From assembly GCF_004011865.1 (NCBI RefSeq), contig NZ_RKLP01000008.1, positions 186,001 through 250,000 on the forward strand: a stretch of 64,000 bases of DNA, given 5' to 3'. The notes beneath the pieces were generated by a model. The model saw only the letters and a program-made list of their open reading frames with translations, was not told where the DNA came from and did not search any database. Shown here piece by piece: positions 1 through 64,000 of the stretch. Both the position numbers and the translations under genes were made by a program. Position 1 is the stretch's first letter. The number at the start of each line of letters is the position of its first letter. Origin of the DNA: Prescottella agglutinans. GTDB lineage: Bacteria; Actinomycetota; Actinomycetes; Mycobacteriales; Mycobacteriaceae.

Positions 1-107
1 CCCTGGACATCCCGGCCGGTATCGAGAATCTCCTGACCGGTGGCCTGACCGCCCGGTCGGCCGAGGCGGGTTCGCTGCGGACGCTGCTGTCGGGAGGGAC
101 CGGATGA
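1..107 (+). CDS. Mce family protein, C-terminal end only
   Basis: The window opens inside a reading frame that runs to a TGA at 105-107. Only about 34 residues are visible, rich in Gly, Leu and Ala, ending ...LLSGGTG. The stop overlaps the ATG of the next gene in an ATGA arrangement, the tight coupling expected inside an mce operon. By position, directly before an MceF-like gene, this would be the MceE-like lipoprotein subunit of a lipid importer. That assignment rests on gene order, because the visible tail carries no diagnostic motif. Confidence 0.6.
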   Translation, partial: LDIPAGIENLLTGGLTARSAEAGSLRTLLSGGTG

Positions 108-1324
108 GGCGAGTCGTGCTGGTCCAGCTGATCCTGTTCGCGCTCACCGCCGCGGTCGTGATCCCGTTCGGCATCGCCTACGTGGTGGGCTCCCGGGCGT
201 TCGGCGATCCGATCCGGTTGCACACGAACATGTCCGACGCGCTCGGCCTGACCGCGGGCACGAGCGTCACCTACCGCGGCGTCCAGGTGGGCCGGGTCGC
301 GTCGGTGACGCTCGATGGCGGCCGGGACGGGGCGCGGATCGAGTTCGACCTCGACCCCGGCACCCGCATTCCGCGCGACAGCATCGCGAAGGTCACGATG
401 AGCACCGCCGCCGGCATCCAGAACGTCGATATCTACCCGACCACCGGGTCCGGTCCCTATCTCGAGGACGGCGACATCCTCCCGGCGCCGCAGGATCAGC
501 AGCCGGTCCAGATGGATCAGCTCATGGGCGACGCCGCGAAACTGTTGGGCGGCATCGACCCCGAGGCCGTCGGTACCCTCGGCACCGAACTGGGGGAGGC
601 ATTCGACGGCCTCGGCCCCGGTCTGGCGAGCATGATCGACGACGGTGACAAGCTGTCGGCCCTGCTGGAACGGCAGGCGCCGCAGCTGCGGTCGCTGTTC
701 ACCCGCACCGCGAGCCTGGTCGGGGCGATGGCAGACCAGGCCGACGCGTTCGGCCGGGGGACGGCCGCGGCGCGGACGGTCACCGGCCAACTCGACGACA
801 ACTCGCCGACGCTGGTGTACCTGTTGGACCGTTCGCCGGACGCGCTCGCCCACACCCGAGAGCTGTTCGATCGCTACCACGACACGTTCGGCGCGTTGCT
901 GGCCAACCTGGCTACCGTCACCCCGATCATCGCCGACCGGCGTAACGCTCTGGCCGCGGGACTCGACGAGATCCCCGAGGGGCTCGGCAAGCTCGAGTCG
1001 ATCGTCAAGGGGGACAGGGCCGAGTTCGCACTCGTCGGCACGCAGGGGCCGGTGTGCAACTACGACACGCAGCGCCGCGCCGTGGGGGACCTGAGTCCCA
1101 CCCAGCCGAACCTCACGCTGTACTGCCCGCCCGGCCCGAACATCGCGCAGCGCGGATCACGCACGGCACCGCGACCCGACGATCTCGGGCTGCAGAACGC
1201 GACCACCCCGGGCGCGGTCATCGGTCCGCCGATGGTCCCGGACCCGGTCCTCGTCCCCACCGGGGCCGAGGCGCTCGACCAATGGAACCAACTGCTGGAG
1301 GAGCTCGGAGATGGCGAACGATAA
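104..1324 (+). CDS. MCE family protein, MceF-like subunit of a lipid import system
   Basis: 406 residues. An N-terminal membrane anchor (about residues 4-27) is followed by an MlaD/MCE domain (about 38-115) with the typical run LTAGTSVTYRGVQVGRV, then a long helical region and a Pro-rich tail. MCE proteins form a periplasm-spanning hydrophobic tunnel that delivers lipids or sterols to YrbE permeases and an Mce ATPase. The last subunit, MceF, keeps an N-terminal anchor and is followed by Mce-associated proteins, as here. The start overlaps the upstream stop and the 3' end overlaps the next gene by 14 bp, so the genes are co-transcribed. The substrate (fatty acid, sterol or other) cannot be told from this fragment. 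Confidence 0.9.
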   Translation: MRRVVLVQLILFALTAAVVIPFGIAYVVGSRAFGDPIRLHTNMSDALGLTAGTSVTYRGVQVGRVASVTLDGGRDGARIEFDLDPGTRIPRDSIAKVTMSTAAGIQNVDIYPTTGSGPYLEDGDILPAPQDQQPVQMDQLMGDAAKLLGGIDPEAVGTLGTELGEAFDGLGPGLASMIDDGDKLSALLERQAPQLRSLFTRTASLVGAMADQADAFGRGTAAARTVTGQLDDNSPTLVYLLDRSPDALAHTRELFDRYHDTFGALLANLATVTPIIADRRNALAAGLDEIPEGLGKLESIVKGDRAEFALVGTQGPVCNYDTQRRAVGDLSPTQPNLTLYCPPGPNIAQRGSRTAPRPDDLGLQNATTPGAVIGPPMVPDPVLVPTGAEALDQWNQLLEELGDGER

Positions 1325-1898
1325 GACCGGGATCGACACCGCCGCCGGCGCGACCGCGACCGCGACACCGCCGGTCTCGGACCCGGAGTCCCGGCCCGCC
1401 GACGTCGCACCCGCGCGCAGATCGCGATCCCGGATCGCCGCCACGGTCCTCGCGGTCCTGGTCGCCGTGCTCACGGTGCTCTCCGCGGTGCTCGGATGGC
1501 TGCTGTGGCAGCAGCATCGCACCGACTCGCTCCGCGCCGCGGCCGTCGACACCACGCGCGACTACGCGCAGACGATCGCCACGTTCGACTACCAGAACCT
1601 CGATGCCAACCGCGACAAGATCGCGGGGATGTCCACGCCGGAGTTCGCCGGCAAGTACAACGAAATGGTCGACGCCCTGAGCAAACTCGTCACCGACGGG
1701 CAGGGCACCGCCACCGCGACGGTGACGAACATCGGCGTCGAGAGCCTCGACGACTCGAGCGCCGTCGTGCTGGCGTTCGTGGACCAGGAGGCGAAGAATG
1801 TGATTGCCCCCGAGGGGAAGTCGCAGAAGTACCGAATGGTCGTCACGCTCGTCCGTGAGGACGACCGTTGGATCGTCGACAACGTCGAGACGAAGTAG
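1311..1898 (+). CDS. Mce-associated membrane protein (Mam/Mas type)
   Basis: 195 residues: a low-complexity Ala/Thr/Pro cytoplasmic N-terminus with basic residues at about 36-42, one transmembrane helix (about 43-65), then an extracytoplasmic domain of about 125 residues ending in DRWIVDNVETK. This anchor plus a small NTF2/SnoaL-like domain is the pattern of Mce-associated proteins, which stabilise Mce complexes in mycobacteria and rhodococci. It overlaps the MceF-like gene by 14 bp, so translational coupling is likely. It closes the mce operon. The fold assignment is from family knowledge rather than from a signature motif. Confidence 0.8.
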   Translation: MANDKTGIDTAAGATATATPPVSDPESRPADVAPARRSRSRIAATVLAVLVAVLTVLSAVLGWLLWQQHRTDSLRAAAVDTTRDYAQTIATFDYQNLDANRDKIAGMSTPEFAGKYNEMVDALSKLVTDGQGTATATVTNIGVESLDDSSAVVLAFVDQEAKNVIAPEGKSQKYRMVVTLVREDDRWIVDNVETK

Positions 1899-1936
1899 CC
1901 GCCGAAACGACAACCGCCCGACCGGGAGGAGCCCCC

Positions 1937-2839
1937 GTGCCGACCCGATACCTGGATCTCGCCGGGTCCGAACCGCGATTGACCAACGAGCGCACGCGCA
2001 TTCGGATCACGAGCGCCCCGCGCGGCGCGGATCGACACGCTCGTCTGCCCGACGCCCTCGACTTCTGGTCGTTCGCCGGAGGCGCCGCGAACGTGGTGAT
2101 GCAACTGTCGTGGCCGGAAGTGGGGCACGGGGTCGCCGAGAGCAAGGTCGAATCCGGAAGTCTCGTCAAGCATCCGTGGAAACGTGCCCGCACCACCTTC
2201 ACGTACCTCTCGGTGGCGATCCTGGGATCCGACGACGAGCGCCGCGCCTACCGCGAGGCTGTCGACGGCGCGCACAGGTACGTGCGCTCGGACGAGGACA
2301 GCCCGGTGGCGTACAACGCCTTCCATCGTGAGCTACAACTGTGGGTCGCGGCGTGCCTGTTCGTCGGCTTCGAGGACACGCATCAACTGCTGCACGGGCG
2401 GCTGACACCCGATCAGGCCGAGGAGTTCTATCGGTCGTCGTCGACGCTCGGCACGACTCTTCAGGTCACCGAGGACATGTGGCCGGCCACCCGCGCGGAT
2501 TTCGACCGGTACTGGAACATCGCGTGCGAGCGCGTTGCGGTCGACGACACGGTCCGCGCGTACCTGACCGATCTGATCGGGTTGCGAATGGTGCGGTGGC
2601 CTCTGCGGTTTCTGTTCGGCGGCCTGCTGAGGTTCCTCACCGCCGGTTTCCTGCCGCCGTTGTTCCGCGAGCAACTCGGAATGGAATGGACCGACGACGA
2701 CCAGCGCCGCTTCGAACACCTCTTCGTCTTCGTCGCGTTCGTCAACCGCATTCTCCCGCGCTTCGTCCGGCATATGCCGAGCCGAATCCTGATGCGCGAT
2801 CTGCGGCGGCGGATCCGAACGGGGCGACGCCTCGTGTAA
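1937..2839 (+). CDS. Oxygenase MpaB family protein (DUF2236)
   Basis: About 300 residues. I chose the GTG at 1937 because GGGAGGA lies at 1924-1930; an upstream TTG at 1868 in the same frame would overlap the previous gene and has no such site. The protein has the DUF2236/MpaB look: an N-terminal region with ANVVMQLSWPEVGHGVAESKVESG, a middle block YNAFHRELQLWVAACLFVG with candidate haem or metal His, and a hydrophobic helical section around residues 225-250. The family includes mycophenolic-acid MpaB and the latex-clearing b-type oxygenase Lcp. Substrate unknown. It lies 38 bp after the mce operon and may be its last gene. Confidence 0.8.
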   Translation: MPTRYLDLAGSEPRLTNERTRIRITSAPRGADRHARLPDALDFWSFAGGAANVVMQLSWPEVGHGVAESKVESGSLVKHPWKRARTTFTYLSVAILGSDDERRAYREAVDGAHRYVRSDEDSPVAYNAFHRELQLWVAACLFVGFEDTHQLLHGRLTPDQAEEFYRSSSTLGTTLQVTEDMWPATRADFDRYWNIACERVAVDDTVRAYLTDLIGLRMVRWPLRFLFGGLLRFLTAGFLPPLFREQLGMEWTDDDQRRFEHLFVFVAFVNRILPRFVRHMPSRILMRDLRRRIRTGRRLV

Positions 2840-3040
2840 CGCATCGGCCACATTCGGTCCGGCGAGGGTCACAACTCGAACAACTGCAGCTCGAGGCATT
2901 GCGGAGGGCACTTCGGCGCGTACTATCAGTAGTGCGGATCGAGTGAGTAATCGGTAACGGTGAAAGGCTCGTGAAACAGAGATGCCGCCGAGGATGTGTA
3001 TGCATTCCCGGCGACACCCCTGTTTGGGGGAGTTTGCCCC

Positions 3041-3985
3041 TCACATCGTCTTCGTGAGCGCTCGTTTCAGGCCCAGGTGCATGTCCTCTCGCGTTCGGTC
3101 CGACACGGACACCCCGGGGAAAGCGTTGGATCCGTGGAAGGTCCCCGGCCGGTGGTGCAGTTCCACGGGAACACCGGCCCGCATCAAGCGCAGGGCGTAC
3201 TCGATCGCTTCGTCGCGCAACGGATCCAGTTCGTTGGCGGCGATCCACGCCGGGGGCAGACCGGAGACATCGTCGGCGCGGGCGGCCGCCGCATGGGGCG
3301 GAGTGTCCACGGACCGGCCGCCGAGGTAGAAGTTCCACCCGAGCACCGCCTGGCCGTGGGTCCACAACGGTGTGTCGGTGAATTCGTTGACCGACGGCGT
3401 CTCCAGGCGGTCGTCGAGCATCGGGTTGTCCAACAGTTGGTAGACGAGACGGGGCCCGTTCTCGTCGCGGACCCGGAGGGCGAGCGCGGCGGCAAGTCCC
3501 GCGCCCGCGCTGACACCCCCGATGGCCAGACGCTCGGGATCCACGCCGAGTTCGTCGGCGTGCTCCGAGACCCAGGTGAGTGCGGCGAGGCAGTCGTCCA
3601 GCCCGGCCGGATAGGGGTGCTCGGGCGCCAGGCGGTACTCAACGCTGACGACGACACACCCCACGGTGGTCGCGATCTCGACGCACGTGCGTTCCGATGC
3701 CTCGATCTCGCCGAAGACGTAGCCGCCGCCGTGGAACCAGACCAACGCGCCGAGCCGCGAGAAGCTCCCGGCGGGGGTGTAGATGCGGACCGGAACCTGC
3801 GGTGCACCCGGCGGTCCCGGGACCACGCGGTCGTCCACGGTCAGGTCGTGCGGGCGGACGACGTTCGTCGCGAGTTCGGCCGCGCGGATCCGCTGTCGCT
3901 CGCGGAAGGCCACGGGGTCGGTGATGTCGACGCGGGGGAGCGTCGGTAGCAGTGTGCGCAGCTCCGGATGAATGCGGTCGATCAA
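3041..3985 (-). CDS. Alpha/beta hydrolase, hormone-sensitive-lipase type esterase
   Basis: 314 residues using the TTG at 3985, which has an AGGAGG site (3990-3995) just upstream; a longer frame to 4015 exists but lacks one. The HSL-family motifs appear in order: HGGGYVFG (oxyanion hole), GVSAGAG (nucleophile Ser), ELDPLRDE (Asp) and GTFHG (His). The enzyme should hydrolyse short acyl esters in the cytoplasm. There is no signal peptide. It stands alone between the mce region and gatD-murT, transcribed towards the MpaB gene. Physiological substrate unknown. Confidence 0.9.
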   Translation of the reverse strand: MIDRIHPELRTLLPTLPRVDITDPVAFRERQRIRAAELATNVVRPHDLTVDDRVVPGPPGAPQVPVRIYTPAGSFSRLGALVWFHGGGYVFGEIEASERTCVEIATTVGCVVVSVEYRLAPEHPYPAGLDDCLAALTWVSEHADELGVDPERLAIGGVSAGAGLAAALALRVRDENGPRLVYQLLDNPMLDDRLETPSVNEFTDTPLWTHGQAVLGWNFYLGGRSVDTPPHAAAARADDVSGLPPAWIAANELDPLRDEAIEYALRLMRAGVPVELHHRPGTFHGSNAFPGVSVSDRTREDMHLGLKRALTKTM

Positions 3986-4124
3986 GGCGCCTCCTGGGTC
4001 TCGACGAGAGCACACTCGGGGAAGTTGTGTGCTGCAACGAGATCCAGGCTAGGAAGGGCGCGAACCGGGCGGACCGCATCCTCCCACCTGGCGGGACAGC
4101 ACGCGGTGGTGCCGTCCCGGGGCC

Positions 4125-4838
4125 TCAGCGCACCCGCAGGCGCTCGCGGCGCAGCAGGTCCACCTCGGGCAGATCCAGCGGCCGCAGTTCGTCGACCCCG
4201 AGGGCACGCTTCAGCAGCAGGTCGGCGAGTTCGGGGTTCCGGGCCAGGACCGGTCCGTGCATGTACGTGCCGATCACCGAACCCTGCGTGACGCCCTCGA
4301 GTCCGTCGCCGACACCGTTGCCCACGCCGTGTGTCACCCGGCCGACGGCCGTGGCGTCGGCGCCGAGAGTCGTTCCACCACGGTGATTCTCGAACCCCGA
4401 GAGGGGGGCGGTGAGGCCGTCGATCAGGGGCGACGTGACGACCTCGCCGATCGAGCGCGTCGCCTGCGGGGAAGTAGTGGCGTCGAGCATCGACACGCCC
4501 TCGACGCGTTCGCCGGCCGACGTCTCGTACCAGTGGCCGAGGACCTGGATCGCCGCACAGATCGCGAGGACCGGCGCGCCCCGTTCGGCGGCGCGCTGCA
4601 GCCCCGGATAGGTCTTGAGGTGCCGTGTGGCCAGGCGCTGCGCCGAGTCCTCGGCGCCGCCGAGGGTGTACAGATCGAGCGACTCGGGTACCGGATCGCT
4701 GAGGGTGATGTCGACGATCTCGGCGTCGTAGCCACGCATGCGCAGGCGCTGCCGCAGGATCAGAGCGTTGCCGCCGTCACCGTAGGTGCCCATGACGTCG
4801 GGCAGGACGAGGCCGATACGGACCGTGGACTCAGACAT
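4125..4838 (-). CDS. gatD: Lipid II isoglutaminyl synthase, glutaminase subunit GatD
   Basis: 237 residues, class-I glutamine amidotransferase fold. GatD releases ammonia from glutamine and passes it to MurT, which amidates the D-Glu of lipid II to D-isoglutamine in peptidoglycan synthesis. Visible features are the nucleophile loop ICAAIQVLG with Cys94 and the YMHGPVLARNP segment with His194, matching the Cys/His dyad of characterised GatD. The start codon overlaps the end of murT by 8 bp, and both run leftward as a two-gene operon, the order seen across Actinobacteria and Firmicutes. Likely essential by family precedent. Confidence 0.93.
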   Translation of the reverse strand: MSESTVRIGLVLPDVMGTYGDGGNALILRQRLRMRGYDAEIVDITLSDPVPESLDLYTLGGAEDSAQRLATRHLKTYPGLQRAAERGAPVLAICAAIQVLGHWYETSAGERVEGVSMLDATTSPQATRSIGEVVTSPLIDGLTAPLSGFENHRGGTTLGADATAVGRVTHGVGNGVGDGLEGVTQGSVIGTYMHGPVLARNPELADLLLKRALGVDELRPLDLPEVDLLRRERLRVR

Positions 4839-6087
4839 CGCGGCTGTTCTCCTTGGCGATTGCGGTGTTCAGGTCACGGAAGGCCGTGTAGTTCGCGAGC
4901 ACCTCGACCCGGCCGGGCGGGCACGACGCGATCGCCCGCATCGGATCGTGCTCGAGCGTGTGCTCGACGCCCGCGTACGTCAACCGGACCGCGAGGTCGG
5001 TGCCGCGTTCGCCGGCCGCGACCACCTTGACGCCCTCGAAGTGTTCGAAGCGCACGTCCCACAGCCACGACAGGTCCTCGCCGTCGGGCACCTGCCCGTT
5101 GACCGCGATCACCAGGCCGTCGACGCTGTGGTCGATCATCGACAGCGCCTCCTGCCAGCCGGCCGGGTTCTTCGCCAGCAGCATGTGCACCGAGTGCGCA
5201 CCCACCTGGACGGTGCTGTAGCGGCCGGCGACCTCCTCGACGATCGACGCGGCGGCGACGGCGTCCTCCGCCTTCGCGCCCATCGCGACGGCCGCGGCCA
5301 CCGCCTGCGCCGCGTTGCCGCGGTTCGCCTTGCCCGGCAGCGTCAGCTTCATCGGGATCACGAGACCGTCCGGCCCGTACAAATTGTCGTCGTCGAGCCA
5401 CCAGTCGGGTGTCGGGCGCGCGAAGTCCGACCCGGTGCTACGCCAGCGCGGCCCGTCCCACACGATCGGCTCGCCGGTGCGCGGGCAGCTCACGGAATCG
5501 CTCGCCCAGCCGCCGCCGGCGGCGACCCAGACCACGTTCTTGCAGTCGTACGCGACCGACGTGACCAGCACGTCGTCGCAGTTCGCGATCACGATCGCGT
5601 TCGGGTGCCGCTCGAGCCCGGCGCGCAGCTTGCGCTCGATCATGTTGATCTCACCGACCCGGTCCAGCTGGTCGCGGCTCAGGTTCAGCAGCACCACGAC
5701 CTCGGGGTTCACGGCGTCGCTCACGTGCGGTACATGCAGTTCGTCCACCTCGAGGGCGGCGAGCGGGGCGTCGACGCGGGCGGAGAGCGCGGCCACGATG
5801 CCGGCGTCCATGTTGGCGCCGTCGGCCTGCGTGGCGACCTCGTCGACGGTCGCCAGCGCGGCCGCCGTCATGCGGGTGGTGGTGGACTTGCCGTTGGTGC
5901 CGGTGATGACGACGGTGCGTCGTCCTCGGCCGAGCTGCTGCATCAGTGTCGGATCGATCTTGAGGGCGATCAGGCCGCCGATCATCGAGCCCTTGCCGCG
6001 GCCGGCCTTCTGCGAGGCCCAGGCCGCCGCAGCGGCCGCGCGCAGCGCGAGACGGCCCCGCAGTGTCATCCGAGTGCTAGTTCCCAC
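4831..6087 (-). CDS. murT: Lipid II isoglutaminyl synthase, Mur-ligase-like subunit MurT
   Basis: 418 residues. Mur-ligase central domain with the ATP loop GTNGKSTTTRM (about residues 51-61) and a C-terminal DUF1727-type domain. MurT activates the alpha-carboxyl of D-iGlu in lipid II with ATP and uses ammonia from GatD. A short CP-containing segment (VSCPRTGEPIVWDG) marks the place of the zinc-ribbon insertion of MurT proteins, although fewer Cys are visible than in the Cys4 type. The start is the GTG at 6087; an in-frame ATG at 6069 is the alternative. Its 3' end overlaps gatD. Confidence 0.92.
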   Translation of the reverse strand: MGTSTRMTLRGRLALRAAAAAAWASQKAGRGKGSMIGGLIALKIDPTLMQQLGRGRRTVVITGTNGKSTTTRMTAAALATVDEVATQADGANMDAGIVAALSARVDAPLAALEVDELHVPHVSDAVNPEVVVLLNLSRDQLDRVGEINMIERKLRAGLERHPNAIVIANCDDVLVTSVAYDCKNVVWVAAGGGWASDSVSCPRTGEPIVWDGPRWRSTGSDFARPTPDWWLDDDNLYGPDGLVIPMKLTLPGKANRGNAAQAVAAAVAMGAKAEDAVAAASIVEEVAGRYSTVQVGAHSVHMLLAKNPAGWQEALSMIDHSVDGLVIAVNGQVPDGEDLSWLWDVRFEHFEGVKVVAAGERGTDLAVRLTYAGVEHTLEHDPMRAIASCPPGRVEVLANYTAFRDLNTAIAKENSRDV

Positions 6088-6154
6088 GTGCCGAGTTTTC
6101 CACAGGCGCGACGGGGACGTGTTCCGGTGCCACGCGTGCCGCTCCGGAAACGGC

Positions 6155-6186
6155 GATGCCGCGCCCCCGAACGGAAGCGCGGCATC
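6155..6186 (-). terminator. Hairpin after the SHOCT protein gene
   Basis: Perfect 10-bp inverted repeat (GATGCCGCGC / GCGCGGCATC) with a 12-nt loop, 30 bp beyond the stop of the leftward gene at 6217 and before the murT start. No long T tract follows, as is common for high-GC terminators. Confidence 0.6.
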
Positions 6187-6216
6187 ACGAAGGGTGAAGC
6201 GGCAAGCGCCGGAGGG

Positions 6217-6597
6217 TCAGCTCGCCAGCGCCTTGGCCTTGAGCGACTCGAACTCCTGCGGCGTGATGGTGCCGGCGTCGAGCAGGACCTTGGCGTCGGC
6301 GATCTGCTCCGCACCCGACTTGCCCGCGACCTGGCGGATGTAGGACTCCTGCGCGTCCTGCATCTGCTGGGCCGCGCGGACCGAGCGCTTGGTCATGTCG
6401 TCGCCCTTGACGATCAGGTAGATCAGCGCCGTGATGAACGGAAGGATGATCAGGAAGACCACCCAGATCGCCTTGACCCAGCCGGAGCTCTTGTGGTCCC
6501 GGAACAGGTCGGTGATGATCGAGAACAGCAGCATCAGGTACGCGACGAACGCGAAGCTGACGAGAATCACCCAGAGAAAATCCCAGAAAGAGTCCAT
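6217..6597 (-). CDS. Small SHOCT-domain membrane protein
   Basis: 126 residues from the ATG at 6597; a GGAGC site sits upstream. The longer frame to 6795 would run into the alkylsulfatase promoter and lacks support. Two transmembrane helices (about residues 8-30 and 42-63, the second in a phospholipase-D-nuclease N-terminal-like segment) are followed by a linker and a C-terminal SHOCT motif (about 95-124, AKVLLDAGTITPQEFESLKAK). SHOCT modules are thought to mediate oligomerisation or anchoring. Function unknown. It is divergent from the alkylsulfatase gene across 6598-6770. Confidence 0.8.
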   Translation of the reverse strand: MDSFWDFLWVILVSFAFVAYLMLLFSIITDLFRDHKSSGWVKAIWVVFLIILPFITALIYLIVKGDDMTKRSVRAAQQMQDAQESYIRQVAGKSGAEQIADAKVLLDAGTITPQEFESLKAKALAS

Positions 6598-6770
6598 CTT
6601 CAGAGCTCCATTCACGTGTTCAGCCGAAAGTGCATCTGACTGTGACACAAACGGCGGCTCGATTGCGTCATTCGAGGCGGGTGAATTCCAAGTCGCGACG
6701 AACAATCGGCGAACGGGAGATGATTGGCGGGAACCGACCCACGTAAGTGACTTCCGATTGGGGCTTCGCG

Positions 6771-8663
6771 ATGACGGTTCCGGCAGATGCGACACCCGAG
6801 ATCGCCGCGGCCAACGCGCGGTCGGTGGTCACCCTGCCCGAAGAGGACGCAGCGGACGTCGAGCGGGGCTTCGTGGCGGCCCTGACTCCCTGCACGGTGC
6901 GGAACGCCGCCGGAACCGTCGTATGGGACAACGACTCCTATTCGTTTCTCGCCGCCGAATGCCCGCCGACGGTCGATCCGAGCCTGTGGCGGCAGAGTCG
7001 CCTCGCCGCCAAGCAGGGTCTCTTCGAGGTTTGCGACGGCATCTACCAGGTTCGCGGTCTGGACATTTCGAACATGACGATCGTCGAGGGCGACACCGGC
7101 GTCATCGTCGTCGACCCCCTCATCTCCGCCGAGACCGCCGCGGCGGCACTGGCCCTGTACCGGGAGCATCGCGGAGACCGTCCCGTGGTCGGGGTCGTCT
7201 ACACCCACTCGCACGTCGATCATTTCGGTGGCGTCAAGGGCGTCACCGACGTCGAGTCGGTCGAGGCCGGTCGCTGCCCGGTGATCGCCCCCGCGGGTCT
7301 GGTGGAACACGCGGTCGCGGAGAACGTCTACGTCGGCACGGCGATGGCCCGCCGCGCCGCGTACATGTACGGGACCGCGCTGCCGCGGAACCCGCGCGGA
7401 TCGGTCGGATCGGGTCTCGGTCAGGCCACGTCGACCGGAACGGTCACGCTGATCGCGCCCACGGTCTTCGTCGAACGCACGGGACACACCGAGGTGGTCG
7501 ACGGCGTCCGGATCGAGTTCCAGTCGACACCGGGCACCGAGGCGCCCGCGGAGATGAACTTCCATCTCCCGGACCGGCGGGCACTGTGCATGGCGGAGAA
7601 CGCAACTCACACCCTGCACAACCTGCTCACGTTGCGCGGGGCGCTGGTCCGGGATCCGCACGCCTGGGCCAAGTACCTCACCGAGGCGATCAATCGGTAC
7701 GCGGCCGACTCGGACGTGTTGTTCGCGTCCCACCACTGGCCCACCTGGGGAACCGAGCGGCTCACCGAATTCCTCGCCCGGCAACGGGATCTGTACGCCT
7801 ACCTGCACGACCAGACCGTGCGGCGAATGAACCAGGGCCGTACCGGGATCGAGATCGCCGAGGAGTTCGAGCTGCCGCCCGTGCTCGGGAAGTCGTGGCA
7901 CGCGCGCGGCTTCTACGGTTCGGTCAGTCACAACGTCAAGGCCATCTACCAGCGCTACCTGGGGTGGTTCGACGGCAATCCGGCGCACCTGTGGGAGTAC
8001 CCGCCGGTCGAGTCGGCGAAGCGCCACGTCGAGTTCATGGGTGGCTCCGCGGAGGTGCTGCGCAAGGCGCGGAAGTCTTTCGCGGAGGGCGATTTCCGAT
8101 GGGTCGCTCAGGTTGTCGACTATGTCGTCTTCGCCGATCCCGACAACGTCGACGCGCGGGAGTTGCAGGCCGCCGCCCTCGAGCAGCTCGGGTACGGTGC
8201 CGAGAACGCGACCTGGCGCAACTTCTACCTCACGGGGGCGCTGGAACTGCGCAGTGGCCCGGTCGGTTCGCCGACGCGGGTCGCGGCACCCGACCTCGCG
8301 CGGGCACTGTCGGTGGAGCAACTGTTCGATGCGATCTCGCTGCGCGTCGACGGGCCCAAGGCATGGCACGCCCACATCGTGATCGACTGGGACATCAGCG
8401 ACGACGGGTGCGTACACCGGATGGAACTGCGGAACGGTGTGCTCGTGCACTGGGACCTCGACGTCGACCGGCCCGTTCCGGATCCGGACGCCCGGTTCAC
8501 GATTCCGCGCCGCCTGCTGTTGGGCGTGCTACTGGGCCTGGTCGACCTGCCCGAGGCGATCGCCGACGGGCGCGTCGACGCGGTGGGCGACGTGCGCAGG
8601 CTGACCGAGTTCGCCGACTATCTCGACGACCCGGATCCGGGCTTCGCGATCGTGACGCCCTGA
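6771..8663 (+). CDS. Alkyl sulfatase of the metallo-beta-lactamase fold (SdsA/BDS1 type)
   Basis: About 630 residues from the ATG at 6771; a GTG at 6747 is an alternative, and neither has a strong ribosome site. The binuclear zinc motif THSHVDHFGG is at about residues 145-154, followed by the second-shell ENATHTLHNL segment and a C-terminal SCP2-like domain. This is the domain order of type III alkylsulfatases, which hydrolyse alkyl sulfates such as SDS to alcohol and sulfate without formylglycine. No signal peptide is evident, unlike secreted SdsA1. It fits the sulfur-scavenging theme of the window. Length matches the family (600-660). Confidence 0.9.
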   Translation: MTVPADATPEIAAANARSVVTLPEEDAADVERGFVAALTPCTVRNAAGTVVWDNDSYSFLAAECPPTVDPSLWRQSRLAAKQGLFEVCDGIYQVRGLDISNMTIVEGDTGVIVVDPLISAETAAAALALYREHRGDRPVVGVVYTHSHVDHFGGVKGVTDVESVEAGRCPVIAPAGLVEHAVAENVYVGTAMARRAAYMYGTALPRNPRGSVGSGLGQATSTGTVTLIAPTVFVERTGHTEVVDGVRIEFQSTPGTEAPAEMNFHLPDRRALCMAENATHTLHNLLTLRGALVRDPHAWAKYLTEAINRYAADSDVLFASHHWPTWGTERLTEFLARQRDLYAYLHDQTVRRMNQGRTGIEIAEEFELPPVLGKSWHARGFYGSVSHNVKAIYQRYLGWFDGNPAHLWEYPPVESAKRHVEFMGGSAEVLRKARKSFAEGDFRWVAQVVDYVVFADPDNVDARELQAAALEQLGYGAENATWRNFYLTGALELRSGPVGSPTRVAAPDLARALSVEQLFDAISLRVDGPKAWHAHIVIDWDISDDGCVHRMELRNGVLVHWDLDVDRPVPDPDARFTIPRRLLLGVLLGLVDLPEAIADGRVDAVGDVRRLTEFADYLDDPDPGFAIVTP

Positions 8664-8740
8664 GGAGGCATGCGTATCGAACTGTCGTAGCCGACCGATA
8701 GGTTCGTCGGGGACGGGTCGCTGACGAGGGAGGGAGAGCG

Positions 8741-9169
8741 GTGGCCGACAATGCGCGATCGTCGGGGGTGTCGTGGGCGGGAATGGTCGACTGGCTGGTC
8801 GACTCGCTGACCGATCAACCCGTTGCGTTCATGCTCGAGATGGGGCCGAGCGGATACCGCAGCCACGACGAGGACGAGGTCGTGTGCGCGCAGATCCAGG
8901 TGCTCGAGGACGGCGTGCTGATGCTCCGGCGATCCCGTACCGTCCTCGACCAGTTGACGCTGTCCGACCACTCCGTCGACGGGTTGCCGCTGGACCGCTG
9001 GTTCTTCGACGACCACTTCGCCGACTGCACCGACGGTTACCTGTTCACCCGCGACGTGCGACTCGTCGCCGACGCGTGCGTCGCGTGGTTCCGCGACGAG
9101 TGGGGAACGCGGTCCACCGACGACCTCGGCTGCGACTACCGGTTTCCGGACGAGTTGCCGCGGCACTGA
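8741..9169 (+). CDS. Hypothetical protein, possibly a YbjN/TY-Chap-like fold
   Basis: 142 residues, GTG start with GAGGGAGA just upstream. Acidic (many Asp), soluble, no signal or membrane segment. The layout WAGMVDWLVDSLTDQPVAFMLE, then a beta-rich middle and a C-terminal helix before WGTRSTDDLGCDYRF, resembles small actinobacterial peptide-binding chaperone-like proteins. I cannot name a family with confidence. It follows the alkylsulfatase gene by 77 bp with no clear hairpin, so read-through is possible. Confidence 0.65.
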   Translation: MADNARSSGVSWAGMVDWLVDSLTDQPVAFMLEMGPSGYRSHDEDEVVCAQIQVLEDGVLMLRRSRTVLDQLTLSDHSVDGLPLDRWFFDDHFADCTDGYLFTRDVRLVADACVAWFRDEWGTRSTDDLGCDYRFPDELPRH

Positions 9170-9285
9170 CCGTGTCGCGTTCCCACCGAACGTTCACCCG
9201 AAAAGTGTGAGGTCCTCGCGGTGACTCTGTTCGTACGGTGCTGGTGAGGCCGACACGGCTGGACCCCACTGTGCGAGGAGACCCC

Positions 9286-9774
9286 ATGGCTGGAACGCTG
9301 ACCGTCTGGAAGTTCGCATCCCCGACCGGTGCGGACACCGCGATCGCAACTCTGGAGGACCTGCAGAAGCAGGCGCTGATCGTCGTTCACGATGCCGCAG
9401 TGGTGAGTTGGCCGGAAGGGCGTAAGAAGCCGAAGACCCGCCAGCTCACCAACCTGGCGGGTGTCGGCGCTCTCGGTGGCACGTTCTGGGGCCTGCTGTT
9501 CGGCATCCTCTTCTTCATCCCGCTGATCGGGGCTGCCGTGGGTGCCGCGGTCGGTGCCGTGACCGGGGCACTGACCGACGTCGGAATCGACGACGACTTC
9601 ATCAAGCGCCTCAAGGACCAGATCACCCCCGGTACCTCGGCCCTGTTCGTCCTGACCTCCGACGAGACCCTGGACCGCGTCCACGAGGAATTCCACGGTC
9701 AGCACGCCGAACTGATCTCTACGAACCTGTCGCACGAGCAGGAGGCTCACCTGCGCGAAGTGTTCGCGGACTGA
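9286..9774 (+). CDS. DUF1269 family membrane protein
   Basis: 162 residues from the ATG at 9286, chosen for the GAGGAGA site upstream; the in-frame start at 9238 has none. N-terminal half soluble (starts with MAGTLTVWKF, the family's usual opening), then a Gly/Ala-rich hydrophobic hairpin around residues 70-100 with a glycine-zipper pattern, and a soluble C-terminus. DUF1269 proteins are widespread, often stress-linked, and lack an assigned biochemical role. It lies 27 bp before the AI-2E family permease gene and is probably co-transcribed with it. Confidence 0.85.
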   Translation: MAGTLTVWKFASPTGADTAIATLEDLQKQALIVVHDAAVVSWPEGRKKPKTRQLTNLAGVGALGGTFWGLLFGILFFIPLIGAAVGAAVGAVTGALTDVGIDDDFIKRLKDQITPGTSALFVLTSDETLDRVHEEFHGQHAELISTNLSHEQEAHLREVFAD

Positions 9775-9801
9775 TCGATTCTCCGTCCGGAGGGAATGCT
9801 G

Positions 9802-11022
9802 ATGCTCTCACGTAGATCACCGTCCGCGCGGACATCGTCGACGGCGCCGGCGCCATCCCTGTCGCCGGCACCGTGGGCGATCCCGCGCGGCCTGATCGTG
9901 CTGCTGGCGGGCGCGGGTGTGGTCGTCTCGATCGCCGGAATCAAGATGTTCGCCGGGATCCTCGGCCCCGTGTTCCTGGCGTTGATGCTCACCATCGCTG
10001 TGCAACCGATCCAGTCGTGGGCGCAACGCAGAGGGCTCCCCAGGTGGGTCGGCATGGTGGGCGCGCTGATCGTGGTGAACCTGATTCTCCTGGGACTCAT
10101 CGGCGCGCTGGTGGTGTCGACCGCACAGCTTGCCACCGAGTTGCCGCAGTACGCGGACACCGTCGACGACCTCCTCGATGGCCTGCGTTCGGCGCTGGCG
10201 AACGCCGGGGTGAACTCCGACCAGATCCACAACGTCCTGAGCGGCATCGACGTCGGTACGGTCGTCGGCGTCCTGGAATCGGTCCTGCAGAGTCTCCTCG
10301 GAGTGTTCTCGAACCTCTTCTTCGTTGTCGCACTGCTGCTCTTCATGGCGGTCGACGGCATGGCGATGGACGACAAGATGCGGATCGTCGCACGCGCTCG
10401 GCCCGAAATCGCCTACGCCCTGTCGACTTTCGTTCGCGGAACGCGCAAGTATCTCGTTGTCTCCACCGTGTTCGGTCTCATCGTCGCCGTGCTCGACGGT
10501 GGCGCCCTCTGGCTGATGGGCGTCCCGTTGCCCATCCTGTGGGGTCTGCTGTCCTTCATCACGAACTACATCCCCAACATCGGATTCGTCATCGGGCTCG
10601 TCCCGCCGGCACTGCTGGCGCTGCTCGACGGCGGCCCCGGCCTGATGTTGTGGGTGATCGTCGTCTACTGCGTGATCAACTTCGTCATCCAGTCGATCAT
10701 CCAGCCGAAGTTCGTCGGCGACGCCGTCGGTATCAGCGTGACGATGACGTTCCTGTCGCTGGTGTTCTGGACCTGGGTGCTCGGCGCGCTCGGTGCCCTG
10801 CTGGCGATTCCGCTGACACTCCTGGCCAAGGCGATGCTGCTCGACATCGACCCGTCCACCCGTTGGGTCAACATCCTGATCGGGGACAAGGCGCCCGACG
10901 ACCCGGTGCCGCCGGACGACGGCTCGGTGTCGCCCGACGACCCGGCGCCGCCCGACGGCTCGACCGATCAGTCGACGGCGCAGACCGGGCCTCCGGTGCC
11001 CGTCGCCGCCACCGACACCTGA
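9802..11022 (+). CDS. AI-2E family transporter
   Basis: 406 residues. GGAGGG at 9789-9794 sits 7 nt before the ATG at 9802, so that start is preferred to the ATG at 9796. About eight transmembrane segments with the family's central amphipathic part and the conserved loop around GLLSFITNYIPNIGFVIGLVP; the C-terminal tail is Pro/Asp-rich and looks disordered. Some members of this family export autoinducer-2 or act as Na+/H+ antiporters, so the substrate here is open. The next gene starts only 2 bp after its stop, indicating one operon. Confidence 0.88.
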   Translation: MLSRRSPSARTSSTAPAPSLSPAPWAIPRGLIVLLAGAGVVVSIAGIKMFAGILGPVFLALMLTIAVQPIQSWAQRRGLPRWVGMVGALIVVNLILLGLIGALVVSTAQLATELPQYADTVDDLLDGLRSALANAGVNSDQIHNVLSGIDVGTVVGVLESVLQSLLGVFSNLFFVVALLLFMAVDGMAMDDKMRIVARARPEIAYALSTFVRGTRKYLVVSTVFGLIVAVLDGGALWLMGVPLPILWGLLSFITNYIPNIGFVIGLVPPALLALLDGGPGLMLWVIVVYCVINFVIQSIIQPKFVGDAVGISVTMTFLSLVFWTWVLGALGALLAIPLTLLAKAMLLDIDPSTRWVNILIGDKAPDDPVPPDDGSVSPDDPAPPDGSTDQSTAQTGPPVPVAATDT

Positions 11023-11024
11023 TC

Positions 11025-12002
11025 GTGTCGACGAGGGTCGCGGGCCGCGTGCTGACCGCCGTTCCGGCGGGGGCCGGCGCCGCGGCCATGTCGACCGGCA
11101 TCCTGTCGGTGGCGCTGCACCTCGCGGACATCGAGTGGTTCTCGCGGTTCTGGCTGGTCGTCGGCGGGCTGATCTGGATCGTGCTGGTCGCGGTGTTCGT
11201 CGGACGCCTGTTCGGCGACCGTGTCCGCTGGGAGAACGAGGCCGACACCCCACAGGCTCTGACCGGTGTCGCCGCGACGTGCGTGCTCGGGGCGCGGTGC
11301 GTGCTGCTGGAGTGGAACCACGTCGGGTGGGTTGCGCTCGCGATCGCGCTGGTCGCGTGGATCGTGCTGATGCCTGTCGTGCTGTGGCACTGGACGTCGC
11401 CGACCGTCGGCGCGCACTTCCTGCTCTGCGTCGCGACGCAGGGACTCGCCGCGCTCGGCGCGGTGCTCGTCGTGTCGGCGCCGGCGCACTGGCTGGCCGC
11501 GCCTGCGTTCGTGGCGTTTCTGCTGGGACTGTTCTTCTACCTGGTGGTGTCCGTCCGCTTCTCGTACGACCAGTTCCGGATCGGCGCGGGCGATCAGTGG
11601 GTGTTCGCGGGCGGCCTCGCGATCAGTGCGCTGGCCGCAGGAGCGCTCGCACCTGCGGTGGAGGCCGCCGGTTGGCCGGCGGGAGTGCACCATTCGATCC
11701 AGGTCGCGGGCATCGTGATCGCGTGCCTCGCGATGACCGGCTACGTGATCCTCGTGGTCTCCGAGATCCGCTGGCCTCGTCCGCGCTACGACGTGCGTCG
11801 CTGGTCCACCGACTTCCCCATGGGGATGACGTCGGCGGCGTCGCTGATCGTGGCGACGTCGTCGGACGCCGACTGGCTGCGCCCCGTCGGCCTGGTCCTG
11901 GTGTGGCCGGCGGTCGTCGTGTGCCTGGTCTTGCTGGTGGGCTCGGAGCGCCATCTCGTTCGGGCAGCGTCGGCAGAAGACGAGAAAGGGGCCGCATCCT
12001 GA
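11025..12002 (+). CDS. SLAC1/TDT family (TehA-like) membrane permease
   Basis: 325 residues, GTG start at 11025, two bases after the preceding stop, so probably translationally coupled. About ten transmembrane segments. The first contains AAAMSTGILSVALHLAD, the Gly-Ile-Leu signature of the tellurite-resistance/dicarboxylate transporter (TDT) and SLAC1 anion-channel superfamily. Members move malate, sulfite, tellurite or small anions; given the sulfur genes around it, sulfite is a candidate, but that is inference. The stop codon lies in the loop of a strong hairpin. Confidence 0.82.
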   Translation: MSTRVAGRVLTAVPAGAGAAAMSTGILSVALHLADIEWFSRFWLVVGGLIWIVLVAVFVGRLFGDRVRWENEADTPQALTGVAATCVLGARCVLLEWNHVGWVALAIALVAWIVLMPVVLWHWTSPTVGAHFLLCVATQGLAALGAVLVVSAPAHWLAAPAFVAFLLGLFFYLVVSVRFSYDQFRIGAGDQWVFAGGLAISALAAGALAPAVEAAGWPAGVHHSIQVAGIVIACLAMTGYVILVVSEIRWPRPRYDVRRWSTDFPMGMTSAASLIVATSSDADWLRPVGLVLVWPAVVVCLVLLVGSERHLVRAASAEDEKGAAS

Positions 12003-12020
12003 CGGATGCGGCCCCTTCTC
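11982..12020. terminator. Bidirectional terminator between TDT permease and leuA
   Basis: A 12-bp perfect stem (GGGGCCGCATCC / GGATGCGGCCCC) with a 4-nt loop, extended outward by GAGA / TCTC with one bulged A. It lies between two convergent genes and could serve both. The TGA of the + strand gene (12000-12002) begins in the loop. T residues on one side and A residues on the other suit termination in each direction. Confidence 0.85.
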
Positions 12021-12031
12021 GCGATGGAAAC

Positions 12032-13936
<1,905 letters not shown>

Positions 13937-13978
13937 TCAGACCCCGCCGCGGCACCCAAGAAGGAGCGCGCGCTGCAT
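13937..13978 (-). CDS. leuA leader peptide with three consecutive Leu codons
   Basis: A 13-codon frame on the minus strand, MQRALLLGCRGGV then TGA, 96 bp upstream of leuA. The run CTC-CTT-CTT uses the CTT codon, which is uncommon in this GC-rich genome and would slow ribosomes when charged Leu-tRNA is scarce. A TACAGT -10 hexamer ends 7 nt before its ATG, so the transcript should begin at the ATG (leaderless). Leader-peptide control of leuA is known or proposed for Actinobacteria. I do not see a textbook terminator with a T run between this frame and leuA, so the downstream RNA switch is unresolved. Confidence 0.75.
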   Translation of the reverse strand: MQRALLLGCRGGV

Positions 13979-13985
13979 AGAAGGC

Positions 13986-13991
13986 ACTGTA
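13986..13991 (-). promoter_or_regulatory. -10 element of the leuA leader promoter
   Basis: TACAGT on the minus strand, 7 nt before the leader peptide ATG, the spacing expected when transcription starts at the A of the start codon. No convincing -35 hexamer is visible 16-18 nt further upstream. Confidence 0.6.
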
Positions 13992-14070
13992 CCCCTGCGC
14001 CCCGATAGCACGTGAGGAGTGGGGAGCAATTTCACACTCGGGGTGGGTGCGGCATGGTCGACTGTGTCAC

Positions 14071-14448
14071 ATGACTGCACAGCTCGACGCGGCCCGAAGT
14101 TACGTAGCCGCCCTCCTCAGCCACGACGGTGATTCCGTGCCCTACGCGCCGAATGCGGTGCGCTACGAAGTCGGCCTGAAGACAGGCTTTTCGGGAAACC
14201 ACCTGCGCCGCAGCCTTTCACGAGGCCCGCAGTTCCGGGTGATTCGCGCTGTTCGGCAGGAGACCTATCGGGTCGAGGGCGACGACGTGATCGCCGAGTA
14301 CCTGATCGACGCCGGCGTGTTCGGTCGGACGCTGGCCACCGCCCACGTCCACGAGACCTTCCGCATCCCGGCGGACGACCCGCGCATCCACCGGATCGAC
14401 GCCAAGATCCGGCTGGTCCGCAGGGACAACCTCATCCTCCGGGAGTGA
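14071..14448 (+). CDS. Small NTF2/SnoaL-like protein of unknown function
   Basis: 125 residues from the ATG at 14071; an in-frame GTG at 14047 would add 8 residues lacking support. Opens with MTAQLDAARSYVAALLSHDG, an initial helix typical of NTF2-like ketosteroid-isomerase folds, and ends in beta strands. No catalytic residue set can be named. It is divergent from the leuA leader and lies 34 bp before a SulP gene. No clear ribosome site is visible, so a leaderless start is possible. Confidence 0.65.
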   Translation: MTAQLDAARSYVAALLSHDGDSVPYAPNAVRYEVGLKTGFSGNHLRRSLSRGPQFRVIRAVRQETYRVEGDDVIAEYLIDAGVFGRTLATAHVHETFRIPADDPRIHRIDAKIRLVRRDNLILRE

Positions 14449-14482
14449 GGACACCGGCGGCGCCGCTGCGCACACTGCACGC

Positions 14483-16186
14483 ATGGCTGGAGTGGTCGGC
14501 GCCGTCGGAAGCTGGGTGCGTTCCCGACTCCCGGAGCGGGGCTCGTTCAAGAACGACCTGGTCGCGGGCATCCCAGGGGCGATCAGCAGTGTTCCGGACG
14601 GCATGGCGTCCGGCGTGCTCGCCGGGATCAACCCGGTCCACGGGCTGTATGCGAGCTTTGCCGGACCGCTCTTCGGCGGATTGCAGACCAGCACGAAACT
14701 GATGGTGATCACCACCACCAGCGCCGCGGCCCTGGCCGCCGGATCGGCCGTCGCCGACCTCCCGGAGGCGGACCGATCGGGCGCGGTGGTGCTGCTCACC
14801 CTCATCGCCGGTCTGGTCATGGTCGTGGCGGCACTGCTGCGCCTGGGGCGCTACACCCGTTTCGTGTCGCACTCGGTGATGACCGGGTTCCTGACCGGTA
14901 TCGCGGTCAACATCGTCCTCGGTCAGTTCCCGGACCTGGTCGGGGCCGATGCCAGCGGGTCGGTCGCGGCGGCGAAGTTCTTCGACGTGATCTCCAACCC
15001 GTCGAGCATCGACTGGCACGCACTCGTCACGGGTGCGACGGCCCTGCTGCTGGTGGTGGTTCTCGCCCGCACCCGGCTCGCCCTGTTCAGCTCCCTGCTG
15101 GCGCTGGTCGTGCCGAGCGCCGTCGTGATCGGGTTCGGGTGGGACAGCGTGGCCCGGGTCTCGGACGTCGGAACGATCCCGACCGGGCTGCCGCTGCCGG
15201 TGCTGCCGGACTTCGGTGCCTTCTCGCTCGAACTGCTGGGCGGGGCCCTGGCGGTCGCGGTGATCGTGTTGGTCCAGGGCGCGGGCGTGGCGGAGTCGGC
15301 ACCCAACCGGGACGGCAGCCGATCGGAGCCGAACACAGACTTCTCGGCGCAGGGCGTGGGCAACATCGGCTCGGCACTGTTCGGCGGCATGCCGGTGGGA
15401 GGCTCGGTGGGCCAGACGGCGCTCAACGACTCGGCGGGCGCGCGGGGCCGGTGGGGTGCCGTGTGGTCGGGGGTCTGGATGCTGGTGATCCTGGTGGTCT
15501 TCTCCGGGCTCGTCGGGAAGGTCCCGATGCCGACGTTGGCGGCGGTCCTGGTCTTCGCGGCCGTCGGATCCCTTCGGCCGCGCGAGATCCGGGTGATCCT
15601 CCAGAGCGGGCCCAGTTCGCAGATCGCTCTCGCGACGACTTTCCTTGCCACGCTGCTGCTTCCGGTGGCCGCCGCGGTGGGAATCGGTGTGGCGCTGTCG
15701 CTGCTCCTGCAGCTCAACCAGGAGGCGATGGATCTGTCGGTCGTCGAACTGGTCCCGGCGGACGACGGCACCCTGCGGGAGCAGCCCGCGCCGCGGACCC
15801 TCGCGGACGGGCAGATCGTCGTGCTCGACGTCTACGGCAGCCTCTTCTACGCGGGCGCCCGCACCCTTCAGGCCCGCCTGCCCGATCCGTCCGGTGCGGC
15901 GAACCCGGAAGTGGTCCTGCGACTCAGGGGCCGAACCACCTTCGGGGCGACGTTCTTCTCCGTCGTCCGCGACTACGCGCAGCGCCTCGACGCGGTGGGG
16001 GGGCGCCTGTACCTGAGCGGCATCGCCGAGCCGGTCTCGCACGACTGGGACGACGACCGCCTCGCCGGCCAAGGCCTCGCGCTGGAGGTCTATTCGGCCA
16101 CCGACACGATCGGGGAGTCGACCCGACGGGCGTTCGATGCCGCCGAACACCGGCTGGTGCGGGTGACCGCGCGCGCCGACGGCTGA
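14483..16186 (+). CDS. SulP family inorganic anion transporter (first of three)
   Basis: 567 residues. An N-terminal SulP domain (about 25-400) with 10-12 transmembrane segments begins with NDLVAGIPGAISSVPDGMASGVLAGINPVHGLYASF, recognisable as the SulP entry helices, and a C-terminal STAS-like domain (about 440-560) follows. The STAS part is divergent: the usual conserved Ser/Thr phosphorylation loop is replaced by RLRGRTTFGATFF. SulP proteins carry sulfate, bicarbonate or other anions. Sulfate is favoured by the sulfatases nearby, but sequence alone does not settle it. Confidence 0.85.
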   Translation: MAGVVGAVGSWVRSRLPERGSFKNDLVAGIPGAISSVPDGMASGVLAGINPVHGLYASFAGPLFGGLQTSTKLMVITTTSAAALAAGSAVADLPEADRSGAVVLLTLIAGLVMVVAALLRLGRYTRFVSHSVMTGFLTGIAVNIVLGQFPDLVGADASGSVAAAKFFDVISNPSSIDWHALVTGATALLLVVVLARTRLALFSSLLALVVPSAVVIGFGWDSVARVSDVGTIPTGLPLPVLPDFGAFSLELLGGALAVAVIVLVQGAGVAESAPNRDGSRSEPNTDFSAQGVGNIGSALFGGMPVGGSVGQTALNDSAGARGRWGAVWSGVWMLVILVVFSGLVGKVPMPTLAAVLVFAAVGSLRPREIRVILQSGPSSQIALATTFLATLLLPVAAAVGIGVALSLLLQLNQEAMDLSVVELVPADDGTLREQPAPRTLADGQIVVLDVYGSLFYAGARTLQARLPDPSGAANPEVVLRLRGRTTFGATFFSVVRDYAQRLDAVGGRLYLSGIAEPVSHDWDDDRLAGQGLALEVYSATDTIGESTRRAFDAAEHRLVRVTARADG

Positions 16187-16215
16187 GCCGTCCTCGGTCC
16201 GGCAGCCGAGCCTTG

Positions 16216-16449
16216 TCAGTCCGGCAGGCGTCGCATCTCGACGATCGTGAGGCCGAGGGCGTCGAAGCGGGCGAGCATGCCGCGCAGTTCGGTGGGGTTA
16301 CGGACGGGGCCGTACAGCGTGGTGTGCGCATGGGCCGTCTCCGAGACCTGCAGTTCCGGGAAAGCCGCGAGCACCCGCTCGGACAGTTCACCGCCGACGA
16401 GGAAGGCGTAGCGCACGGTGGCCGGCCAGCCCGAGTCGGAAGTGGCCAT
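16216..16449 (-). CDS. Hypothetical protein, 77 residues
   Basis: Short soluble protein with an AGGAGG site about 5 nt before its ATG, which supports it being real. Pattern: YAFLVGGELSERVLAAFPEL, then HAHTTLYGPVRNPTELRGMLARFDALGLTIVEMRRLPD, alternating strands and helices in a ferredoxin-like order. It lies between the SulP gene and the large LuxR regulator, on the regulator's strand and downstream of it. No recognised domain. Confidence 0.7.
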   Translation of the reverse strand: MATSDSGWPATVRYAFLVGGELSERVLAAFPELQVSETAHAHTTLYGPVRNPTELRGMLARFDALGLTIVEMRRLPD

Positions 16450-16537
16450 GACGCCTCCTGTTCGTTGCTTTCCGGTCCACCGAGAATGCCTCGACCGCCG
16501 GGCTCACGCCTCACCCACCGATGGTGAATCCGAGCGT

Positions 16538-19168
16538 TCAGAGCAACCCGTGGGAGTGGGCGGCGGTGACCGCATCGCGCCGGGTGGTGACGCCGAGTTT
16601 GCGGTAGATGCCGCGCAGGTGCGTCTTGACGGTGTTGACCGACACGCACAGGTCGGACGCGATCTCCTCGGCGGTACGCCACGTGGGCAGCTCGGCAAGC
16701 AGTTCCAGCTCGCGCCGGGTGAGCTGTTCGGCCGTGGTGACGGTCGTCCGGGGGAAGGAGGACCACACCAGATCCGCGAAGGAGTCTCTGGCGCCGAATC
16801 GTCCACGGCTGGCGGACATCAGCTCCCGGCTTGCCGGGGTCATGTCGTGGAAGGGCCGCAGGACCCCCTCGGGCTCGGCCAGGCGGAGGGCCTCCACGAG
16901 AGCATCGTGCGCACGCGAGTCGTGGGCGCGGCGCCGCGCGACCTCGGCCTCGACGAGCCACGCCGTCACCATGTTGGTGGCGGCGGCGCACCGCAGTTCA
17001 CCGTCGAGGACCGGGCGCAGGAGGGTCCGCGCCCGCTCGAGCTGGTTGGCGCACAGGTGCAGGATCGCCTCGAGCAGTGCGATGTCGCCGGTTGGGCCCA
17101 GCGCGTCGGCTGCGACGCCGAAAAGTTCGCGAGCCCAGGTGACCTCACCGATGTGCAGGTACGCGAACTGGATCGACGGAAGGCACGCAGCGAGCAGCCC
17201 GGGAGGCCGGGGCATCGCCCGCCTGGTGACGCTGGCGGTGTGCAGGGCCGCGACCGCGGCGCGGCGGTCCTCGGCCAGATCGATCCCGAACAGTGCCGCG
17301 GCGACGGCGCTCTCCTGGGCCAGTGGTGCGTCGATCCCGGGTGCGCCCGCGAATGCGGTGGCGAGTTCGACGGCCCGCGCGGTGTCGTTGCGCAGGTAGT
17401 GGCAGACCGCCTCCAGCAGGGCCACCCGGCGCGTGTCCATCGATCCGGACGGATCGGCATCGGTCGTCGTGGCCCGACTGTGGGCCGCCAACGCCTGCGC
17501 CTCGCCGAGCAGGCCACGGGACAGGGCGGCGGCGCCGAGCGCCGCCGAGGCCTGCGCGTCGATGCGCGCGGAATCGATCTCGCGGGCGTGTGCACGCGCT
17601 CGGCGCAGGTGATGTTCGGCGAGGTCGAGGTTCCCGAGGTAGAGCTGTCCGCGGCCGTGCTGGAGGGCGACGAACGAGTCCAGACACGGATCGCCGGACG
17701 GGCCCGCGTCCGGATCGGACGAATCCTCGAGTGCGCGCGCGATGTCGCCGGTGTAGACGGATGCCTGTACGCGCAGCGCCTGTTCGAGAAGCTTTGCGTG
17801 GTCCGCGCTTCCGCTGTCCGTCGCCTCCACGTGGACCGCTCCCAGCAGCGATGTCGCGGACGTCGGGCTGTCCGATTGCAGGTGGGCGGCCGCCCGCACG
17901 AGGCCGGCGATCGCCCGGTCCCGGATGGAACGTGGTGCCTGGGCGATGAGGCGCTCGACGGACTCCCCGTGACCGTCGAGGACCAGTGCCAGGCCCGACT
18001 CTTCCAGCACGGACTCCACGTCGGCGACGTCGCCGGCGGTGATGCCGTGCTCGAGTGACAACAGCGCCTCGCCGAACTCGGCGTACCACCGGGCCGCGAC
18101 GTGCTCGAGTTCCAGGACCGCGCGGTGGCCGAGTCTGCTGATCTCGGCGCGCAGGTAGCTGCGCAGCAGCGGATGGTAACGGAACTGCGTGGGAGAACCC
18201 TCGATTCGGCTGATCAGGAAGTTCCGGTGCTCGAGCTGGTCGATGATCGCATGGGCGTCGGCGCAGCCCGTGAGTTCCTCGGCCAGCGCGGCCGTGAATG
18301 TCGACGGCACCGACGTCTTGATCAGGAACTGCCGGATCTCTTCGCTCTGACCGGCCAGGACCTGTTCGATCAGGTAGTCGGCGACGGCGCGGCGGCACCC
18401 GGTGAAGTTCTCGATCAGGGACGTCGGATCAGGATGCCCGGCGAGCGACATGCCGGCGAGACGGATTCCGGCAGCCCAGCCTTCGGTGCGTTCCATCAGT
18501 GCCGCCAGGTCGACGGGGTCGAGCGTGACGTCGTGCTCGCCGAGCATGATCGACGCTTCCTCGGCCGTGAAGGCGAGATCTTCGAAGGTGACATCCGTGA
18601 CGTGGCCGTCGAGTCGCAGTTTCTGGAAGGCGAGAGGTGGTTCGAAGCGTCCGCACACGATGACGCGAAGGTGTTGCGATGGGGCCCTGAGGAGTTCTTC
18701 CAGATCGGCCAGAGAATCGGGGTCGTGGAGCAGGTGCGCATCGTCCAGGACGAGCCACACCGGTTCGTCGAGTTCGAGTAGCGACTGCACGATGGGAAGG
18801 CGCTGCACAACAGTCGGTTTCGCGAGATTCCGGCAGATTCGCGCTATCTCCGGCCGGCCGGTGTTCTCGAGTGCGCGAACGAGTTCCGTGTGCAGAGTGG
18901 GTGGACCGGCGTCGTTGTCGACGATGGTCGTCCACGCGACCACCGGCCGCTCGGGTCTCTCGCGCGCACGATTCGCCCAGTCTGCGAGAAATGTCGTCTT
19001 ACCAGAACCTGCTGGCGCACAAACCAGTACGACAGACATAGCGTTTTCCGGATCGGTGAGAGCCGTATCGATCGTGTCGAGCAATCGAACCCGTGACACG
19101 ACACGATCACTGCGGAACACCGGAACATCAGCGCTCGCAGCATAACTCCCGTCTTGCGTGATCGACAC
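16538..19168 (-). CDS. Large LuxR-family regulator with STAND-type ATPase (MalT/LAL-like)
   Basis: 876 residues, GTG start with GGGGAGG 8 nt upstream. Walker A APAGSGKTT at about 51-59, Walker B around VWLVLDDAH (about 130-140), then a long helical TPR-like region, and a C-terminal LuxR HTH (about 805-870: LTRRELELLAELPTWRTAEEIA, VNTVKTHLRGIYRKL). This is the MalT-like architecture in which ATP-driven oligomerisation is triggered by a ligand bound to the TPR part. It lies downstream of the arylsulfatase gene on the same strand, separated by a strong hairpin. Targets and inducer unknown; control of the neighbouring sulfatase/SulP genes is possible. Confidence 0.9.
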   Translation of the reverse strand: MSITQDGSYAASADVPVFRSDRVVSRVRLLDTIDTALTDPENAMSVVLVCAPAGSGKTTFLADWANRARERPERPVVAWTTIVDNDAGPPTLHTELVRALENTGRPEIARICRNLAKPTVVQRLPIVQSLLELDEPVWLVLDDAHLLHDPDSLADLEELLRAPSQHLRVIVCGRFEPPLAFQKLRLDGHVTDVTFEDLAFTAEEASIMLGEHDVTLDPVDLAALMERTEGWAAGIRLAGMSLAGHPDPTSLIENFTGCRRAVADYLIEQVLAGQSEEIRQFLIKTSVPSTFTAALAEELTGCADAHAIIDQLEHRNFLISRIEGSPTQFRYHPLLRSYLRAEISRLGHRAVLELEHVAARWYAEFGEALLSLEHGITAGDVADVESVLEESGLALVLDGHGESVERLIAQAPRSIRDRAIAGLVRAAAHLQSDSPTSATSLLGAVHVEATDSGSADHAKLLEQALRVQASVYTGDIARALEDSSDPDAGPSGDPCLDSFVALQHGRGQLYLGNLDLAEHHLRRARAHAREIDSARIDAQASAALGAAALSRGLLGEAQALAAHSRATTTDADPSGSMDTRRVALLEAVCHYLRNDTARAVELATAFAGAPGIDAPLAQESAVAAALFGIDLAEDRRAAVAALHTASVTRRAMPRPPGLLAACLPSIQFAYLHIGEVTWARELFGVAADALGPTGDIALLEAILHLCANQLERARTLLRPVLDGELRCAAATNMVTAWLVEAEVARRRAHDSRAHDALVEALRLAEPEGVLRPFHDMTPASRELMSASRGRFGARDSFADLVWSSFPRTTVTTAEQLTRRELELLAELPTWRTAEEIASDLCVSVNTVKTHLRGIYRKLGVTTRRDAVTAAHSHGLL

Positions 19169-19213
19169 CCGACATGCCTCCCCACATAACGAGCCCGGAC
19201 CGGATGGACCGGA

Positions 19214-19255
19214 CGAACCGCCTGCTGCGGGAGCTTAACCCGCGCAGGCGGTTCG
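19214..19255 (-). terminator. Strong hairpin terminator after arylsulfatase
   Basis: Inverted repeat with about 17 paired bases (CGAACCGCCTGC ... GCAGGCGGTTCG outer arms, GCGGG / CCCGC inner arms, one bulged T) and a 7-nt AT-containing loop. It lies 17 bp past the arylsulfatase stop and before the LuxR gene, insulating the two. Confidence 0.85.
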
Positions 19256-19271
19256 CGCGTGTCGAACCAGC

Positions 19272-21617
19272 TCAGTCTCGCGACATTGCCGCCGCAAGGT
19301 GACTCTCGATGTCGACGTACGCGTCGTCGGCGACGTCGAACACGACCTTGTGGATCTCACCGTCCCGGAACTCGAAGCGCGGCTCGGGATACGCACTCGA
19401 CACGGGATCGGCGCTGTCGTAGCCGATGCACAAGCCCTCGCCGCAGAGCGAGAAGTGGCCCAGCACAGTGCGGATCTTCTGTTCGCCGACCTGCTTGTCG
19501 TCGATGTACAGCTTGAGCGGTCCGACGCCTTCGCGGTTGGGCCCCATGCCTTCCTTGACGAACTCGATGCCGATGATGTGCCTGCCCGACGTCGGCACCG
19601 GGGCGGAGATGCGGTCCTCGGGCGGAATGCCGAGGAAATTGTACGCGTAGGTAACGACACCGTCCTTGACGAAGAGCGAGTGGCCGCCGAATCGTGAACC
19701 GTGCGCGAAGATCACGCCCTGCGAATCGGGCGTGAGGTCCACCTCGGCGAGGATCTTGTAGGAGACGCCGTGGACGTTGGCCGCGGAGCGCTCCGGCACC
19801 TCGCTCGTGCCCGGGTAGTAGACGTACTGTCCGCTCGGCGGCACCGGCTGGTGGAACTCCATCCCCATGAACGTCTCGAAGTCCTTGGGGTTGCCGAGGA
19901 TCTGCAGGTCGTTCAGCGGCAGCACGTTGTTCGCCTTCGCCTCCTGCATCCACAGCGCCTTGAGCTCCTCGAGCTTGCCGGGATGCTCGGCGGCCAGGTT
20001 GTGGGCCTCGGCACGGTCGACGTCCGCGTGGAACAGTTCCCACTCGTCCTCGTCGAAGTTGCTCATGCCCGAGACCGGGCCGTGCACGGAGACGGCCTTC
20101 CAACCCTTGTGCCACAGACCGCGCTGGCCGAACATCTCGTAGTACTGCGTTTCCTTGGTGGTGGGCCCGTCGGCGGGGGCGTCGAACGAGTACCTCATCG
20201 ACACGCCCGACAGCGGGGTCTGCTCGACACCGTTGTAGGTGTCGGGGAACTCGACACCGCAGGCCTCGAGGATCGTCGGCACGATGTCGGTGCTGTGGTG
20301 GTACTGGTGGCGGATCTCGCCGCGCGCCTTCATGCCCGCCGGCCAGTGGATGACCAGCGGGTCGCAGACGCCGCCCTGGTAGGTGTACCGCTTGAACATC
20401 TTGTACGGCGTGGAGAACGCGGCCGCCCAGCCCGTGGGGTAGTGGTTGTAGGTGTCGGGGCTGCCGAGCTTGTCGACCATCGTGAGATTCTGCTCGAGAT
20501 CGTCGGGGTAGCCGCCGAAGATCTTGCCCTCGTTCACCGAACCGTTCGGGCTGCCCTCGCCGGAGGCGCCGTTGTCGGCGCAGTAGATGATCAGCGTGTT
20601 GTCGAGCTGGCCCGACTCCTCGAGGTAGTCGACGATCCGGCCGACCTGGGCGTCGGTGTACTCGGAGAAGCCGGCGAACACCTCGGCCATGCGGCTGAAC
20701 ATGGCCTTCTCCTCGTCGTTCAGTTCGGCCCACGGACGGACCTCGTCGGTGGGGGAGAACGTGCCGTCGGGCATCGGGTTCAACGCCGTGAGATCGGTGT
20801 CCTCGGGCAGGATGCCGCGTTCGATCATCCGACCGAGTACCCACTCGCGGTAGGCCTCGTAGCCGTCGTCGAACATGCCCTTGTACCTGTCGATGTACTC
20901 CTGCGGCGCGTGGTGCGGGGCGTGGTTGGCGCCGGGGCAGAACCACAGGTACCAGGGCTTCTCGGGTTCGGTCTGCTTGACGTCGCGGATCATCTTCAAC
21001 GCCTGGTCGGCGAGGTCCTTGGAGAGGTGGTAGCCCTCCTCCGGGGAGTACGGCTGCTCGATGTAGTGGTTGTCCTCGGCGAGCGACGGGTACCAGTTGT
21101 TGGTCTCGCCGCCGATGAACCCGTAGAAGCGGTCGTAGCCCTGCGCGAGCGGCCAGTTCTTCTTCGACGCGCCGGCCGTCCATTCGTCGATGGGCACGTT
21201 GTGGTTCTTGCCGACCCAGAACGTCGACCATCCGGCGTCCCGCAGGACGTTCGCCATCGTGGCGTTGGACGGCGGGATGTGCGAGTTGTAGCCGGGGAAG
21301 CCGGTGGACGACTCCGAGATGGAGGCGAAGCCGTTGAGGTGGTGGTTGCGTCCCGTCAGGAACGTCGAGCGGGTCGGCGAGCACAGCGCGGTGGTGTGCC
21401 ACTGCGTGTAGGTCAGGCCGTTCTCCGCGAGACGGTCCATCGTCGGCATGTTGATCCGGCCGCCGTACGGCGACCACGACGCCTGACCGGTGTCGTCGTA
21501 CAGCACGACCAACACGTTGGGTGCGCCCGCCGGTGCCTTCTCGGGAAGGAAGGCGTCCCAGTCCGACACCGATTCGCGCACATCGAGATTGATGGTGCCC
21601 TTGAATTCCTTGGCCAC
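19272..21617 (-). CDS. Arylsulfatase, formylglycine-dependent type I
   Basis: 781 residues from the GTG at 21617, which has AAGGAGC 4 nt upstream; the frame extends to 21725 without a comparable site. N-terminal sulfatase domain with calcium ligands DD (about 41-42) and the formylglycine signature ALCSPTRSTFLTGR with Cys79, the residue oxidised to formylglycine. A C-terminal domain of about 200 residues completes the large (about 780 aa) mycobacterial/rhodococcal AtsA type. No signal peptide is visible. It releases sulfate from sulfate esters; the matching maturation enzyme is encoded at 52.5-53.5 kb. It is divergent from a SulP gene across 147 bp. Confidence 0.93.
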   Translation of the reverse strand: MAKEFKGTINLDVRESVSDWDAFLPEKAPAGAPNVLVVLYDDTGQASWSPYGGRINMPTMDRLAENGLTYTQWHTTALCSPTRSTFLTGRNHHLNGFASISESSTGFPGYNSHIPPSNATMANVLRDAGWSTFWVGKNHNVPIDEWTAGASKKNWPLAQGYDRFYGFIGGETNNWYPSLAEDNHYIEQPYSPEEGYHLSKDLADQALKMIRDVKQTEPEKPWYLWFCPGANHAPHHAPQEYIDRYKGMFDDGYEAYREWVLGRMIERGILPEDTDLTALNPMPDGTFSPTDEVRPWAELNDEEKAMFSRMAEVFAGFSEYTDAQVGRIVDYLEESGQLDNTLIIYCADNGASGEGSPNGSVNEGKIFGGYPDDLEQNLTMVDKLGSPDTYNHYPTGWAAAFSTPYKMFKRYTYQGGVCDPLVIHWPAGMKARGEIRHQYHHSTDIVPTILEACGVEFPDTYNGVEQTPLSGVSMRYSFDAPADGPTTKETQYYEMFGQRGLWHKGWKAVSVHGPVSGMSNFDEDEWELFHADVDRAEAHNLAAEHPGKLEELKALWMQEAKANNVLPLNDLQILGNPKDFETFMGMEFHQPVPPSGQYVYYPGTSEVPERSAANVHGVSYKILAEVDLTPDSQGVIFAHGSRFGGHSLFVKDGVVTYAYNFLGIPPEDRISAPVPTSGRHIIGIEFVKEGMGPNREGVGPLKLYIDDKQVGEQKIRTVLGHFSLCGEGLCIGYDSADPVSSAYPEPRFEFRDGEIHKVVFDVADDAYVDIESHLAAAMSRD

Positions 21618-21764
21618 GATTGCTCCTTCGTCGGTCAGAGGTCCCGTCGTCTCATGGTCGGTGCCTGCCAGTCCCTTCGCCTCACCCTCGTCAGGTGAAG
21701 CCGCCTGCGCGCGGGGCGTCGACAATCAGCGGAGCAGTCCCCGGGCGAGAGGAGTCGGCGAACG

Positions 21765-23468
21765 GTGAGTACGACCGAGAAGACGCACAGGCCCTGGCCC
21801 GCGTTCGGGACCCTTCAGGGCTACCGGAGGGCGTGGATCCGCCCCGACCTCATCGCCGGGCTCACCGTCTGGGCGGTCCTCGTACCGGAGGCACTGGCGT
21901 ACGCGACGATTGCCGGTGTGCCGCCGGTGGTCGGGTTGTACGCCGCGATCCCGTCGTTGATCCTGTACGCCGCCGCGGGGAGTTCGCGGCACCTGGTGGT
22001 CGGGCCGATGTCCGCGACCGCGGCGTTGTCGGCGGCCATCATCGCCCCGATCGCCGGTGCGGACGGAGGCCGGTACATCGCCCTGTCGGCGGTACTGGCC
22101 GTCGCGACCGGCATCGTCGGACTGCTCGCCGCCCTGCTGCGGCTCGGATTCATCGCGTCGTTCATATCGGAACCGGTGCTCAAGGGGTTCATCGTCGGCC
22201 TGGCACTCACCATCATCATCGGTCAGGTTCCGAAACTGTTCGGCATCGAGAAGGGCGACGGCAACTTCTTCGAACAGGCGTGGTCGGTGGTGCTCAACCT
22301 CGGCGACACCGATTGGCGCACATTGGTTGTCGGTGCACTGAGCCTGGTGGTGGTGCTGGGATTCAAGCGCTGGCTGCCGCTCGTGCCGGGATCGTTGCTG
22401 GCGGTCCTGCTGGGCGTCCTCGCCGTCGTGGTGTTCGGCCTCGAGGACAAGGGGGTCGACATCGTCGGCCACATCGACTCCGGGCTGCCGGCGATCGGTC
22501 TGCCGGGTGGTGTCGGGTTCGACGAGTACGTGGACCTGCTGGGGCCCGCTGTGGGCGTGCTGCTGATCGGATTCGCGGAGGGCCTGGGCGCCGCGAAGAC
22601 CTACGCGGCCAAGGCCGGCTACGAGGTCGATGCCAACCGCGAGCTCGCGGGGCTGGGCGCGGCGAACCTCGGTTCCGGTCTGTGTTCGGGCATGGTCGTC
22701 AACGGGAGCCTGTCCAAGACCGCGGTCAACGGTGGCGCCGGCGCCAAGTCGCAGGTCAGCGGGCTGGTAGTGGCCGGCCTGACCGTTCTCACGCTGCTGT
22801 TCTTCACCGGGTTGTTCGAGAAGCTCCCGGAAGCGACGCTCGCGGCGGTAGTGATCGCCGCCGTCATCGAACTGGTCGACGCCGCGGCGCTGCGTCGGCT
22901 GTACGGCGTGTGGACCGCGCGGCTCGGCAGCATCTACGGGCACGCTGCCCGCGCCGACTTCGCCGCCGCGATCGCCGCGATGATGGGCGTCCTGCTCTTC
23001 GACACCCTCCCGGGTCTGGTCATCGGGATCGGGGTGTCGATGCTGCTGCTGCTGTATCGCGCGTCCCGTCCTCGTGTGGCCGCGCTGGTGAAGGACGGCT
23101 CGCGGTGGGTCGACGCCGAGCGTCGCCCTGATCTCGACACGCGTCCCGACGTCGCGGTGGTCCGCGTCGAGGGGGGACTCTTCTTCGCGAACGCAGACCA
23201 CGTCAAGGAACGGATCGCCGAGTTGTGCACCGACCGGACACGCGTGGTCGTCCTCGACGCCGAGACGTCCCCCTTCGTGGACGTCAGTGCGGCCCAGATG
23301 CTCGCCCAGCTGCGAGACACCCTGGGACGCAGGGGTGTGGACCTCCGGATCGCGCGCGACATCGGACAGTTCCGGGACACGCTGACGCGGGCGGCGCACG
23401 CCGACGGTCGCGTCGCCGTCTACCCGACAGTTGCCGACGCGCTCGCCGATCTGGACGCGCACTCGTAG
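21765..23468 (+). CDS. SulP family anion transporter with STAS domain (second of three)
   Basis: 567 residues, GTG start with GAGGAG about 10 nt upstream. Canonical SulP: WIRPDLIAGLTVWAVLVPEALAYATIAGVPPVVGLYA in the first helices, about 10-12 membrane segments, then a normal STAS domain (about 455-560) with RVVVLDAETSPFVDVSAAQML. Divergent from the arylsulfatase gene and followed 23 bp later by another SulP gene. The arrangement suggests uptake of sulfate released by the sulfatase, which is inference. Bicarbonate transport is the main alternative. Confidence 0.92.
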   Translation: MSTTEKTHRPWPAFGTLQGYRRAWIRPDLIAGLTVWAVLVPEALAYATIAGVPPVVGLYAAIPSLILYAAAGSSRHLVVGPMSATAALSAAIIAPIAGADGGRYIALSAVLAVATGIVGLLAALLRLGFIASFISEPVLKGFIVGLALTIIIGQVPKLFGIEKGDGNFFEQAWSVVLNLGDTDWRTLVVGALSLVVVLGFKRWLPLVPGSLLAVLLGVLAVVVFGLEDKGVDIVGHIDSGLPAIGLPGGVGFDEYVDLLGPAVGVLLIGFAEGLGAAKTYAAKAGYEVDANRELAGLGAANLGSGLCSGMVVNGSLSKTAVNGGAGAKSQVSGLVVAGLTVLTLLFFTGLFEKLPEATLAAVVIAAVIELVDAAALRRLYGVWTARLGSIYGHAARADFAAAIAAMMGVLLFDTLPGLVIGIGVSMLLLLYRASRPRVAALVKDGSRWVDAERRPDLDTRPDVAVVRVEGGLFFANADHVKERIAELCTDRTRVVVLDAETSPFVDVSAAQMLAQLRDTLGRRGVDLRIARDIGQFRDTLTRAAHADGRVAVYPTVADALADLDAHS

Positions 23469-23491
23469 CCAGAACCGGGGTAGGAGGGACT

Positions 23492-25210
23492 GTGGCAGTG
23501 CTCGCGCCGACACTCGTCGGATACCGGATGGCGTGGCTCAGAGCCGATGTCGTGGCCGGACTCAGCGCCGGGGCGGTGGTGATCCCGCAGGCGATGGCCT
23601 ACGCGACGATCGCCGACATGCCGGTGCAGATCGGTCTGTACACGTGCATGGTGCCGATGGTGGTGTACGCGCTGCTCGGCGGTTCCCGCACCACGAGCGT
23701 GAGCACCACCTCCACCATCGCCACGCTCACCGCGTCGACTCTGATCGGCGCCGGGATCGCGGCCGGCTCGGAGGACGCGCAGACGTCGTTGATGACGCTG
23801 ACGCTGATGGTCGGTGTGATCCTGTTGCTGGCGAGGGCGTTCAAGCTCGGGTCGATCATCGAGAACATCAGCGAGGCAACGCTGTCCGGCATCAAGGCCG
23901 GCGTCGGACTGACGGTTGCCGCCGGCCAGTTGCCCAAGCTGCTCGGGGTGCCGTCGGATCCGGACGCGACCGGGTTCTTCCGTGTGCTGTGGTCCGCCGT
24001 GCGCCAGATCGGCGACGCGGTCCCGGCGACGGTGCTGCTCGCGGCGGGCTCGATCGCGGCCCTGTACGCCATGGCGAAGTTCGTGCCGCGGATCCCCGGC
24101 CCGCTGGTGGTGGTCGCGATCGGTGTCGCGCTGGTCGCGTTCGCGGGCCTCGACGATCACGGTGTCGCGCTGATCGACCCGGTCCCGCAGGGTATTCCGC
24201 TGCCGGGAATCCCGAGCCCGGACGACATCGGGGGGCTGCTTCCGGGAGCGCTCGCGATCTCGGTCATGGCGTTCCTCGAGACGGTGGCCGTCGGGCGGGG
24301 CGTGCGCAGGTCCGGCGAACCACAGATCGACAGCGATCAGGAACTGTTCGCCAACGGCATGGCCTCGGTGGCGGGTTCGTTCTTCCACACCCTGCCGCCG
24401 GCCGGCGGGTTCTCGCAGACCGCAGTGGCGTTGCGGGCCGGGGGACGTACGCAGGCCGCGAGCCTGGTGACCGCTGTGCTCGCGGTCGCGGTGGCGCTGT
24501 TCCTGGCGCCGGTGCTCGACGACCTGCCGCAGGCCACGCTGGGCGCGATGGTCGTCGTCGCGACGCTCGGACTACTCGATCTCGGCTCCTTCGCGCGCTA
24601 CTGGCGGATCAATCGCGTGGAGTTCTGGATCGCGCTGGCCACCGCGGTGGTCGGGCTGACCGCGGGCCTGCTGGCGGCTGTCGCGGTCGGCGTCGTGCTC
24701 ACGCTGTATCTCGTGCTGCGGGAATTGGACCGGCCGCATGTCGTCCAACTGTTCCGCGACGAACGGGGGGAGTGGCGGCCCGGCGCGGAGGGTGCTCCGA
24801 CCGAAGCGGCCGATCCTCTGGTCCTGAGGGTCAATCTCGCGCTGTACACCGCCAGCGTCCGCGCCACGGTCGCAGCGATCGAGCGGAGGGCCGGCGTCGG
24901 CGAGGGGGCGGAGAAGCTCTCTCCGCCCGGTGCCCTCGTCCTCGATGTCTCGCGCGCCTACATGGTGTCGACCACCGTGATCGACCAGATCCGTGACATG
25001 GTCCGGGAACTGGACGATGCCGGTGTCGCCGTCCACTTCGCCGACCTGCCTGTTTCGGAGATGCCGAAGTTGCTGACGACGCCGTGGTGGCACGAATACG
25101 GTTCGGATCGCTACTTCGAGCGCGTGGCGGATGCGGTTGACGCGATCGAGAGGGCGCGTCCCTCCTCGGACGCCTCGGACGGCGTTTCCGGCGACCTGAT
25201 GGGTCGGTGA
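23492..25210 (+). CDS. SulP family anion transporter (third of three)
   Basis: About 572 residues from the GTG at 23492 (AGGAGG at 23482-23487); a GTG at 23498 is equally possible. SulP domain from MAWLRADVVAGLSAGAVVIPQAMAYATIAD onward, then a STAS region (about 440-560) containing GALVLDVSRAYMVSTTVIDQIR, with the conserved loop partly changed. Tandem to the previous SulP gene with a 23-bp gap, so one transcript. The two tandem paralogues are clearly different in sequence rather than a recent duplication. Confidence 0.9.
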   Translation: MAVLAPTLVGYRMAWLRADVVAGLSAGAVVIPQAMAYATIADMPVQIGLYTCMVPMVVYALLGGSRTTSVSTTSTIATLTASTLIGAGIAAGSEDAQTSLMTLTLMVGVILLLARAFKLGSIIENISEATLSGIKAGVGLTVAAGQLPKLLGVPSDPDATGFFRVLWSAVRQIGDAVPATVLLAAGSIAALYAMAKFVPRIPGPLVVVAIGVALVAFAGLDDHGVALIDPVPQGIPLPGIPSPDDIGGLLPGALAISVMAFLETVAVGRGVRRSGEPQIDSDQELFANGMASVAGSFFHTLPPAGGFSQTAVALRAGGRTQAASLVTAVLAVAVALFLAPVLDDLPQATLGAMVVVATLGLLDLGSFARYWRINRVEFWIALATAVVGLTAGLLAAVAVGVVLTLYLVLRELDRPHVVQLFRDERGEWRPGAEGAPTEAADPLVLRVNLALYTASVRATVAAIERRAGVGEGAEKLSPPGALVLDVSRAYMVSTTVIDQIRDMVRELDDAGVAVHFADLPVSEMPKLLTTPWWHEYGSDRYFERVADAVDAIERARPSSDASDGVSGDLMGR

Positions 25211-25268
25211 TCGTTATTCATGCGCCGAGGGTGAGGACGGTTCCGTTCGCGTGCAGTGAAATTCACCC

Positions 25269-25922
25269 ATGGGAGAGCTGATCCTGCAGTTGCTGCCGGA
25301 ACTGGCCGGGATGGCGGTGACGCCGGCCGCGATCGCCGGGTGCGTGCTGTTGTTGCAGACGAAACGGGCGCTGGCGAACTCGTTCGCGTTCTTCGCCGCG
25401 TTCATGATCGCGTACACCGCGATCGGGATCGCGGCGCTGCTCGGCGGCGCCACCCACGACACCCGATCGGGAACCGCCACTCACTGGGCGGGTCTGGCCG
25501 TCGGTCTGATCTTCGTCGCGTTCGGCGTGGCGCAACTGATCCGTCGGCGGACGCCCTCGGACACCGGACCGGAATGGATGCAGCAACTCACGAACGCCAA
25601 GCCACGAGGCGCCTTCGTGATGGGTGCCGCGCTGTCGATCGTGAACCCCAACCTCGCGATCATGATCTCCGGCATGACCATCATCGCGGCATCCGACACG
25701 ACCACCGCATCCGCGGTGACGGGAACGGTGTTGTTGCTTCTCGCGGCGGCACTCGACTTCCTGGTGCCGATCGGGGTGTATTTGGCCTTCGGGGATCGGG
25801 CGAAGGGCATCCTCGCGAAGGTCAAGGAGTGGATGCTCGCGCACGAGCGGCCGCTCACGCTCACCGTGTTCTTCGGGTTCGGTGCGCTGTTCGTGATCCG
25901 GAACGTGTCCGCGCTGGTGTGA
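25269..25922 (+). CDS. GAP family protein (LysE-superfamily membrane protein)
   Basis: 217 residues, six predicted membrane segments. The N-terminal pattern LLPELAGMAVTPAAIAGCVLLLQTKRALANSFAF and the internal SIVNPNLAIMISG resemble Sap/GAP-family proteins, which in mycobacteria take part in glycopeptidolipid export. Here no glycopeptidolipid genes are adjacent, so the cargo is unknown. It converges on the LtrA gene with a 3-bp gap and lies 58 bp after the SulP pair. Confidence 0.8.
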   Translation: MGELILQLLPELAGMAVTPAAIAGCVLLLQTKRALANSFAFFAAFMIAYTAIGIAALLGGATHDTRSGTATHWAGLAVGLIFVAFGVAQLIRRRTPSDTGPEWMQQLTNAKPRGAFVMGAALSIVNPNLAIMISGMTIIAASDTTTASAVTGTVLLLLAAALDFLVPIGVYLAFGDRAKGILAKVKEWMLAHERPLTLTVFFGFGALFVIRNVSALV

Positions 25923-25925
25923 TGT

Positions 25926-27122
25926 TCACGCTCGGATAGTGCGCCGGCGCTCGGCGAACACGAAGGTCTCGTAGGCGATCAGAACGAGCAGAACCGCGGT
26001 GAGAAGTCCCAGCGTCACCAGCGCGGGGAGGTGCCACGCGAGCGGGATCAGGGCGAGCAGCACGACGACGGTCACGGTGCGCGGCACGCTGAACGCGCCG
26101 GCGCCGTACTGCTTGAAGTAGACGAGTGCCGCCAGGTACAGCGCCGCGCCGCCGAACAGCGCCACCAACGGCCAGCCCTGGAGGGGGTCGGTCAACCGGT
26201 GCTCGTTGCCGTCGCCGACGTAGTAGAGGATCTTCTTCAGCCCGAGGGAGACCATTACGATGCCGAGCACCATCGGCAGGTGTGCGTAGCTGTAGCAGCG
26301 CTGAGCGATCCGGATGCGGTGCCGACCCCGCGACGCCTCGAATCCCTGCTCCACCATCAGCGACGTGACATCGAAGTACGCCCACCACAGCAGCGACGAC
26401 ACCGCGAGCCCGAGGAGCGAGGCGACGATGATCGCCCACGTCGTCGGCAGGCTCGCGACGCCGATGCCGATCGACGCGATGGACTCGCCCAGCGCGATGA
26501 TCACGAACGAGCTGTGCCGCTCCGCGAAGTGGCTCACCGACCGCAGCCGCCAGCCGGTCCCGCCGATCAGCGTGCCCAGATAGTCGCCGGCGAGTGCCAG
26601 GAACCACATCACCGTCTGCCACGGCCCCGTCAGCTGCGACGCGATCAACAGGAAGGTCGTGCCCGTGAGCATCGACGGCACGAACCGCATCACCTGCCCG
26701 CGCAGTTGCGGGTCTTCCTTACTGATCACCAGGAAAATCAGGATGTGCAGCATCCGCACCACGAAGTAGCCGACGGCGAACACGAGTGGGGCGTCGAGGC
26801 CGCCCGGCAGGTCGTCGAACGCCTCCGGGATCGTCAGCGCGATGACGAACACCGCCGACATCGCCGCGAGCATCACCACCCGCAGCACACCCTCGTCGGC
26901 GCGCACCAGGTTGGCCACCCACGAATAGCCCACCCAACTCCACCACAGCACCGCCATCACCAGCACGCCGTGCAGCAGGTTGACACTGCTGGGATCGTGG
27001 CCCCACAGCTCGGTGACCCGCGTGAGCGCGAAGACGAACACCAGGTCGAAGAACAGCTCGAGTGGCGAAACCGATGCCCGTTCCTCAGTGGGGCGGGTGG
27101 TCAGACGGCGGGTGACGTTCAC
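25926..27122 (-). CDS. Low temperature requirement protein A (LtrA) family
   Basis: 398 residues from the GTG at 27122; the frame extends much further upstream into the lysC promoter, which is implausible. About 10-11 membrane segments beginning with [26 protein letters not shown], the LtrA family signature, and [19 protein letters not shown] in the middle. LtrA was named from cold-sensitive Listeria mutants; its molecular role is unknown. Divergent from lysC across 27123-27258. Confidence 0.9.
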
Positions 27123-27258
27123 CGTGCAGATGCTGCCACCGACGGAGTGGGGCCGCGCCCCTATCCGTTGGTCAGGACGCGGTGCACTCCCGGAGACGCA
27201 CCTCGGTAAGCTCGACAGCTGGACTTGCATCAATCCATCTATCCGGAGGTACACACGC

Positions 27259-28524
27259 GTGGCTCTCGTCGTCCAGAAGTACGGGGGATCCTCGGTCTCG
27301 AGCGCCGAGCGCATCCGGCGCGTCGCTGAACGGATCGTCGAGACCAAGAAGGCGGGCAATGACGTCGTCGTGGTCGTCTCGGCGATGGGCGACACCACCG
27401 ACGAACTGCTCGACCTCGCGCAGCAGGTGTGTCCGGTGCCGCCGGCCCGCGAGATGGACATGCTGCTCACGTCGGGTGAGCGCATCTCGAACGCCCTCGT
27501 CGCGATGGCCATCCACTCGCTCGGCGCGCAGGCGCGGTCGTTCACCGGCTCGCAGGCCGGTGTCATCACGACCGGCAGCCACGGCAACGCCAAGATCATC
27601 GACGTCACCCCGGGCCGCGTGCGCGCGGCGCTCGACGAGGGTTCGATCGTGCTGGTCGCCGGCTTCCAGGGCGTGAGCCAGGACAGCAAGGACGTCACCA
27701 CCCTCGGCCGCGGAGGCTCGGACACCACCGCCGTCGCGCTCGCCGCGGCGCTCAAGGCCGACGTGTGCGAGATCTACACCGACGTCGACGGTGTCTTCAC
27801 CGCCGACCCGCGCATCGTGCCCGACGCGCAGCGCCTCGACACCGTCTCCTTCGAGGAGATGCTCGAGATGGCCGCGTGCGGCGCGAAGGTTCTGATGCTG
27901 CGCTGCGTCGAGTACGCCCGCCGCTACAACGTGCCCGTGCACGTCCGCTCGTCATACACGACCAAGCCCGGAACGATCGTGTCCGGATCGATGGAGGACA
28001 TTCCCGTGGAAGAAGCCCTGATCACCGGTGTCGCACACGACCGCGGCGAGGCCAAGGTCACCGTCGTCGGCCTGCCCGATACCCCGGGCCACGCCGCGAA
28101 GGTCTTCCGTGCCGTCGCCGAGGCCGAGATCAACATCGACATGGTCCTGCAGAACATCTCCAAGGTCGAGACCGGCAAGACCGACATCACCTTCACGCTG
28201 CCCAAGGCCGACGGCCCGCGTGCGGTGGAGAAGCTGACGGCGCTGCAGTCGGAGATCGGCTTCACGCAGATCCTGTTCGACGACCTCATCGGCAAGGTGT
28301 CGCTCGTCGGCGCCGGCATGAAGAGCCATCCGGGCGTCACCGCCAAGTTCTGCGAGGCGCTCGCCGAGGCGGACGTCAACATCGACCTGATCTCGACGTC
28401 GGAGATCCGCATCTCGGTGCTCGTCAAGGACACCGATCTGGACGACGCCGTGCGCGCGATCCACGCAGCTTTCGAACTCGGCGGCGAGGAAGAGGCCGTC
28501 GTACACGCAGGAACGGGACGGTAA
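27259..28524 (+). CDS. lysC: Aspartokinase, alpha subunit (full length)
   Basis: 421 residues from the GTG at 27259 (CGGAGGT 8 nt upstream). It phosphorylates aspartate, the entry to lysine, threonine, methionine and diaminopimelate synthesis. Catalytic kinase domain with QKYGGSSV (6-13) and [11 protein letters not shown], then two ACT domains (about 265-415) that bind Lys plus Thr for concerted feedback in actinobacteria. An internal ribosome site and GTG give a shorter beta subunit (see 28006). Followed 6 bp later by asd, the classical ask-asd operon. Confidence 0.95.
28006..28524 (+). other. Internal in-frame start: aspartokinase beta subunit
   Basis: Within lysC, GGAGGA at 27993-27998 stands 7 nt before a GTG at 28006 that is in frame. 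Translation gives a 172-residue protein starting [12 protein letters not shown], consisting of the two ACT domains. Corynebacterial and bacillar aspartokinases are known to be alpha2beta2 enzymes whose beta chain is made this way from a nearly identical position. The existence of this product here is inferred from that precedent and the well-placed site. Confidence 0.75.
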
Positions 28525-29562
<1,038 letters not shown>

Positions 29563-29575
29563 CTCCCGCTCGTCC

Positions 29576-29628
29576 CGCGTGCGCGGTCACGGGGCCTTCG
29601 GGTCCGGTGGCCGCGCACGCGGCGTTTT
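29576..29628 (+). terminator. Intrinsic terminator after lysC-asd
   Basis: A 15-bp stem (CGCGTGCGCGGTCAC paired with GTGGCCGCGCACGCG, with one G-U pair in RNA) and 16-nt loop, followed within a few bases by TTTT at 29625-29628. It lies 14 bp after the asd stop. Confidence 0.88.
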
Positions 29629-29647
29629 CGGTGAGTGGTGAGTGCTG

Positions 29648-29676
29648 TTGCAGCCGAAAGCGTTCGACCGTAGCTT
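29648..29676 (+). promoter_or_regulatory. Leaderless promoter of the carboxyltransferase gene
   Basis: TTGCAG at 29648-29653, a 17-bp spacer, then TAGCTT at 29671-29676, ending 7 nt before a GTG at 29684. Spacing is ideal for a housekeeping sigma factor and for transcription starting on the start codon. It also decides the start, because the earlier in-frame GTG at 29642 would lie upstream of the promoter. Confidence 0.65.
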
Positions 29677-29683
29677 CAGTGCT

Positions 29684-31210
29684 GTGACGGCGAACACAGG
29701 AAACGGTGCGGACTGGGGACCTCTCCTCGAACGACTCGAGGATCGGAAGGCGTCCGCGCGCGCGATGGGTGGCGCGGAGAAGGTCGCGCGCTACCGGGCG
29801 TCCGGGAGGCTGGACGTCCGTGGCCGTCTCGCCGGGCTGCTGGATCCCGGATCGTTCGTCGAATTGGGTCCGCTCGCAGGAGATCCGGCGGTGCCGTCGG
29901 ACGCGTTCGTCGCCGGATCCGGGACGATCGAGGGGCGTCCGGTAACGGTCGGCGCCGAGGACTTCACCGTCGCGGGCGGCTCGATCGGCACCGCGGCCGC
30001 ATCCAAGCGCGCCCGCTCGGCCCAACTCGCACTGCGCAATCGGGTGCCGCTCGTGATGATGCTCGAGGGGGCCGGGCACCGCGCCACCAACGCACTGGAA
30101 CGGAACCGTCCCGCACCCAACGATCTTCAGGCGATGGCGGACCTGTCGGGGCTCGTGCCCACCGTGGCGATCGTGACCGGGCCGTCCGCAGGACACGGTG
30201 CCCTCGCGGCGCCGCTCTCCGATTTCGTGATCATGGTGGACGGGCACGGCGCGCTGTTCACCGCCGGCCCGCCGCTCGTCGCGGCGTCGACCGGCGAGCA
30301 GATCGACAAACAAACGCTCGGCGGGCCGCAGGTCGCGATCGACACGTCCGGCGTCGCCCACAACCTCGCCGAGTCCGACGAGGCCGCGCTGGCCCTGGCC
30401 CGCCGGTACCTGTCGTACTTCCCGAGCAGCGCATGGCAGCGTGCGCCGTGGGTGGGCCCGGCGTGCGGCAACCACGACGTGGGCGAGCGGTCCCTGCCGG
30501 AACTGCTCGACCTGATCCCGGTGAACCAGAAGCGCCCCTACGACATGCGCGTGATGCTGGACGCCGTCGCCGACGCGGGCACCGTCACCGAGATCCAGCC
30601 GACCTACGGGACGTCCATCGTCACCGCGCTCGTGCGGATCGGCGGACACGCGGTCGCCGTCGTCGCGAACCAGCCGATGGTGATGGCGGGCGCGGTCACC
30701 GTCGCCGCGGCGGAGAAGGCCGCCGCCTTCCTCCAGGTGGCGGGGGCGTTCCATCTGCCGGTGCTGTTTCTCGCGGACAACCCGGGCGTGATGGCGGGCA
30801 GCGCGGCGGAGAAGGCCGGGATCCTCAAAGCCGGCGCGCGCATGTTCGCGGCGCAGCACCGGCTGCGGACCCCCAAGTTCCACGTGACGGTTCGCAAGGC
30901 GTTCGGGTTCGGCAGTTCGGTGATGGGCATGAACCCCTACGACAACCAGACCATGACGCTCGCGTTCCCCGCGGTCACACTCGGGGGCATCCCCGCGGAC
31001 GTCGGTGGGCGCACCGCGAAGGAGGACGACGAGACGCGGCGTGCGCTCGTCGAGAACGAGGCGTCCGGGCCGTGGGCTCTGGCGCAGACGTTGTTCTACG
31101 ACGACATCATCGATCCGCGGGAACTGCGGAACATTCTGATCCGTGGGCTGGGTTCGAGTGTCCGGGACGACGCCGTCGCACCGGTCGCGCACCACGGCTA
31201 TCTACTCTGA
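29684..31210 (+). CDS. Acyl-CoA carboxylase carboxyltransferase (beta) subunit
   Basis: 508 residues with the GTG at 29684 as start. It is a member of the carboxyl-transferase family (AccD/PccB/MmdA type), which moves carboxyl from biotin to an acyl-CoA such as acetyl-, propionyl- or longer-chain acyl-CoA. Two crotonase-like halves: the N-terminal half has EDFTVAGGSIGTAAASKRARSAQLAL, an adenine-pocket region slightly unlike the usual QDFTVFGGS, and the C-terminal half has LFLADNPGVMAGSAAEKAGIL. No biotin-carboxylase gene is adjacent, so its partner is encoded elsewhere. Confidence 0.88.
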   Translation: MTANTGNGADWGPLLERLEDRKASARAMGGAEKVARYRASGRLDVRGRLAGLLDPGSFVELGPLAGDPAVPSDAFVAGSGTIEGRPVTVGAEDFTVAGGSIGTAAASKRARSAQLALRNRVPLVMMLEGAGHRATNALERNRPAPNDLQAMADLSGLVPTVAIVTGPSAGHGALAAPLSDFVIMVDGHGALFTAGPPLVAASTGEQIDKQTLGGPQVAIDTSGVAHNLAESDEAALALARRYLSYFPSSAWQRAPWVGPACGNHDVGERSLPELLDLIPVNQKRPYDMRVMLDAVADAGTVTEIQPTYGTSIVTALVRIGGHAVAVVANQPMVMAGAVTVAAAEKAAAFLQVAGAFHLPVLFLADNPGVMAGSAAEKAGILKAGARMFAAQHRLRTPKFHVTVRKAFGFGSSVMGMNPYDNQTMTLAFPAVTLGGIPADVGGRTAKEDDETRRALVENEASGPWALAQTLFYDDIIDPRELRNILIRGLGSSVRDDAVAPVAHHGYLL

Positions 31211-31326
31211 CGTCCCTGGCTCACGGGCCAATTCGGACGAAATGGGCTACCGTCAGGCTGCCAGCGAATTGCGCTGCAGTGCAGAGCTGTACGGGCTCCA
31301 CGGGTCGGTATCGAAACGGAGTGGAA

Positions 31327-31695
31327 ATGTCCTTGGGGAAGAAGTGGGAAGTCGAGTACGGGTACTCGGACGCCGTGCGCAGTGGCGATCTGTTGTTCTG
31401 CTCCGGCCAGGTCGGCCTCGAAGAGGACGGTAGCGTCCCGGCGGACCCCGAGCGCCAGTACGACCTGGCCTTCGCGGCACTGGCCGCGCTGCTCGCCGAG
31501 CACGGTGTCGGGCCGCAGGATGTCGTGGACCTGACCAGTTTTCACGTCGACTACCCCGAACACATGAAGGAGTTCATGGCCGCGAAGGCGCGCTTCCAGG
31601 ATGGGGCACGCCCCGCATGGACCGCGATCGGCGCCGGCGCTCTCGCAATGCCCGGCGTGTTGGTGGAGATCAAGGCGACGGCCCGGATCCCGTAG
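31327..31695 (+). CDS. RidA family protein (YjgF/YER057c/UK114)
   Basis: 122 residues from the ATG at 31327 with GGAG 5 nt before it; the frame is open further upstream but only as a shadow of the previous gene. Opens with the strand YGYSDAVRSGDLLFCSGQVGLEEDG and ends with the active-site stretch RPAWTAIGAGALAMPGVLVEIKATARI. RidA trimers hydrolyse reactive enamine/imine intermediates from PLP enzymes. Monocistronic, closed by a hairpin shared with the convergent gene. Confidence 0.9.
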   Translation: MSLGKKWEVEYGYSDAVRSGDLLFCSGQVGLEEDGSVPADPERQYDLAFAALAALLAEHGVGPQDVVDLTSFHVDYPEHMKEFMAAKARFQDGARPAWTAIGAGALAMPGVLVEIKATARIP

Positions 31696-31710
31696 CTTCG
31701 GGGAATGCGG

Positions 31711-31742
31711 CGGCGCCGACAGGGCGTGCGATGTCGGCGCCG
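31711..31742. terminator. Bidirectional hairpin between RidA and DUF6069-like gene
   Basis: Perfect 11-bp arms (CGGCGCCGACA / TGTCGGCGCCG) with a 10-nt loop, between two convergent genes. The same arm sequence reappears in the hairpin at 32341-32370. Confidence 0.75.
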
Positions 31743-31763
31743 CGGAGCATCTCTCGCGTCGTC

Positions 31764-32219
31764 CTACAGGGCGGTGGGGGCGGTGGTACGCGCGGTGCCG
31801 GCGACCCCGGACAGCAGGGTCACGATCGCGATCCCGACTGCCAGGTAGATCAGCGAGCTGCCGATCTTCGAGTCGATGTCCGCATAGACCGTGAACGGCC
31901 ACAGGGCCACGGCGACGGTCGCGAGCCCGCCGATCCACCCGAAGAACGACGTCGCGCGCGGCGTCGAGACCAGGAGCAGGTGCAGCAGGGCTGTCGCCAG
32001 CAGCGCCGCGACGATCGCGTATCCGGCGATCGTCGTGACTTGGGATTCTCCGAAGGTCGTGTCCGGAGTGACGACCGCGATGTCGAGCAGGCCGCGGACG
32101 ATCAAGAGGCCCACCACCGCGGCGAGCGCCGCGACGAGGGCGGTGGCCACGCCACCGGACCACAGTCGTTTCGCATCGACCGCGGGTGCGGCCGGCGGGC
32201 CGGGGGGATACGCGCTCAT
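31764..32219 (-). CDS. Four-helix membrane protein (DUF6069-like)
   Basis: 151 residues, AAGGAGC 7 nt before the ATG. A short Pro-rich N-terminus (SAYPPGPPAAPA) is followed by four transmembrane helices (about 24-46, 62-84, 92-112, 120-140). The pattern matches small actinobacterial DUF6069-type proteins of unknown role. It is the last leftward gene before the RidA convergence. No catalytic motif. Confidence 0.75.
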   Translation of the reverse strand: MSAYPPGPPAAPAVDAKRLWSGGVATALVAALAAVVGLLIVRGLLDIAVVTPDTTFGESQVTTIAGYAIVAALLATALLHLLLVSTPRATSFFGWIGGLATVAVALWPFTVYADIDSKIGSSLIYLAVGIAIVTLLSGVAGTARTTAPTAL

Positions 32220-32340
32220 CGAGTGCTCCTTCCGGATGCCGAACGGGAACCTGTCCTGCCGACACGGTAGGGCGTCGCGCGGCCCGGGCCGTCACCCTCT
32301 GCGGGTGAACGCGATCTGCTCGCGTAGCCCGGAGTGCAAC

Positions 32341-32370
32341 GGCGCCGACACCCGATCGAGTGTCGGCGCC
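32341..32370 (-). terminator. Hairpin after the secreted repeat protein gene
   Basis: Perfect 11-bp arms (GGCGCCGACAC / GTGTCGGCGCC) with an 8-nt loop, 25 bp past the stop of the leftward gene at 32396. Confidence 0.75.
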
Positions 32371-32395
32371 GCCCAGGGAAGCGACGAGCCCCGTG

Positions 32396-32974
32396 TTACG
32401 CGGCCGGGCCTGTGGAGCCGAGGGGCAGACCGGCGAGCAGGTCGCCGAGGTCGGCCGGCAGCAGATCCTGCAGGCTGCCCAGATCCAGGTCGGCCGGCAG
32501 GATGTCCTGCAGGCTGCCGAGGTCGACGCTGCCGAGGAGGCCGCCGACGGGCACGATCTGCGGTTCACCGACGACGGGTTCCGGGTTCGCGAGCGAAACG
32601 CACTCGCCCACAACCGCGTACACGCCGTTCTCGAGGTCCGTCGTGAAGGTGTCCTCGCCGGCGGGCCCGACCCGCTCGGCCACATCCGTCTGCCAGGACA
32701 GGAATCCCGGTTCGGTGATCTTGCTCGGGTCCTCGCGGAGCGCGGGTAGCTTGGCGGCCTCGAGCGCGAAGGCGCCGCAGCTGCTCGTGGCATCTTCGTT
32801 GGGGTTGGCGACGGTGACCGAGAGCGTGTTCGCCTGGACGCCGGTCGTGACGGTCGGACTCGTGAGTTCGGCCGGTTCGGCCGAGGCGAGGGCGGGTGCG
32901 GCGAGCGCTGCCGCGGCGAAGATCGCAGCCCCACCGACTGCGTGACCGAGTGTCTTCCGACTACGCAACTGCAT
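32396..32974 (-). CDS. Secreted protein with C-terminal tandem repeat
   Basis: 192 residues from the ATG at 32974 (GGAAGGGG 7-8 nt upstream; another ATG lies 6 bp earlier). A Sec signal peptide is clear: basic start MQLRSRK, hydrophobic AIFAAAALAAPALASA, likely cut after ASA near residue 32. The mature part has two Cys that could form a disulfide (SSCGAF and GECVSL) and ends in two copies of a 13-residue unit DLGSLQD(I/L)LPADL. No known domain. A direct-repeat regulator box lies 219 bp upstream. Exported cell-envelope protein of unknown function. Confidence 0.8.
   Translation of the reverse strand: MQLRSRKTLGHAVGGAAIFAAAALAAPALASAEPAELTSPTVTTGVQANTLSVTVANPNEDATSSCGAFALEAAKLPALREDPSKITEPGFLSWQTDVAERVGPAGEDTFTTDLENGVYAVVGECVSLANPEPVVGEPQIVPVGGLLGSVDLGSLQDILPADLDLGSLQDLLPADLGDLLAGLPLGSTGPAA
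32447..32524 (-). repeat. Two 39-bp in-frame tandem repeats
   Basis: Units 32447-32485 and 32486-32524 encode DLGSLQDLLPADL and DLGSLQDILPADL. They differ at only a few bases, indicating a recent duplication within the gene for the secreted protein. Confidence 0.85.
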
Positions 32975-33192
32975 ATTCATCCCCTTCCAAATGTGAACCA
33001 TCGGAACGTGATCCAGGTCGGAGGCGATCTCCTGACCAAGATCACCTCTCCACCATCGACCCCGGGTGCGGAGGCTGCAACAGCAAGAGCGGTCAAAGCG
33101 GTCGTATCGGGCGGCGGTGCGACCCGGGGTGTGCTGTCCGCGTTGCCGGAGCGGCGTCATGAACAGGGCAAAGCGCGCGGTCCGTTTTGCGA

Positions 33193-33208
33193 GTAACGAT
33201 GCTGTAAC
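33193..33208. promoter_or_regulatory. Direct-repeat box GTAAC-N6-GTAAC
   Basis: Two identical GTAAC half-sites 11 bp apart (33193-33197 and 33204-33208), one helical turn, the architecture of OmpR-family response-regulator sites such as those of MtrA or GlnR. It lies in the 285-bp region between the sigma-factor stop and the secreted protein gene, which transcribes away from it. The assignment to a particular regulator is inference. Confidence 0.45.
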
Positions 33209-33259
33209 GGTCTCACTTGGACGGTCGATCAACCATTGTGACGCTTGGGGTTTGGCCGA

Positions 33260-33838
33260 TCAGGTCGGCGCGAACTCTGCGCGTAGGCGGTTCAGGGCAC
33301 GGTGCTGTGCGACGCGGACCGCACCGGGAGTCATGTGCAGCGCGTCCGCGGTCTCGGCGGCCGACATCTCGTCGATGATGCGCAGGCGGAGGATGCGCCG
33401 CTGTCGCGGGGTGAGGACGGCGAGCATCGTCTCGATGCGCCGCAGATCCTCCGACCGGACCGCATGGTTCTCCGGGGTGTCGGTGTCCGCGCCGATCTCG
33501 GGCAGGGTGCCGACCGGGAGAGACCGGTCGCGGTGCGCCGCGCGCAGTGCGTCGGAGATCTTGTGGCCGGCGATACCGAACACGAACGCGGTGAAGCGGC
33601 CCCGGTGTTCGTACCGGGGAAGCGCGCACACCACGGCGACGCACACCTCCTGCGTGACGTCCTCGGCCGACACGCACCGCGACTCACGCAGCCGTGACCG
33701 GCAGAAGCCCAGCACCATCGGACGGACACGGGCCATGAGATCGGCCAGCGCGTCGTCGTGCCCGGTGGAGGCAGCGGCGGCGATGCTGTCGACGTCGGTG
33801 CCGGAGGGCGACGGGGCGTACCAGGAACTCGCATTCAC
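33260..33838 (-). CDS. SigD/ShbA-like ECF sigma factor
   Basis: 192 residues from the GTG at 33838. Region 2 (about 35-105) contains VSAEDVTQEVCVAVVCALPRYEHRGRFTAFVFGIAGHKISDALRAAHRDRS, very like mycobacterial SigD; region 4 (about 135-190) has LTPRQRRILRLRIIDEMSAAETADALHMTPGAVRVAQHRALNRLR. SigD/ShbA factors are held by the membrane anti-sigma RsdA and regulate ribosomal or cell-wall genes. No anti-sigma gene is adjacent: the downstream gene is the secreted repeat protein and the upstream one a BrkB-like membrane protein. Confidence 0.88.
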   Translation of the reverse strand: MNASSWYAPSPSGTDVDSIAAAASTGHDDALADLMARVRPMVLGFCRSRLRESRCVSAEDVTQEVCVAVVCALPRYEHRGRFTAFVFGIAGHKISDALRAAHRDRSLPVGTLPEIGADTDTPENHAVRSEDLRRIETMLAVLTPRQRRILRLRIIDEMSAAETADALHMTPGAVRVAQHRALNRLRAEFAPT

Positions 33839-33873
33839 ACCGCACAGGTAACGCGCGCTTCCTGAGGCCCTCT

Positions 33874-34770
33874 TCAGTGGACCATGGAGGTTTCTGTGAG
33901 TGGCTCCATCGGCCCGCGGAGGTAGCGGCCGATGGGCCCCTCGTCCAGGGCGAGGGCCTTGGTGATCACCGAGGCGCCGACGATGATCCCGCACGCGACG
34001 AACATCCACCCGATCGCGGTGAACACCAGGCCCAGTTCGCCGAACTTGGCCTCGGCGGTGGACACCGTCCGCGGTAGGACGATGTCGCCGGCGATACCCA
34101 GCGCGGCCAGGCCGATGGCGGTGATGGCGCCGGTGGTCCACAGTACGCGGGGCGACAGGCGTCGCTCGGTGAGCAGGTACGGCACCAGGGTCCACAGGGC
34201 GGTCCAGACCGCGAACTGCGCGATCAGCACGAGGAACACGCCCAGGTACGGCACGTCGCGCAGGATCTTGGCGAAGCCGATCAGCGCGGCCGACGACGCC
34301 ACCGACAGCAGGACCGCGACCCACCGCCACCAACTGGACATCTTCAGCGTCGGCACGTGCCACACCCGCCCGTACATCCGGCCCAGCGCGCGGGCGAACG
34401 ACGTGCCACTGAGCACCACCATCAGCAGACCGATGATGCCGAACGTCGCGAACGACGGTTCGCTGGGTGTGAAACTCCCCGGTGGCACGTCGACGGCCTC
34501 CACGTCGATGCCGAACTGGTCGAAGAATCCCGTCGTGAAGGCGTCGTGGCGGCCGATGGTCGACGCCGCGATCACCACGGGCAGTACGGATGTGAACGAC
34601 TGCGCCGCCAGCGTCATGGACCGGTCCGCCCACTCGATGTCGACGAAGCCGGACAGCATGTGCTGCACCGTCCGACCGGGCGCGGTGCCGCGCAACCAGC
34701 CCTGTGCGCTCTCCGACCGGGCGGCGAGTGCCTCGCGGGCCAACACGACGTTGAACTTGGACGACCGCAC
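33874..34770 (-). CDS. YihY/BrkB family inner membrane protein
   Basis: 298 residues from the GTG at 34770, with GAGGGG 5-6 nt upstream. Six membrane segments; begins with SSKFNVVLAREALAARSESAQGWLRG and has the family's periplasmic MLSGFVDIEWADRSMTLAAQSF loop. YihY/BrkB proteins are widespread, with no firm activity. It ends 35 bp before the sigma-factor start on the same strand, so the two may be co-transcribed. Divergent from the ClC-like gene across 34771-34938. Confidence 0.85.
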   Translation of the reverse strand: MRSSKFNVVLAREALAARSESAQGWLRGTAPGRTVQHMLSGFVDIEWADRSMTLAAQSFTSVLPVVIAASTIGRHDAFTTGFFDQFGIDVEAVDVPPGSFTPSEPSFATFGIIGLLMVVLSGTSFARALGRMYGRVWHVPTLKMSSWWRWVAVLLSVASSAALIGFAKILRDVPYLGVFLVLIAQFAVWTALWTLVPYLLTERRLSPRVLWTTGAITAIGLAALGIAGDIVLPRTVSTAEAKFGELGLVFTAIGWMFVACGIIVGASVITKALALDEGPIGRYLRGPMEPLTETSMVH

Positions 34771-34938
34771 GGCACCCCTCAGGCTCTGCGGGCCCCGGCG
34801 CGGCCGGTCCCGATGGACTGCCGTCAGCGTAGGCGAACCGGGCGATCGTGTCGGACAGGAGAATCGGATGACGCCGTCGAATCGACGCCGACGCAGTACG
34901 GTGACGGGTGCGCTCTGCCGAGACCGCCGGAGGCGCCG

Positions 34939-36201
34939 TTGAAGGACGTGGAGCACCCCGACGCCCGCGTGATGGCACGCGAGGCGGGCCTGGCGGTGCT
35001 CGTCGGCGTGGCCGCCGCCGCGATCCCGATCGCACTGTTCGAGACGGTCCGCGCCGTCGCCGACCTCCTGTACGTCCGTGTCCCGCACGCCCTCGGGTTC
35101 GCGGGTGATTCCCGGTGGTGGATCGCCGTCGTGCTGACGGTGGCCGGAGTCGGTGTCGGCTCGATCGTCCGGCTCGCACCCGGGCACGGCGGCCGCGACT
35201 CGGCGACGGCCGGTCTGATCGGGCCCCCGATCCCGTTGTCGGCGTTGCCGAGTCTGCTGGCGGCGACGGTGCTCGCACTGGGCGCGGGGGCGAGCCTCAG
35301 TCCCGAGAACGTGCTGATCTCCGTCAATGCGGCCGTCGCGGTCTGGGTCGTCGCGCGACTGCGGCCCGCGGTGGCTTCGGAGCGTGTGATCGTGCTCGCG
35401 ACGGCTGCGACGATCGGTGTCCAGTTCGGCACTCCGATCGCGGCCCCGCTGGTGTACCTCGAACTGACGGGGCGCCCCGTGCGGGGGAACCTGTGGGACG
35501 TCCTCCTCATGCCCCTGGTCGCAGCCGGGACCGGCACGGTCACGATGGCGGTGCTCCACCGCCCGGTGCTGACGATCGACGTGCCCGGGTCCTGGTCGAC
35601 GACGCTGCCCGACGTGCTCGGCGGCGTCGCGATCGCGTCGGCTACCGCAGTGGTCGTGCTGGGCGCGGTCTACGGGTACCGGGGCCTGCACACCCTGTTC
35701 CACCGCGTTCGCAATCCGGTGCTGATGACCGGTCTGGGCGGCGTCGTGCTGGGTGTCCTCGGGGCGCTCGGCGGTCCGCAGTCCATGTTCAAGGATGTCG
35801 AGACGATGCGGTCGCTGGTGTCGACGGCGCCGGAGATGTCCGTCCCGCGCCTCGTGGTGGTGGGGTTGTGCAGCCTCGCGGCCTTCACGGTGGCGGCCGC
35901 GAGCGGATTCCGGGGCGGGCGCGTCATCGCCTCGGCCGTCGTCGGGGTGAACGCCGGCCTGACCGCGCACGCGCTCGTCCCGTCGGTACCGGTGACCCTC
36001 GCGGTGGCGTGCGCCGTGCTCGGTGCCGTGGTCGTGGCGGTGCGCAGTTGCTGGCTGGGGATCTTCATCCCGGCCGCGATGGTCGGCTCGGTGTCGGTGC
36101 TGCCGGTGCTGTGCGTCGCGGTACTACCGGTGTGGCTGCTGGTGACGAACCGGCCGACCATGACCATTCGCGAGCGCCGCGGGCCACCGGACGAGCGGTG
36201 A
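34939..36201 (+). CDS. ClC-type chloride channel family protein
   Basis: 420 residues with TTG start at 34939 (GGAGG 5 nt upstream). About 10-12 membrane segments. The segment GAGASLSPEN resembles the Gly-rich anion-binding motif (GxxGPE/GSGIPE) of ClC proteins, and the later AAASGFRGGRVIASAVVGVNAG the second selectivity region. Function could be a H+/Cl- exchanger or a fluoride exporter; no gating Glu can be assigned with confidence. Convergent with the hydrolase gene. Confidence 0.78.
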   Translation: MKDVEHPDARVMAREAGLAVLVGVAAAAIPIALFETVRAVADLLYVRVPHALGFAGDSRWWIAVVLTVAGVGVGSIVRLAPGHGGRDSATAGLIGPPIPLSALPSLLAATVLALGAGASLSPENVLISVNAAVAVWVVARLRPAVASERVIVLATAATIGVQFGTPIAAPLVYLELTGRPVRGNLWDVLLMPLVAAGTGTVTMAVLHRPVLTIDVPGSWSTTLPDVLGGVAIASATAVVVLGAVYGYRGLHTLFHRVRNPVLMTGLGGVVLGVLGALGGPQSMFKDVETMRSLVSTAPEMSVPRLVVVGLCSLAAFTVAAASGFRGGRVIASAVVGVNAGLTAHALVPSVPVTLAVACAVLGAVVVAVRSCWLGIFIPAAMVGSVSVLPVLCVAVLPVWLLVTNRPTMTIRERRGPPDER

Positions 36202-36222
36202 CCCGCGGAACTCGCGGTCAGC

Positions 36223-37089
36223 TCACGTGCGGTCGCGCAGCAGGAACGAGAGCACCGACGCCAGCCAGGCGTCGCGGGCCTCGATCATGGTCCAGTGGCC
36301 GCAGTTCGGGAACACGTGGAACTCGGCGTTGGGGATGTCGCGCATCGGCAGCAGACCCATGTCCACTGGGCTGACCCGGTCGTCGCGGCCCCACGTGATC
36401 AGGGTCGGGGCCTTGATCTTGCCGAGCTTCGCCCAGTACGGGGTGACGTCGGCCTGCGCGGCTGCGGCGGCCATCGCCTTCATCGCGTTGCTGCTGTACA
36501 TGCGGCGGGCGATCTCGAGCGTCTTCGGCTCGGTCGCGAGCGCCCAGCGCTCCTCGATGAGCTGCTCGGTCACCACGGCGGGGTCGTAGACCATCGACTG
36601 CAGCCACCGGATCAGGCTCTCCCGCGACGGGTTGTCGGTGAACTCGGTGAGGAGCTTGATGCCCTCGCCCGGGAAGGGGGAGAGGACGTTCTTGCCGATG
36701 CCGCCGATCGAGACGAGCTTGTTCACCCGCTCGGGGTGCGCGATCGCGATGTTCGCGCCGACGCCACCGCCCATCGAGTTACCGATGATGTCGACCGCGC
36801 CGAGGCCGAGTCCGTCCAGGAAGACCGGGACCGCGTTGACGGCCTCGACCATCGGGTGGCCGTCGCACGGATCGGACACGCCGAAGCCGGGGAACTCGAG
36901 GACGTAGCAGGTGAAGTGCTCCGCGAAGTCCGCGAGGACGCCGCGGTAGTTACGCCAACCGGTCACACCGGGGCCGGAGCCGTGCAGCAGCAGCAGCGGC
37001 GGACCGTCGCCGGCCTGGTGGTACCGGAGCACGCCCTGATCGGTGTGCAGTTCCCGCTTGGAGTCCTCGTAGCTGATCTCAGTAGTCAT
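36223..37089 (-). CDS. Alpha/beta hydrolase, meta-cleavage-product hydrolase type (BphD/HsaD-like)
   Basis: 288 residues. Nucleophile elbow GNSMGGG with Ser105, Asp in TWGRDDRVSP, His in NCGHWTMIEA; oxyanion region LLLLHGSGPGVTGWRNY. The HGSGPG opening and the GNSMGG elbow are hallmarks of carbon-carbon bond hydrolases acting on ring-cleavage products of aromatics or steroids. No dioxygenase or other catabolic gene is beside it, so it is orphaned here. Divergent from the multicopper oxidase gene across 238 bp. Confidence 0.85.
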   Translation of the reverse strand: MTTEISYEDSKRELHTDQGVLRYHQAGDGPPLLLLHGSGPGVTGWRNYRGVLADFAEHFTCYVLEFPGFGVSDPCDGHPMVEAVNAVPVFLDGLGLGAVDIIGNSMGGGVGANIAIAHPERVNKLVSIGGIGKNVLSPFPGEGIKLLTEFTDNPSRESLIRWLQSMVYDPAVVTEQLIEERWALATEPKTLEIARRMYSSNAMKAMAAAAAQADVTPYWAKLGKIKAPTLITWGRDDRVSPVDMGLLPMRDIPNAEFHVFPNCGHWTMIEARDAWLASVLSFLLRDRT

Positions 37090-37327
37090 CGTCCGCCTCT
37101 ATTTGTCGGAAATGTCGTTCGGGTCACCAGCCTGTCGCGAATCGCCACCGACCGCCACATCGCCTCCCGCGCAGTGAAAACGTTTCGCGGGGCGATTCGT
37201 CCGGCTCGCCGGAAACTCGCCGTGTGAACCCGGTTGATCCACGCAAAGTATCAGGGCGGCAGACGGTTCCGGCGTACCGTCGGGCGGGCGTGCTCCGGTA
37301 GGGCGACCACGGGGAGTGTGACGTGTC

Positions 37328-39187
37328 ATGAGCGGACGGATGTCGAGGCGCGCGTTCAACCGCGGATTGGTGTGGACCGCCGGCGCGGTCGGCGCGGGAG
37401 CGGCCGGCATGGCCGCCGTGCGCGCGCAGGATCTGGGCGACCTCGGCAACATCGACCCGGCCCGGCCGCTGCTGTTCGCGTCGCCGAAGCTCGAGCCGTT
37501 CGTCGATCCGCTGCCCCGGCTGCCGGTCCTGACCGGGTCGCAGCTGGAACTGCGCGCCGCGAGCACCACGCACCGGTTCCACCGGGACCTGGAGCCGTCG
37601 CCGGCACTCGCGTACGGAGGCATGGACTACCTGGGGCCGACAATCGAGGCGCACGGCGGCGACCCGCTGACCGTGGCCTACCGCAACGAGATCGGCGTCC
37701 ACCCGCTGGCCGCCGACTTCGACACCACCCTGCACGGTGTCACCGAACAGGACCGGACCTCGGTGCCGACGTCGATGCACCTGCACGGCGCGGTGACCCC
37801 GCCCGAGCACGACGGTCACCCGGCGTTCCTGCAGCGCCCCGGGCAGGGGCACGTGCACCGGTATCCGAACGTCCACGAGGCCACCCAGTTCTGGTATCAC
37901 GACCACGCGATGGGGATCACCCGGCTCAACGTCTACGCCGGCCTCGCGGGCGTGGTCCTGCTGCGCGACCAGTTCGACACGGGCGCCGGCGACAACGCGT
38001 GGGGCCTGCCGTCGGGGGAGTTCGAGATCCCGCTGGTCCTGCAGGAGAAGATCTTCACCGCCGACGGGCGCCAGAGCATCCGCGCGACCCCGATGGTGCC
38101 GCAGGGCCGCTGGGACGGCGGTACCCCCGGCGACGTCGGTGTCGTGAACGGCAAGATCTGGCCGGAACTCGAGGTGGCGCGGGGGATGTACCGCCTGCGG
38201 ATCGTCAGCGCCGCATCGTTCAGTGTGTGGAACCTGTTCTTCGGCAACCGGATGCGATTCTGGGTCCTCGGCATGGAGAGCGGCATGCTCAACGCTCCGG
38301 TGCCGACGACGCGGGTGCGACTCGCGCCCGGGGAACGGGTCGACCTGCTCGTCGATTTCGGCGCGCTCGAGCCCGGCGGCACGGTGGAACTGTGCAACGA
38401 CGAGCCGCCGCCGCTCGCGGCCTCACAGCGCGGGGCGCGGGCGATGCCGCTGTTCTGCCGGTTCCGGGTGGCCGCCGGACGCGGCTTCACCGGTGCCGTC
38501 CCGGAGACGCTGCGCGGGGGGAACGGGCGGCCGGCGGACCTCGAACCCGTGCCGACTCCGCAGGCACGGCGGACGGTCACGGTCATGCAGTTGTCCGATC
38601 CGTCGACCGGCAGCGTGCTCATGTCGCTGAACAACCTGCGGTTCGCGGACACCGACATCGAGATGCCGCGGCAGGGCACCGTCGAACAGTGGGACATCGT
38701 CAACGTCACGCCCGAGCCGCATCCGATTCACCTGCACCTGGTCAACTTTCGGGTTCTCGGTCGCCAGGACTTCGACCAGCAGCGCTACATGCAGCGTTAC
38801 CCGGTGCCGCCGGTCGGGACCAAGTGGGCGCCGCCGGTGGACGAGTTCGTCACCTCGCCGCTGGTGCCGCCCGAGCCGTGGGAGTCGGGGCGCAAGGACA
38901 CGGTCGTGGCGAATCCGGGGACGGTCACCCGGATCGTCGCGGTGTTCCCGACCGCCGAACGCCTCGGCTTCGACCCGGACGCCACGTTCGGTGTCGGGGA
39001 GGTCGCGGCACCGGTACCAGCACCGGCACCGGCGCCGGATCACACCGGTCACGGGGCGCCGGCGCAGGCCGGACACGACCCGGCACCGGCGATGTCCGGT
39101 CCGCTGCAGGGTTACGTGTGGCACTGCCACATGCTCGACCACGAGGACCACGACATGATGCTCGGTTTCCGCACCGTCGCGGAGTGA
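37328..39187 (+). CDS. Tat-exported multicopper oxidase
   Basis: 619 residues. Twin-arginine signal MSRRAFNRG with hydrophobic VWTAGAVGAGAAGMAAV (to about 33). Cupredoxin domains carry the copper ligands in order: MHLHGAV, WYHDHAMG, HPIHLHLVNF and C-terminal HCHMLDHEDHDMM, that is type 1, 2 and 3 sites. A His/Pro/Ala-rich insertion (about 558-590) lies before the last motif and may bind metal. Such enzymes oxidise Cu(I), Mn(II), phenols or bilirubin outside the membrane. It is followed 59 bp later by the arsenic island; a link is not established. Confidence 0.92.
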   Translation: MSGRMSRRAFNRGLVWTAGAVGAGAAGMAAVRAQDLGDLGNIDPARPLLFASPKLEPFVDPLPRLPVLTGSQLELRAASTTHRFHRDLEPSPALAYGGMDYLGPTIEAHGGDPLTVAYRNEIGVHPLAADFDTTLHGVTEQDRTSVPTSMHLHGAVTPPEHDGHPAFLQRPGQGHVHRYPNVHEATQFWYHDHAMGITRLNVYAGLAGVVLLRDQFDTGAGDNAWGLPSGEFEIPLVLQEKIFTADGRQSIRATPMVPQGRWDGGTPGDVGVVNGKIWPELEVARGMYRLRIVSAASFSVWNLFFGNRMRFWVLGMESGMLNAPVPTTRVRLAPGERVDLLVDFGALEPGGTVELCNDEPPPLAASQRGARAMPLFCRFRVAAGRGFTGAVPETLRGGNGRPADLEPVPTPQARRTVTVMQLSDPSTGSVLMSLNNLRFADTDIEMPRQGTVEQWDIVNVTPEPHPIHLHLVNFRVLGRQDFDQQRYMQRYPVPPVGTKWAPPVDEFVTSPLVPPEPWESGRKDTVVANPGTVTRIVAVFPTAERLGFDPDATFGVGEVAAPVPAPAPAPDHTGHGAPAQAGHDPAPAMSGPLQGYVWHCHMLDHEDHDMMLGFRTVAE

Positions 39188-39223
39188 CCCCCACCGCGGG
39201 AGAGGCCCCGATGCCGGCTTGAT

Positions 39224-39256
39224 TCGATATCTGTCAATATTGAAGTATGTCGATAC
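39224..39256. promoter_or_regulatory. Candidate ArsR operator/promoter of the arsenic operon
   Basis: AT-rich island just before and over the first arsR start: direct copies of TCGATA at 39224-39229 and 39251-39256, a perfect palindrome TCAATATTGA at 39234-39243, and TATGTCG at 39246-39252 overlapping the ATG. The last motif, read as CGACATA on the other strand, recurs twice upstream of the second arsR (41697 and 41740). Confidence 0.6.
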
Positions 39257-39648
39257 AAGAGTCCGATGTGACGTGCTGCGCGCCGCTCGGAAGGCAACCA
39301 CTCTCGGTGGACCGGGCGGGTGAGCTGGCCCGGATGTTCAAGGCGCTCGGAGACCCGGTACGGCTTCGGATGCTGAACCTGATCGCCGGCCACGAGGGCG
39401 GAGAGAGCTGTGTCTGCGACATCTCCCCGGCGTTCGACCTGTCACAGCCGACGATCTCCCATCACCTGAAGGTGCTGCGGGAGGCCGGTCTGCTCGACTG
39501 CGAGCGTCGTGGCACCTGGGTCTACTACCGGGTGATCCCGTCCGCGCTCGCGCAGTTGTCGGCGGTGCTGTCGTCCGAATCCGGCGTCGTCGAAGGCTCG
39601 GCCTGTGCGCCGGCCGACGTCGTCGTGGTCGCGGAGGCGGCCCGGTGA
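39247..39648 (+). CDS. arsR: ArsR family arsenite-responsive repressor (first)
   Basis: 133 residues; winged helix with FKALGDPVRLRMLNLIAGHEGGESCVCDI and recognition helix QPTISHHLKVLREAGLL. Cys10-Cys11 near the N-terminus and Cys55/Cys57 in SCVCDI resemble the three-Cys arsenite sites of corynebacterial ArsR, in which an N-terminal Cys pair and Cys55 bind As(III). Arsenite binding releases DNA. Overlaps the acr3 start by 4 bp. The -10-like CAATAT lies 6 nt before the ATG, so a leaderless mRNA is likely. Confidence 0.9.
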   Translation: MSIQESDVTCCAPLGRQPLSVDRAGELARMFKALGDPVRLRMLNLIAGHEGGESCVCDISPAFDLSQPTISHHLKVLREAGLLDCERRGTWVYYRVIPSALAQLSAVLSSESGVVEGSACAPADVVVVAEAAR

Positions 39649-40730
39649 CCGAGACGACCACCCATCCCGCCGTTGTCGGCAGGCTCTCGACCCTGGACCG
39701 GTTCCTGCCGGTGTGGATCGGCGTCGCGATGGCCGCCGGACTGCTGCTGGGCCGGATGATCCCGGGCCTCGGCGACACCCTCGGCGCCGTCGAACTCGAC
39801 GGGATCTCGCTGCCGATCGCCCTCGGGCTGCTGATCATGATGTACCCGGTGCTCGCGAAGGTCCGCTACGACCGCCTCGACACCGTCACCGGCGACCGCA
39901 GGCTCCTCCTCGGCTCCCTGCTGCTGAACTGGGTGCTCGGCCCGGCGCTGATGTTCGCCCTCGCCTGGATCTTCCTGTCCGACCTACCCGAGTACCGGAC
40001 CGGATTGATCATCGTCGGCCTGGCCCGCTGCATCGCCATGGTGATCATCTGGAACGACCTCGCCTGCGGCGACCGCGAGGCCGCCGCGGTGCTGGTCGCG
40101 ATCAACTCGGTCTTCCAGGTGATCATGTTCGCCGTCCTGGGCTGGTTCTACCTCTCGGTGCTACCCGGCTGGCTGGGCCTCGAGCAGACCACCATCGACA
40201 CCTCCCCGTGGCAGATCGCGAAGTCGGTGCTGATCTTCCTCGGCATCCCGCTGCTCGCCGGGTTCCTCACCCGCCACTTCGGGGAGAAGGCCAAGGGCCG
40301 CGAGTGGTACGAGCGGAAGTTCCTGCCCCGGATCGGACCGTGGGCGCTCTACGGCCTGCTGTTCACCATCGTGATCCTCTTCGCCCTGCAGGGAGACCGG
40401 ATCACCTCGCAGCCACTCGATGTGGTGCGGATCGCGATCCCGCTGCTGGCGTACTTCGCGATCATGTGGGGCGGCGGCTACGCCCTCGGCGCCGCAATGG
40501 GACTGGGCTACGCGCGCACCACCACGCTGGCGTTCACCGCGGCCGGCAACAACTTCGAACTCGCCATCGCGGTCGCGATCGCCACCTACGGCGTCACCTC
40601 CGGCCAGGCCCTCGCCGGGGTCGTCGGCCCGCTGATCGAGGTCCCCGTCCTCGTCGCCTTGGTCTACGTCTCCCTCGCGCTGCGCAAGCGGTTCACCCGC
40701 GAACCTGCACCGGCGCAGCTTTCCTCGTAA
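39645..40730 (+). CDS. acr3: Acr3-type arsenite efflux permease
   Basis: 361 residues, GTG start overlapping the arsR stop. Ten membrane segments. Cys129 in the fourth-helix region (VGLARCIAMVIIWNDLA) matches the conserved Cys essential in Acr3 transporters, and the conserved Glu appears late in VVGPLIEVPVLVALVYVSL. It expels As(OH)3 (and Sb(III)) using the proton motive force. Sequence is the Acr3 class, not ArsB. Confidence 0.95.
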   Translation: MTETTTHPAVVGRLSTLDRFLPVWIGVAMAAGLLLGRMIPGLGDTLGAVELDGISLPIALGLLIMMYPVLAKVRYDRLDTVTGDRRLLLGSLLLNWVLGPALMFALAWIFLSDLPEYRTGLIIVGLARCIAMVIIWNDLACGDREAAAVLVAINSVFQVIMFAVLGWFYLSVLPGWLGLEQTTIDTSPWQIAKSVLIFLGIPLLAGFLTRHFGEKAKGREWYERKFLPRIGPWALYGLLFTIVILFALQGDRITSQPLDVVRIAIPLLAYFAIMWGGGYALGAAMGLGYARTTTLAFTAAGNNFELAIAVAIATYGVTSGQALAGVVGPLIEVPVLVALVYVSLALRKRFTREPAPAQLSS

Positions 40731-40767
40731 TCCGTGACCGACTTCCACTGCTTCCGAAAGGTTCTCG

Positions 40768-41184
40768 ATGACCACCGCGTCCCCGAACTCCACGCCGTCG
40801 GTCCTGTTCGTGTGCGTGCACAACGCCGGCCGCTCCCAGATGGCCGCCGGATTCCTCACCGCGCTGGCCGGTGACCGGATCGAGGTCCGCTCCGCGGGGA
40901 GCGCGCCGGCGGACCGGGTCAACCCCGCCGCGGCCCTGGCGATGGCCGAGGTCGGCATCGACATCTCGACCCAGACCCCGAAGATCCTCACCGCCGACGC
41001 CGTGCAGGCGTCCGACGTGGTGATCACCATGGGCTGCGGCGACACCTGCCCGGTCTTCCCCGGAAAGTCCTACCGCGACTGGGTGCTCGAAGATCCCGCG
41101 GGCAAGGGCGTCGACGCGGTCAGGCCCATTCGGGACGAGATCCGGTCCCGCGTGGAGGCGCTGATCGCCGAGCTCCTCCGGTAG
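40768..41184 (+). CDS. arsC: Arsenate reductase, low-molecular-weight phosphatase fold
   Basis: 138 residues. Phosphatase-type P-loop VCVHNAGRSQMAAG with nucleophile Cys16; Cys90 and Cys94 in MGCGDTCPVF; the general-acid Asp lies in WVLEDPAGKG. It reduces arsenate to arsenite for export by Acr3. In Actinobacteria such enzymes use either thioredoxin with an internal Cys relay or mycothiol/mycoredoxin; the two extra Cys leave both open. Lies 37 bp after acr3. Confidence 0.92.
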   Translation: MTTASPNSTPSVLFVCVHNAGRSQMAAGFLTALAGDRIEVRSAGSAPADRVNPAAALAMAEVGIDISTQTPKILTADAVQASDVVITMGCGDTCPVFPGKSYRDWVLEDPAGKGVDAVRPIRDEIRSRVEALIAELLR

Positions 41185-41206
41185 TCGGAGCGCGGCGGAG
41201 TGTCGT

Positions 41207-41683
41207 TCAGCAGCAGGATGATTCGTCGGACGAGGACTCCGTCTCGGTGGCGGTGCCGCAGCACACGCCGCTCGCGGGTGAGGCGTCCGCGAGTAGCTGT
41301 GGGCTGGTGCCGAACGTCTCGGAGTCGGCGAGCACGGTGTAGACCTCCCACTTCTCGCCGGCCGGGCCGGTGACCCACACCTTGTCCTGGGTGGCGAAGC
41401 AGCAGGTGGTGCCGATCTCTTCGTCGGTGAACAAGCCCTCGCCGGTGAGGCGGGCGATCTCCTCGTGCACCTTCGTGCTGGATTCGACCTCGACGCCGAG
41501 ATGGTTGATCGTGCCGCCCTTGCCGGGGTTCTCGAGCAGGACCAGCTTGAGCGGCGGCTCAGCGATCGCGAAGTTCGCGTAACCGGGCTTCAACTTGGCC
41601 GGCTGTGTCCCGAACAGTTTCGAGTAGAAGGTGACGGCCTCCTGCAGGTCGTCGACGTTGAGTGCGAGTTGGGCGCGTGACAT
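41207..41683 (-). CDS. arsI: ArsI/CadI family dioxygenase (organoarsenical lyase)
   Basis: 158 residues from the ATG at 41683. A VOC-fold protein with candidate Fe(II) ligands Gln5, His61 and Glu113, and a vicinal Cys94-Cys95 in GTTCCFATQ, the arsenic-binding pair of ArsI C-As lyases, which demethylate methylarsenite. The C-terminal tail is Ser/Cys-rich (VCCGTATETESSSDESSCC) and may bind metal. The name CadI is also used because a mycobacterial homologue is cadmium-induced. Divergent from the second arsR and convergent with arsC. Confidence 0.88.
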   Translation of the reverse strand: MSRAQLALNVDDLQEAVTFYSKLFGTQPAKLKPGYANFAIAEPPLKLVLLENPGKGGTINHLGVEVESSTKVHEEIARLTGEGLFTDEEIGTTCCFATQDKVWVTGPAGEKWEVYTVLADSETFGTSPQLLADASPASGVCCGTATETESSSDESSCC

Positions 41684-41696
41684 GGCTCCACCTATG

Positions 41697-41746
41697 CGAC
41701 ATATATCGAAATACGGGCACATCCAGATTCCCACCTTTTCGACATA
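41697..41746. promoter_or_regulatory. Divergent operator region of arsI and second arsR
   Basis: The 91-bp divergent spacer is AT-rich and holds two copies of CGACATA (41697-41703 and 41740-41746), a motif also found, inverted, at the first arsR start. Likely ArsR binding sites. Confidence 0.55.
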
Positions 41747-41774
41747 AGTCAAGCTCCTTCGGTAGGTTGGTGTC

Positions 41775-42143
41775 ATGCCGAAAGCTCTGCCGATCATCGA
41801 CGTCAGTGGGCCGATCTGCTGCGCACCGGTCTCCGCGGCGCCGATGAGTGACGACGTCGCGCTGCAGGTCGCGCTGCGGTTGAAGGCGCTCGCCGACCCG
41901 GTTCGGATCAAACTCGTGTCGATCCTGCTCACCACCGAGGGTGGGGAGATCTGCACATGCGACCTTGCCACCGGGGTGAACCTCGCGGAATCCACCGTGA
42001 GCCATCACCTCGGTCAACTCAAGAAGGCGGGCATGGTCGAATCGGAACGTCGGGGGATGAACGTCTACTACCGGGCGCGCGGCGAATCGCTCGACGCGCT
42101 CCGTCTCGTGCTCGATCCGAACTGCTGTGGCGGGTCGCGATAG
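41775..42143 (+). CDS. ArsR family metalloid-responsive repressor (second)
   Basis: 122 residues. Winged helix ALRLKALADPVRIKLVSILLTTEGGEICTCDLA with recognition helix ESTVSHHLGQLKKAGMVESE. Three Cys pairs: Cys15-Cys16, Cys60/Cys62 in ICTCDLA, and Cys117-Cys118 near the C-terminus. This density suggests an As(III)-binding sensor of the corynebacterial type with an added C-terminal thiol pair. Divergent from arsI and presumably its repressor. No gene follows it closely. Confidence 0.9.
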   Translation: MPKALPIIDVSGPICCAPVSAAPMSDDVALQVALRLKALADPVRIKLVSILLTTEGGEICTCDLATGVNLAESTVSHHLGQLKKAGMVESERRGMNVYYRARGESLDALRLVLDPNCCGGSR

Positions 42144-42528
42144 CCTCGTTCATCGCTTTTCGGCTCCTTTCCGGACGGAATCGACGTGACGGCAACGGTA
42201 TTCGTCTGCAACCGAGGCCGTCCACGGACCGTTCGGAGACCGAGCAAACCGGTCGGCTCAGGTGGATCGGGCGGCCGGATCGATCCGGTGTTCGCCCCGT
42301 CGCCCGGATACCAACACGCTAACGAATCTCGATATGTGTGTGAATCGGTGGCGAGGGTACGAATACTGGTCCGGCAGTGCGGTTGAAATCCTTACAGCCT
42401 GGGTAATCGACGACACGGGTCGCGGACGGAAGGCAGTGTACGGCTCGGTTCACTCGTCGACGGGACAGAGAGGACCCTGGATGAGCCCGATGCCTGCCAC
42501 ACCTTCGCGACGCGCGAGGTAGATCCCC
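42144..42528 (+). other. 385-bp non-coding region before the ligase-amidotransferase unit
   Basis: No convincing frame with a ribosome site is seen on either strand. The right part holds the candidate stress promoter at 42381-42406. A 5' leader of about 115 nt would separate it from the first gene; no recognised riboswitch was noted in it. Confidence 0.5.
42381..42406 (+). promoter_or_regulatory. Candidate SigF/SigB-type general-stress promoter
   Basis: GGTTG at 42381-42385, 15-bp spacer, GGGTAA at 42401-42406. Mycobacterial SigF promoters have the form GGTTT or GTTT, about 15-17 bp, then GGGTAT/C; SigB-like factors share the GGGTA extended -10. Good fit with one mismatch in each element. 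It lies 122 bp upstream of the ligase gene and points towards it. Confidence 0.5.
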
Positions 42529-43761
42529 GTGGCGACCGACGAAGGACGCAAACTGGGCGTCGAGGAGGAGTTCCATCTCATCGACGCGAAGACCCGACGA
42601 CTCGTCACGCGCGCGCCGGAACTGCTCGAGCGGCTGCCCGGGGACGTCTACGTCGAGGAACTGCAGCGCTGTGTCGTGGAGGTCAACAGCGGGGTGTTCT
42701 CGGCCCTGGCCGATCTCCGCGCCGACCTGACCCACCGGCGGCGAGTGCTCGTCGACACCGCCGCCCGGCTCGGCGTCGGGGTGGTGGCCGCGGGCGCGGT
42801 GCCCCTCTCCGTGCCTGCGGAGATGGAGGTCACCGAGACTCCACGGTATCGGCGGATGCTCGCCGACTATCAGCTCCTCGCTCGTGAGCAGTTGATCTGC
42901 GGTACGCAGGTGCACGTGGACGTGGCGGACCGCGACGAGGCCGTGCGCATCGCCAATCGCGTCGCCCCGTACCTGCCGATCTTCCTCGCGCTCAGTGCGA
43001 GTTCACCGTTCTGGGCCGACGGCACCGACACCGGATACGCGAGCATGCGATCGCTGGTGTGGAGCCGCTGGCCCACCACCGGTCCGGCGGCGCCGGTGAA
43101 CTCTGCCGCGGAATACGACCGGCTGATCGCCGACCTCGTCGGGAGCGGTGTGATCAGCGGGCCCGGGATGGTCTACTTCGACCTGAGACCGTCCGATCGG
43201 TATTCGACGCTCGAGCTGCGGGTGTGCGACAGCTGCCCGTCGTTGGACACGATCGTGCTCGTCGCCGGACTGTTCCGCGCGCTCGTCGCTCGCGAGGCTG
43301 CCGCTCTCCGCGACGGCAGTGCGCCGATGCAGGTCTCGCCCACATTGGTGCGCGCGGCCATGTGGCGGGCAGCGCGGTCGGGTCTCGAGGGCGACCTGGT
43401 CGACGTGGAGACTGCGACGCCCCGACCTGCACGGCAGGTGGTGGAGGGTCTCATCCGGTCGCTGCGGCCGCACCTCGAGTCCGCCGGCGACTGGGACGTC
43501 GTCTCCGGGCTGGCAGCCGTCATCCTGCGGGTGGGAAGCTCGTCGGCGCGGCAGCGCGGGATCCTGCGCCGACGGGGGCGCCTGACCGACGTCGTGGACC
43601 TGCTGGCGGCCGAGACCGCCGGCCGCCTGGATCCGCGGGTCGACATCGACGACACGGCGCCGCCCGGCAGCTCGGTCACGAGCTCGTTGCGCGGCGGCGG
43701 TAAGGACACCTGGACCGTGACCGGGCCGTACGACGCGGCCACTTCGGGCGACCGGCGCTGA
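42529..43761 (+). CDS. GCS2-type carboxylate-amine ligase (YbdK family)
   Basis: 410 residues, GTG start at 42529. The N-terminus KLGVEEEFHLID (8-19) and the later ICGTQVHVDVADRDEAVRIANR are the hallmark motifs of the glutamate-cysteine ligase 2 family, which form amide or gamma-glutamyl bonds with ATP. Actinobacteria use mycothiol, so a glutathione role is unlikely. First gene of a four-gene unit with an asparagine-synthase-like amidotransferase 24 bp downstream, which suggests synthesis of a small amidated peptide or amino-acid derivative. Actual substrates unknown. Confidence 0.85.
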   Translation: MATDEGRKLGVEEEFHLIDAKTRRLVTRAPELLERLPGDVYVEELQRCVVEVNSGVFSALADLRADLTHRRRVLVDTAARLGVGVVAAGAVPLSVPAEMEVTETPRYRRMLADYQLLAREQLICGTQVHVDVADRDEAVRIANRVAPYLPIFLALSASSPFWADGTDTGYASMRSLVWSRWPTTGPAAPVNSAAEYDRLIADLVGSGVISGPGMVYFDLRPSDRYSTLELRVCDSCPSLDTIVLVAGLFRALVAREAAALRDGSAPMQVSPTLVRAAMWRAARSGLEGDLVDVETATPRPARQVVEGLIRSLRPHLESAGDWDVVSGLAAVILRVGSSSARQRGILRRRGRLTDVVDLLAAETAGRLDPRVDIDDTAPPGSSVTSSLRGGGKDTWTVTGPYDAATSGDRR

Positions 43762-43784
43762 CGGCCCGGGAGGAGCTGCCGAAC

Positions 43785-45569
43785 ATGTGTGGCATATGCG
43801 GTGAGGTTCGTTTCGACGGGACGACGCCCGACGTGGCCGCGGTGGCCCGGATGACCGACATGATGGTGACACGCGGGCCCGATTCGGCCGGCGCGTACGC
43901 CCGGCAATCGGTGGCGTTCGGTCATCGCCGGCTCTGCATCATCGACCTGTCGGCGCGCGGTGGTCAGCCGATGGTCGACAGCGAACTTCGGTTGTCGCTG
44001 GTGTTCAACGGCTGCATCTACAACTACAAGGAGCTGCGCGCGGAGCTGCAGCAGGCCGGATACCGGTTCTTCTCGACGGCGGACAGCGAGGTGGTACTCA
44101 AGGGCTTCCACCGCTGGGGCGCGGACTGCGTCCACCGATTCAAGGGCATGTTCGCCTTCGCGATACACGAGATCGATTCGGGCGTGGTGACTTTCGCCCG
44201 TGATCGACTGGGGATCAAGCCCCTGTACTTCGCCGAGCGGCCGGGGCGGCTACGGTTCGCCTCGACGCTGCAGGCGCTGTTGCGTGGAGGCGGGATCGAC
44301 ACCACGATCGATCGCGTGGCGCTGCACCACTATCTGAGCTTCGCCGCGGCGGTACCGGCGCCGCGCACCATGTTCGAGGGCGTCCACAAACTCCCACCGG
44401 CGACGATCCGGGTGGTGCGGCCGGACGGAAACTCCACCGAAAGGCGATACTGGGAACCGCGATTCGAGCCGTCGCCCGAACGGGCGTCGTGGACGCCGGT
44501 GCAATGGCAGCACGCCCTCATGGACTCGCTGCGCACGGCGGTGTCGCGACGGATGGTCGCCGATGTTCCCGTGGGGGTGCTGCTGTCGGGCGGCATCGAT
44601 TCCAGCCTGCTCGTGGCCCTCCTTGCCGAACAGGGGCAGCGGGACCTGGCCACGTTCAGCATCGGATTCGACTCGGCCGGAGGTGAATCCGGAAACGAAT
44701 ACTTCTACTCCGACCTGGTGGCGCGGACCTTCGGCACCGCTCACCGGCAGATCCACATCGATCCGTCGCGGCTGCCCGCGGCGGTGCCGAAGACCGTCGA
44801 GGCGATGAGCGAGCCGATGCTCAGCCACGACTGTGTGGCGTTCTTCCTCCTGTCGGAGGAGGTGTCCAGGTCCGTCAAGGTGGTGCAGTCCGGGCAGGGC
44901 GCGGACGAGATCCTCGGCGGCTACCACTGGTATCCGCCGTTGGTGGGGGTGGCGCGGGAACAGTCGGCCGAGGCCTACGCCAAGGTGTACTTCGACCGCA
45001 CCCACGAGGACATCGCAGCCCTGCTCGACCCCGACTACTGCCTCGACCGCGACGTCAGTTCGGAATTCGTCGTCCGGCACCACAGCGCACCGGGTGCCGA
45101 CACCTCCGTCGATGCCGCACTGCGACTCGACACGACGGTGATGCTCGTCGAGGATCCGGTCAAGCGGGTCGACACGATGACGATGGCATGGGGGCTCGAG
45201 GCTCGGGTGCCGTTCCTCGACCACGAGTTCGTGGAGTTGGCGGCCACCTGCCCGCCGGGGCTCAAACTGGCGGGCGACGGCAAGGGCGTGCTGAAGGAGG
45301 CCAGCCGCGGCCTGCTGCCGAACGAGGTGATCGACCGGACCAAGGGCTACTTCCCGGTGCCCGGCATCAGACACCTCGAGGGCGACGTACTCGACCTCGT
45401 GCAGGATTCGCTGCGCAACCGCAGCGCCCGCGATCGACGGCTGTACCGGCCGGAAGCGCTCGACGCGCTGTTCGCCGCGCCCAACGACATCCGCACCGCG
45501 CGCGGCGTGAACACCCTGTGGCAGGTGGGTCTGCTGGAGATGTGGCTGCAGGCGATGGAGCGGTTGTGA
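43785..45569 (+). CDS. N-acetylglutaminylglutamine amidotransferase-like protein (AsnB/AsnO family)
   Basis: 594 residues, RBS GGGAGGAG upstream. N-terminal class-II glutaminase domain with Cys2 (MCGICGE) and FNGCIYNYKELRAEL, and a C-terminal asparagine-synthetase domain with the pyrophosphate loop SGGIDSS (268-274) and SGQGADEILGGYHWYPPL. The length and the C-terminal GYHWYPP segment fit the amidotransferase of the NAGGN osmolyte trio rather than general AsnB. That enzyme makes the terminal amide of N-acetylglutaminylglutamine amide. No Ngg synthetase gene is beside it. Stop overlaps the next start (GTGA). Confidence 0.82.
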   Translation: MCGICGEVRFDGTTPDVAAVARMTDMMVTRGPDSAGAYARQSVAFGHRRLCIIDLSARGGQPMVDSELRLSLVFNGCIYNYKELRAELQQAGYRFFSTADSEVVLKGFHRWGADCVHRFKGMFAFAIHEIDSGVVTFARDRLGIKPLYFAERPGRLRFASTLQALLRGGGIDTTIDRVALHHYLSFAAAVPAPRTMFEGVHKLPPATIRVVRPDGNSTERRYWEPRFEPSPERASWTPVQWQHALMDSLRTAVSRRMVADVPVGVLLSGGIDSSLLVALLAEQGQRDLATFSIGFDSAGGESGNEYFYSDLVARTFGTAHRQIHIDPSRLPAAVPKTVEAMSEPMLSHDCVAFFLLSEEVSRSVKVVQSGQGADEILGGYHWYPPLVGVAREQSAEAYAKVYFDRTHEDIAALLDPDYCLDRDVSSEFVVRHHSAPGADTSVDAALRLDTTVMLVEDPVKRVDTMTMAWGLEARVPFLDHEFVELAATCPPGLKLAGDGKGVLKEASRGLLPNEVIDRTKGYFPVPGIRHLEGDVLDLVQDSLRNRSARDRRLYRPEALDALFAAPNDIRTARGVNTLWQVGLLEMWLQAMERL

Positions 45570-47449
45570 CCGCCCGGGAACCGACGGAACGACAAGGCCG
45601 ACACCACATCCGCTTCACGTCGGGCGCATCGGTGTCGCCCGACGCGACCGGATTCGCCCACCTCGTCGACGACGGGGGATATCCGTGGGCCGTGCAGCGA
45701 TTCCTGTCGGGCCGGCACGGCAGCACGGACCGTCGTGTGGAACTACCCGTGCCCGGTCCCGTCACACGGATCGTGCACTCGGCGGACAGTCTGTGGCTCG
45801 CGTGCCAGATCGCTCCCTACGGCAGCAACCGCACCCAGGTGTGGGTCGTACGAACCGACCCGCACGACCGCTCGGCGCGCCTTGTCGGGTCGCAGCACGC
45901 GGCATCGACCGAGCTGATCGGATGGGACGGGAACCGGTTGGCGCTCACCGCAACCGACGAGGAGGGCGTGGCGGAGGCGCGGTTGGTCGATCCGCACACC
46001 CAGGACGCCGTCGTGCTCGATCGCCGTGTCGGCAGCGTCCTCGTCGACGCGTGGGCCGGATCGGCGCTGCTGCGGGTGGGCCCCCGCGGGCACCGCGAAC
46101 TGCTGCTGCACCGCGACGACGGCAGCCGGATCCCGATGCTGCCGTCGGACTTCGGGTCGACCACCGATGCCGGCGTCATCCTCGACGACCATCGCATCCT
46201 CGGTGTGCTCGGCCAGCACCGGTCGCCGTGGGCGTCGAGCGAAGGCGAACCGGACAAGTACGTCCGCGCGCTCGTGCGCAGCGACAACGGTGCGGAGTTC
46301 GCGCGGCTGCTGGGAGTTGCCGCCTCCGAGCGAGGCGTCTCCTACCGGGTTCTGGCCGAGCGGGACAACTGCGGACTCGACGAGTTCGTCGTCAGCGACG
46401 ATCACGCCACCGTGGCCCTGCTGTGGAACTACAAGGGGCTGAGCGAGTTGCAGATCCTGCATCTCGCGGACGGCACGCTCGACTCGCCGATCCGGTTGCC
46501 GGGGCTGGTGGCATCCGAGCTGAGCATCAGTGCCGACGGCTCGTTGCTGGCGGTCACGGTGCAGGGCCCCGGGATGCCGCCGTCGGTGGAGATCGTCGAC
46601 CCGCGAACGGGCGAGTGGGGTCCGGTGGAACCGGCGCGGACCCGGATCGCCCGGGCCGACGCCCCGATGCTCGTCGAGTTCACCGCGCGCGACGGGCTAC
46701 CCCTGACCGGGTGGCTGTACCGTGCGGGCGGGGACGGCCCCGGGCCGGTGATGCTCTGGTTCCACGGTGGGCCGGAGCTTCAGGAACGCCCGGGATACAG
46801 CGACTACTTTCCCGCGCTCGTCGACGCCGGCATCACGGTCTTCGCGCCCAACGTGCGCGGCTCGGGCGGATTCGGCCGCACCTTCATGCATGCCGACGAG
46901 CGGTACGGCCGATTCGCCGGCATCGACGATGTCGCGGACTGCGTGCGCTACGCCGTCGACAACGGATTCGCCGACCCCGCGCGGATCGCGTGCGCCGGGC
47001 ACTCGTACGGCGGGTACCTGACGCTGGCGGCACTCACGTTCCACCCCGACTTGTTCGCCACGGGCATCGCCATCTGCGGCATGAGCAACCTCGAGACCTT
47101 CTATGCGGACACCGAGCCTTGGATCGCGGCCGCCGCCTATCCCAAGTACGGGCATCCGGAGCACGACCGGGAACTGCTGGCGGAACTGTCGCCGATCCAC
47201 CGCGTCGACGCCCTGAAGGCGCCCCTCCTCGTGGTGCACGGCGCCGCCGACACGAACGTGCCGGTCAGCGAGTCCGAACAGATGGTGGCGGCCGTGCAGG
47301 CTCGGGGCGGCGCCGCCGAACTCCTGTTGTTCGGCGACGAGGGCCACGACATCACCAAGCGTGAGAACCGGGACACGCTCGCGAAGACCATGGTGAACTG
47401 GCTGACCAGCCGGCTGGCCCGGGCCGGCGCCCCGGTGTCGGCGATCTGA
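45566..47449 (+). CDS. S9 family prolyl-oligopeptidase-type peptidase
   Basis: 627 residues from the GTG at 45566, which overlaps the preceding stop by 4 bp. An N-terminal beta-propeller-like region (about 15-370) is followed by an alpha/beta hydrolase domain with nucleophile Ser480 in GHSYGGY, Asp562 in HGAADTNVP and His594 in GDEGHDI. S9 enzymes cleave short peptides; the propeller excludes proteins. No signal peptide, so cytoplasmic. In a peptide-osmolyte pathway it could recycle the product, which is inference. The classical trio uses an M42 peptidase here. Confidence 0.88.
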   Translation: MTAREPTERQGRHHIRFTSGASVSPDATGFAHLVDDGGYPWAVQRFLSGRHGSTDRRVELPVPGPVTRIVHSADSLWLACQIAPYGSNRTQVWVVRTDPHDRSARLVGSQHAASTELIGWDGNRLALTATDEEGVAEARLVDPHTQDAVVLDRRVGSVLVDAWAGSALLRVGPRGHRELLLHRDDGSRIPMLPSDFGSTTDAGVILDDHRILGVLGQHRSPWASSEGEPDKYVRALVRSDNGAEFARLLGVAASERGVSYRVLAERDNCGLDEFVVSDDHATVALLWNYKGLSELQILHLADGTLDSPIRLPGLVASELSISADGSLLAVTVQGPGMPPSVEIVDPRTGEWGPVEPARTRIARADAPMLVEFTARDGLPLTGWLYRAGGDGPGPVMLWFHGGPELQERPGYSDYFPALVDAGITVFAPNVRGSGGFGRTFMHADERYGRFAGIDDVADCVRYAVDNGFADPARIACAGHSYGGYLTLAALTFHPDLFATGIAICGMSNLETFYADTEPWIAAAAYPKYGHPEHDRELLAELSPIHRVDALKAPLLVVHGAADTNVPVSESEQMVAAVQARGGAAELLLFGDEGHDITKRENRDTLAKTMVNWLTSRLARAGAPVSAI

Positions 47450-47465
47450 CGGGGGTGCCTCGAGG

Positions 47466-48596
47466 ATGCCTATCGATCACGACCGGCTCGTCGCGTGGCG
47501 GCGGGATCTGCACACCCACCCCGAACTGTCCTTCTCGGAATTCCGGACGACCGCACTGGTGCACGATCATCTGCGCTCGCTGGGACTCGATCCGGTGATC
47601 CTGCCCGGCGGGACGGGACTGTGGTGCGACGTCGGCCCCGACACCCGGACGTGCGTCGCGTTGCGGGCCGACCTCGACGCGCTCCCGCTGACGGAGACCA
47701 CCGGGGTGCCCTACGCCTCCGCGATCGAGGGCGTGTGCCACGCGTGCGGGCACGACGCGCACACCGCGATGCTTCTCGAAGCCGCGACCGTGCTTGCCGC
47801 CGAGCCCCCTCCGCAGCGGGTGCGGTTGATCTTCCAGCCCGGCGAGGAAACGACCCCGGGGGGCTCCCTCGAGGTCGTGGCGGCGGGCGCACTCGAGGGC
47901 GTCTCGCGGATCTTCGCCCTGCACTGCGCACCACAACTCGAGGTCGGCAAACTCGCCACGCGCGCGGGCCCGATCACCTCGTCCGGTGCCATGCTCACGG
48001 TGCGGTTGTCCTCCGCGGGCGGACATTCGGCGCGTCCGCACCTGACGGGCGATCTGATCCACGCCGCGGCCGTGCTGGTGACCGGGCTGGCGTCGGTGCT
48101 CGATCGCCGGATCGACGCTCGGACCGCCACCGTCCTGACATGGGGACGGATCCAGGCCGGCCGGGTCGGCAACGCCATTCCGGAGTCGGGGGAACTGGTG
48201 GGCACCCTGCGCAGCGCGGCACACGAGACGTGGGCCACGGTGGAACCGCTGGTGCGGCGCGCCGTCGCAGACCTCCTCGCCCCCTACGGCGTCGACCACG
48301 AACTGGACTACGTGCAGGGCGTGCCGCCGGTGGTCAACGACCCCGAGGCCACCGGCGAGCTGATCTCCGCGATCGCGTCCGTCGTGGGGCTCGAGAATCT
48401 GGCCGAGGCCGGACAGTCAAGCGGCGGCGAGGACTTCGCGTGGTATCTCGAACACGTCCCGGGCGCCATGGCACGCCTGGGCGTCTGGGACGGCAGCAGC
48501 CCGCGACACGACCTGCACACCCCGGACTTCGACCTGGACGAGCGCGCCCTCGGGTACGGGGTGCGCACGCTGCTCGCCCTCGCCTACGGCGGGTAG
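47466..48596 (+). CDS. M20 family amidohydrolase
   Basis: 376 residues. Motifs DLHTHPELSFSE (14-25) and CHACGHDAHT (91-100) with Cys/His/Asp metal ligands, and the later SSGGEDFAWY segment, are those of the M20D amidohydrolases (hippurate hydrolase, N-acyl-amino-acid or N-acetyl-diaminopimelate deacylases). It removes an acyl group from an amino acid or small peptide, using two metal ions. Lies 16 bp after the S9 gene; fourth gene of the unit. A deacylase would suit turnover of an N-acetylated dipeptide. Confidence 0.9.
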   Translation: MPIDHDRLVAWRRDLHTHPELSFSEFRTTALVHDHLRSLGLDPVILPGGTGLWCDVGPDTRTCVALRADLDALPLTETTGVPYASAIEGVCHACGHDAHTAMLLEAATVLAAEPPPQRVRLIFQPGEETTPGGSLEVVAAGALEGVSRIFALHCAPQLEVGKLATRAGPITSSGAMLTVRLSSAGGHSARPHLTGDLIHAAAVLVTGLASVLDRRIDARTATVLTWGRIQAGRVGNAIPESGELVGTLRSAAHETWATVEPLVRRAVADLLAPYGVDHELDYVQGVPPVVNDPEATGELISAIASVVGLENLAEAGQSSGGEDFAWYLEHVPGAMARLGVWDGSSPRHDLHTPDFDLDERALGYGVRTLLALAYGG

Positions 48597-48683
48597 TCCG
48601 AGCCTCGATCCGTTCCGCCGGAAACCATCGATTCGGTATGCCATGCTGGGGCGCGTCAACGCAGCGCGAGCAGGGGGTCGGCT

Positions 48684-49307
48684 TTGGGGTTCTACACGGA
48701 TCGGATCGTTCCGCGCCTGGTGGACGTCTCGTGTGGGAACTCGCTGACCGAAGCGTCGAGGAAGCGGGTATGCGCGGGCCTTCACGGTCGCGTGATCGAG
48801 ATCGGGTTCGGTTCGGGTCTCAACGTCCCCTTCTACCCGGAGGCCGTCGATTCCGTCAGCGCCGTCGAACCGGCCGACGAAGCGTGGAGGCTGGCGCGTG
48901 AACGGCTCGCTCACGCCAGTGTCCCGGTCGAGCGATCGGGACTCGACGGTCAGTCACTTCCGTTCTCCGACAACACCTTCGAAACCGCCCTGTCCACGTG
49001 GACGATGTGCACCATCCCCGACGTCCATGCCGCGTTGAACGAGGTGCGGCGAGTCCTGAAACCCGGCGGCACCCTCCATTTCGTCGAGCACGGACTCGCG
49101 CCCCACCCGAAGGTTCAGCGCTGGCAGCGCCGGCTCGAGCCGATCCAGAAAGTCGTCGCCGGCGGTTGCCACATCACGCGCGAGATTCCCGACCTCATTC
49201 GGGCCGCAGGCTTCGAGATCCGTGACCTGGACACGTTCTACGAGAAGGGTGCGCCGAAGATCATGGGAGCCCTCTCACTCGGGGTCGCAGAGCCCATTGC
49301 TGATTGA
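48684..49307 (+). CDS. Class I SAM-dependent methyltransferase
   Basis: 207 residues, TTG start at 48684 with AGGGGG 6 nt upstream. SAM motif VIEIGFGSGLNVPFY (about 32-46), motif II around SALSTWTMCTIPD, motif III LKPGGTLHFVEHGLAP. The opening DRIVPRLVDVSCGNS and the FVEHG pattern match a widespread actinobacterial type (UbiE/thiol- or lipid-methyltransferase-like). Substrate unknown. It lies 87 bp after the M20 gene; inclusion in that operon is uncertain. Confidence 0.85.
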   Translation: MGFYTDRIVPRLVDVSCGNSLTEASRKRVCAGLHGRVIEIGFGSGLNVPFYPEAVDSVSAVEPADEAWRLARERLAHASVPVERSGLDGQSLPFSDNTFETALSTWTMCTIPDVHAALNEVRRVLKPGGTLHFVEHGLAPHPKVQRWQRRLEPIQKVVAGGCHITREIPDLIRAAGFEIRDLDTFYEKGAPKIMGALSLGVAEPIAD

Positions 49308-49366
49308 GCGCCGACGCCGTCCGGGTCCGATGCCGGTCACGTCACACCGGGAGATGCGCCGGCCGA

Positions 49367-49789
49367 TCACGTGATGGTCAGAGTGCCGGCTGACGCTGTG
49401 ACCGTTCGAGGCTGAAGTGGCTGTCGTGCCGGACCTCGGACGACGGAGCCGTCCGCTGCGGAGAATCGGCTGTTGTGGCAAGGGCACTCGACGGCACCGT
49501 CCCGAACCCCCATCACCAGGCAACCCTGGTGCGTGCAGACCGCCGAGAAGGCCTTGAAGACGCCGCTCTCGGGTTGCGTGACGACGACCTTGCTCGCAGT
49601 CAGGACGATCCCGCCCCCGAGGGGGACGTCGGAGGCGGGTACCTCGATCGGATCACTGATGGTGGTGCTCGCGTCGCCCCCACTCGTTCCCGAACTGCAG
49701 GCAGTGGCGGCGAGTCCGCAGGCCGCGCAGGCGGTGATCAAGAAGGCGCGCCTCGGAACCTCCGTCCGGGTGTCACTCACGGACTTCAT
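49367..49789 (-). CDS. Exported Rieske 2Fe-2S lipoprotein
   Basis: 140 residues from the ATG at 49789; a longer frame to 49846 exists. N-terminus VPRRAFLITACAACGLAATAC combines an RR pair with a lipobox LAATAC (lipidated Cys31), suggesting Tat export and lipid anchoring. Rieske motifs VCTHQGC (Cys85, His87) and CPCHNS (Cys102, His105) hold the cluster, with Cys90/Cys104 able to form the usual disulfide. Small soluble Rieske proteins act as electron carriers at the membrane outer face; no oxidase partner is adjacent. Divergent from the sulfatase operon. Confidence 0.9.
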   Translation of the reverse strand: MKSVSDTRTEVPRRAFLITACAACGLAATACSSGTSGGDASTTISDPIEVPASDVPLGGGIVLTASKVVVTQPESGVFKAFSAVCTHQGCLVMGVRDGAVECPCHNSRFSAADGSVVRGPARQPLQPRTVTASAGTLTIT

Positions 49790-50048
49790 CCTCACTTCGA
49801 CATTCGGCCGCCGACGAGCGGCGTAACGATCGTCCAGCGCCCCCAACGTGGCCGGACACTACCAGCGCGGCGGATCGTTCCGAATCCCTGGATGCGAGAA
49901 AGCGACGGAACGCACAGCTGCGTCCTTCATCCGGTACGGGTGATGTGACACCGGGCATCGCCGGGAACCCTGATCCGAGGACTGATCGCACGCCACGAGC
50001 GGGCCCGGGGAACGGTCACGCCGTGCCGAACGGACGAGGAGACTGGTG

Positions 50049-51587
50049 ATGCCGGATTCGAAGCCGAACATCGTGGTTATCTGGGGAGACGACATCGGGA
50101 TCACCAATCTCAGTTGCTACAGCGACGGGATCATGGGTTACCGGACGCCGAACATCGACCGCCTCGCGGACGAGGGCATGAAGTTCACCGACTCCTACGG
50201 GGAACAGAGTTGCACCGCGGGGCGTGCCTCGTTCATCACAGGTCAGAGCGTGTATCGGACGGGGATGAGCAAGGTCGGGATGCCCGGTGCCGACATCGGC
50301 CTGTCCGCGGAGGACCCGACGATCGCGGAACTGATCAAGCCGCTCGGGTATGCGACCGGACAGTTCGGTAAGAACCACCTCGGTGACCTGAACAAGTACC
50401 TGCCGACCGTGCACGGGTTCGACGAGTTCTTCGGCAACCTCTACCACCTCAACGCCGAGGAAGAGCCGGAGCTCCCGGACTATCCCGACGCGAAGCTCTA
50501 CCCCCGCCTGTACAACCTGCAACGGCCGCGGGGCGTCCTCCGCTCGTGGGCCACCGAAGAGGACGATCCCACCGAGGATCCGCGCTTCGGCCGCGTGGGG
50601 CGGCAGAGGATCGAGGACACCGGTCCGCTGACCAAGAAGCGGATGGAGACCATCGACGACGAGATCGCCGATGCGGCTGTCGACTTCATCCGGCGCCAGC
50701 ACGAAGCGGAGACACCGTTCTTCCTGTGGGTGAACTTCACCCACATGCACCTGCGCACGCACACGAAGCCGGAAAGCCTGGGGCAGTCGGGCACCTGGCA
50801 GTCGCCGTACCACGACACGATGATCGACCACGACAAGAACGTCGGTCAGGTCCTCGACGTCATCGACGAACTGGGCCTCGCCGAGGACACGATCGTCATC
50901 TACAGCACCGACAACGGCCCGCACGCCAACACGTGGCCGGACGGCGCGACCACTCCCTTCCGCAGTGAGAAGGACACCAACTGGGAAGGCGCCTTCCGGG
51001 TTCCGCAGGTGATCAGGTGGCCCGGCAGGATCCCCGCGGGGGTGGTCTCCAACGACATCGTCCAACATCACGACTGGCTGCCCACGTTCCTCGCGGCGGC
51101 CGGTGACACGGACATCGTCGACAAGCTGAAGCAGGGGCATGCCGCCGGGGACAAGACGTTCAAGGTCCACATCGACGGCTACAACCTGCTGCCGTACCTC
51201 ACCGGGGAGGTCGACAGGAGCCCGCGCCGCGGCATGGTCTACTTCTCCGACGACTGCGACGTGCTGGGCGTGCGGTTCGAGAACTGGAAGATCGTCTTCA
51301 TGGAGCAGCGGGCGACGGGCACGCTGGGGATCTGGGCGGAACCGTTCACGGAACTGCGGGTCCCGAAGCTGTTCAACCTTCGCACCGACCCGTACGAGCG
51401 GGCCGATTCGACGTCGAACACTTACTGGGACTGGTTCCTCGACCACGACTACATCGTCTTCTACGGCACCGCGATCGGTACCGCCTTCCTCGACACGTTC
51501 AAGGAGTTCCCGCCGCGGCAGGAGCCGGCCACCTTCACGATCGATCATGCAGTGAAGAAGCTGCACGCCTTCCTGGCGAGGGACTGA
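50049..51587 (+). CDS. Arylsulfatase-like enzyme with variant formylglycine motif
   Basis: 512 residues; ATG at 50049 is preferred, with GAGGAG 7 nt upstream (an in-frame GTG at 50046 is closer). Calcium ligands Asp14-Asp15 in VIWGDDIG, then the modification site SCTAGRASFITGQ with Cys55. The canonical signature is C-x-P-x-R; here Ala replaces Pro, the C-x-A-x-R form known in some sulfatases. The later YSTDNGPH gives further metal ligands. No signal peptide. First gene of an operon ending in a formylglycine-generating enzyme. Confidence 0.9.
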   Translation: MPDSKPNIVVIWGDDIGITNLSCYSDGIMGYRTPNIDRLADEGMKFTDSYGEQSCTAGRASFITGQSVYRTGMSKVGMPGADIGLSAEDPTIAELIKPLGYATGQFGKNHLGDLNKYLPTVHGFDEFFGNLYHLNAEEEPELPDYPDAKLYPRLYNLQRPRGVLRSWATEEDDPTEDPRFGRVGRQRIEDTGPLTKKRMETIDDEIADAAVDFIRRQHEAETPFFLWVNFTHMHLRTHTKPESLGQSGTWQSPYHDTMIDHDKNVGQVLDVIDELGLAEDTIVIYSTDNGPHANTWPDGATTPFRSEKDTNWEGAFRVPQVIRWPGRIPAGVVSNDIVQHHDWLPTFLAAAGDTDIVDKLKQGHAAGDKTFKVHIDGYNLLPYLTGEVDRSPRRGMVYFSDDCDVLGVRFENWKIVFMEQRATGTLGIWAEPFTELRVPKLFNLRTDPYERADSTSNTYWDWFLDHDYIVFYGTAIGTAFLDTFKEFPPRQEPATFTIDHAVKKLHAFLARD

Positions 51588-51592
51588 TCGCC

Positions 51593-52552
51593 GTGGCCGA
51601 CACTCTGGAATCGTGGGTGGACGGGGAAACCAGGTCCGCCATAGTCGATTTCGTCGAGAGGGTGACCGAGGTGGGCGGGTCGGACTACGTCGAACCCGTG
51701 GCGCGAGTCGCGGTGTTCGACAACGACGGCACGCTGTGGTGCGAGCAGCCGATGCCCATCCAGTTGGATTTCACGATCCGACGGCTGGCCGACATGGCGG
51801 ACCGCGATCCGTCGCTGAGGTCGCAGCAGCCGTGGAAGGCGGCGTACGAGAACGACACGCACTGGCTCGGCGCCGCCATGGTGAAGCACTATCACGGCGA
51901 CGACGCGGATCTGAAGCTGTTGATGGGGGCGATCACTCGGGCGTTCGGCGAGGTGACCGTCGAGGAGTACGACGCCCGCGTGACCGGCTTCTTCGGTGCC
52001 GCGGATCATCCGACACTGGCTCGCCCGTATCGCGGGTGCGGGTACACGCCGATGGTCGAGTTGCTGCGCTATCTGGAGGCCAACGGGTTCACCACCTACA
52101 TCGCCTCGGGCGGCGATCGGGATTTCATGCGCCCGATCGCCGGGGAACTGTACGGGGTGCCGCCGGAACGCATCATCGGCAGCGCCCTGGGTCTCTCGTA
52201 CCGGGAGGGCGAGGGCACGACCGACCTGCTCTACAAGGCCGCGATGGACTTCTTCGACGACGGCCCGGAGAAGCCGGTGCGGATCTGGAGCCGGATCGGT
52301 CGGCGCCCGATCCTGTCGGTCGGCAACTCCAACGGCGACCTTCCGATGCTCGCGTTCTCCGAACTGCCCGGGGTGCCGGCGCTGCGGTTGTTGATCCACC
52401 ACGACGACGGCGACCGGGAGTTCGACTACGTCGCCGGAGCGGAGGACGCGCTCGATCACGCGCGTCGCAACGACTGGACCGTGGTGAGCATGAAGAATGA
52501 CTGGCACGAGGTGTTCACTCCCGACACCGCTCGAGCGCAAGGGGTCCTTTGA
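51593..52552 (+). CDS. HAD family hydrolase (phosphoserine-phosphatase-like)
   Basis: 319 residues, starts 5 bp after the sulfatase stop. HAD motif I FDNDGTLW with Asp43 and Asp45, motif II in TYIASGGDRDFM, motif III/IV in ILSVGNSNGDLPML. The nucleophile and acid Asp are present, so it should be an active phosphatase. Its place between a sulfatase and the sulfatase-maturing enzyme, with a 4-bp overlap at the 3' end, suggests a role on the same substrate or a phosphorylated product, which is inference. Confidence 0.88.
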   Translation: MADTLESWVDGETRSAIVDFVERVTEVGGSDYVEPVARVAVFDNDGTLWCEQPMPIQLDFTIRRLADMADRDPSLRSQQPWKAAYENDTHWLGAAMVKHYHGDDADLKLLMGAITRAFGEVTVEEYDARVTGFFGAADHPTLARPYRGCGYTPMVELLRYLEANGFTTYIASGGDRDFMRPIAGELYGVPPERIIGSALGLSYREGEGTTDLLYKAAMDFFDDGPEKPVRIWSRIGRRPILSVGNSNGDLPMLAFSELPGVPALRLLIHHDDGDREFDYVAGAEDALDHARRNDWTVVSMKNDWHEVFTPDTARAQGVL

Positions 52553-53490
52553 ACACCGACACCGACACCGTCATCGCCACCGAACTCCGCCAGGTTCCGG
52601 CCCAGACCTTCACGATGGGCTCGGAGCAGCACTATCCGGAGGAGGGTCCGGCGCACCGTGTCCGGGTGGACGCGTTCGCCATCGAGACCCGGCAGGTGAC
52701 CAACGCCCAGTACGTGCGCTTCGTCGCGGACACCGGCTACGTGACCGTGGCCGAGCGCCCGCTGGATCCCGCGGAGTATCCCGGGGCGCCCGTCGAGAAT
52801 CTCGTGCCCGGATCGATGGTCTTCGTCAGAACCACTGGGCCGGTGGATCTTCGACACCTCAGCCAATGGTGGCGGTGGACGCCCGGAGCATCGTGGCGGA
52901 ATCCGGAGGGCCCGGGGTCCTCGATCGACGGCCGTGAAGACCACCCCGTGGTCCACGTCGCCCACGAGGACGCCCGGGCCTATGCGGAGTGGGCCGGACG
53001 CGCCCTGCCCACCGAGGCACAGTGGGAAGCGGCGGCGCGCGGCGGCCTCGACGGCGCCGAGTTCACCTGGGGCGACCACGCCGAATCGAGCGGGCAGAGG
53101 CTCGCGAACTTCTGGCACGGCGACTTTCCCTGGCGCGCCGATTCCGGGTACGGCACCACCGCGGCGGTCGGCAGCTACCCGGCCAACGGGTACGGGCTGT
53201 TCGACATGGCCGGCAACGTGTGGGAATGGACCGACGACTGGTACGGAGAACGCCACGTCGACTCGGCCGGTTCGTGCTGCGCACCGCTCAACCCGCGCGG
53301 GCCCGAGATGTCGCAGAGCTTCGACAGTCGTCAGCCCCAGTTCCGGGTGCCCCGCAAGGTCATCAAGGGCGGCTCGTTCCTGTGCGCCGACAGCTACTGC
53401 CGCCGCTACCGTCCCGCCGCACGGCGACCGCAGATGGTCGACACAGGCATGAGCCACATCGGTTTCCGCTGCGTCGCCGACTCCGTGTAA
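52549..53490 (+). CDS. Formylglycine-generating enzyme (sulfatase maturase)
   Basis: 313 residues, TTG start overlapping the HAD stop (TTGA). FGE-sulfatase fold with PAQTFTMGSEQHYPEEGPAHRV near the start, NVWEWTDDWYG in the middle, and the copper/active-site Cys279 and Cys284 in GGSFLCADSYCRRYRPAAR, spaced five apart as in Streptomyces FGE (Cys272/Cys277). It oxidises the sulfatase Cys to formylglycine with O2. It probably serves both sulfatases of this window. Confidence 0.94.
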   Translation: MNTDTDTVIATELRQVPAQTFTMGSEQHYPEEGPAHRVRVDAFAIETRQVTNAQYVRFVADTGYVTVAERPLDPAEYPGAPVENLVPGSMVFVRTTGPVDLRHLSQWWRWTPGASWRNPEGPGSSIDGREDHPVVHVAHEDARAYAEWAGRALPTEAQWEAAARGGLDGAEFTWGDHAESSGQRLANFWHGDFPWRADSGYGTTAAVGSYPANGYGLFDMAGNVWEWTDDWYGERHVDSAGSCCAPLNPRGPEMSQSFDSRQPQFRVPRKVIKGGSFLCADSYCRRYRPAARRPQMVDTGMSHIGFRCVADSV

Positions 53491-53505
53491 TCGGTCCGCG
53501 GATCG

Positions 53506-54309
53506 TCAGGCGGAGAGCAACTGCTCCGCCGAGACCAGGGCGGCGGCGACGGCGCGGGCGGCGTCGAGCACCAGCGGCGCGCACCGCTCGAGGCGTGCGG
53601 CCTCGGGGAGGCCGCCGCACAGCGACAGCGCGGCGACCGTCCCGCCGTCGACCCGGATCGGCGCGCCCACGCATGCGACTCCGGCGGTCGACTCGCCCCG
53701 GGCGAACGCCACCCCGCGTCGGGTCCGGGCACGGCCCAGGTCTCGGTGCAGCGCGGGCAGGTCCGGGATCGTCCGATCGGTACAGCGCCGCAGCGCCGTC
53801 CCGTCGTACATGCGGTCGACGTGCTCCGGGACCAGGCCCGCCAGGATCGCCTTTCCGGCGGCCGTCGCGTGCGCCGGAACCCTGCCTCCGACACGGGCAT
53901 TCGACGGTGAGGAGGGGCGTGCGCCGATCCGGTCGAGGTACAGCAGTTCGGCGCCGTCGAGGACGCCCAGGTGCACGACCAGGCCGGTCCGGTGGTGCAG
54001 GTCGTTGAGGGTCGGAGCGGCGGCCGCGCGGATCTCCCCGTGTCCCGCGCCCCCGCCGAGGCGGTGCAGGCGCGGGCCCAGGTGATAACCGCCGGGGGAG
54101 TGCTCGACCCATCCCAGACGCAGCAGCGAGTCGAGGATGCGGTGCACCGTCGAACGCGGCAATCGGGTGCGGCGGGCCAACTCCTCCAGGGGGACCCGCG
54201 CCGAGAACCCGCCGAAGGCGTCGAGGATGACCGTCATTCGATCGACCATCGACGGCGGCACCACCCGCTCCGACGACGTGAGAAGCGTTCCCTGATCGAG
54301 TGTCGTCAC
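53506..54309 (-). CDS. IclR family transcriptional regulator
   Basis: 267 residues from the GTG at 54309 (GGAAGGA upstream). N-terminal winged helix (about 20-80) with MVDRMTVILDAFGG and LEELARRTRLPRSTVHRILDSL, and a C-terminal IclR effector domain with HATAAGKAILAGL and ARGESTAGVACVGAPIR. Same strand as and 19 bp after the SDR gene, so probably co-transcribed and regulating it. Convergent with the FGE gene. Confidence 0.92.
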   Translation of the reverse strand: MTTLDQGTLLTSSERVVPPSMVDRMTVILDAFGGFSARVPLEELARRTRLPRSTVHRILDSLLRLGWVEHSPGGYHLGPRLHRLGGGAGHGEIRAAAAPTLNDLHHRTGLVVHLGVLDGAELLYLDRIGARPSSPSNARVGGRVPAHATAAGKAILAGLVPEHVDRMYDGTALRRCTDRTIPDLPALHRDLGRARTRRGVAFARGESTAGVACVGAPIRVDGGTVAALSLCGGLPEAARLERCAPLVLDAARAVAAALVSAEQLLSA

Positions 54310-54328
54310 GACCGTTCCTTCCGTCGGG

Positions 54329-55105
54329 TCACCAGGTCCGGTCGCCGCGCAGGACCGCGTCGGCGCCGCCGTCGACGAACACCACCTGGCCGGTGACGTG
54401 CGTGTTCTCCGGTGAGGTGAGCCAGGCCAGCAGCGGCGCGACCTGCTCGGGGCGGGCGTGGCCGTGCAATGGCATCGGGACGGCACCGTCGATGGCCTGA
54501 CGTCCCGCCTCGGTGTCGAGCATCGCCTGGATCATCGGGGTGACGATCGTGCCGGGCGCGATGGCGTTGAGCGGGATGCCGGCCCCGGCCCACTCGGGCG
54601 TGATCGCGGCGCGGCGGACCCATCGTGCGATCGCGACCTTCGACGATGCGTAGATCTGCGCGCCGTCGCCCTGTGCGACCGCGGCCCTCGCCGCTTCCAC
54701 CGCGGCCACCTCGTCGCCGGCCAGTGCGGCGTCGACGATCGCCGGATCGGACGGATGCAGCGACGCGACCGACGAGATCACCACGGCGCGCGGGTCGGTG
54801 CCGGCCGCCAGGAGCGGGCGCAGGCCCTCGAGGGTGGCGACCGCCCCGAAGTAGTTGACCTTGATCGTCAGCGGATCGAACAGTGCCACGCCGGCGCACG
54901 CGACGACGCCGTCGAGTTGTCCGCCGGTGAGGTCGCGGGCCTGTTCGACCAGCCCGGTGCGGCCCGCCTCGGTGGCGAGGTCCGCGGTGATGTCGGCGTC
55001 GCGCAGATCGGCGCCGATGACGCGAACGCCCTGATTGCGCAGGTAGGCGGCGGTCGCGGCGCCGATTCCGGAGGCGCTGCCGGTGACGAGGAACGTGCGG
55101 GGCAT
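54329..55105 (-). CDS. Short-chain dehydrogenase (3-alpha-hydroxysteroid dehydrogenase type)
   Basis: 258 residues. Cofactor motif VTGSASGIGAATA (7-19), catalytic Ser in VISSVASLH and YASSK (Tyr/Lys). The segment between the Ser and Tyr carries a long insertion (DPAIVDAALAGDEVAAVEAARAA), as in Comamonas 3-alpha-hydroxysteroid dehydrogenase/carbonyl reductase. NAD(P)-dependent alcohol-ketone conversion; substrate unknown. Divergent from the TetR gene; an operator-like repeat cluster lies between. Confidence 0.88.
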   Translation of the reverse strand: MPRTFLVTGSASGIGAATAAYLRNQGVRVIGADLRDADITADLATEAGRTGLVEQARDLTGGQLDGVVACAGVALFDPLTIKVNYFGAVATLEGLRPLLAAGTDPRAVVISSVASLHPSDPAIVDAALAGDEVAAVEAARAAVAQGDGAQIYASSKVAIARWVRRAAITPEWAGAGIPLNAIAPGTIVTPMIQAMLDTEAGRQAIDGAVPMPLHGHARPEQVAPLLAWLTSPENTHVTGQVVFVDGGADAVLRGDRTW

Positions 55106-55159
55106 GTCCTGCCCTTTCGTCTCGGGGGAAGGCCGGGGGTGACCGGCGCCACGATTCGG

Positions 55160-55218
55160 GTGCCAATCTGTGCCAGGGTGTCAGTTTGTGCCACCCTGCT
55201 AGTGTGTGTCAAGACACA
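55160..55218. promoter_or_regulatory. Repeat cluster between SDR and TetR genes
   Basis: Four near-identical hexamers, GTGCCA at 55160, 55170 and 55188 and GTGTCA at 55178, spaced 10, 8 and 10 bp. An inverted repeat CAGGGTG/CACCCTG spans 55174-55198, and TGTGTC-AA-GACACA at 55205-55218 lies just before the TetR ribosome site. Likely operator for the TetR or IclR regulator. Confidence 0.55.
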
Positions 55219-55232
55219 TCCGGAGGTGTTTC

Positions 55233-55847
55233 GTGGAACGCGACCAGCGGGGATTGGCCGAGCGTCGGCGCGACGCCGTGCGCATGGACATCGCGGCGGC
55301 CGCCGCGAAACTGTTCATCGCCGAGGGCTTCGACGCGACGTCGGTCGAGGGCATCGCCCAGGGTGCCGGGATCTCGGTGCGCACGTTCTACCGGCACTGC
55401 GAGGCCAAGGAGGACACCCTCACGGCGGTGCTCACCTCCGGCATCCGGGATTTCGCGGACAACCTCGCCGCCCGCCCGATGACGGACTCCGTGGCGACCG
55501 CGGTGCACGAGGCCTTCGTCGAGTGCGTGCGCCAGGACCGGTACGCCTCCCTCGTCACCATCCGCGATCTGTTCGTCATCATGACGTCGGTGCCCGGAAT
55601 CCGGGCGCGGTGGATGGTGGCGGCTCACGACCTTGCCGACGACCTGCGTCCCCACCTCGCCGAACGGGCGGGCCTGGATCCGGAAGGTGTCGAAGCTCGC
55701 CTGTTGTCGCACATGCTGCTCGGCGCGCTCACCGTCACGATCGAGTACTGGGTGACGTGCGATCCGGACGACCCCGCAGGCCCCGTCGACATCGGACAGT
55801 TGGCGGCGTCCGCGCTGTCCGTCCTGCGTCTGGACGTCGACCGATAG
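55233..55847 (+). CDS. TetR family transcriptional regulator
   Basis: 204 residues from the GTG at 55233, which has CGGAGG about 6 nt upstream; an in-frame GTG at 55206 lies in the operator-like repeat and is unlikely. HTH RMDIAAAAAKLFIAEGFDATSVEGIAQGAGISVRTFYRH at about 18-56, then the ligand domain. Divergent from the SDR gene, which it probably represses together with itself. Confidence 0.92.
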   Translation: MERDQRGLAERRRDAVRMDIAAAAAKLFIAEGFDATSVEGIAQGAGISVRTFYRHCEAKEDTLTAVLTSGIRDFADNLAARPMTDSVATAVHEAFVECVRQDRYASLVTIRDLFVIMTSVPGIRARWMVAAHDLADDLRPHLAERAGLDPEGVEARLLSHMLLGALTVTIEYWVTCDPDDPAGPVDIGQLAASALSVLRLDVDR

Positions 55848-55909
55848 CCCCGAAATGTTTGACCCCCAACCCCTTCGAATGTAGTTCGACAGCAGAAATG
55901 GAGACCCCC

Positions 55910-56341
55910 ATGACTCGATCACTGGTACGCACCATCGTCGTCGCGGCCGACGCGGACAGCGTCTGGGCGCACATCGGCAACTTCGGCGGCCTCGGTGAGT
56001 GGCATCCCGCCGTCCCGCCGGCGGAACTCGAGGGCGACCCGACGCAGGTCGGTTCGATTCGCAGCTTCTCGGTCGAGGGCCGCGTCGTCGCGCGCGAACT
56101 CCTCGTCGCCCGTGATCCCGAGGCGCGCAGCTACAGCTACCAGGTGCTCGATCCGATGCTCCCGATCAGCGACTACGTCGCCACCCTCGAGGTGACCCCG
56201 CAGGGCGACAAGTCCGAGATCCGTTGGAGCGCAGAGTACAAGTCCGAGGACGATGCGGTCGCGACCGTGGAGCAGATCTTCGGCGACGGCGTCTACGTCG
56301 CGGGCCTGCAGGCCGTGCAGGCGCACTTCGCCGACGCCTGA
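55910..56341 (+). CDS. SRPBCC family protein (polyketide-cyclase/Bet v 1-like)
   Basis: 143 residues from the ATG at 55910 (GGAG 6 nt upstream); an ATG at 55898 is the alternative. Opens VRTIVVAADADSVWAHIGNFGGLGEWHPAV, the standard first strand and helices of the SRPBCC hydrophobic-cavity fold, and ends with a long helix GVYVAGLQAVQAHFADA. Binds or acts on a lipophilic ligand. 62 bp after the TetR gene; perhaps related to the SDR substrate. Confidence 0.88.
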   Translation: MTRSLVRTIVVAADADSVWAHIGNFGGLGEWHPAVPPAELEGDPTQVGSIRSFSVEGRVVARELLVARDPEARSYSYQVLDPMLPISDYVATLEVTPQGDKSEIRWSAEYKSEDDAVATVEQIFGDGVYVAGLQAVQAHFADA

Positions 56342-56363
56342 TCCGGCGGCGCCACACGCAAAA

Positions 56364-56401
56364 TGACGTCCCGCGCGCACGATCGTGCGCGCGGGACGTC
56401 A
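56364..56401. terminator. 38-bp perfect palindrome, bidirectional terminator
   Basis: Perfectly self-complementary from 56364 to 56401, centred between 56382 and 56383, with arm TGACGTCCCGCGCGCACGA. It lies between convergent genes and forms a long GC stem. No loop is needed on paper; in RNA a 4-nt loop leaves 17 bp. Confidence 0.75.
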
Positions 56402-56462
56402 ACTTGGGCGCGGGACCTGGTCCGAGCGGATCGGCGCGACTCCGGCGGAACGATCCGCGCCG

Positions 56463-57074
56463 TTACGGGATGCCGGCCACGAGCGCCGCGCACGCCGGCA
56501 GTCGGAGGTCCTCGATGCTGCGGTGGAACTCCTCGAGCCTGGCATTGTCCGCCTCGCTCAGCCCCTCGTCGGTGCGGTCGTACGCATCCGCGATCTCCTG
56601 CGCCGCAGCCGCATCGAGGCCCTTTCGATTGGCGTCCAGCACGGCGATCATGTCCTCGCTGACCTGTTTCAGGTTGCGAAAGGTGGCGTCGAGCAGCGAC
56701 CCGATCCGTTTGCCGTCGGCGACCGGCGGCGCCGGCAGGTCGATCAGTGCGTCGAGTGCGGGCAGGCCGGCCGTCAGGGCCTTCCGGAGTTCGGCGACCG
56801 TTTCGCCCGAGAAGATGTCGTCGGTGGGAATCTGGTCGATGGCGGCGCTCGACTCGGCCGACGACTGTGCGATCCGGCAGTATTCGCCGGCCCATGCGGT
56901 GAAATCGGTGGTGGCAGAGTCGGAGTTCCTGCCCGTTGTGGCCGCGGCGGAGCCCGACCGGGCCGTCGGCGTCCCCGTCACCTCCGTCGCACACCCCGCT
57001 ACCGCGACGGTTGCGACCGCCGCGACAACCACCCCCCGTGCCCGGCGCAGCCGTCGACCACCCGCTACGAACAT
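56463..57074 (-). CDS. Putative lipoprotein, function unknown
   Basis: 203 residues. Basic N-terminus ([10 protein letters not shown]), hydrophobic [11 protein letters not shown] and a lipobox VAGC (Cys28), then a Thr/Ser/Ala-rich linker and an all-helical domain (about 58-200) with two Cys (EYCRIA and LPACAALV) that could pair. No known domain. Such lipoproteins are common in mycolata envelopes. Divergent from furA across 129 bp. Confidence 0.78.
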
Positions 57075-57169
57075 CTGTCCCCCCAGAGAAACGAACGCGA
57101 AGCGCTCACGCTAGCGGTGCAATCGCACCCGCTCACGCGAGGGTCGGCGAACTGGACTTGTTCGTTTTA

Positions 57170-57197
57170 TTGACTTGTTCCAGAAAAGGGGCATACT
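57170..57197 (+). promoter_or_regulatory. furA promoter
   Basis: TTGACT at 57170-57175, 16-bp spacer, CATACT at 57192-57197, ending 6 nt before the furA ATG, so the mRNA is probably leaderless. The AT-rich stretch before and across the -35 is where autoregulatory FurA sites lie in mycobacteria. Confidence 0.7.
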
Positions 57198-57203
57198 GGG
57201 GTC

Positions 57204-57734
57204 ATGCAACAAGGAGAGCACGACTTCGACCCCCGCGCCGGGCTACGGGATGCGGGTCTGCGGGTCACGGCTCCACGCGTTGCGGTCCTGAACACGGTTG
57301 CCGCCAATCCGCATTCGGATGCGGACGAGATCGCCACCGACGTGCGTCGTCAGCTCGGGTCGGTCTCGACTCAGGCGATCTACGACGTGCTCGGGGCCTG
57401 CGTCCGGGTGGGGTTGCTGCGCCGCATCGAGCCCGCGGGCTCGCCGGCGCGCTTCGAGACCCGTACCGCGGACAACCATCACCACCTGGTGTGCCGCTCG
57501 TGCGGCACGGTCGTCGACGTGGACTGCGTCGTCGGCCACGCTCCCTGCCTGGAGCCCTCCAGCAACCACGGTTTCGAGATCGACGAAGCCGAGGTCGTGT
57601 TCTGGGGTCTGTGTCCCGATTGCCGAAACGATTCGACGAAAACCGGGGCACGGGCCGTTACCAGCTCACAGAATCAAGACGATGTGCCCGGATCGGGTGG
57701 GTCGATCACTTCGAAGACAGCCACAGCCCAGTAG
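57204..57734 (+). CDS. furA: Fur family regulator FurA
   Basis: 176 residues. Winged helix (about 10-85), metal-sensing [17 protein letters not shown] region, and structural-zinc Cys pairs Cys97/Cys100 and Cys137/Cys140. The Ser/Thr-rich tail (about 145-176) is an unusual extension. In mycobacteria and streptomycetes FurA/CatR represses its own gene and the adjacent catalase, and is inactivated by peroxide. Here the catalase gene follows by 20 bp, the same arrangement. Confidence 0.93.
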
Positions 57735-57754
57735 TGCCAAGGAGGCTTCGCAAA

Positions 57755-59221
57755 ATGACGTCCGCACAATCACGTCCGACCACGAACAACTTCGGAATCC
57801 CCGTCGCCAGCGACGACGAGTCGCTCACCGCGGGGACACAGGGCCCGATTCTCCTGCACGACCACTACCTGATCGAGAAGCTCGCGCAGTTCAACCGCGA
57901 GCGGGTGCCCGAGCGCATCGTGCACGCCAAGGGCGGCGGCGCTTTCGGCGAGCTCGTCATCACCGGTGACGTCAGCAAGTACACCAAGGCGAAGTTCCTG
58001 CAGCCCGGCAAGAAGACCGAGTCGCTGGTGCGGTTCTCCACCGTCGCCGGCGAGCAGGGCAGCCCCGACACGTGGCGCGACCCGCGCGGTTTCGCGATGA
58101 AGTTCTACACCGAGGAAGGCAACTACGACCTCGTCGGCAACAACACGCCGATCTTCTTCATCAAGGACCCGATCAAGTTCCCCGACTTCATCCGGTCGCA
58201 GAAGCGGCTGCCGGGATCGGGTCTGCGCGACCACAACATGCAGTGGGACTTCTGGACGCTGCGTCCGGAGACCGCGCACCAGGTGACGTGGCTGATGGGC
58301 GACCGCGGCATCCCGAAGTCGTGGCGGCACATGGACGGTTTCGGCTCGCACACCTACCAGTGGGTGAACGCGGCCGGTGAGCGCTTCTGGGTCAAGTACC
58401 ACTTCAAGACCGACCAGGGCATCGAGTTCCTCACCCAGGCCGAGGCCGACACCCTCGCCGGTTCGGACCCGGACTACCACCGTGCGGACCTCTACAACGC
58501 GATCGAGCGCGGCGAGTTCCCGAGCTGGACCATGAACGTGCAGATCATGCCGGTCGCCGACGCCGAGGGCTACCGCTTCAACCCGTTCGACCTGACCAAG
58601 GTGTGGTCGCAGAAGGACTACCCGCTGATCGAGGTCGGCAAGTGGACGCTCAACCGCAACCCGGAGAACTTCTTCGCGCAGATCGAGCAGGCGTCGTTCG
58701 AGCCGTCGAACGTGGTGCCGGGCATCGGATTCAGCCCCGACAAGATGCTGCTGGGACGCGTCTTCTCGTACGCCGACGCGCACCGGTACCGCATCGGCAC
58801 CAACTACGCGGACCTGCCGGTGAACGCGCCCAAGGCGCCGGTGAACTCCTACTCCAAGGAGGGCGCGATGCGGTACACGTTCAACACCGCCGACACCCCG
58901 GTGTACGCGCCCAACTCGTTCGGTGGGCCGCACGCCGATCCGTCGGCGGCGGGTGACGAGGGCCTGTGGGCGTTCGACGGTGAGGCCGTGCGCGCCGGGT
59001 ACATCCAGCACCCGGAGGACGGCGACTTCACGCAGGCCGGAACCCTGGTCCGCGAGGTGCTCGACGACGCCGCCCGCGAGCGTCTGGTGAGCAACATCGT
59101 CGGCCACGTCCTCGGCGGTGTGCGCGAACCGGTGCTCGCCCGCGTCTTCGAGTACTGGAAGAACGTGGACGCCGAACTCGGCAAGAAGATCGAGGAAGGC
59201 GTGCGCGCGGCATCGAAGTGA
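57755..59221 (+). CDS. katA: Monofunctional haem catalase
   Basis: 488 residues from the ATG at 57755 (AAGGAGG 9 nt upstream). Clade-3 small-subunit length. Distal His57 in [12 protein letters not shown], Asn130 in [10 protein letters not shown], and proximal haem Tyr in [14 protein letters not shown]. Decomposes hydrogen peroxide in the cytoplasm. Co-transcribed with furA, which likely represses both. Confidence 0.96.
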
Positions 59222-59224
59222 GAT

Positions 59225-60409
59225 TCACGCCGACGCCCGGCTGGGTTCGCCCGGTCGGGCGTCGCGCGTTCCCGACGTCAGACGCGCCCCGACGAGCACC
59301 AGTGCGACCACTGCGAACACCACACCCGTCCACGGCAGCGCGTGGGTGCCGGCCGTCGCAAGTGTCCAGCCACCGACGCTCGTGCCCAAGGTGATTCCCA
59401 GGTTCGAGAACGAAACGAACAGGGCATTGCCGAATTCCGGAGCGTCGTGGGCGTCGCGGCCCAGCCACGTCTGGCCCACGATGAGGCCACCGGAGTGGAT
59501 TGCCGCCCAGATCGCGACGACTACGACCATCGGCGCGAACTGCCCGCCGACCACGAAGATCGCGGCGAACACGAACGCCAGCAGGACGGGGAACGCCACC
59601 ACCGTGCGGACGACACTGGCACGCAGCAGCGCCGCGAACCCGAAATTGCCGAAGATCATCACGACACCGAAGACGAGAAGCATTGCACTGACCCATGTTG
59701 CGTTCATGTCGGTGACGTCGCTCAGGTACTCGGCGAAGTAGCCGTAGACGGAGAACATCGCGGCGAACACGAACGCGACGGACGCGATCGACAGCCACAG
59801 GTCGCGGCTGCGCAACACGCTCAGCTGGGTCCGGTAAGAGAGCCGTTCGTCGGCGGGCATCGGGGGCACGACGGACACGATGCCGACGAGCGCGATTACG
59901 TCGATGGCGGCGGCGATCCAGAACGCGGCGGCGAGATCGAAGTGCCCGCCGACGTACGACGTCAGCGGCACGCCGAATGCGAAACCGGCTGTGACACCGG
60001 CAAACACGCGGGCCGCGGCCCGCGCCGGATCGGTGCCCGGGGTCAGCCGAACGGCCGCTGTCAGCGCGACCGAGAAGAAGACCGGATGGAAGAGCGCCGG
60101 AAGGATGCGGAACGCCAGCATCACCGGGAAGCTCGTGGTCACCGCGTACACGACGTTCGAGACCGCGAAGACGCCCATCGTCGCTGCGAGGACGGTCCGG
60201 CGGTCGATCCGGGACGCGGCGAGTGTCATGAACGGCCCGCAGGCGGCCACGACGAGAGCGAACACTCCGACGAGCAGACCCGCCGTCGACGTGCTCACGC
60301 CCAGTCGGTCGGCGACCTGTGGCAGCACGCCGACTACGCCCATCTCCGTCGTGATGATGCTGAACACGCCCAGGGCGAGCAGCGACAGGGACACTGAACT
60401 TCTTGTCAT
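59225..60409 (-). CDS. MFS exporter (DHA1/AraJ-chloramphenicol-efflux type)
   Basis: 394 residues from the ATG at 60409; a GTG at 60445 would add 12 residues. Twelve membrane segments; VFSIITTEMGVVGVLPQVADRLGVSTSTAGLLVG near the start is the first-helix and loop pattern of this group. Exports drugs or sugars in relatives. It follows an ArsR-type regulator by 91 bp on the same strand, so it is likely controlled by it. Its 3' end is 3 bp from katA. Confidence 0.9.
   Translation of the reverse strand: MTRSSVSLSLLALGVFSIITTEMGVVGVLPQVADRLGVSTSTAGLLVGVFALVVAACGPFMTLAASRIDRRTVLAATMGVFAVSNVVYAVTTSFPVMLAFRILPALFHPVFFSVALTAAVRLTPGTDPARAAARVFAGVTAGFAFGVPLTSYVGGHFDLAAAFWIAAAIDVIALVGIVSVVPPMPADERLSYRTQLSVLRSRDLWLSIASVAFVFAAMFSVYGYFAEYLSDVTDMNATWVSAMLLVFGVVMIFGNFGFAALLRASVVRTVVAFPVLLAFVFAAIFVVGGQFAPMVVVVAIWAAIHSGGLIVGQTWLGRDAHDAPEFGNALFVSFSNLGITLGTSVGGWTLATAGTHALPWTGVVFAVVALVLVGARLTSGTRDARPGEPSRASA
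59231..59264 (+). terminator. Hairpin after katA, inside the 3' end of the convergent MFS gene
   Basis: 9-bp arms CGACGCCCG / CGGGCGTCG with a 16-nt loop, 9 bp past the katA stop. It lies within the last codons of the leftward MFS gene, so it serves katA. Confidence 0.6.
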
Positions 60410-60500
60410 GACCAGCTTTCGTGCGTAGGGGCGGTATCGATCCACATATCGCGTTTTGTAGATGTGTCAGGAGATGTCGAACCCGGGCGGGGCCGCGCGC

Positions 60501-60812
60501 TCAGAGTGTGTCGCGCACGTATGCCGCGTATTCGGCGATGGTCCGCTCGTTGCGGCGGTAGTACGTCCACTTGCCGATTCGCTCCGACTCGAGCAGTCCG
60601 GCGTCCCGCAACGTCTGCAGGTAGCTGGAGACGACGGACTGGGACAATCCGCACCGGGACTGGATGTCGCCGACGCAGACGCCGATGTGGAACCCCAGTC
60701 CCTGTTCGAGGTAGGTGCTCTCGTCGAAGAATCGTGCCGGATCCTTCAGCCAGCGCAGAAACTCGAGGCGTGCGGGGTTCGCGAGTGCCTTGTGCACGGT
60801 GAGCGGGTCCAC
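60501..60812 (-). CDS. ArsR-type winged-helix regulator of the MFS gene
   Basis: 103 residues from the GTG at 60812 (AAGGAAA upstream). HKALANPARLEFLRWLKDP and LSQSVVSSYLQTLRDAGLLESERIGKWTYYRRNE form the winged helix. The metal-binding CxC of arsenic sensors is reduced to a single Cys (GVCVGDI), so this copy probably senses an organic or redox ligand. A 30-bp inverted repeat with perfect 12-bp arms lies 29 bp upstream. Confidence 0.88.
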   Translation of the reverse strand: MDPLTVHKALANPARLEFLRWLKDPARFFDESTYLEQGLGFHIGVCVGDIQSRCGLSQSVVSSYLQTLRDAGLLESERIGKWTYYRRNERTIAEYAAYVRDTL

Positions 60813-60841
60813 GATTTCCTTGCTTCGGCGGGTTCTCGATG

Positions 60842-60871
60842 ACGACAAATCTATATTTTTAGATTTGTCGT
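60842..60871. promoter_or_regulatory. Perfect 12-bp inverted-repeat operator
   Basis: ACGACAAATCTA, 6-bp TATTTT spacer, TAGATTTGTCGT. AT-rich island in a GC-rich region, 29 bp before the ArsR-type gene, overlapping where its promoter must lie. Typical dyad for a dimeric winged-helix repressor. Confidence 0.8.
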
Positions 60872-60919
60872 AATATGTCAAACCGATGTGTCGGGCGCTC
60901 GCGCGCAGCGGCGGTGCGA

Positions 60920-60982
60920 TCAGGGAATCAAGCCCCACCAGTAGATGAGGGTCGCAGCCAGCCAGAGAAGCAGAGTGTCCAT
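60920..60982 (-). CDS. 20-residue hydrophobic microprotein
   Basis: ATG at 60982, 5 nt after a GGAGG (60988-60992), encoding MDTLLLWLAATLIYWWGLIP and TGA. One short transmembrane helix with a Trp-Trp cluster. It lies between the ABC-2-like permease gene and the ArsR-type gene, on the same strand, 30 bp after the permease stop. The strong ribosome site and compact hydrophobic content argue for translation. No known family. Could be a permease accessory peptide. Confidence 0.6.
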   Translation of the reverse strand: MDTLLLWLAATLIYWWGLIP

Positions 60983-61012
60983 AACCGCCTCCCGTGTCGG
61001 ATCTTGCCTCCA

Positions 61013-62017
61013 TCATGCTCCCCGCCGTCGGCTTTGAACAATTGACGCAATCCCGTACACGATCACGGCGCCGAAGATCCAGGCCTCGAGGACCGCGATG
61101 CCCGCCGCGACGCCGTGGTTGTCGAAGTAGGCGGCGCCGCGCAGGGCGCGGACGGTGACGCCGACGGGCAGGATGCCGGCGAGCGGTTCCAGCCATCCCG
61201 GAAGGAACTGTGCAGGCAGGATGCCGGTGCTGGTTGCGTTTCCGAACACGAGCAGGACCACGGCGGCGACGAAGATGCCGACGGGCCCGAAGAGTTTGAG
61301 CAGTGCCGCGGTCGAGATCCCGACAGCCAGCGCGAGCAGGCCGACGAGTGTGCAGGTCAGGAGGAACGACGCCGGCAGAGCGTCGAAGACCGGCCCGACC
61401 AGCCAGGCGACGACGATGCTCACCAGGACCGCGAAGGCCACCGCGCTCACCGCACGCCAGGCCGCGGGCAGGCGCGGGCCGGCCTGCATGCTCGTGAGAC
61501 CGAAGAGGAACCCGGCGAGCACCACCCCGAACGCGGCGTAGAACACCGACAGACCACGGGAATCGCCCGCCGCCAGCGGGGCGACGTCGGTCACCGTCAG
61601 TGTCGCCCCGGCCGCGCCGGCGGCCGCCCCGAACGCCCGCGTGAGCACCTCGGTGACCGGCGGTCCGTTCGCGCCGGCGACGATCAGTTCCGCGGTCGGG
61701 GTGCCGGCGACGAAGGCCCCGAACACCTCGTGCGTGCTCACCGCGTCACGCGCGACCTCGACGGAGTCGTAGGGGCGCACGTCGAAGGCGTTGCCGTTGG
61801 CGGCGGACTGCGCCTCGACCGCGGCCACGACCGGCGGCGGCGCGACGACCGCCACCGGCAGGTCGTGCGGCTTCGGATCGTGGAACGCCGCGAGGAACAC
61901 CGCCGCGAAGATGGCCCCGATCAGCAGCCCCACCAGGACGGGGACGGCGGTGCCGCGCACGATCTCGCTGCGGTCCGGGCGGTTGGCATTCGTTGACTGC
62001 GTCGACGTCGCTGCCAT
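61013..62017 (-). CDS. ABC-2-like/YhgE-type membrane protein
   Basis: 334 residues from the ATG at 62017. N-terminal helix (about 20-45), an extracytoplasmic domain (about 46-150), then five membrane segments (about 163-325) ending SRRRGA. This matches DUF3533/YhgE-Pip-like and ABC-2 permease-like proteins. No ATPase gene is adjacent, so it may act alone or with a partner elsewhere. Lies 50 bp after the decarboxylase gene on the same strand, perhaps one transcript. Confidence 0.78.
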   Translation of the reverse strand: MAATSTQSTNANRPDRSEIVRGTAVPVLVGLLIGAIFAAVFLAAFHDPKPHDLPVAVVAPPPVVAAVEAQSAANGNAFDVRPYDSVEVARDAVSTHEVFGAFVAGTPTAELIVAGANGPPVTEVLTRAFGAAAGAAGATLTVTDVAPLAAGDSRGLSVFYAAFGVVLAGFLFGLTSMQAGPRLPAAWRAVSAVAFAVLVSIVVAWLVGPVFDALPASFLLTCTLVGLLALAVGISTAALLKLFGPVGIFVAAVVLLVFGNATSTGILPAQFLPGWLEPLAGILPVGVTVRALRGAAYFDNHGVAAGIAVLEAWIFGAVIVYGIASIVQSRRRGA

Positions 62018-62067
62018 ACATCGAGTGTGCCCACGTCGCGCCGTCCGTGGTGGCGGTTCCGCAGCTT

Positions 62068-63534
62068 TCAGGGCTCGAGGAACCGCGCCAGGAACTCGAT
62101 CAGCAGGCGTTCGGCGACGGGTGCCGGGAGTTCCTCGACGAGCGCGAGGACGTCGGCCTTCGGGCCGTCGAGTCCAGCTTTCGGGTCGAGTCCGGCGAGC
62201 GCCAGGACACCCGCGCTGACCTCGCTCGTCAGGTCGGCGGGATCGATGTGGGCGGCGGCCGCCACGAACTCGGCCGGCGCGCTCGCCCCGGGGACACCCC
62301 GGACGCGGTCGGCGGCCTTCGTGAGCGCGGCGACCAGGTCGTCGACGACGGTCTCGGTGACCGGCGTGATCGTCAGGTGCGTGGTTCGCGGCAGCACGGT
62401 GCCGTCGGGCTGGACGTGCCGCGGCTGCGGCTGCAGCGCCCAGCCGTCGTCGTCGGCGGCATCGGACCAGCGGTGCGGATCGACCCGACGCTCGACCGGC
62501 ACCGCGTCGTCCGCGGCGATCGCCAGCAGCGGGCCCACCGGGTCTCCGACCACGCGCAGGCCCTCGATGCCGTCGACCGCCTCCCGGAGTCGCCGCGTCG
62601 CCCGCGCCATCGGCGCGACCAATTCCCGGAACCCCTGTTCGCCGAGCGCCTGCGCGACTGCCCAGCCGGCCGCGATCGGCATCACGCTGCGCGAGCCCAG
62701 CAGTGTCGGGTTGACCACCGCGTAGCCGGGCCAACGGCTGGTCGCGAACCAATGCGCGCGGTGCCGGTCTCGGTCGCGGTACAGCAGCAGCGAGACGCCC
62801 TTCGGGGCGTACCCGTACTTGTGCAGATCCACCGACAGGCTCGACACGCCCGGCACCGTGAGATCCCACCGCCGGCTCTCGGCATCCGGCCACCACGGCA
62901 GCACCCAGCCGCCGATGCAGCCGTCGACGTGCAGCGCGACATCCTGCACCGCACACACTTCCGCGATCTCCGCGATCGGATCGAGCGCGCCGTGCGCGTA
63001 CGACGGCGTGCTCGCGACGACCAGCGCGACGTCCGGCGACAGGGCCGCGGCGACGTCGCCGGGGCGCACTCGCGCGGTGACGGGATCGACCGGCAGCACC
63101 TCGAGCTTCAGGTCCAGGTGGTGTGCGGCCTTGTGGAACGCGGCGTGCGCAGTCGCGCCGATCAGCAGCGTCGGACGGTGCTCGGCGCCGGTGCGGGCCC
63201 GCCACGTGTCGCGCGCGGACTTCACTGCCAGCATGCAACTCTCGGTGCCGCCGCTGGTGACGCTGCCGACCACGTCCGGGTCGCCGCCCGCGAGCACGTC
63301 GCGCCCGAGCGCGACGAGGTCGCGTTCCATCACCGCGATCGACGGGAACGTGGTGGGATCCAACCCGTTCAGCGGCTGCGCGCGCAGTGCCGCCGCGCCC
63401 GCGAGGTCGGACAGTTCGGCGATGCCCGGGTCGTACACGTACGACAGCAGGCGCCCGCCGGACGTCGGGGCGTCCGCGGCACGCATCGCGTCCAGTCGCG
63501 CGAGGATGTCGGCGGGGTCGTGGCGGAACTGCAT
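62068..63534 (-). CDS. PLP-dependent group II decarboxylase family protein
   Basis: 488 residues from the ATG at 63534, which overlaps the preceding stop (TGATG). PLP lysine Lys239 in SLSVDLHKYGYAPKG, substrate/cofactor contacts SVTSGGTESCMLAV and LHVDGCIGGW. Relatives include aromatic-amino-acid and glutamate decarboxylases and sphingosine-1-phosphate lyase; the SGGTES loop favours the lyase-like branch. The C-terminal extension (about 415-488) is helical and acidic. Substrate unknown. Coupled to the MFS symporter, which may import its substrate. Confidence 0.85.
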   Translation of the reverse strand: MQFRHDPADILARLDAMRAADAPTSGGRLLSYVYDPGIAELSDLAGAAALRAQPLNGLDPTTFPSIAVMERDLVALGRDVLAGGDPDVVGSVTSGGTESCMLAVKSARDTWRARTGAEHRPTLLIGATAHAAFHKAAHHLDLKLEVLPVDPVTARVRPGDVAAALSPDVALVVASTPSYAHGALDPIAEIAEVCAVQDVALHVDGCIGGWVLPWWPDAESRRWDLTVPGVSSLSVDLHKYGYAPKGVSLLLYRDRDRHRAHWFATSRWPGYAVVNPTLLGSRSVMPIAAGWAVAQALGEQGFRELVAPMARATRRLREAVDGIEGLRVVGDPVGPLLAIAADDAVPVERRVDPHRWSDAADDDGWALQPQPRHVQPDGTVLPRTTHLTITPVTETVVDDLVAALTKAADRVRGVPGASAPAEFVAAAAHIDPADLTSEVSAGVLALAGLDPKAGLDGPKADVLALVEELPAPVAERLLIEFLARFLEP

Positions 63535-64000
63535 CAGCGGCTTCCGTTCTGTGCGTGGGCGTCCTCGGCGGCGAGCCGGTATCGCGACAACGCGACGATG
63601 CTGAGGGCGGTGAGGATGGCGGGGGCCGCGGAGATGGCGAGGGCGATGCCGTCGATCGCGGTCTGGGACTGGACGGCGTGCTCGTCGTCGGTGGACGAGA
63701 CGAACCCGGTGATCGCGAGGATTGCGAGGACCAGTGCCGGACCGAGCGCCAGGCCGATGGTCTCGACCGCCGTCCACACGCCGCTGAACGCGCCGGCCCG
63801 CACTGTGCCGCCCTCGCGGCGCTCGTGGTCGGAGATGACGTCGGGCAGCATCGACATGCCCAGCATCTGCATGCCCGCGTAGCCGACACCGGCGACCGCG
63901 ACCACCGCGTACACCCACCATCCGGTGTCCACCAGCAGCCCGAGCAGCGCGACGTTCGCGGCGAGGAACAGGCTCGACGCCAAGAGGTAGGCGCGACGCT
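63534..64000 (-). CDS. MFS symporter of the GPH/MelB type, C-terminal part
   Basis: The 3' part only; the frame stays open to the window end (RRAYLLASSLFLAANVALLG). About four membrane segments are visible. The cytoplasmic loop MLPDVISDHERREGGTVRAGAFSGVW is the signature of glycoside-pentoside-hexuronide cation symporters, which include sugar carriers. The stop overlaps the decarboxylase start, so the two are coupled. Substrate unknown. Confidence 0.82.
   Translation of the reverse strand, partial: RRAYLLASSLFLAANVALLGLLVDTGWWVYAVVAVAGVGYAGMQMLGMSMLPDVISDHERREGGTVRAGAFSGVWTAVETIGLALGPALVLAILAITGFVSSTDDEHAVQSQTAIDGIALAISAAPAILTALSIVALSRYRLAAEDAHAQNGSR

What the first reader, a model, noticed from the sequence alone, without database searches (positions are those of the whole stretch)
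42529..48596. Four-gene unit resembling a dipeptide-osmolyte (NAGGN) system without its usual synthetase
A GCS2-type ligase, an amidotransferase matching the NAGGN trio amidotransferase, an S9 peptidase and an M20 amidohydrolase lie in one direction with gaps of 24, -4 and 16 bp. In known NAGGN clusters the amidotransferase is next to an N-acetylglutaminylglutamine synthetase (acetyltransferase plus ATP-grasp) and an M42 peptidase. Here neither is present; a GCS2 ligase and S9/M20 enzymes take their places. This may be a variant pathway for an amidated, possibly acylated, gamma- or alpha-glutamyl peptide with its own turnover enzymes.
Basis: partly seen in the sequence, partly recalled or inferred. 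Interest (0 to 1): 0.78.

Follow-up and report, generated by a model that had tools for sequence, protein, structure and literature searches.

The report
Osmolyte-peptide operon with trimmed ligase
This bacterium carries a four-gene operon that looks like a known route to a salt-protecting small peptide, but with a different peptide-making enzyme that has lost half of its ancestral form, so it probably makes a related and still unidentified peptide.

Summary
The four genes are there as described. The amidotransferase (AMD) is TIGR03104 (926 bits, cut-off 570), yet the genome has no NGG synthetase (TIGR03103) over cut-off and no M42 peptidase (TIGR03106) match, and AMD lies far from AsnB. The missing synthetase has a history. 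In relatives the GCS2 gene is one ORF fused to a circularly permuted ATP-grasp (CP-ATP-grasp), usually followed by AMD and the S9 peptidase. Of 101 AMD loci classed, 43 have GCS2 with CP-ATP-grasp (one ORF in 43 of 43), 19 GCS2 alone, 27 NGG, 12 neither; none has both GCS2 and NGG. The window's GCS2 is an in-frame deletion of about 456 codons from such a fusion; its last 33 residues derive from the ATP-grasp's C-terminus. The sister lineage keeps the long gene. The four remaining genes evolve under purifying selection. I read this as a NAGGN-like system for an amidated glutamyl/glutaminyl peptide with another synthetase and peptidase, here cut down to one ligase. The product (perhaps a gamma-glutamyl dipeptide amide) and the osmolyte role are inferred, not shown. 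New variant of a known kind.

The parts
42529..43761 (+). GCS2 (YbdK/TIGR02050-type) carboxylate-amine ligase, 410 aa; a deletion derivative of a GCS2-CP-ATP-grasp fusion
   Evidence: PF04107 181 bits, TIGR02050 283 bits; 70% identical to the fusion's GCS2 domain in L053; nested among the fusions
43660..43758 (+). Remnant of the CP-ATP-grasp C-terminus (codons 378-410) after a deletion of about 456 codons; junction at 43659/43660
   Evidence: Only match in the whole genome (E 0.001) to the ATP-grasp domain of sister locus L049: 43645-43752, E 1.1e-4, 56% over 38 aa; junction compared with L049 and L045
43785..45569 (+). AMD: glutamine-hydrolysing amidotransferase of the AsnO/TIGR03104 type
   Evidence: 926.6 bits against cut-off 570.1; C2, S268, G269, G270, D272, S273 invariant in 20 aligned orthologues; 59% identical to the AMD beside ngg in a Sinorhizobium meliloti replicon
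45566..47449 (+). S9-family peptidase; nearest solved structures by sequence are acylaminoacyl-peptidase-like
   Evidence: PF00326 169 bits; best PDB sequence matches 5l8s, 2qzp, 1ve6; S9 found in 56 of 62 GCS2-linked and 0 of 27 NGG-linked loci
47466..48596 (+). M20 (TIGR01891) amidohydrolase, seen beside AMD only in this genus
   Evidence: TIGR01891 320 bits; PDB sequence matches YxeP 1ysj, 4ewt, IAA-amino-acid hydrolase 1xmb, N-alpha-acyl-glutamine aminoacylase 6slf

Best explanation
This is a NAGGN-like biosynthesis-and-turnover unit with an exchanged synthetase. Shown: AMD belongs to the NAGGN amidotransferase family but to a sub-clade whose usual partners are a GCS2 ligase, mostly fused to a CP-ATP-grasp ligase, and an S9 peptidase, instead of NGG and an M42 peptidase; in this genus an M20 gene is added and the ATP-grasp domain was deleted in frame, leaving a short tail. 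Inferred: GCS2 activates a glutamate (or similar) carboxylate with ATP and joins it to an amino acid, most likely as a gamma-glutamyl dipeptide; AMD turns the free C-terminal carboxylate into an amide with ammonia from glutamine; S9 and M20 take the product apart when it is no longer needed. In the ancestral form the ATP-grasp made a second amide bond; this lineage makes the simpler product. A gamma-linked dipeptide amide keeps one ammonium and one carboxylate and is net neutral without N-acetylation, which would explain why no acetyltransferase is linked. A compatible-solute role is the likeliest use.
For: AMD over the TIGR03104 cut-off and separated from AsnB by a very long branch. No NGG over cut-off in the window's genome; in 4 of 61 genomes NGG is over cut-off, and in those 4 it lies next to AMD by coordinates. 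Contexts of 101 AMD loci: 43 GCS2+CP-ATP-grasp, 19 GCS2 alone, 27 NGG, 12 neither; no locus with GCS2 and NGG. Fusion in one ORF in 43 of 43; Pfam shows GCS2 + PF14403/PF04174 in 4 of 4 scanned. The 73 AMDs not linked to NGG form one clade (SH-aLRT 92, quick tree). Six short forms of the genus are one clade (100/100) with the long fusion L049 as sister. dN/dS 0.117 (GCS2), 0.105 (AMD), 0.114 (S9), 0.122 (M20) over 21 pairs of 7 genomes. Of 188 AMD positions at least 95% conserved in both the 27 NGG-linked and the 73 other rows, none differs, which fits a similar acceptor.
Against: No biochemistry or metabolite data for a GCS2-type unit were seen. The 188-position result is weak: single NGG clades differ from the rest at 3, 4 and 6 fixed positions and from one another at 41, 50 and 72, so the mixed NGG set filters such positions out. 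7 of 101 AMD loci have S9 but no GCS2, CP-ATP-grasp or NGG in the stretch (some stretches are short), and 2 have none of these; G128 has AMD and S9 but no close GCS2. 2 of 11 genomes with a close GCS2 orthologue have no AMD at E 1e-150. One genus carries a second AMD, and in three of its genomes read an AMD lies beside a distant GCS2, so the two types are exclusive by locus, not by genome. A SigF-like promoter motif is not enriched upstream (3 of 62 against a random mean of 3.85; strict form 0 of 62). Gamma-linkage and osmolyte role are inference only.
Confidence: 0.55

Rival explanations
1. The unit makes NAGGN itself or a near copy: GCS2 (with or without the CP-ATP-grasp) replaces NGG, and an unlinked acetyltransferase or none caps the dipeptide.
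For: No fixed difference between NGG-linked and other AMDs at 188 shared conserved positions; by sequence S9 and M20 resemble enzymes of N-blocked peptides and N-acyl amino acids.
Against: Outside the window's genus no neighbour family is shared by more than 6 of 54 GCS2-type loci, so no GNAT gene is generally linked; GCS2 enzymes usually activate the gamma-carboxylate (recalled), whereas NAGGN is alpha-linked (recalled).
Confidence: 0.2
2. The product is not an osmolyte but another small amidated peptide, for example a redox buffer, a signal, a nitrogen store or a specialised metabolite.
For: GCS2 includes thiol-pathway ligases; patchy distribution (22 of 61 genomes have the AMD orthologue); no stress promoter motif found.
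Against: AMD family shared with NAGGN; Frankia proteins assigned to NAGGN synthesis rise under PEG (passage in PMC5768760; which type of unit those genes belong to was not checked).
Confidence: 0.2
3. The unit is decaying: after losing the ATP-grasp domain it no longer makes a useful product.
For: Loss of a whole ligase domain; the leftover tail differs between species and is gone in L047; G008 (L057) has frame-broken AMD, S9 and M20, as well as neighbouring genes, which may be assembly error.
Against: Intact frames and dN/dS near 0.11 for all four genes in 7 genomes; ATP-grasp-less GCS2 beside AMD is also found in Streptomyces and in Nonomuraea/Microbispora.
Confidence: 0.05

Closest known systems
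NAGGN (asnO-ngg, often with M42) osmolyte system, TIGR03104/TIGR03103/TIGR03106
   Same: Same amidotransferase family; ligase-amidotransferase-peptidase layout
   Different: No NGG over cut-off and no M42 match in the genome; GCS2 ligase, S9 peptidase and M20 instead; AMD in a separate sub-clade
GCS2-CP-ATP-grasp / AMD / S9 units of Mycobacterium, Actinoplanes, Micromonospora, Frankia, Pseudonocardia and others (seen here)
   Same: Orthologous GCS2, AMD and S9, mostly in the same order
   Different: The window lacks the ATP-grasp domain and has an added M20
Streptomyces GCS2 / AMD / hydrolase trio, e.g. S. fungicidicus plasmid p1, annotated glutamate--cysteine ligase, N-acetylglutaminylglutamine amidotransferase, alpha/beta fold hydrolase
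   Same: ATP-grasp-less GCS2 beside AMD and an S9-type hydrolase
   Different: Separate lineage in the GCS2 tree (ten other Streptomyces), no M20 beside it, no ATP-grasp tail seen in the ten GCS2 ends printed
Frankia 'asnO-ngg' clusters (PMC5563000, passages read)
   Same: AsnO over 60% identical to others but putative Ngg under 15% identical; a dipeptidase gene between them, which resembles the AMD-S9-ligase order of L173, L174 and L064
   Different: The authors call the synthetase Ngg; that it is a CP-ATP-grasp or GCS2 protein is my inference, not tested on their strains

Membership tests
NAGGN system | TIGR03104 amidotransferase | tested here: met
   926.6 bits against cut-off 570.1
NAGGN system | NGG synthetase TIGR03103 (GNAT + ATP-grasp) | tested here: not met
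   Best own-genome score 33 bits against 569
NAGGN system | M42 peptidase TIGR03106 | tested here: not met
   No match at E 0.001. M42 confirmed in 3 of 3 NGG-type loci scanned, but the S. meliloti pair read has none beside it, so this feature is not universal
NAGGN system | Product NAGGN, osmotic induction | not testable with these tools
   Needs metabolite analysis
Asparagine synthetase B | Groups with AsnB | tested here: not met
   100 AMD rows on the other side of a very long branch from 4 AsnB rows
GCS2-CP-ATP-grasp ligase fusion | GCS2 domain of the fusion clade | tested here: met
   Tree, 70% identity
GCS2-CP-ATP-grasp ligase fusion | CP-ATP-grasp domain PF14403/PF04174 | tested here: not met
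   No PF14403 match in G000 at E 0.001; no PF04174 match in the window's GCS2 protein; only a 38-aa tail matches the L049 domain
S9 acylaminoacyl peptidases | S9 catalytic domain | tested here: met
   PF00326 169 bits; nearest PDB sequences
S9 acylaminoacyl peptidases | Release of N-blocked amino acids | not testable with these tools
   Needs an assay
M20 amidohydrolases (TIGR01891) | Family score over cut-off | tested here: met
   320 against 153.75 bits. Substrate not tested

The most novel reading that the evidence does not exclude
The NAGGN amidotransferase works with interchangeable synthetases, and many actinobacteria whose amidotransferase carries the NAGGN name make other amidated glutamyl peptides: tripeptide-like products where GCS2 and CP-ATP-grasp act together, and, in this genus, Streptomyces and Nonomuraea/Microbispora, a gamma-glutamyl dipeptide amide made by GCS2 alone that serves as a neutral compatible solute without acetylation. 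AMD adapted in parallel (position 573 changed in all three groups that lack the ATP-grasp).
Probability: 0.3. Interest if true: 0.75.

Novelty: new variant of a known kind. Interest (0 to 1): 0.56.

Why it matters
Public annotation calls the amidotransferase of such a unit a NAGGN enzyme (S. fungicidicus), so NAGGN production may be over-assigned in actinobacteria. The comparison separates two locus types that did not overlap in 101 loci and shows that the two ligase domains can be lost separately, which makes the product testable. If confirmed, it gives a new class of bacterial compatible solute or amidated glutamyl peptide, plus a natural series (intact fusion, altered fusion, deletion) for studying how a two-ligase enzyme is reduced to one.

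Tried and rejected
Rejected: AMD as ordinary AsnB; a hidden NGG or CP-ATP-grasp elsewhere in the genome; the Mycobacterium smegmatis pair MSMEG_2593-2594 as a member of the GCS2 type: I first took MSMEG_2594 (listed in a SigF regulon table) for a relative, but MSMEG_2593 is listed as a GNAT-family acetyltransferase, so that pair looks like the NGG type.

Led nowhere: search for a SigF-like promoter upstream of the units, no enrichment; search for a further shared neighbour of GCS2-type loci: outside the window's genus nothing was shared by more than 6 of 54 loci, the widest being one gene after S9 in six Pseudonocardiaceae. Paper searches (listings seen) showed no description of the GCS2-CP-ATP-grasp/AMD/S9 combination; most subscription papers are not held, and long listings were cut (40 of 114; 15 of 39; 15 of 20). 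Two papers that I recall as central, Sagot 2010 on NAGGN and Iyer 2009 on amidoligases, were not held under the ids that I tried; Iyer 2009 may already mention GCS2-ATP-grasp neighbourhoods. Structure prediction of AMD could not be run: machine busy, then dropped.

Rows dropped: L057 (G008, frame-broken) was left out of the AMD tree and of the DNA tree and dN/dS. In one search (ATP-grasp tree) some 'other' rows look misframed (very long branches), so I draw nothing from that tree. The position-573 result is post hoc.
Full report
OBSERVATION. The four ORFs are present at the stated places, all on the + strand: GCS2 42529-43761, AMD 43785-45569, S9 45566-47449, M20 47466-48596. Family scores: GCS2 PF04107 and TIGR02050/NF010041; AMD TIGR03104 926.6 bits (cut-off 570.1); S9 PF00326; M20 TIGR01891. 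The genome (G000, 5.4 Mb, 22 contigs, completeness 100) has one TIGR03104 match over the cut-off, no TIGR03103 over the cut-off (best 33 bits) and no TIGR03106 match.

RELATIVES. Among 61 genomes (own plus 60 relatives), 60 have some match to AMD, but only 22 have a close one (60% identity or more); the others listed are mostly AsnB-like at about 30-40%, short pieces up to 52% (its list was cut). NGG over the cut-off occurs in 4 of the same 61 genomes; all four are among the 22, with NGG next to AMD by coordinates. I read neighbourhoods of 20 of the other 21 AMD carriers, 16 kb each, 11.9 kb for G019 (G057 was not fetched). Eight genomes of the genus, the window's included, have GCS2-AMD-S9-M20. 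In six other genera of the family, in three genomes of other families, and in one of those eight (L049, G006), about 1.4-1.5 kb lies between the GCS2 hit and AMD.

THE MISSING HALF. That stretch continues the GCS2 frame: GCS2 is fused to a second domain in open frames of about 860-920 codons. Pfam names it CP_ATPgrasp_2/CP_ATPgrasp_1 (PF14403: 380, 401, 358 and 430 bits in the four scanned). In six same-genus loci besides the window the frame is only 377-434 codons from stop to stop; in the window, L045 and L057 it ends like the last residues of the fusion, in L046, L048 and L050 this end is shorter or altered, and in L047 it is gone. Searching the whole genome with the ATP-grasp domain of L049 gives one match: window 43645-43752, 56% identity over 38 residues, E 1.1e-4. 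PF14403 finds nothing at E 0.001 in G000 and five other genomes of the genus, and one gene in G006, L049's genome. Lining up the two genes puts the junction at 43659/43660: 456 codons of L049 are absent and the frame is kept. So the short gene is a deletion derivative, not a stand-alone GCS2 that was recruited.

ORDER OF EVENTS. A DNA tree of AMD+S9+GCS2 puts six short-form genomes in one clade (100/100), with the long fusion L049 as sister. L049 also has M20, so M20 probably came before the deletion. L049's own ATP-grasp lacks a stretch that the twelve other fusions printed keep (one of 82 positions at least 95% conserved falls in it) and has a Gly-to-Asp change in a glycine-rich stretch, whereas its GCS2 departs at 0 of 87 such positions; but its total of 4 departures of 82 is not outstanding among the 43 fusions (maximum 8), so decay before deletion is only suggested. 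dN/dS (NG86, 21 pairs of 7 genomes): GCS2 0.117, AMD 0.105, S9 0.114, M20 0.122: purifying selection on all four.

HOW WIDE. With the 20 neighbourhoods and the window, 101 loci were classed by tblastn (over 150 bits; NGG over 400): GCS2+CP-ATP-grasp 43 (one ORF in 43 of 43), GCS2 alone 19 (7 in the genus, 10 Streptomyces, 2 Streptosporangiaceae), NGG 27, CP-ATP-grasp+S9 without GCS2 3, S9 without any of the ligases 7, none 2. No locus has GCS2 and NGG together. S9 is present in 56 of 62 GCS2 loci and 0 of 27 NGG loci; some stretches end early at contig ends. M20 is found only in the genus (8 of 101). A cluster of neighbour ORFs found in 17 of 27 NGG loci is M42: 3 of 3 scanned are TIGR03106 over the cut-off. 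Outside the window's genus no other neighbour family is shared by more than 6 of 54 GCS2 loci (families in at least 6 of the 101 loci were looked at). Is the ATP-grasp elsewhere in the genomes with short GCS2? PF14403: of 7 Streptomyces genomes 5 have none, 1 a match under the cut-off, 1 a gene not beside AMD; the Nonomuraea and Microbispora genomes have none; but Planobispora siamensis (L107, no GCS2 beside AMD) has a fusion-sized ORF with both domains elsewhere.

TREES. AMD: 100 AMD rows against 4 AsnB rows. The 73 not linked to NGG form one clade (SH-aLRT 92); NGG-linked rows lie outside it. GCS2: short forms lie in three places among the fusions; strongly supported branches force at least two changes. 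The reverse loss exists too: G054 keeps a CP-ATP-grasp ORF in the order AMD-S9-CP-ATP-grasp, and its genome's only GCS2 match is weak and partial (24 bits, 61 positions, just over Pfam's cut-off of 21), while G100 and G169 of the same genus carry both ligases in different frames in the order AMD-S9-GCS2-CP-ATP-grasp.

EXCEPTIONS. In 150 genomes of the order, 69 have AMD at E 1e-150 and 11 have a close GCS2 orthologue (E below 1e-115); 9 of these 11 have AMD. The two others (G103, G168) are fragmented; in G168 the fusion is followed directly by S9, in G103 neither AMD nor S9 was found in the stretch read. G128 has AMD and S9 (72% and 52%) without such a GCS2. Eight genomes of one genus have two AMDs; in three genomes of that genus that I read (two of these eight, plus G180) an AMD of about 57-58% identity lies beside a more distant GCS2 (about 40%) without ATP-grasp or S9 in the stretch. 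So exclusivity holds by locus, not always by genome.

WHAT AMD SEES. Of 188 AMD positions at least 95% conserved in both the NGG-linked (27) and the other (73) rows, none differs; between all AMD rows and the 4 AsnB rows 46 of 140 differ. This fits a similar acceptor, probably a small peptide ending in glutamine or a similar residue. It is weak: single NGG clades differ from the rest at 3, 4 and 6 fixed positions and from one another at 41-72. One position stands out: 573 (Leu in 27 of 27 NGG-linked and 40 of 43 fusion-linked rows) is changed in all three groups with ATP-grasp-less GCS2 (Arg in the genus and Streptomyces, Thr in Nonomuraea/Microbispora) and in none of six fusion-keeping groups compared; it is the only one of 249 conserved positions shared by any two of the three. 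The chance of any such triple overlap is about 0.0045 in a simple draw, post hoc. Against a strict link: L049, which still has the domain, already has Arg, and Planobispora (Val) has an unlinked fusion.

TURNOVER ENZYMES. By sequence the nearest solved structures of S9 are acylaminoacyl-peptidase-like, and those of M20 include YxeP, an IAA-amino-acid hydrolase and an N-alpha-acyl-glutamine aminoacylase. GCS2's only two PDB matches are the YbdK proteins 1tt4 and 1r8g. These hint at hydrolysis of blocked peptides and acyl-amino acids; none fixes the substrate.

MECHANISM. Best reading: GCS2 makes a glutamyl dipeptide, AMD amidates it, S9 and M20 recycle it; the ancestral fusion made a second bond. 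That GCS2 enzymes act on the gamma-carboxylate, and that a gamma-linked dipeptide amide is net neutral without acetylation, is knowledge that I recall and apply as inference.

LITERATURE. In PMC5563000 (passages read) Frankia AsnO is over 60% identical to AsnO of other species, but the putative Ngg is under 15% identical and a dipeptidase gene lies between them: I take this as an earlier sighting of the same kind of unit, under the NAGGN name. PMC5768760 (passages) reports PEG-raised Frankia proteins assigned to NAGGN synthesis. PMC4694148 (passages) lists MSMEG_2594 in a SigF regulon table, and PMC5445863 (a table passage; what the columns compare was not seen) lists MSMEG_2593 as a GNAT protein beside it; this pair looks like the NGG type. 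PDB and RefSeq names aside, S. fungicidicus shows the NAGGN label on a GCS2-type unit. The AMD next to ngg in S. meliloti is 59% identical to the window's.

VERDICT.

Noticed in passing
window 48684-49307: A class-I methyltransferase gene starts 87 bp after M20; its relative lies beside M20 in 6 of the 7 other same-genus loci read. It could be a fifth gene that methylates the product.
   Followed up: partly
window 40768-42143: Arsenic-type genes just upstream: LMW-phosphatase/arsenate-reductase-like (40768-41184 +), ArsI/CadI-type VOC protein (41207-41995 -, with about 106 N-terminal residues outside the family match, so its start may be annotated too early) and, read by eye from the DNA, an ArsR-like HTH end on the + strand near 41950-42143.
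   Followed up: no
L170, L171, L172: A more distant AMD (about 57-58%) beside a stand-alone distant GCS2 in one genus of the order; 8 genomes of this genus have two AMDs.
   Followed up: partly
L177 (G168, fragmented genome): GCS2-CP-ATP-grasp fusion followed directly by S9 without AMD between them.
   Followed up: no
L069, L070, L071: Open frames of 950-964 codons in G054, G039 and G044 match only the ATP-grasp half of TIGR03103 (186-193 bits); a cyanophycin-synthetase-like protein is possible, as the ATP-grasp half of an NGG also matches that family.
   Followed up: no
L075: A contig labelled Nevskia (Pseudomonadota, MAG) carries a unit that groups with Mycobacterium; probably a binning error.
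   Followed up: no
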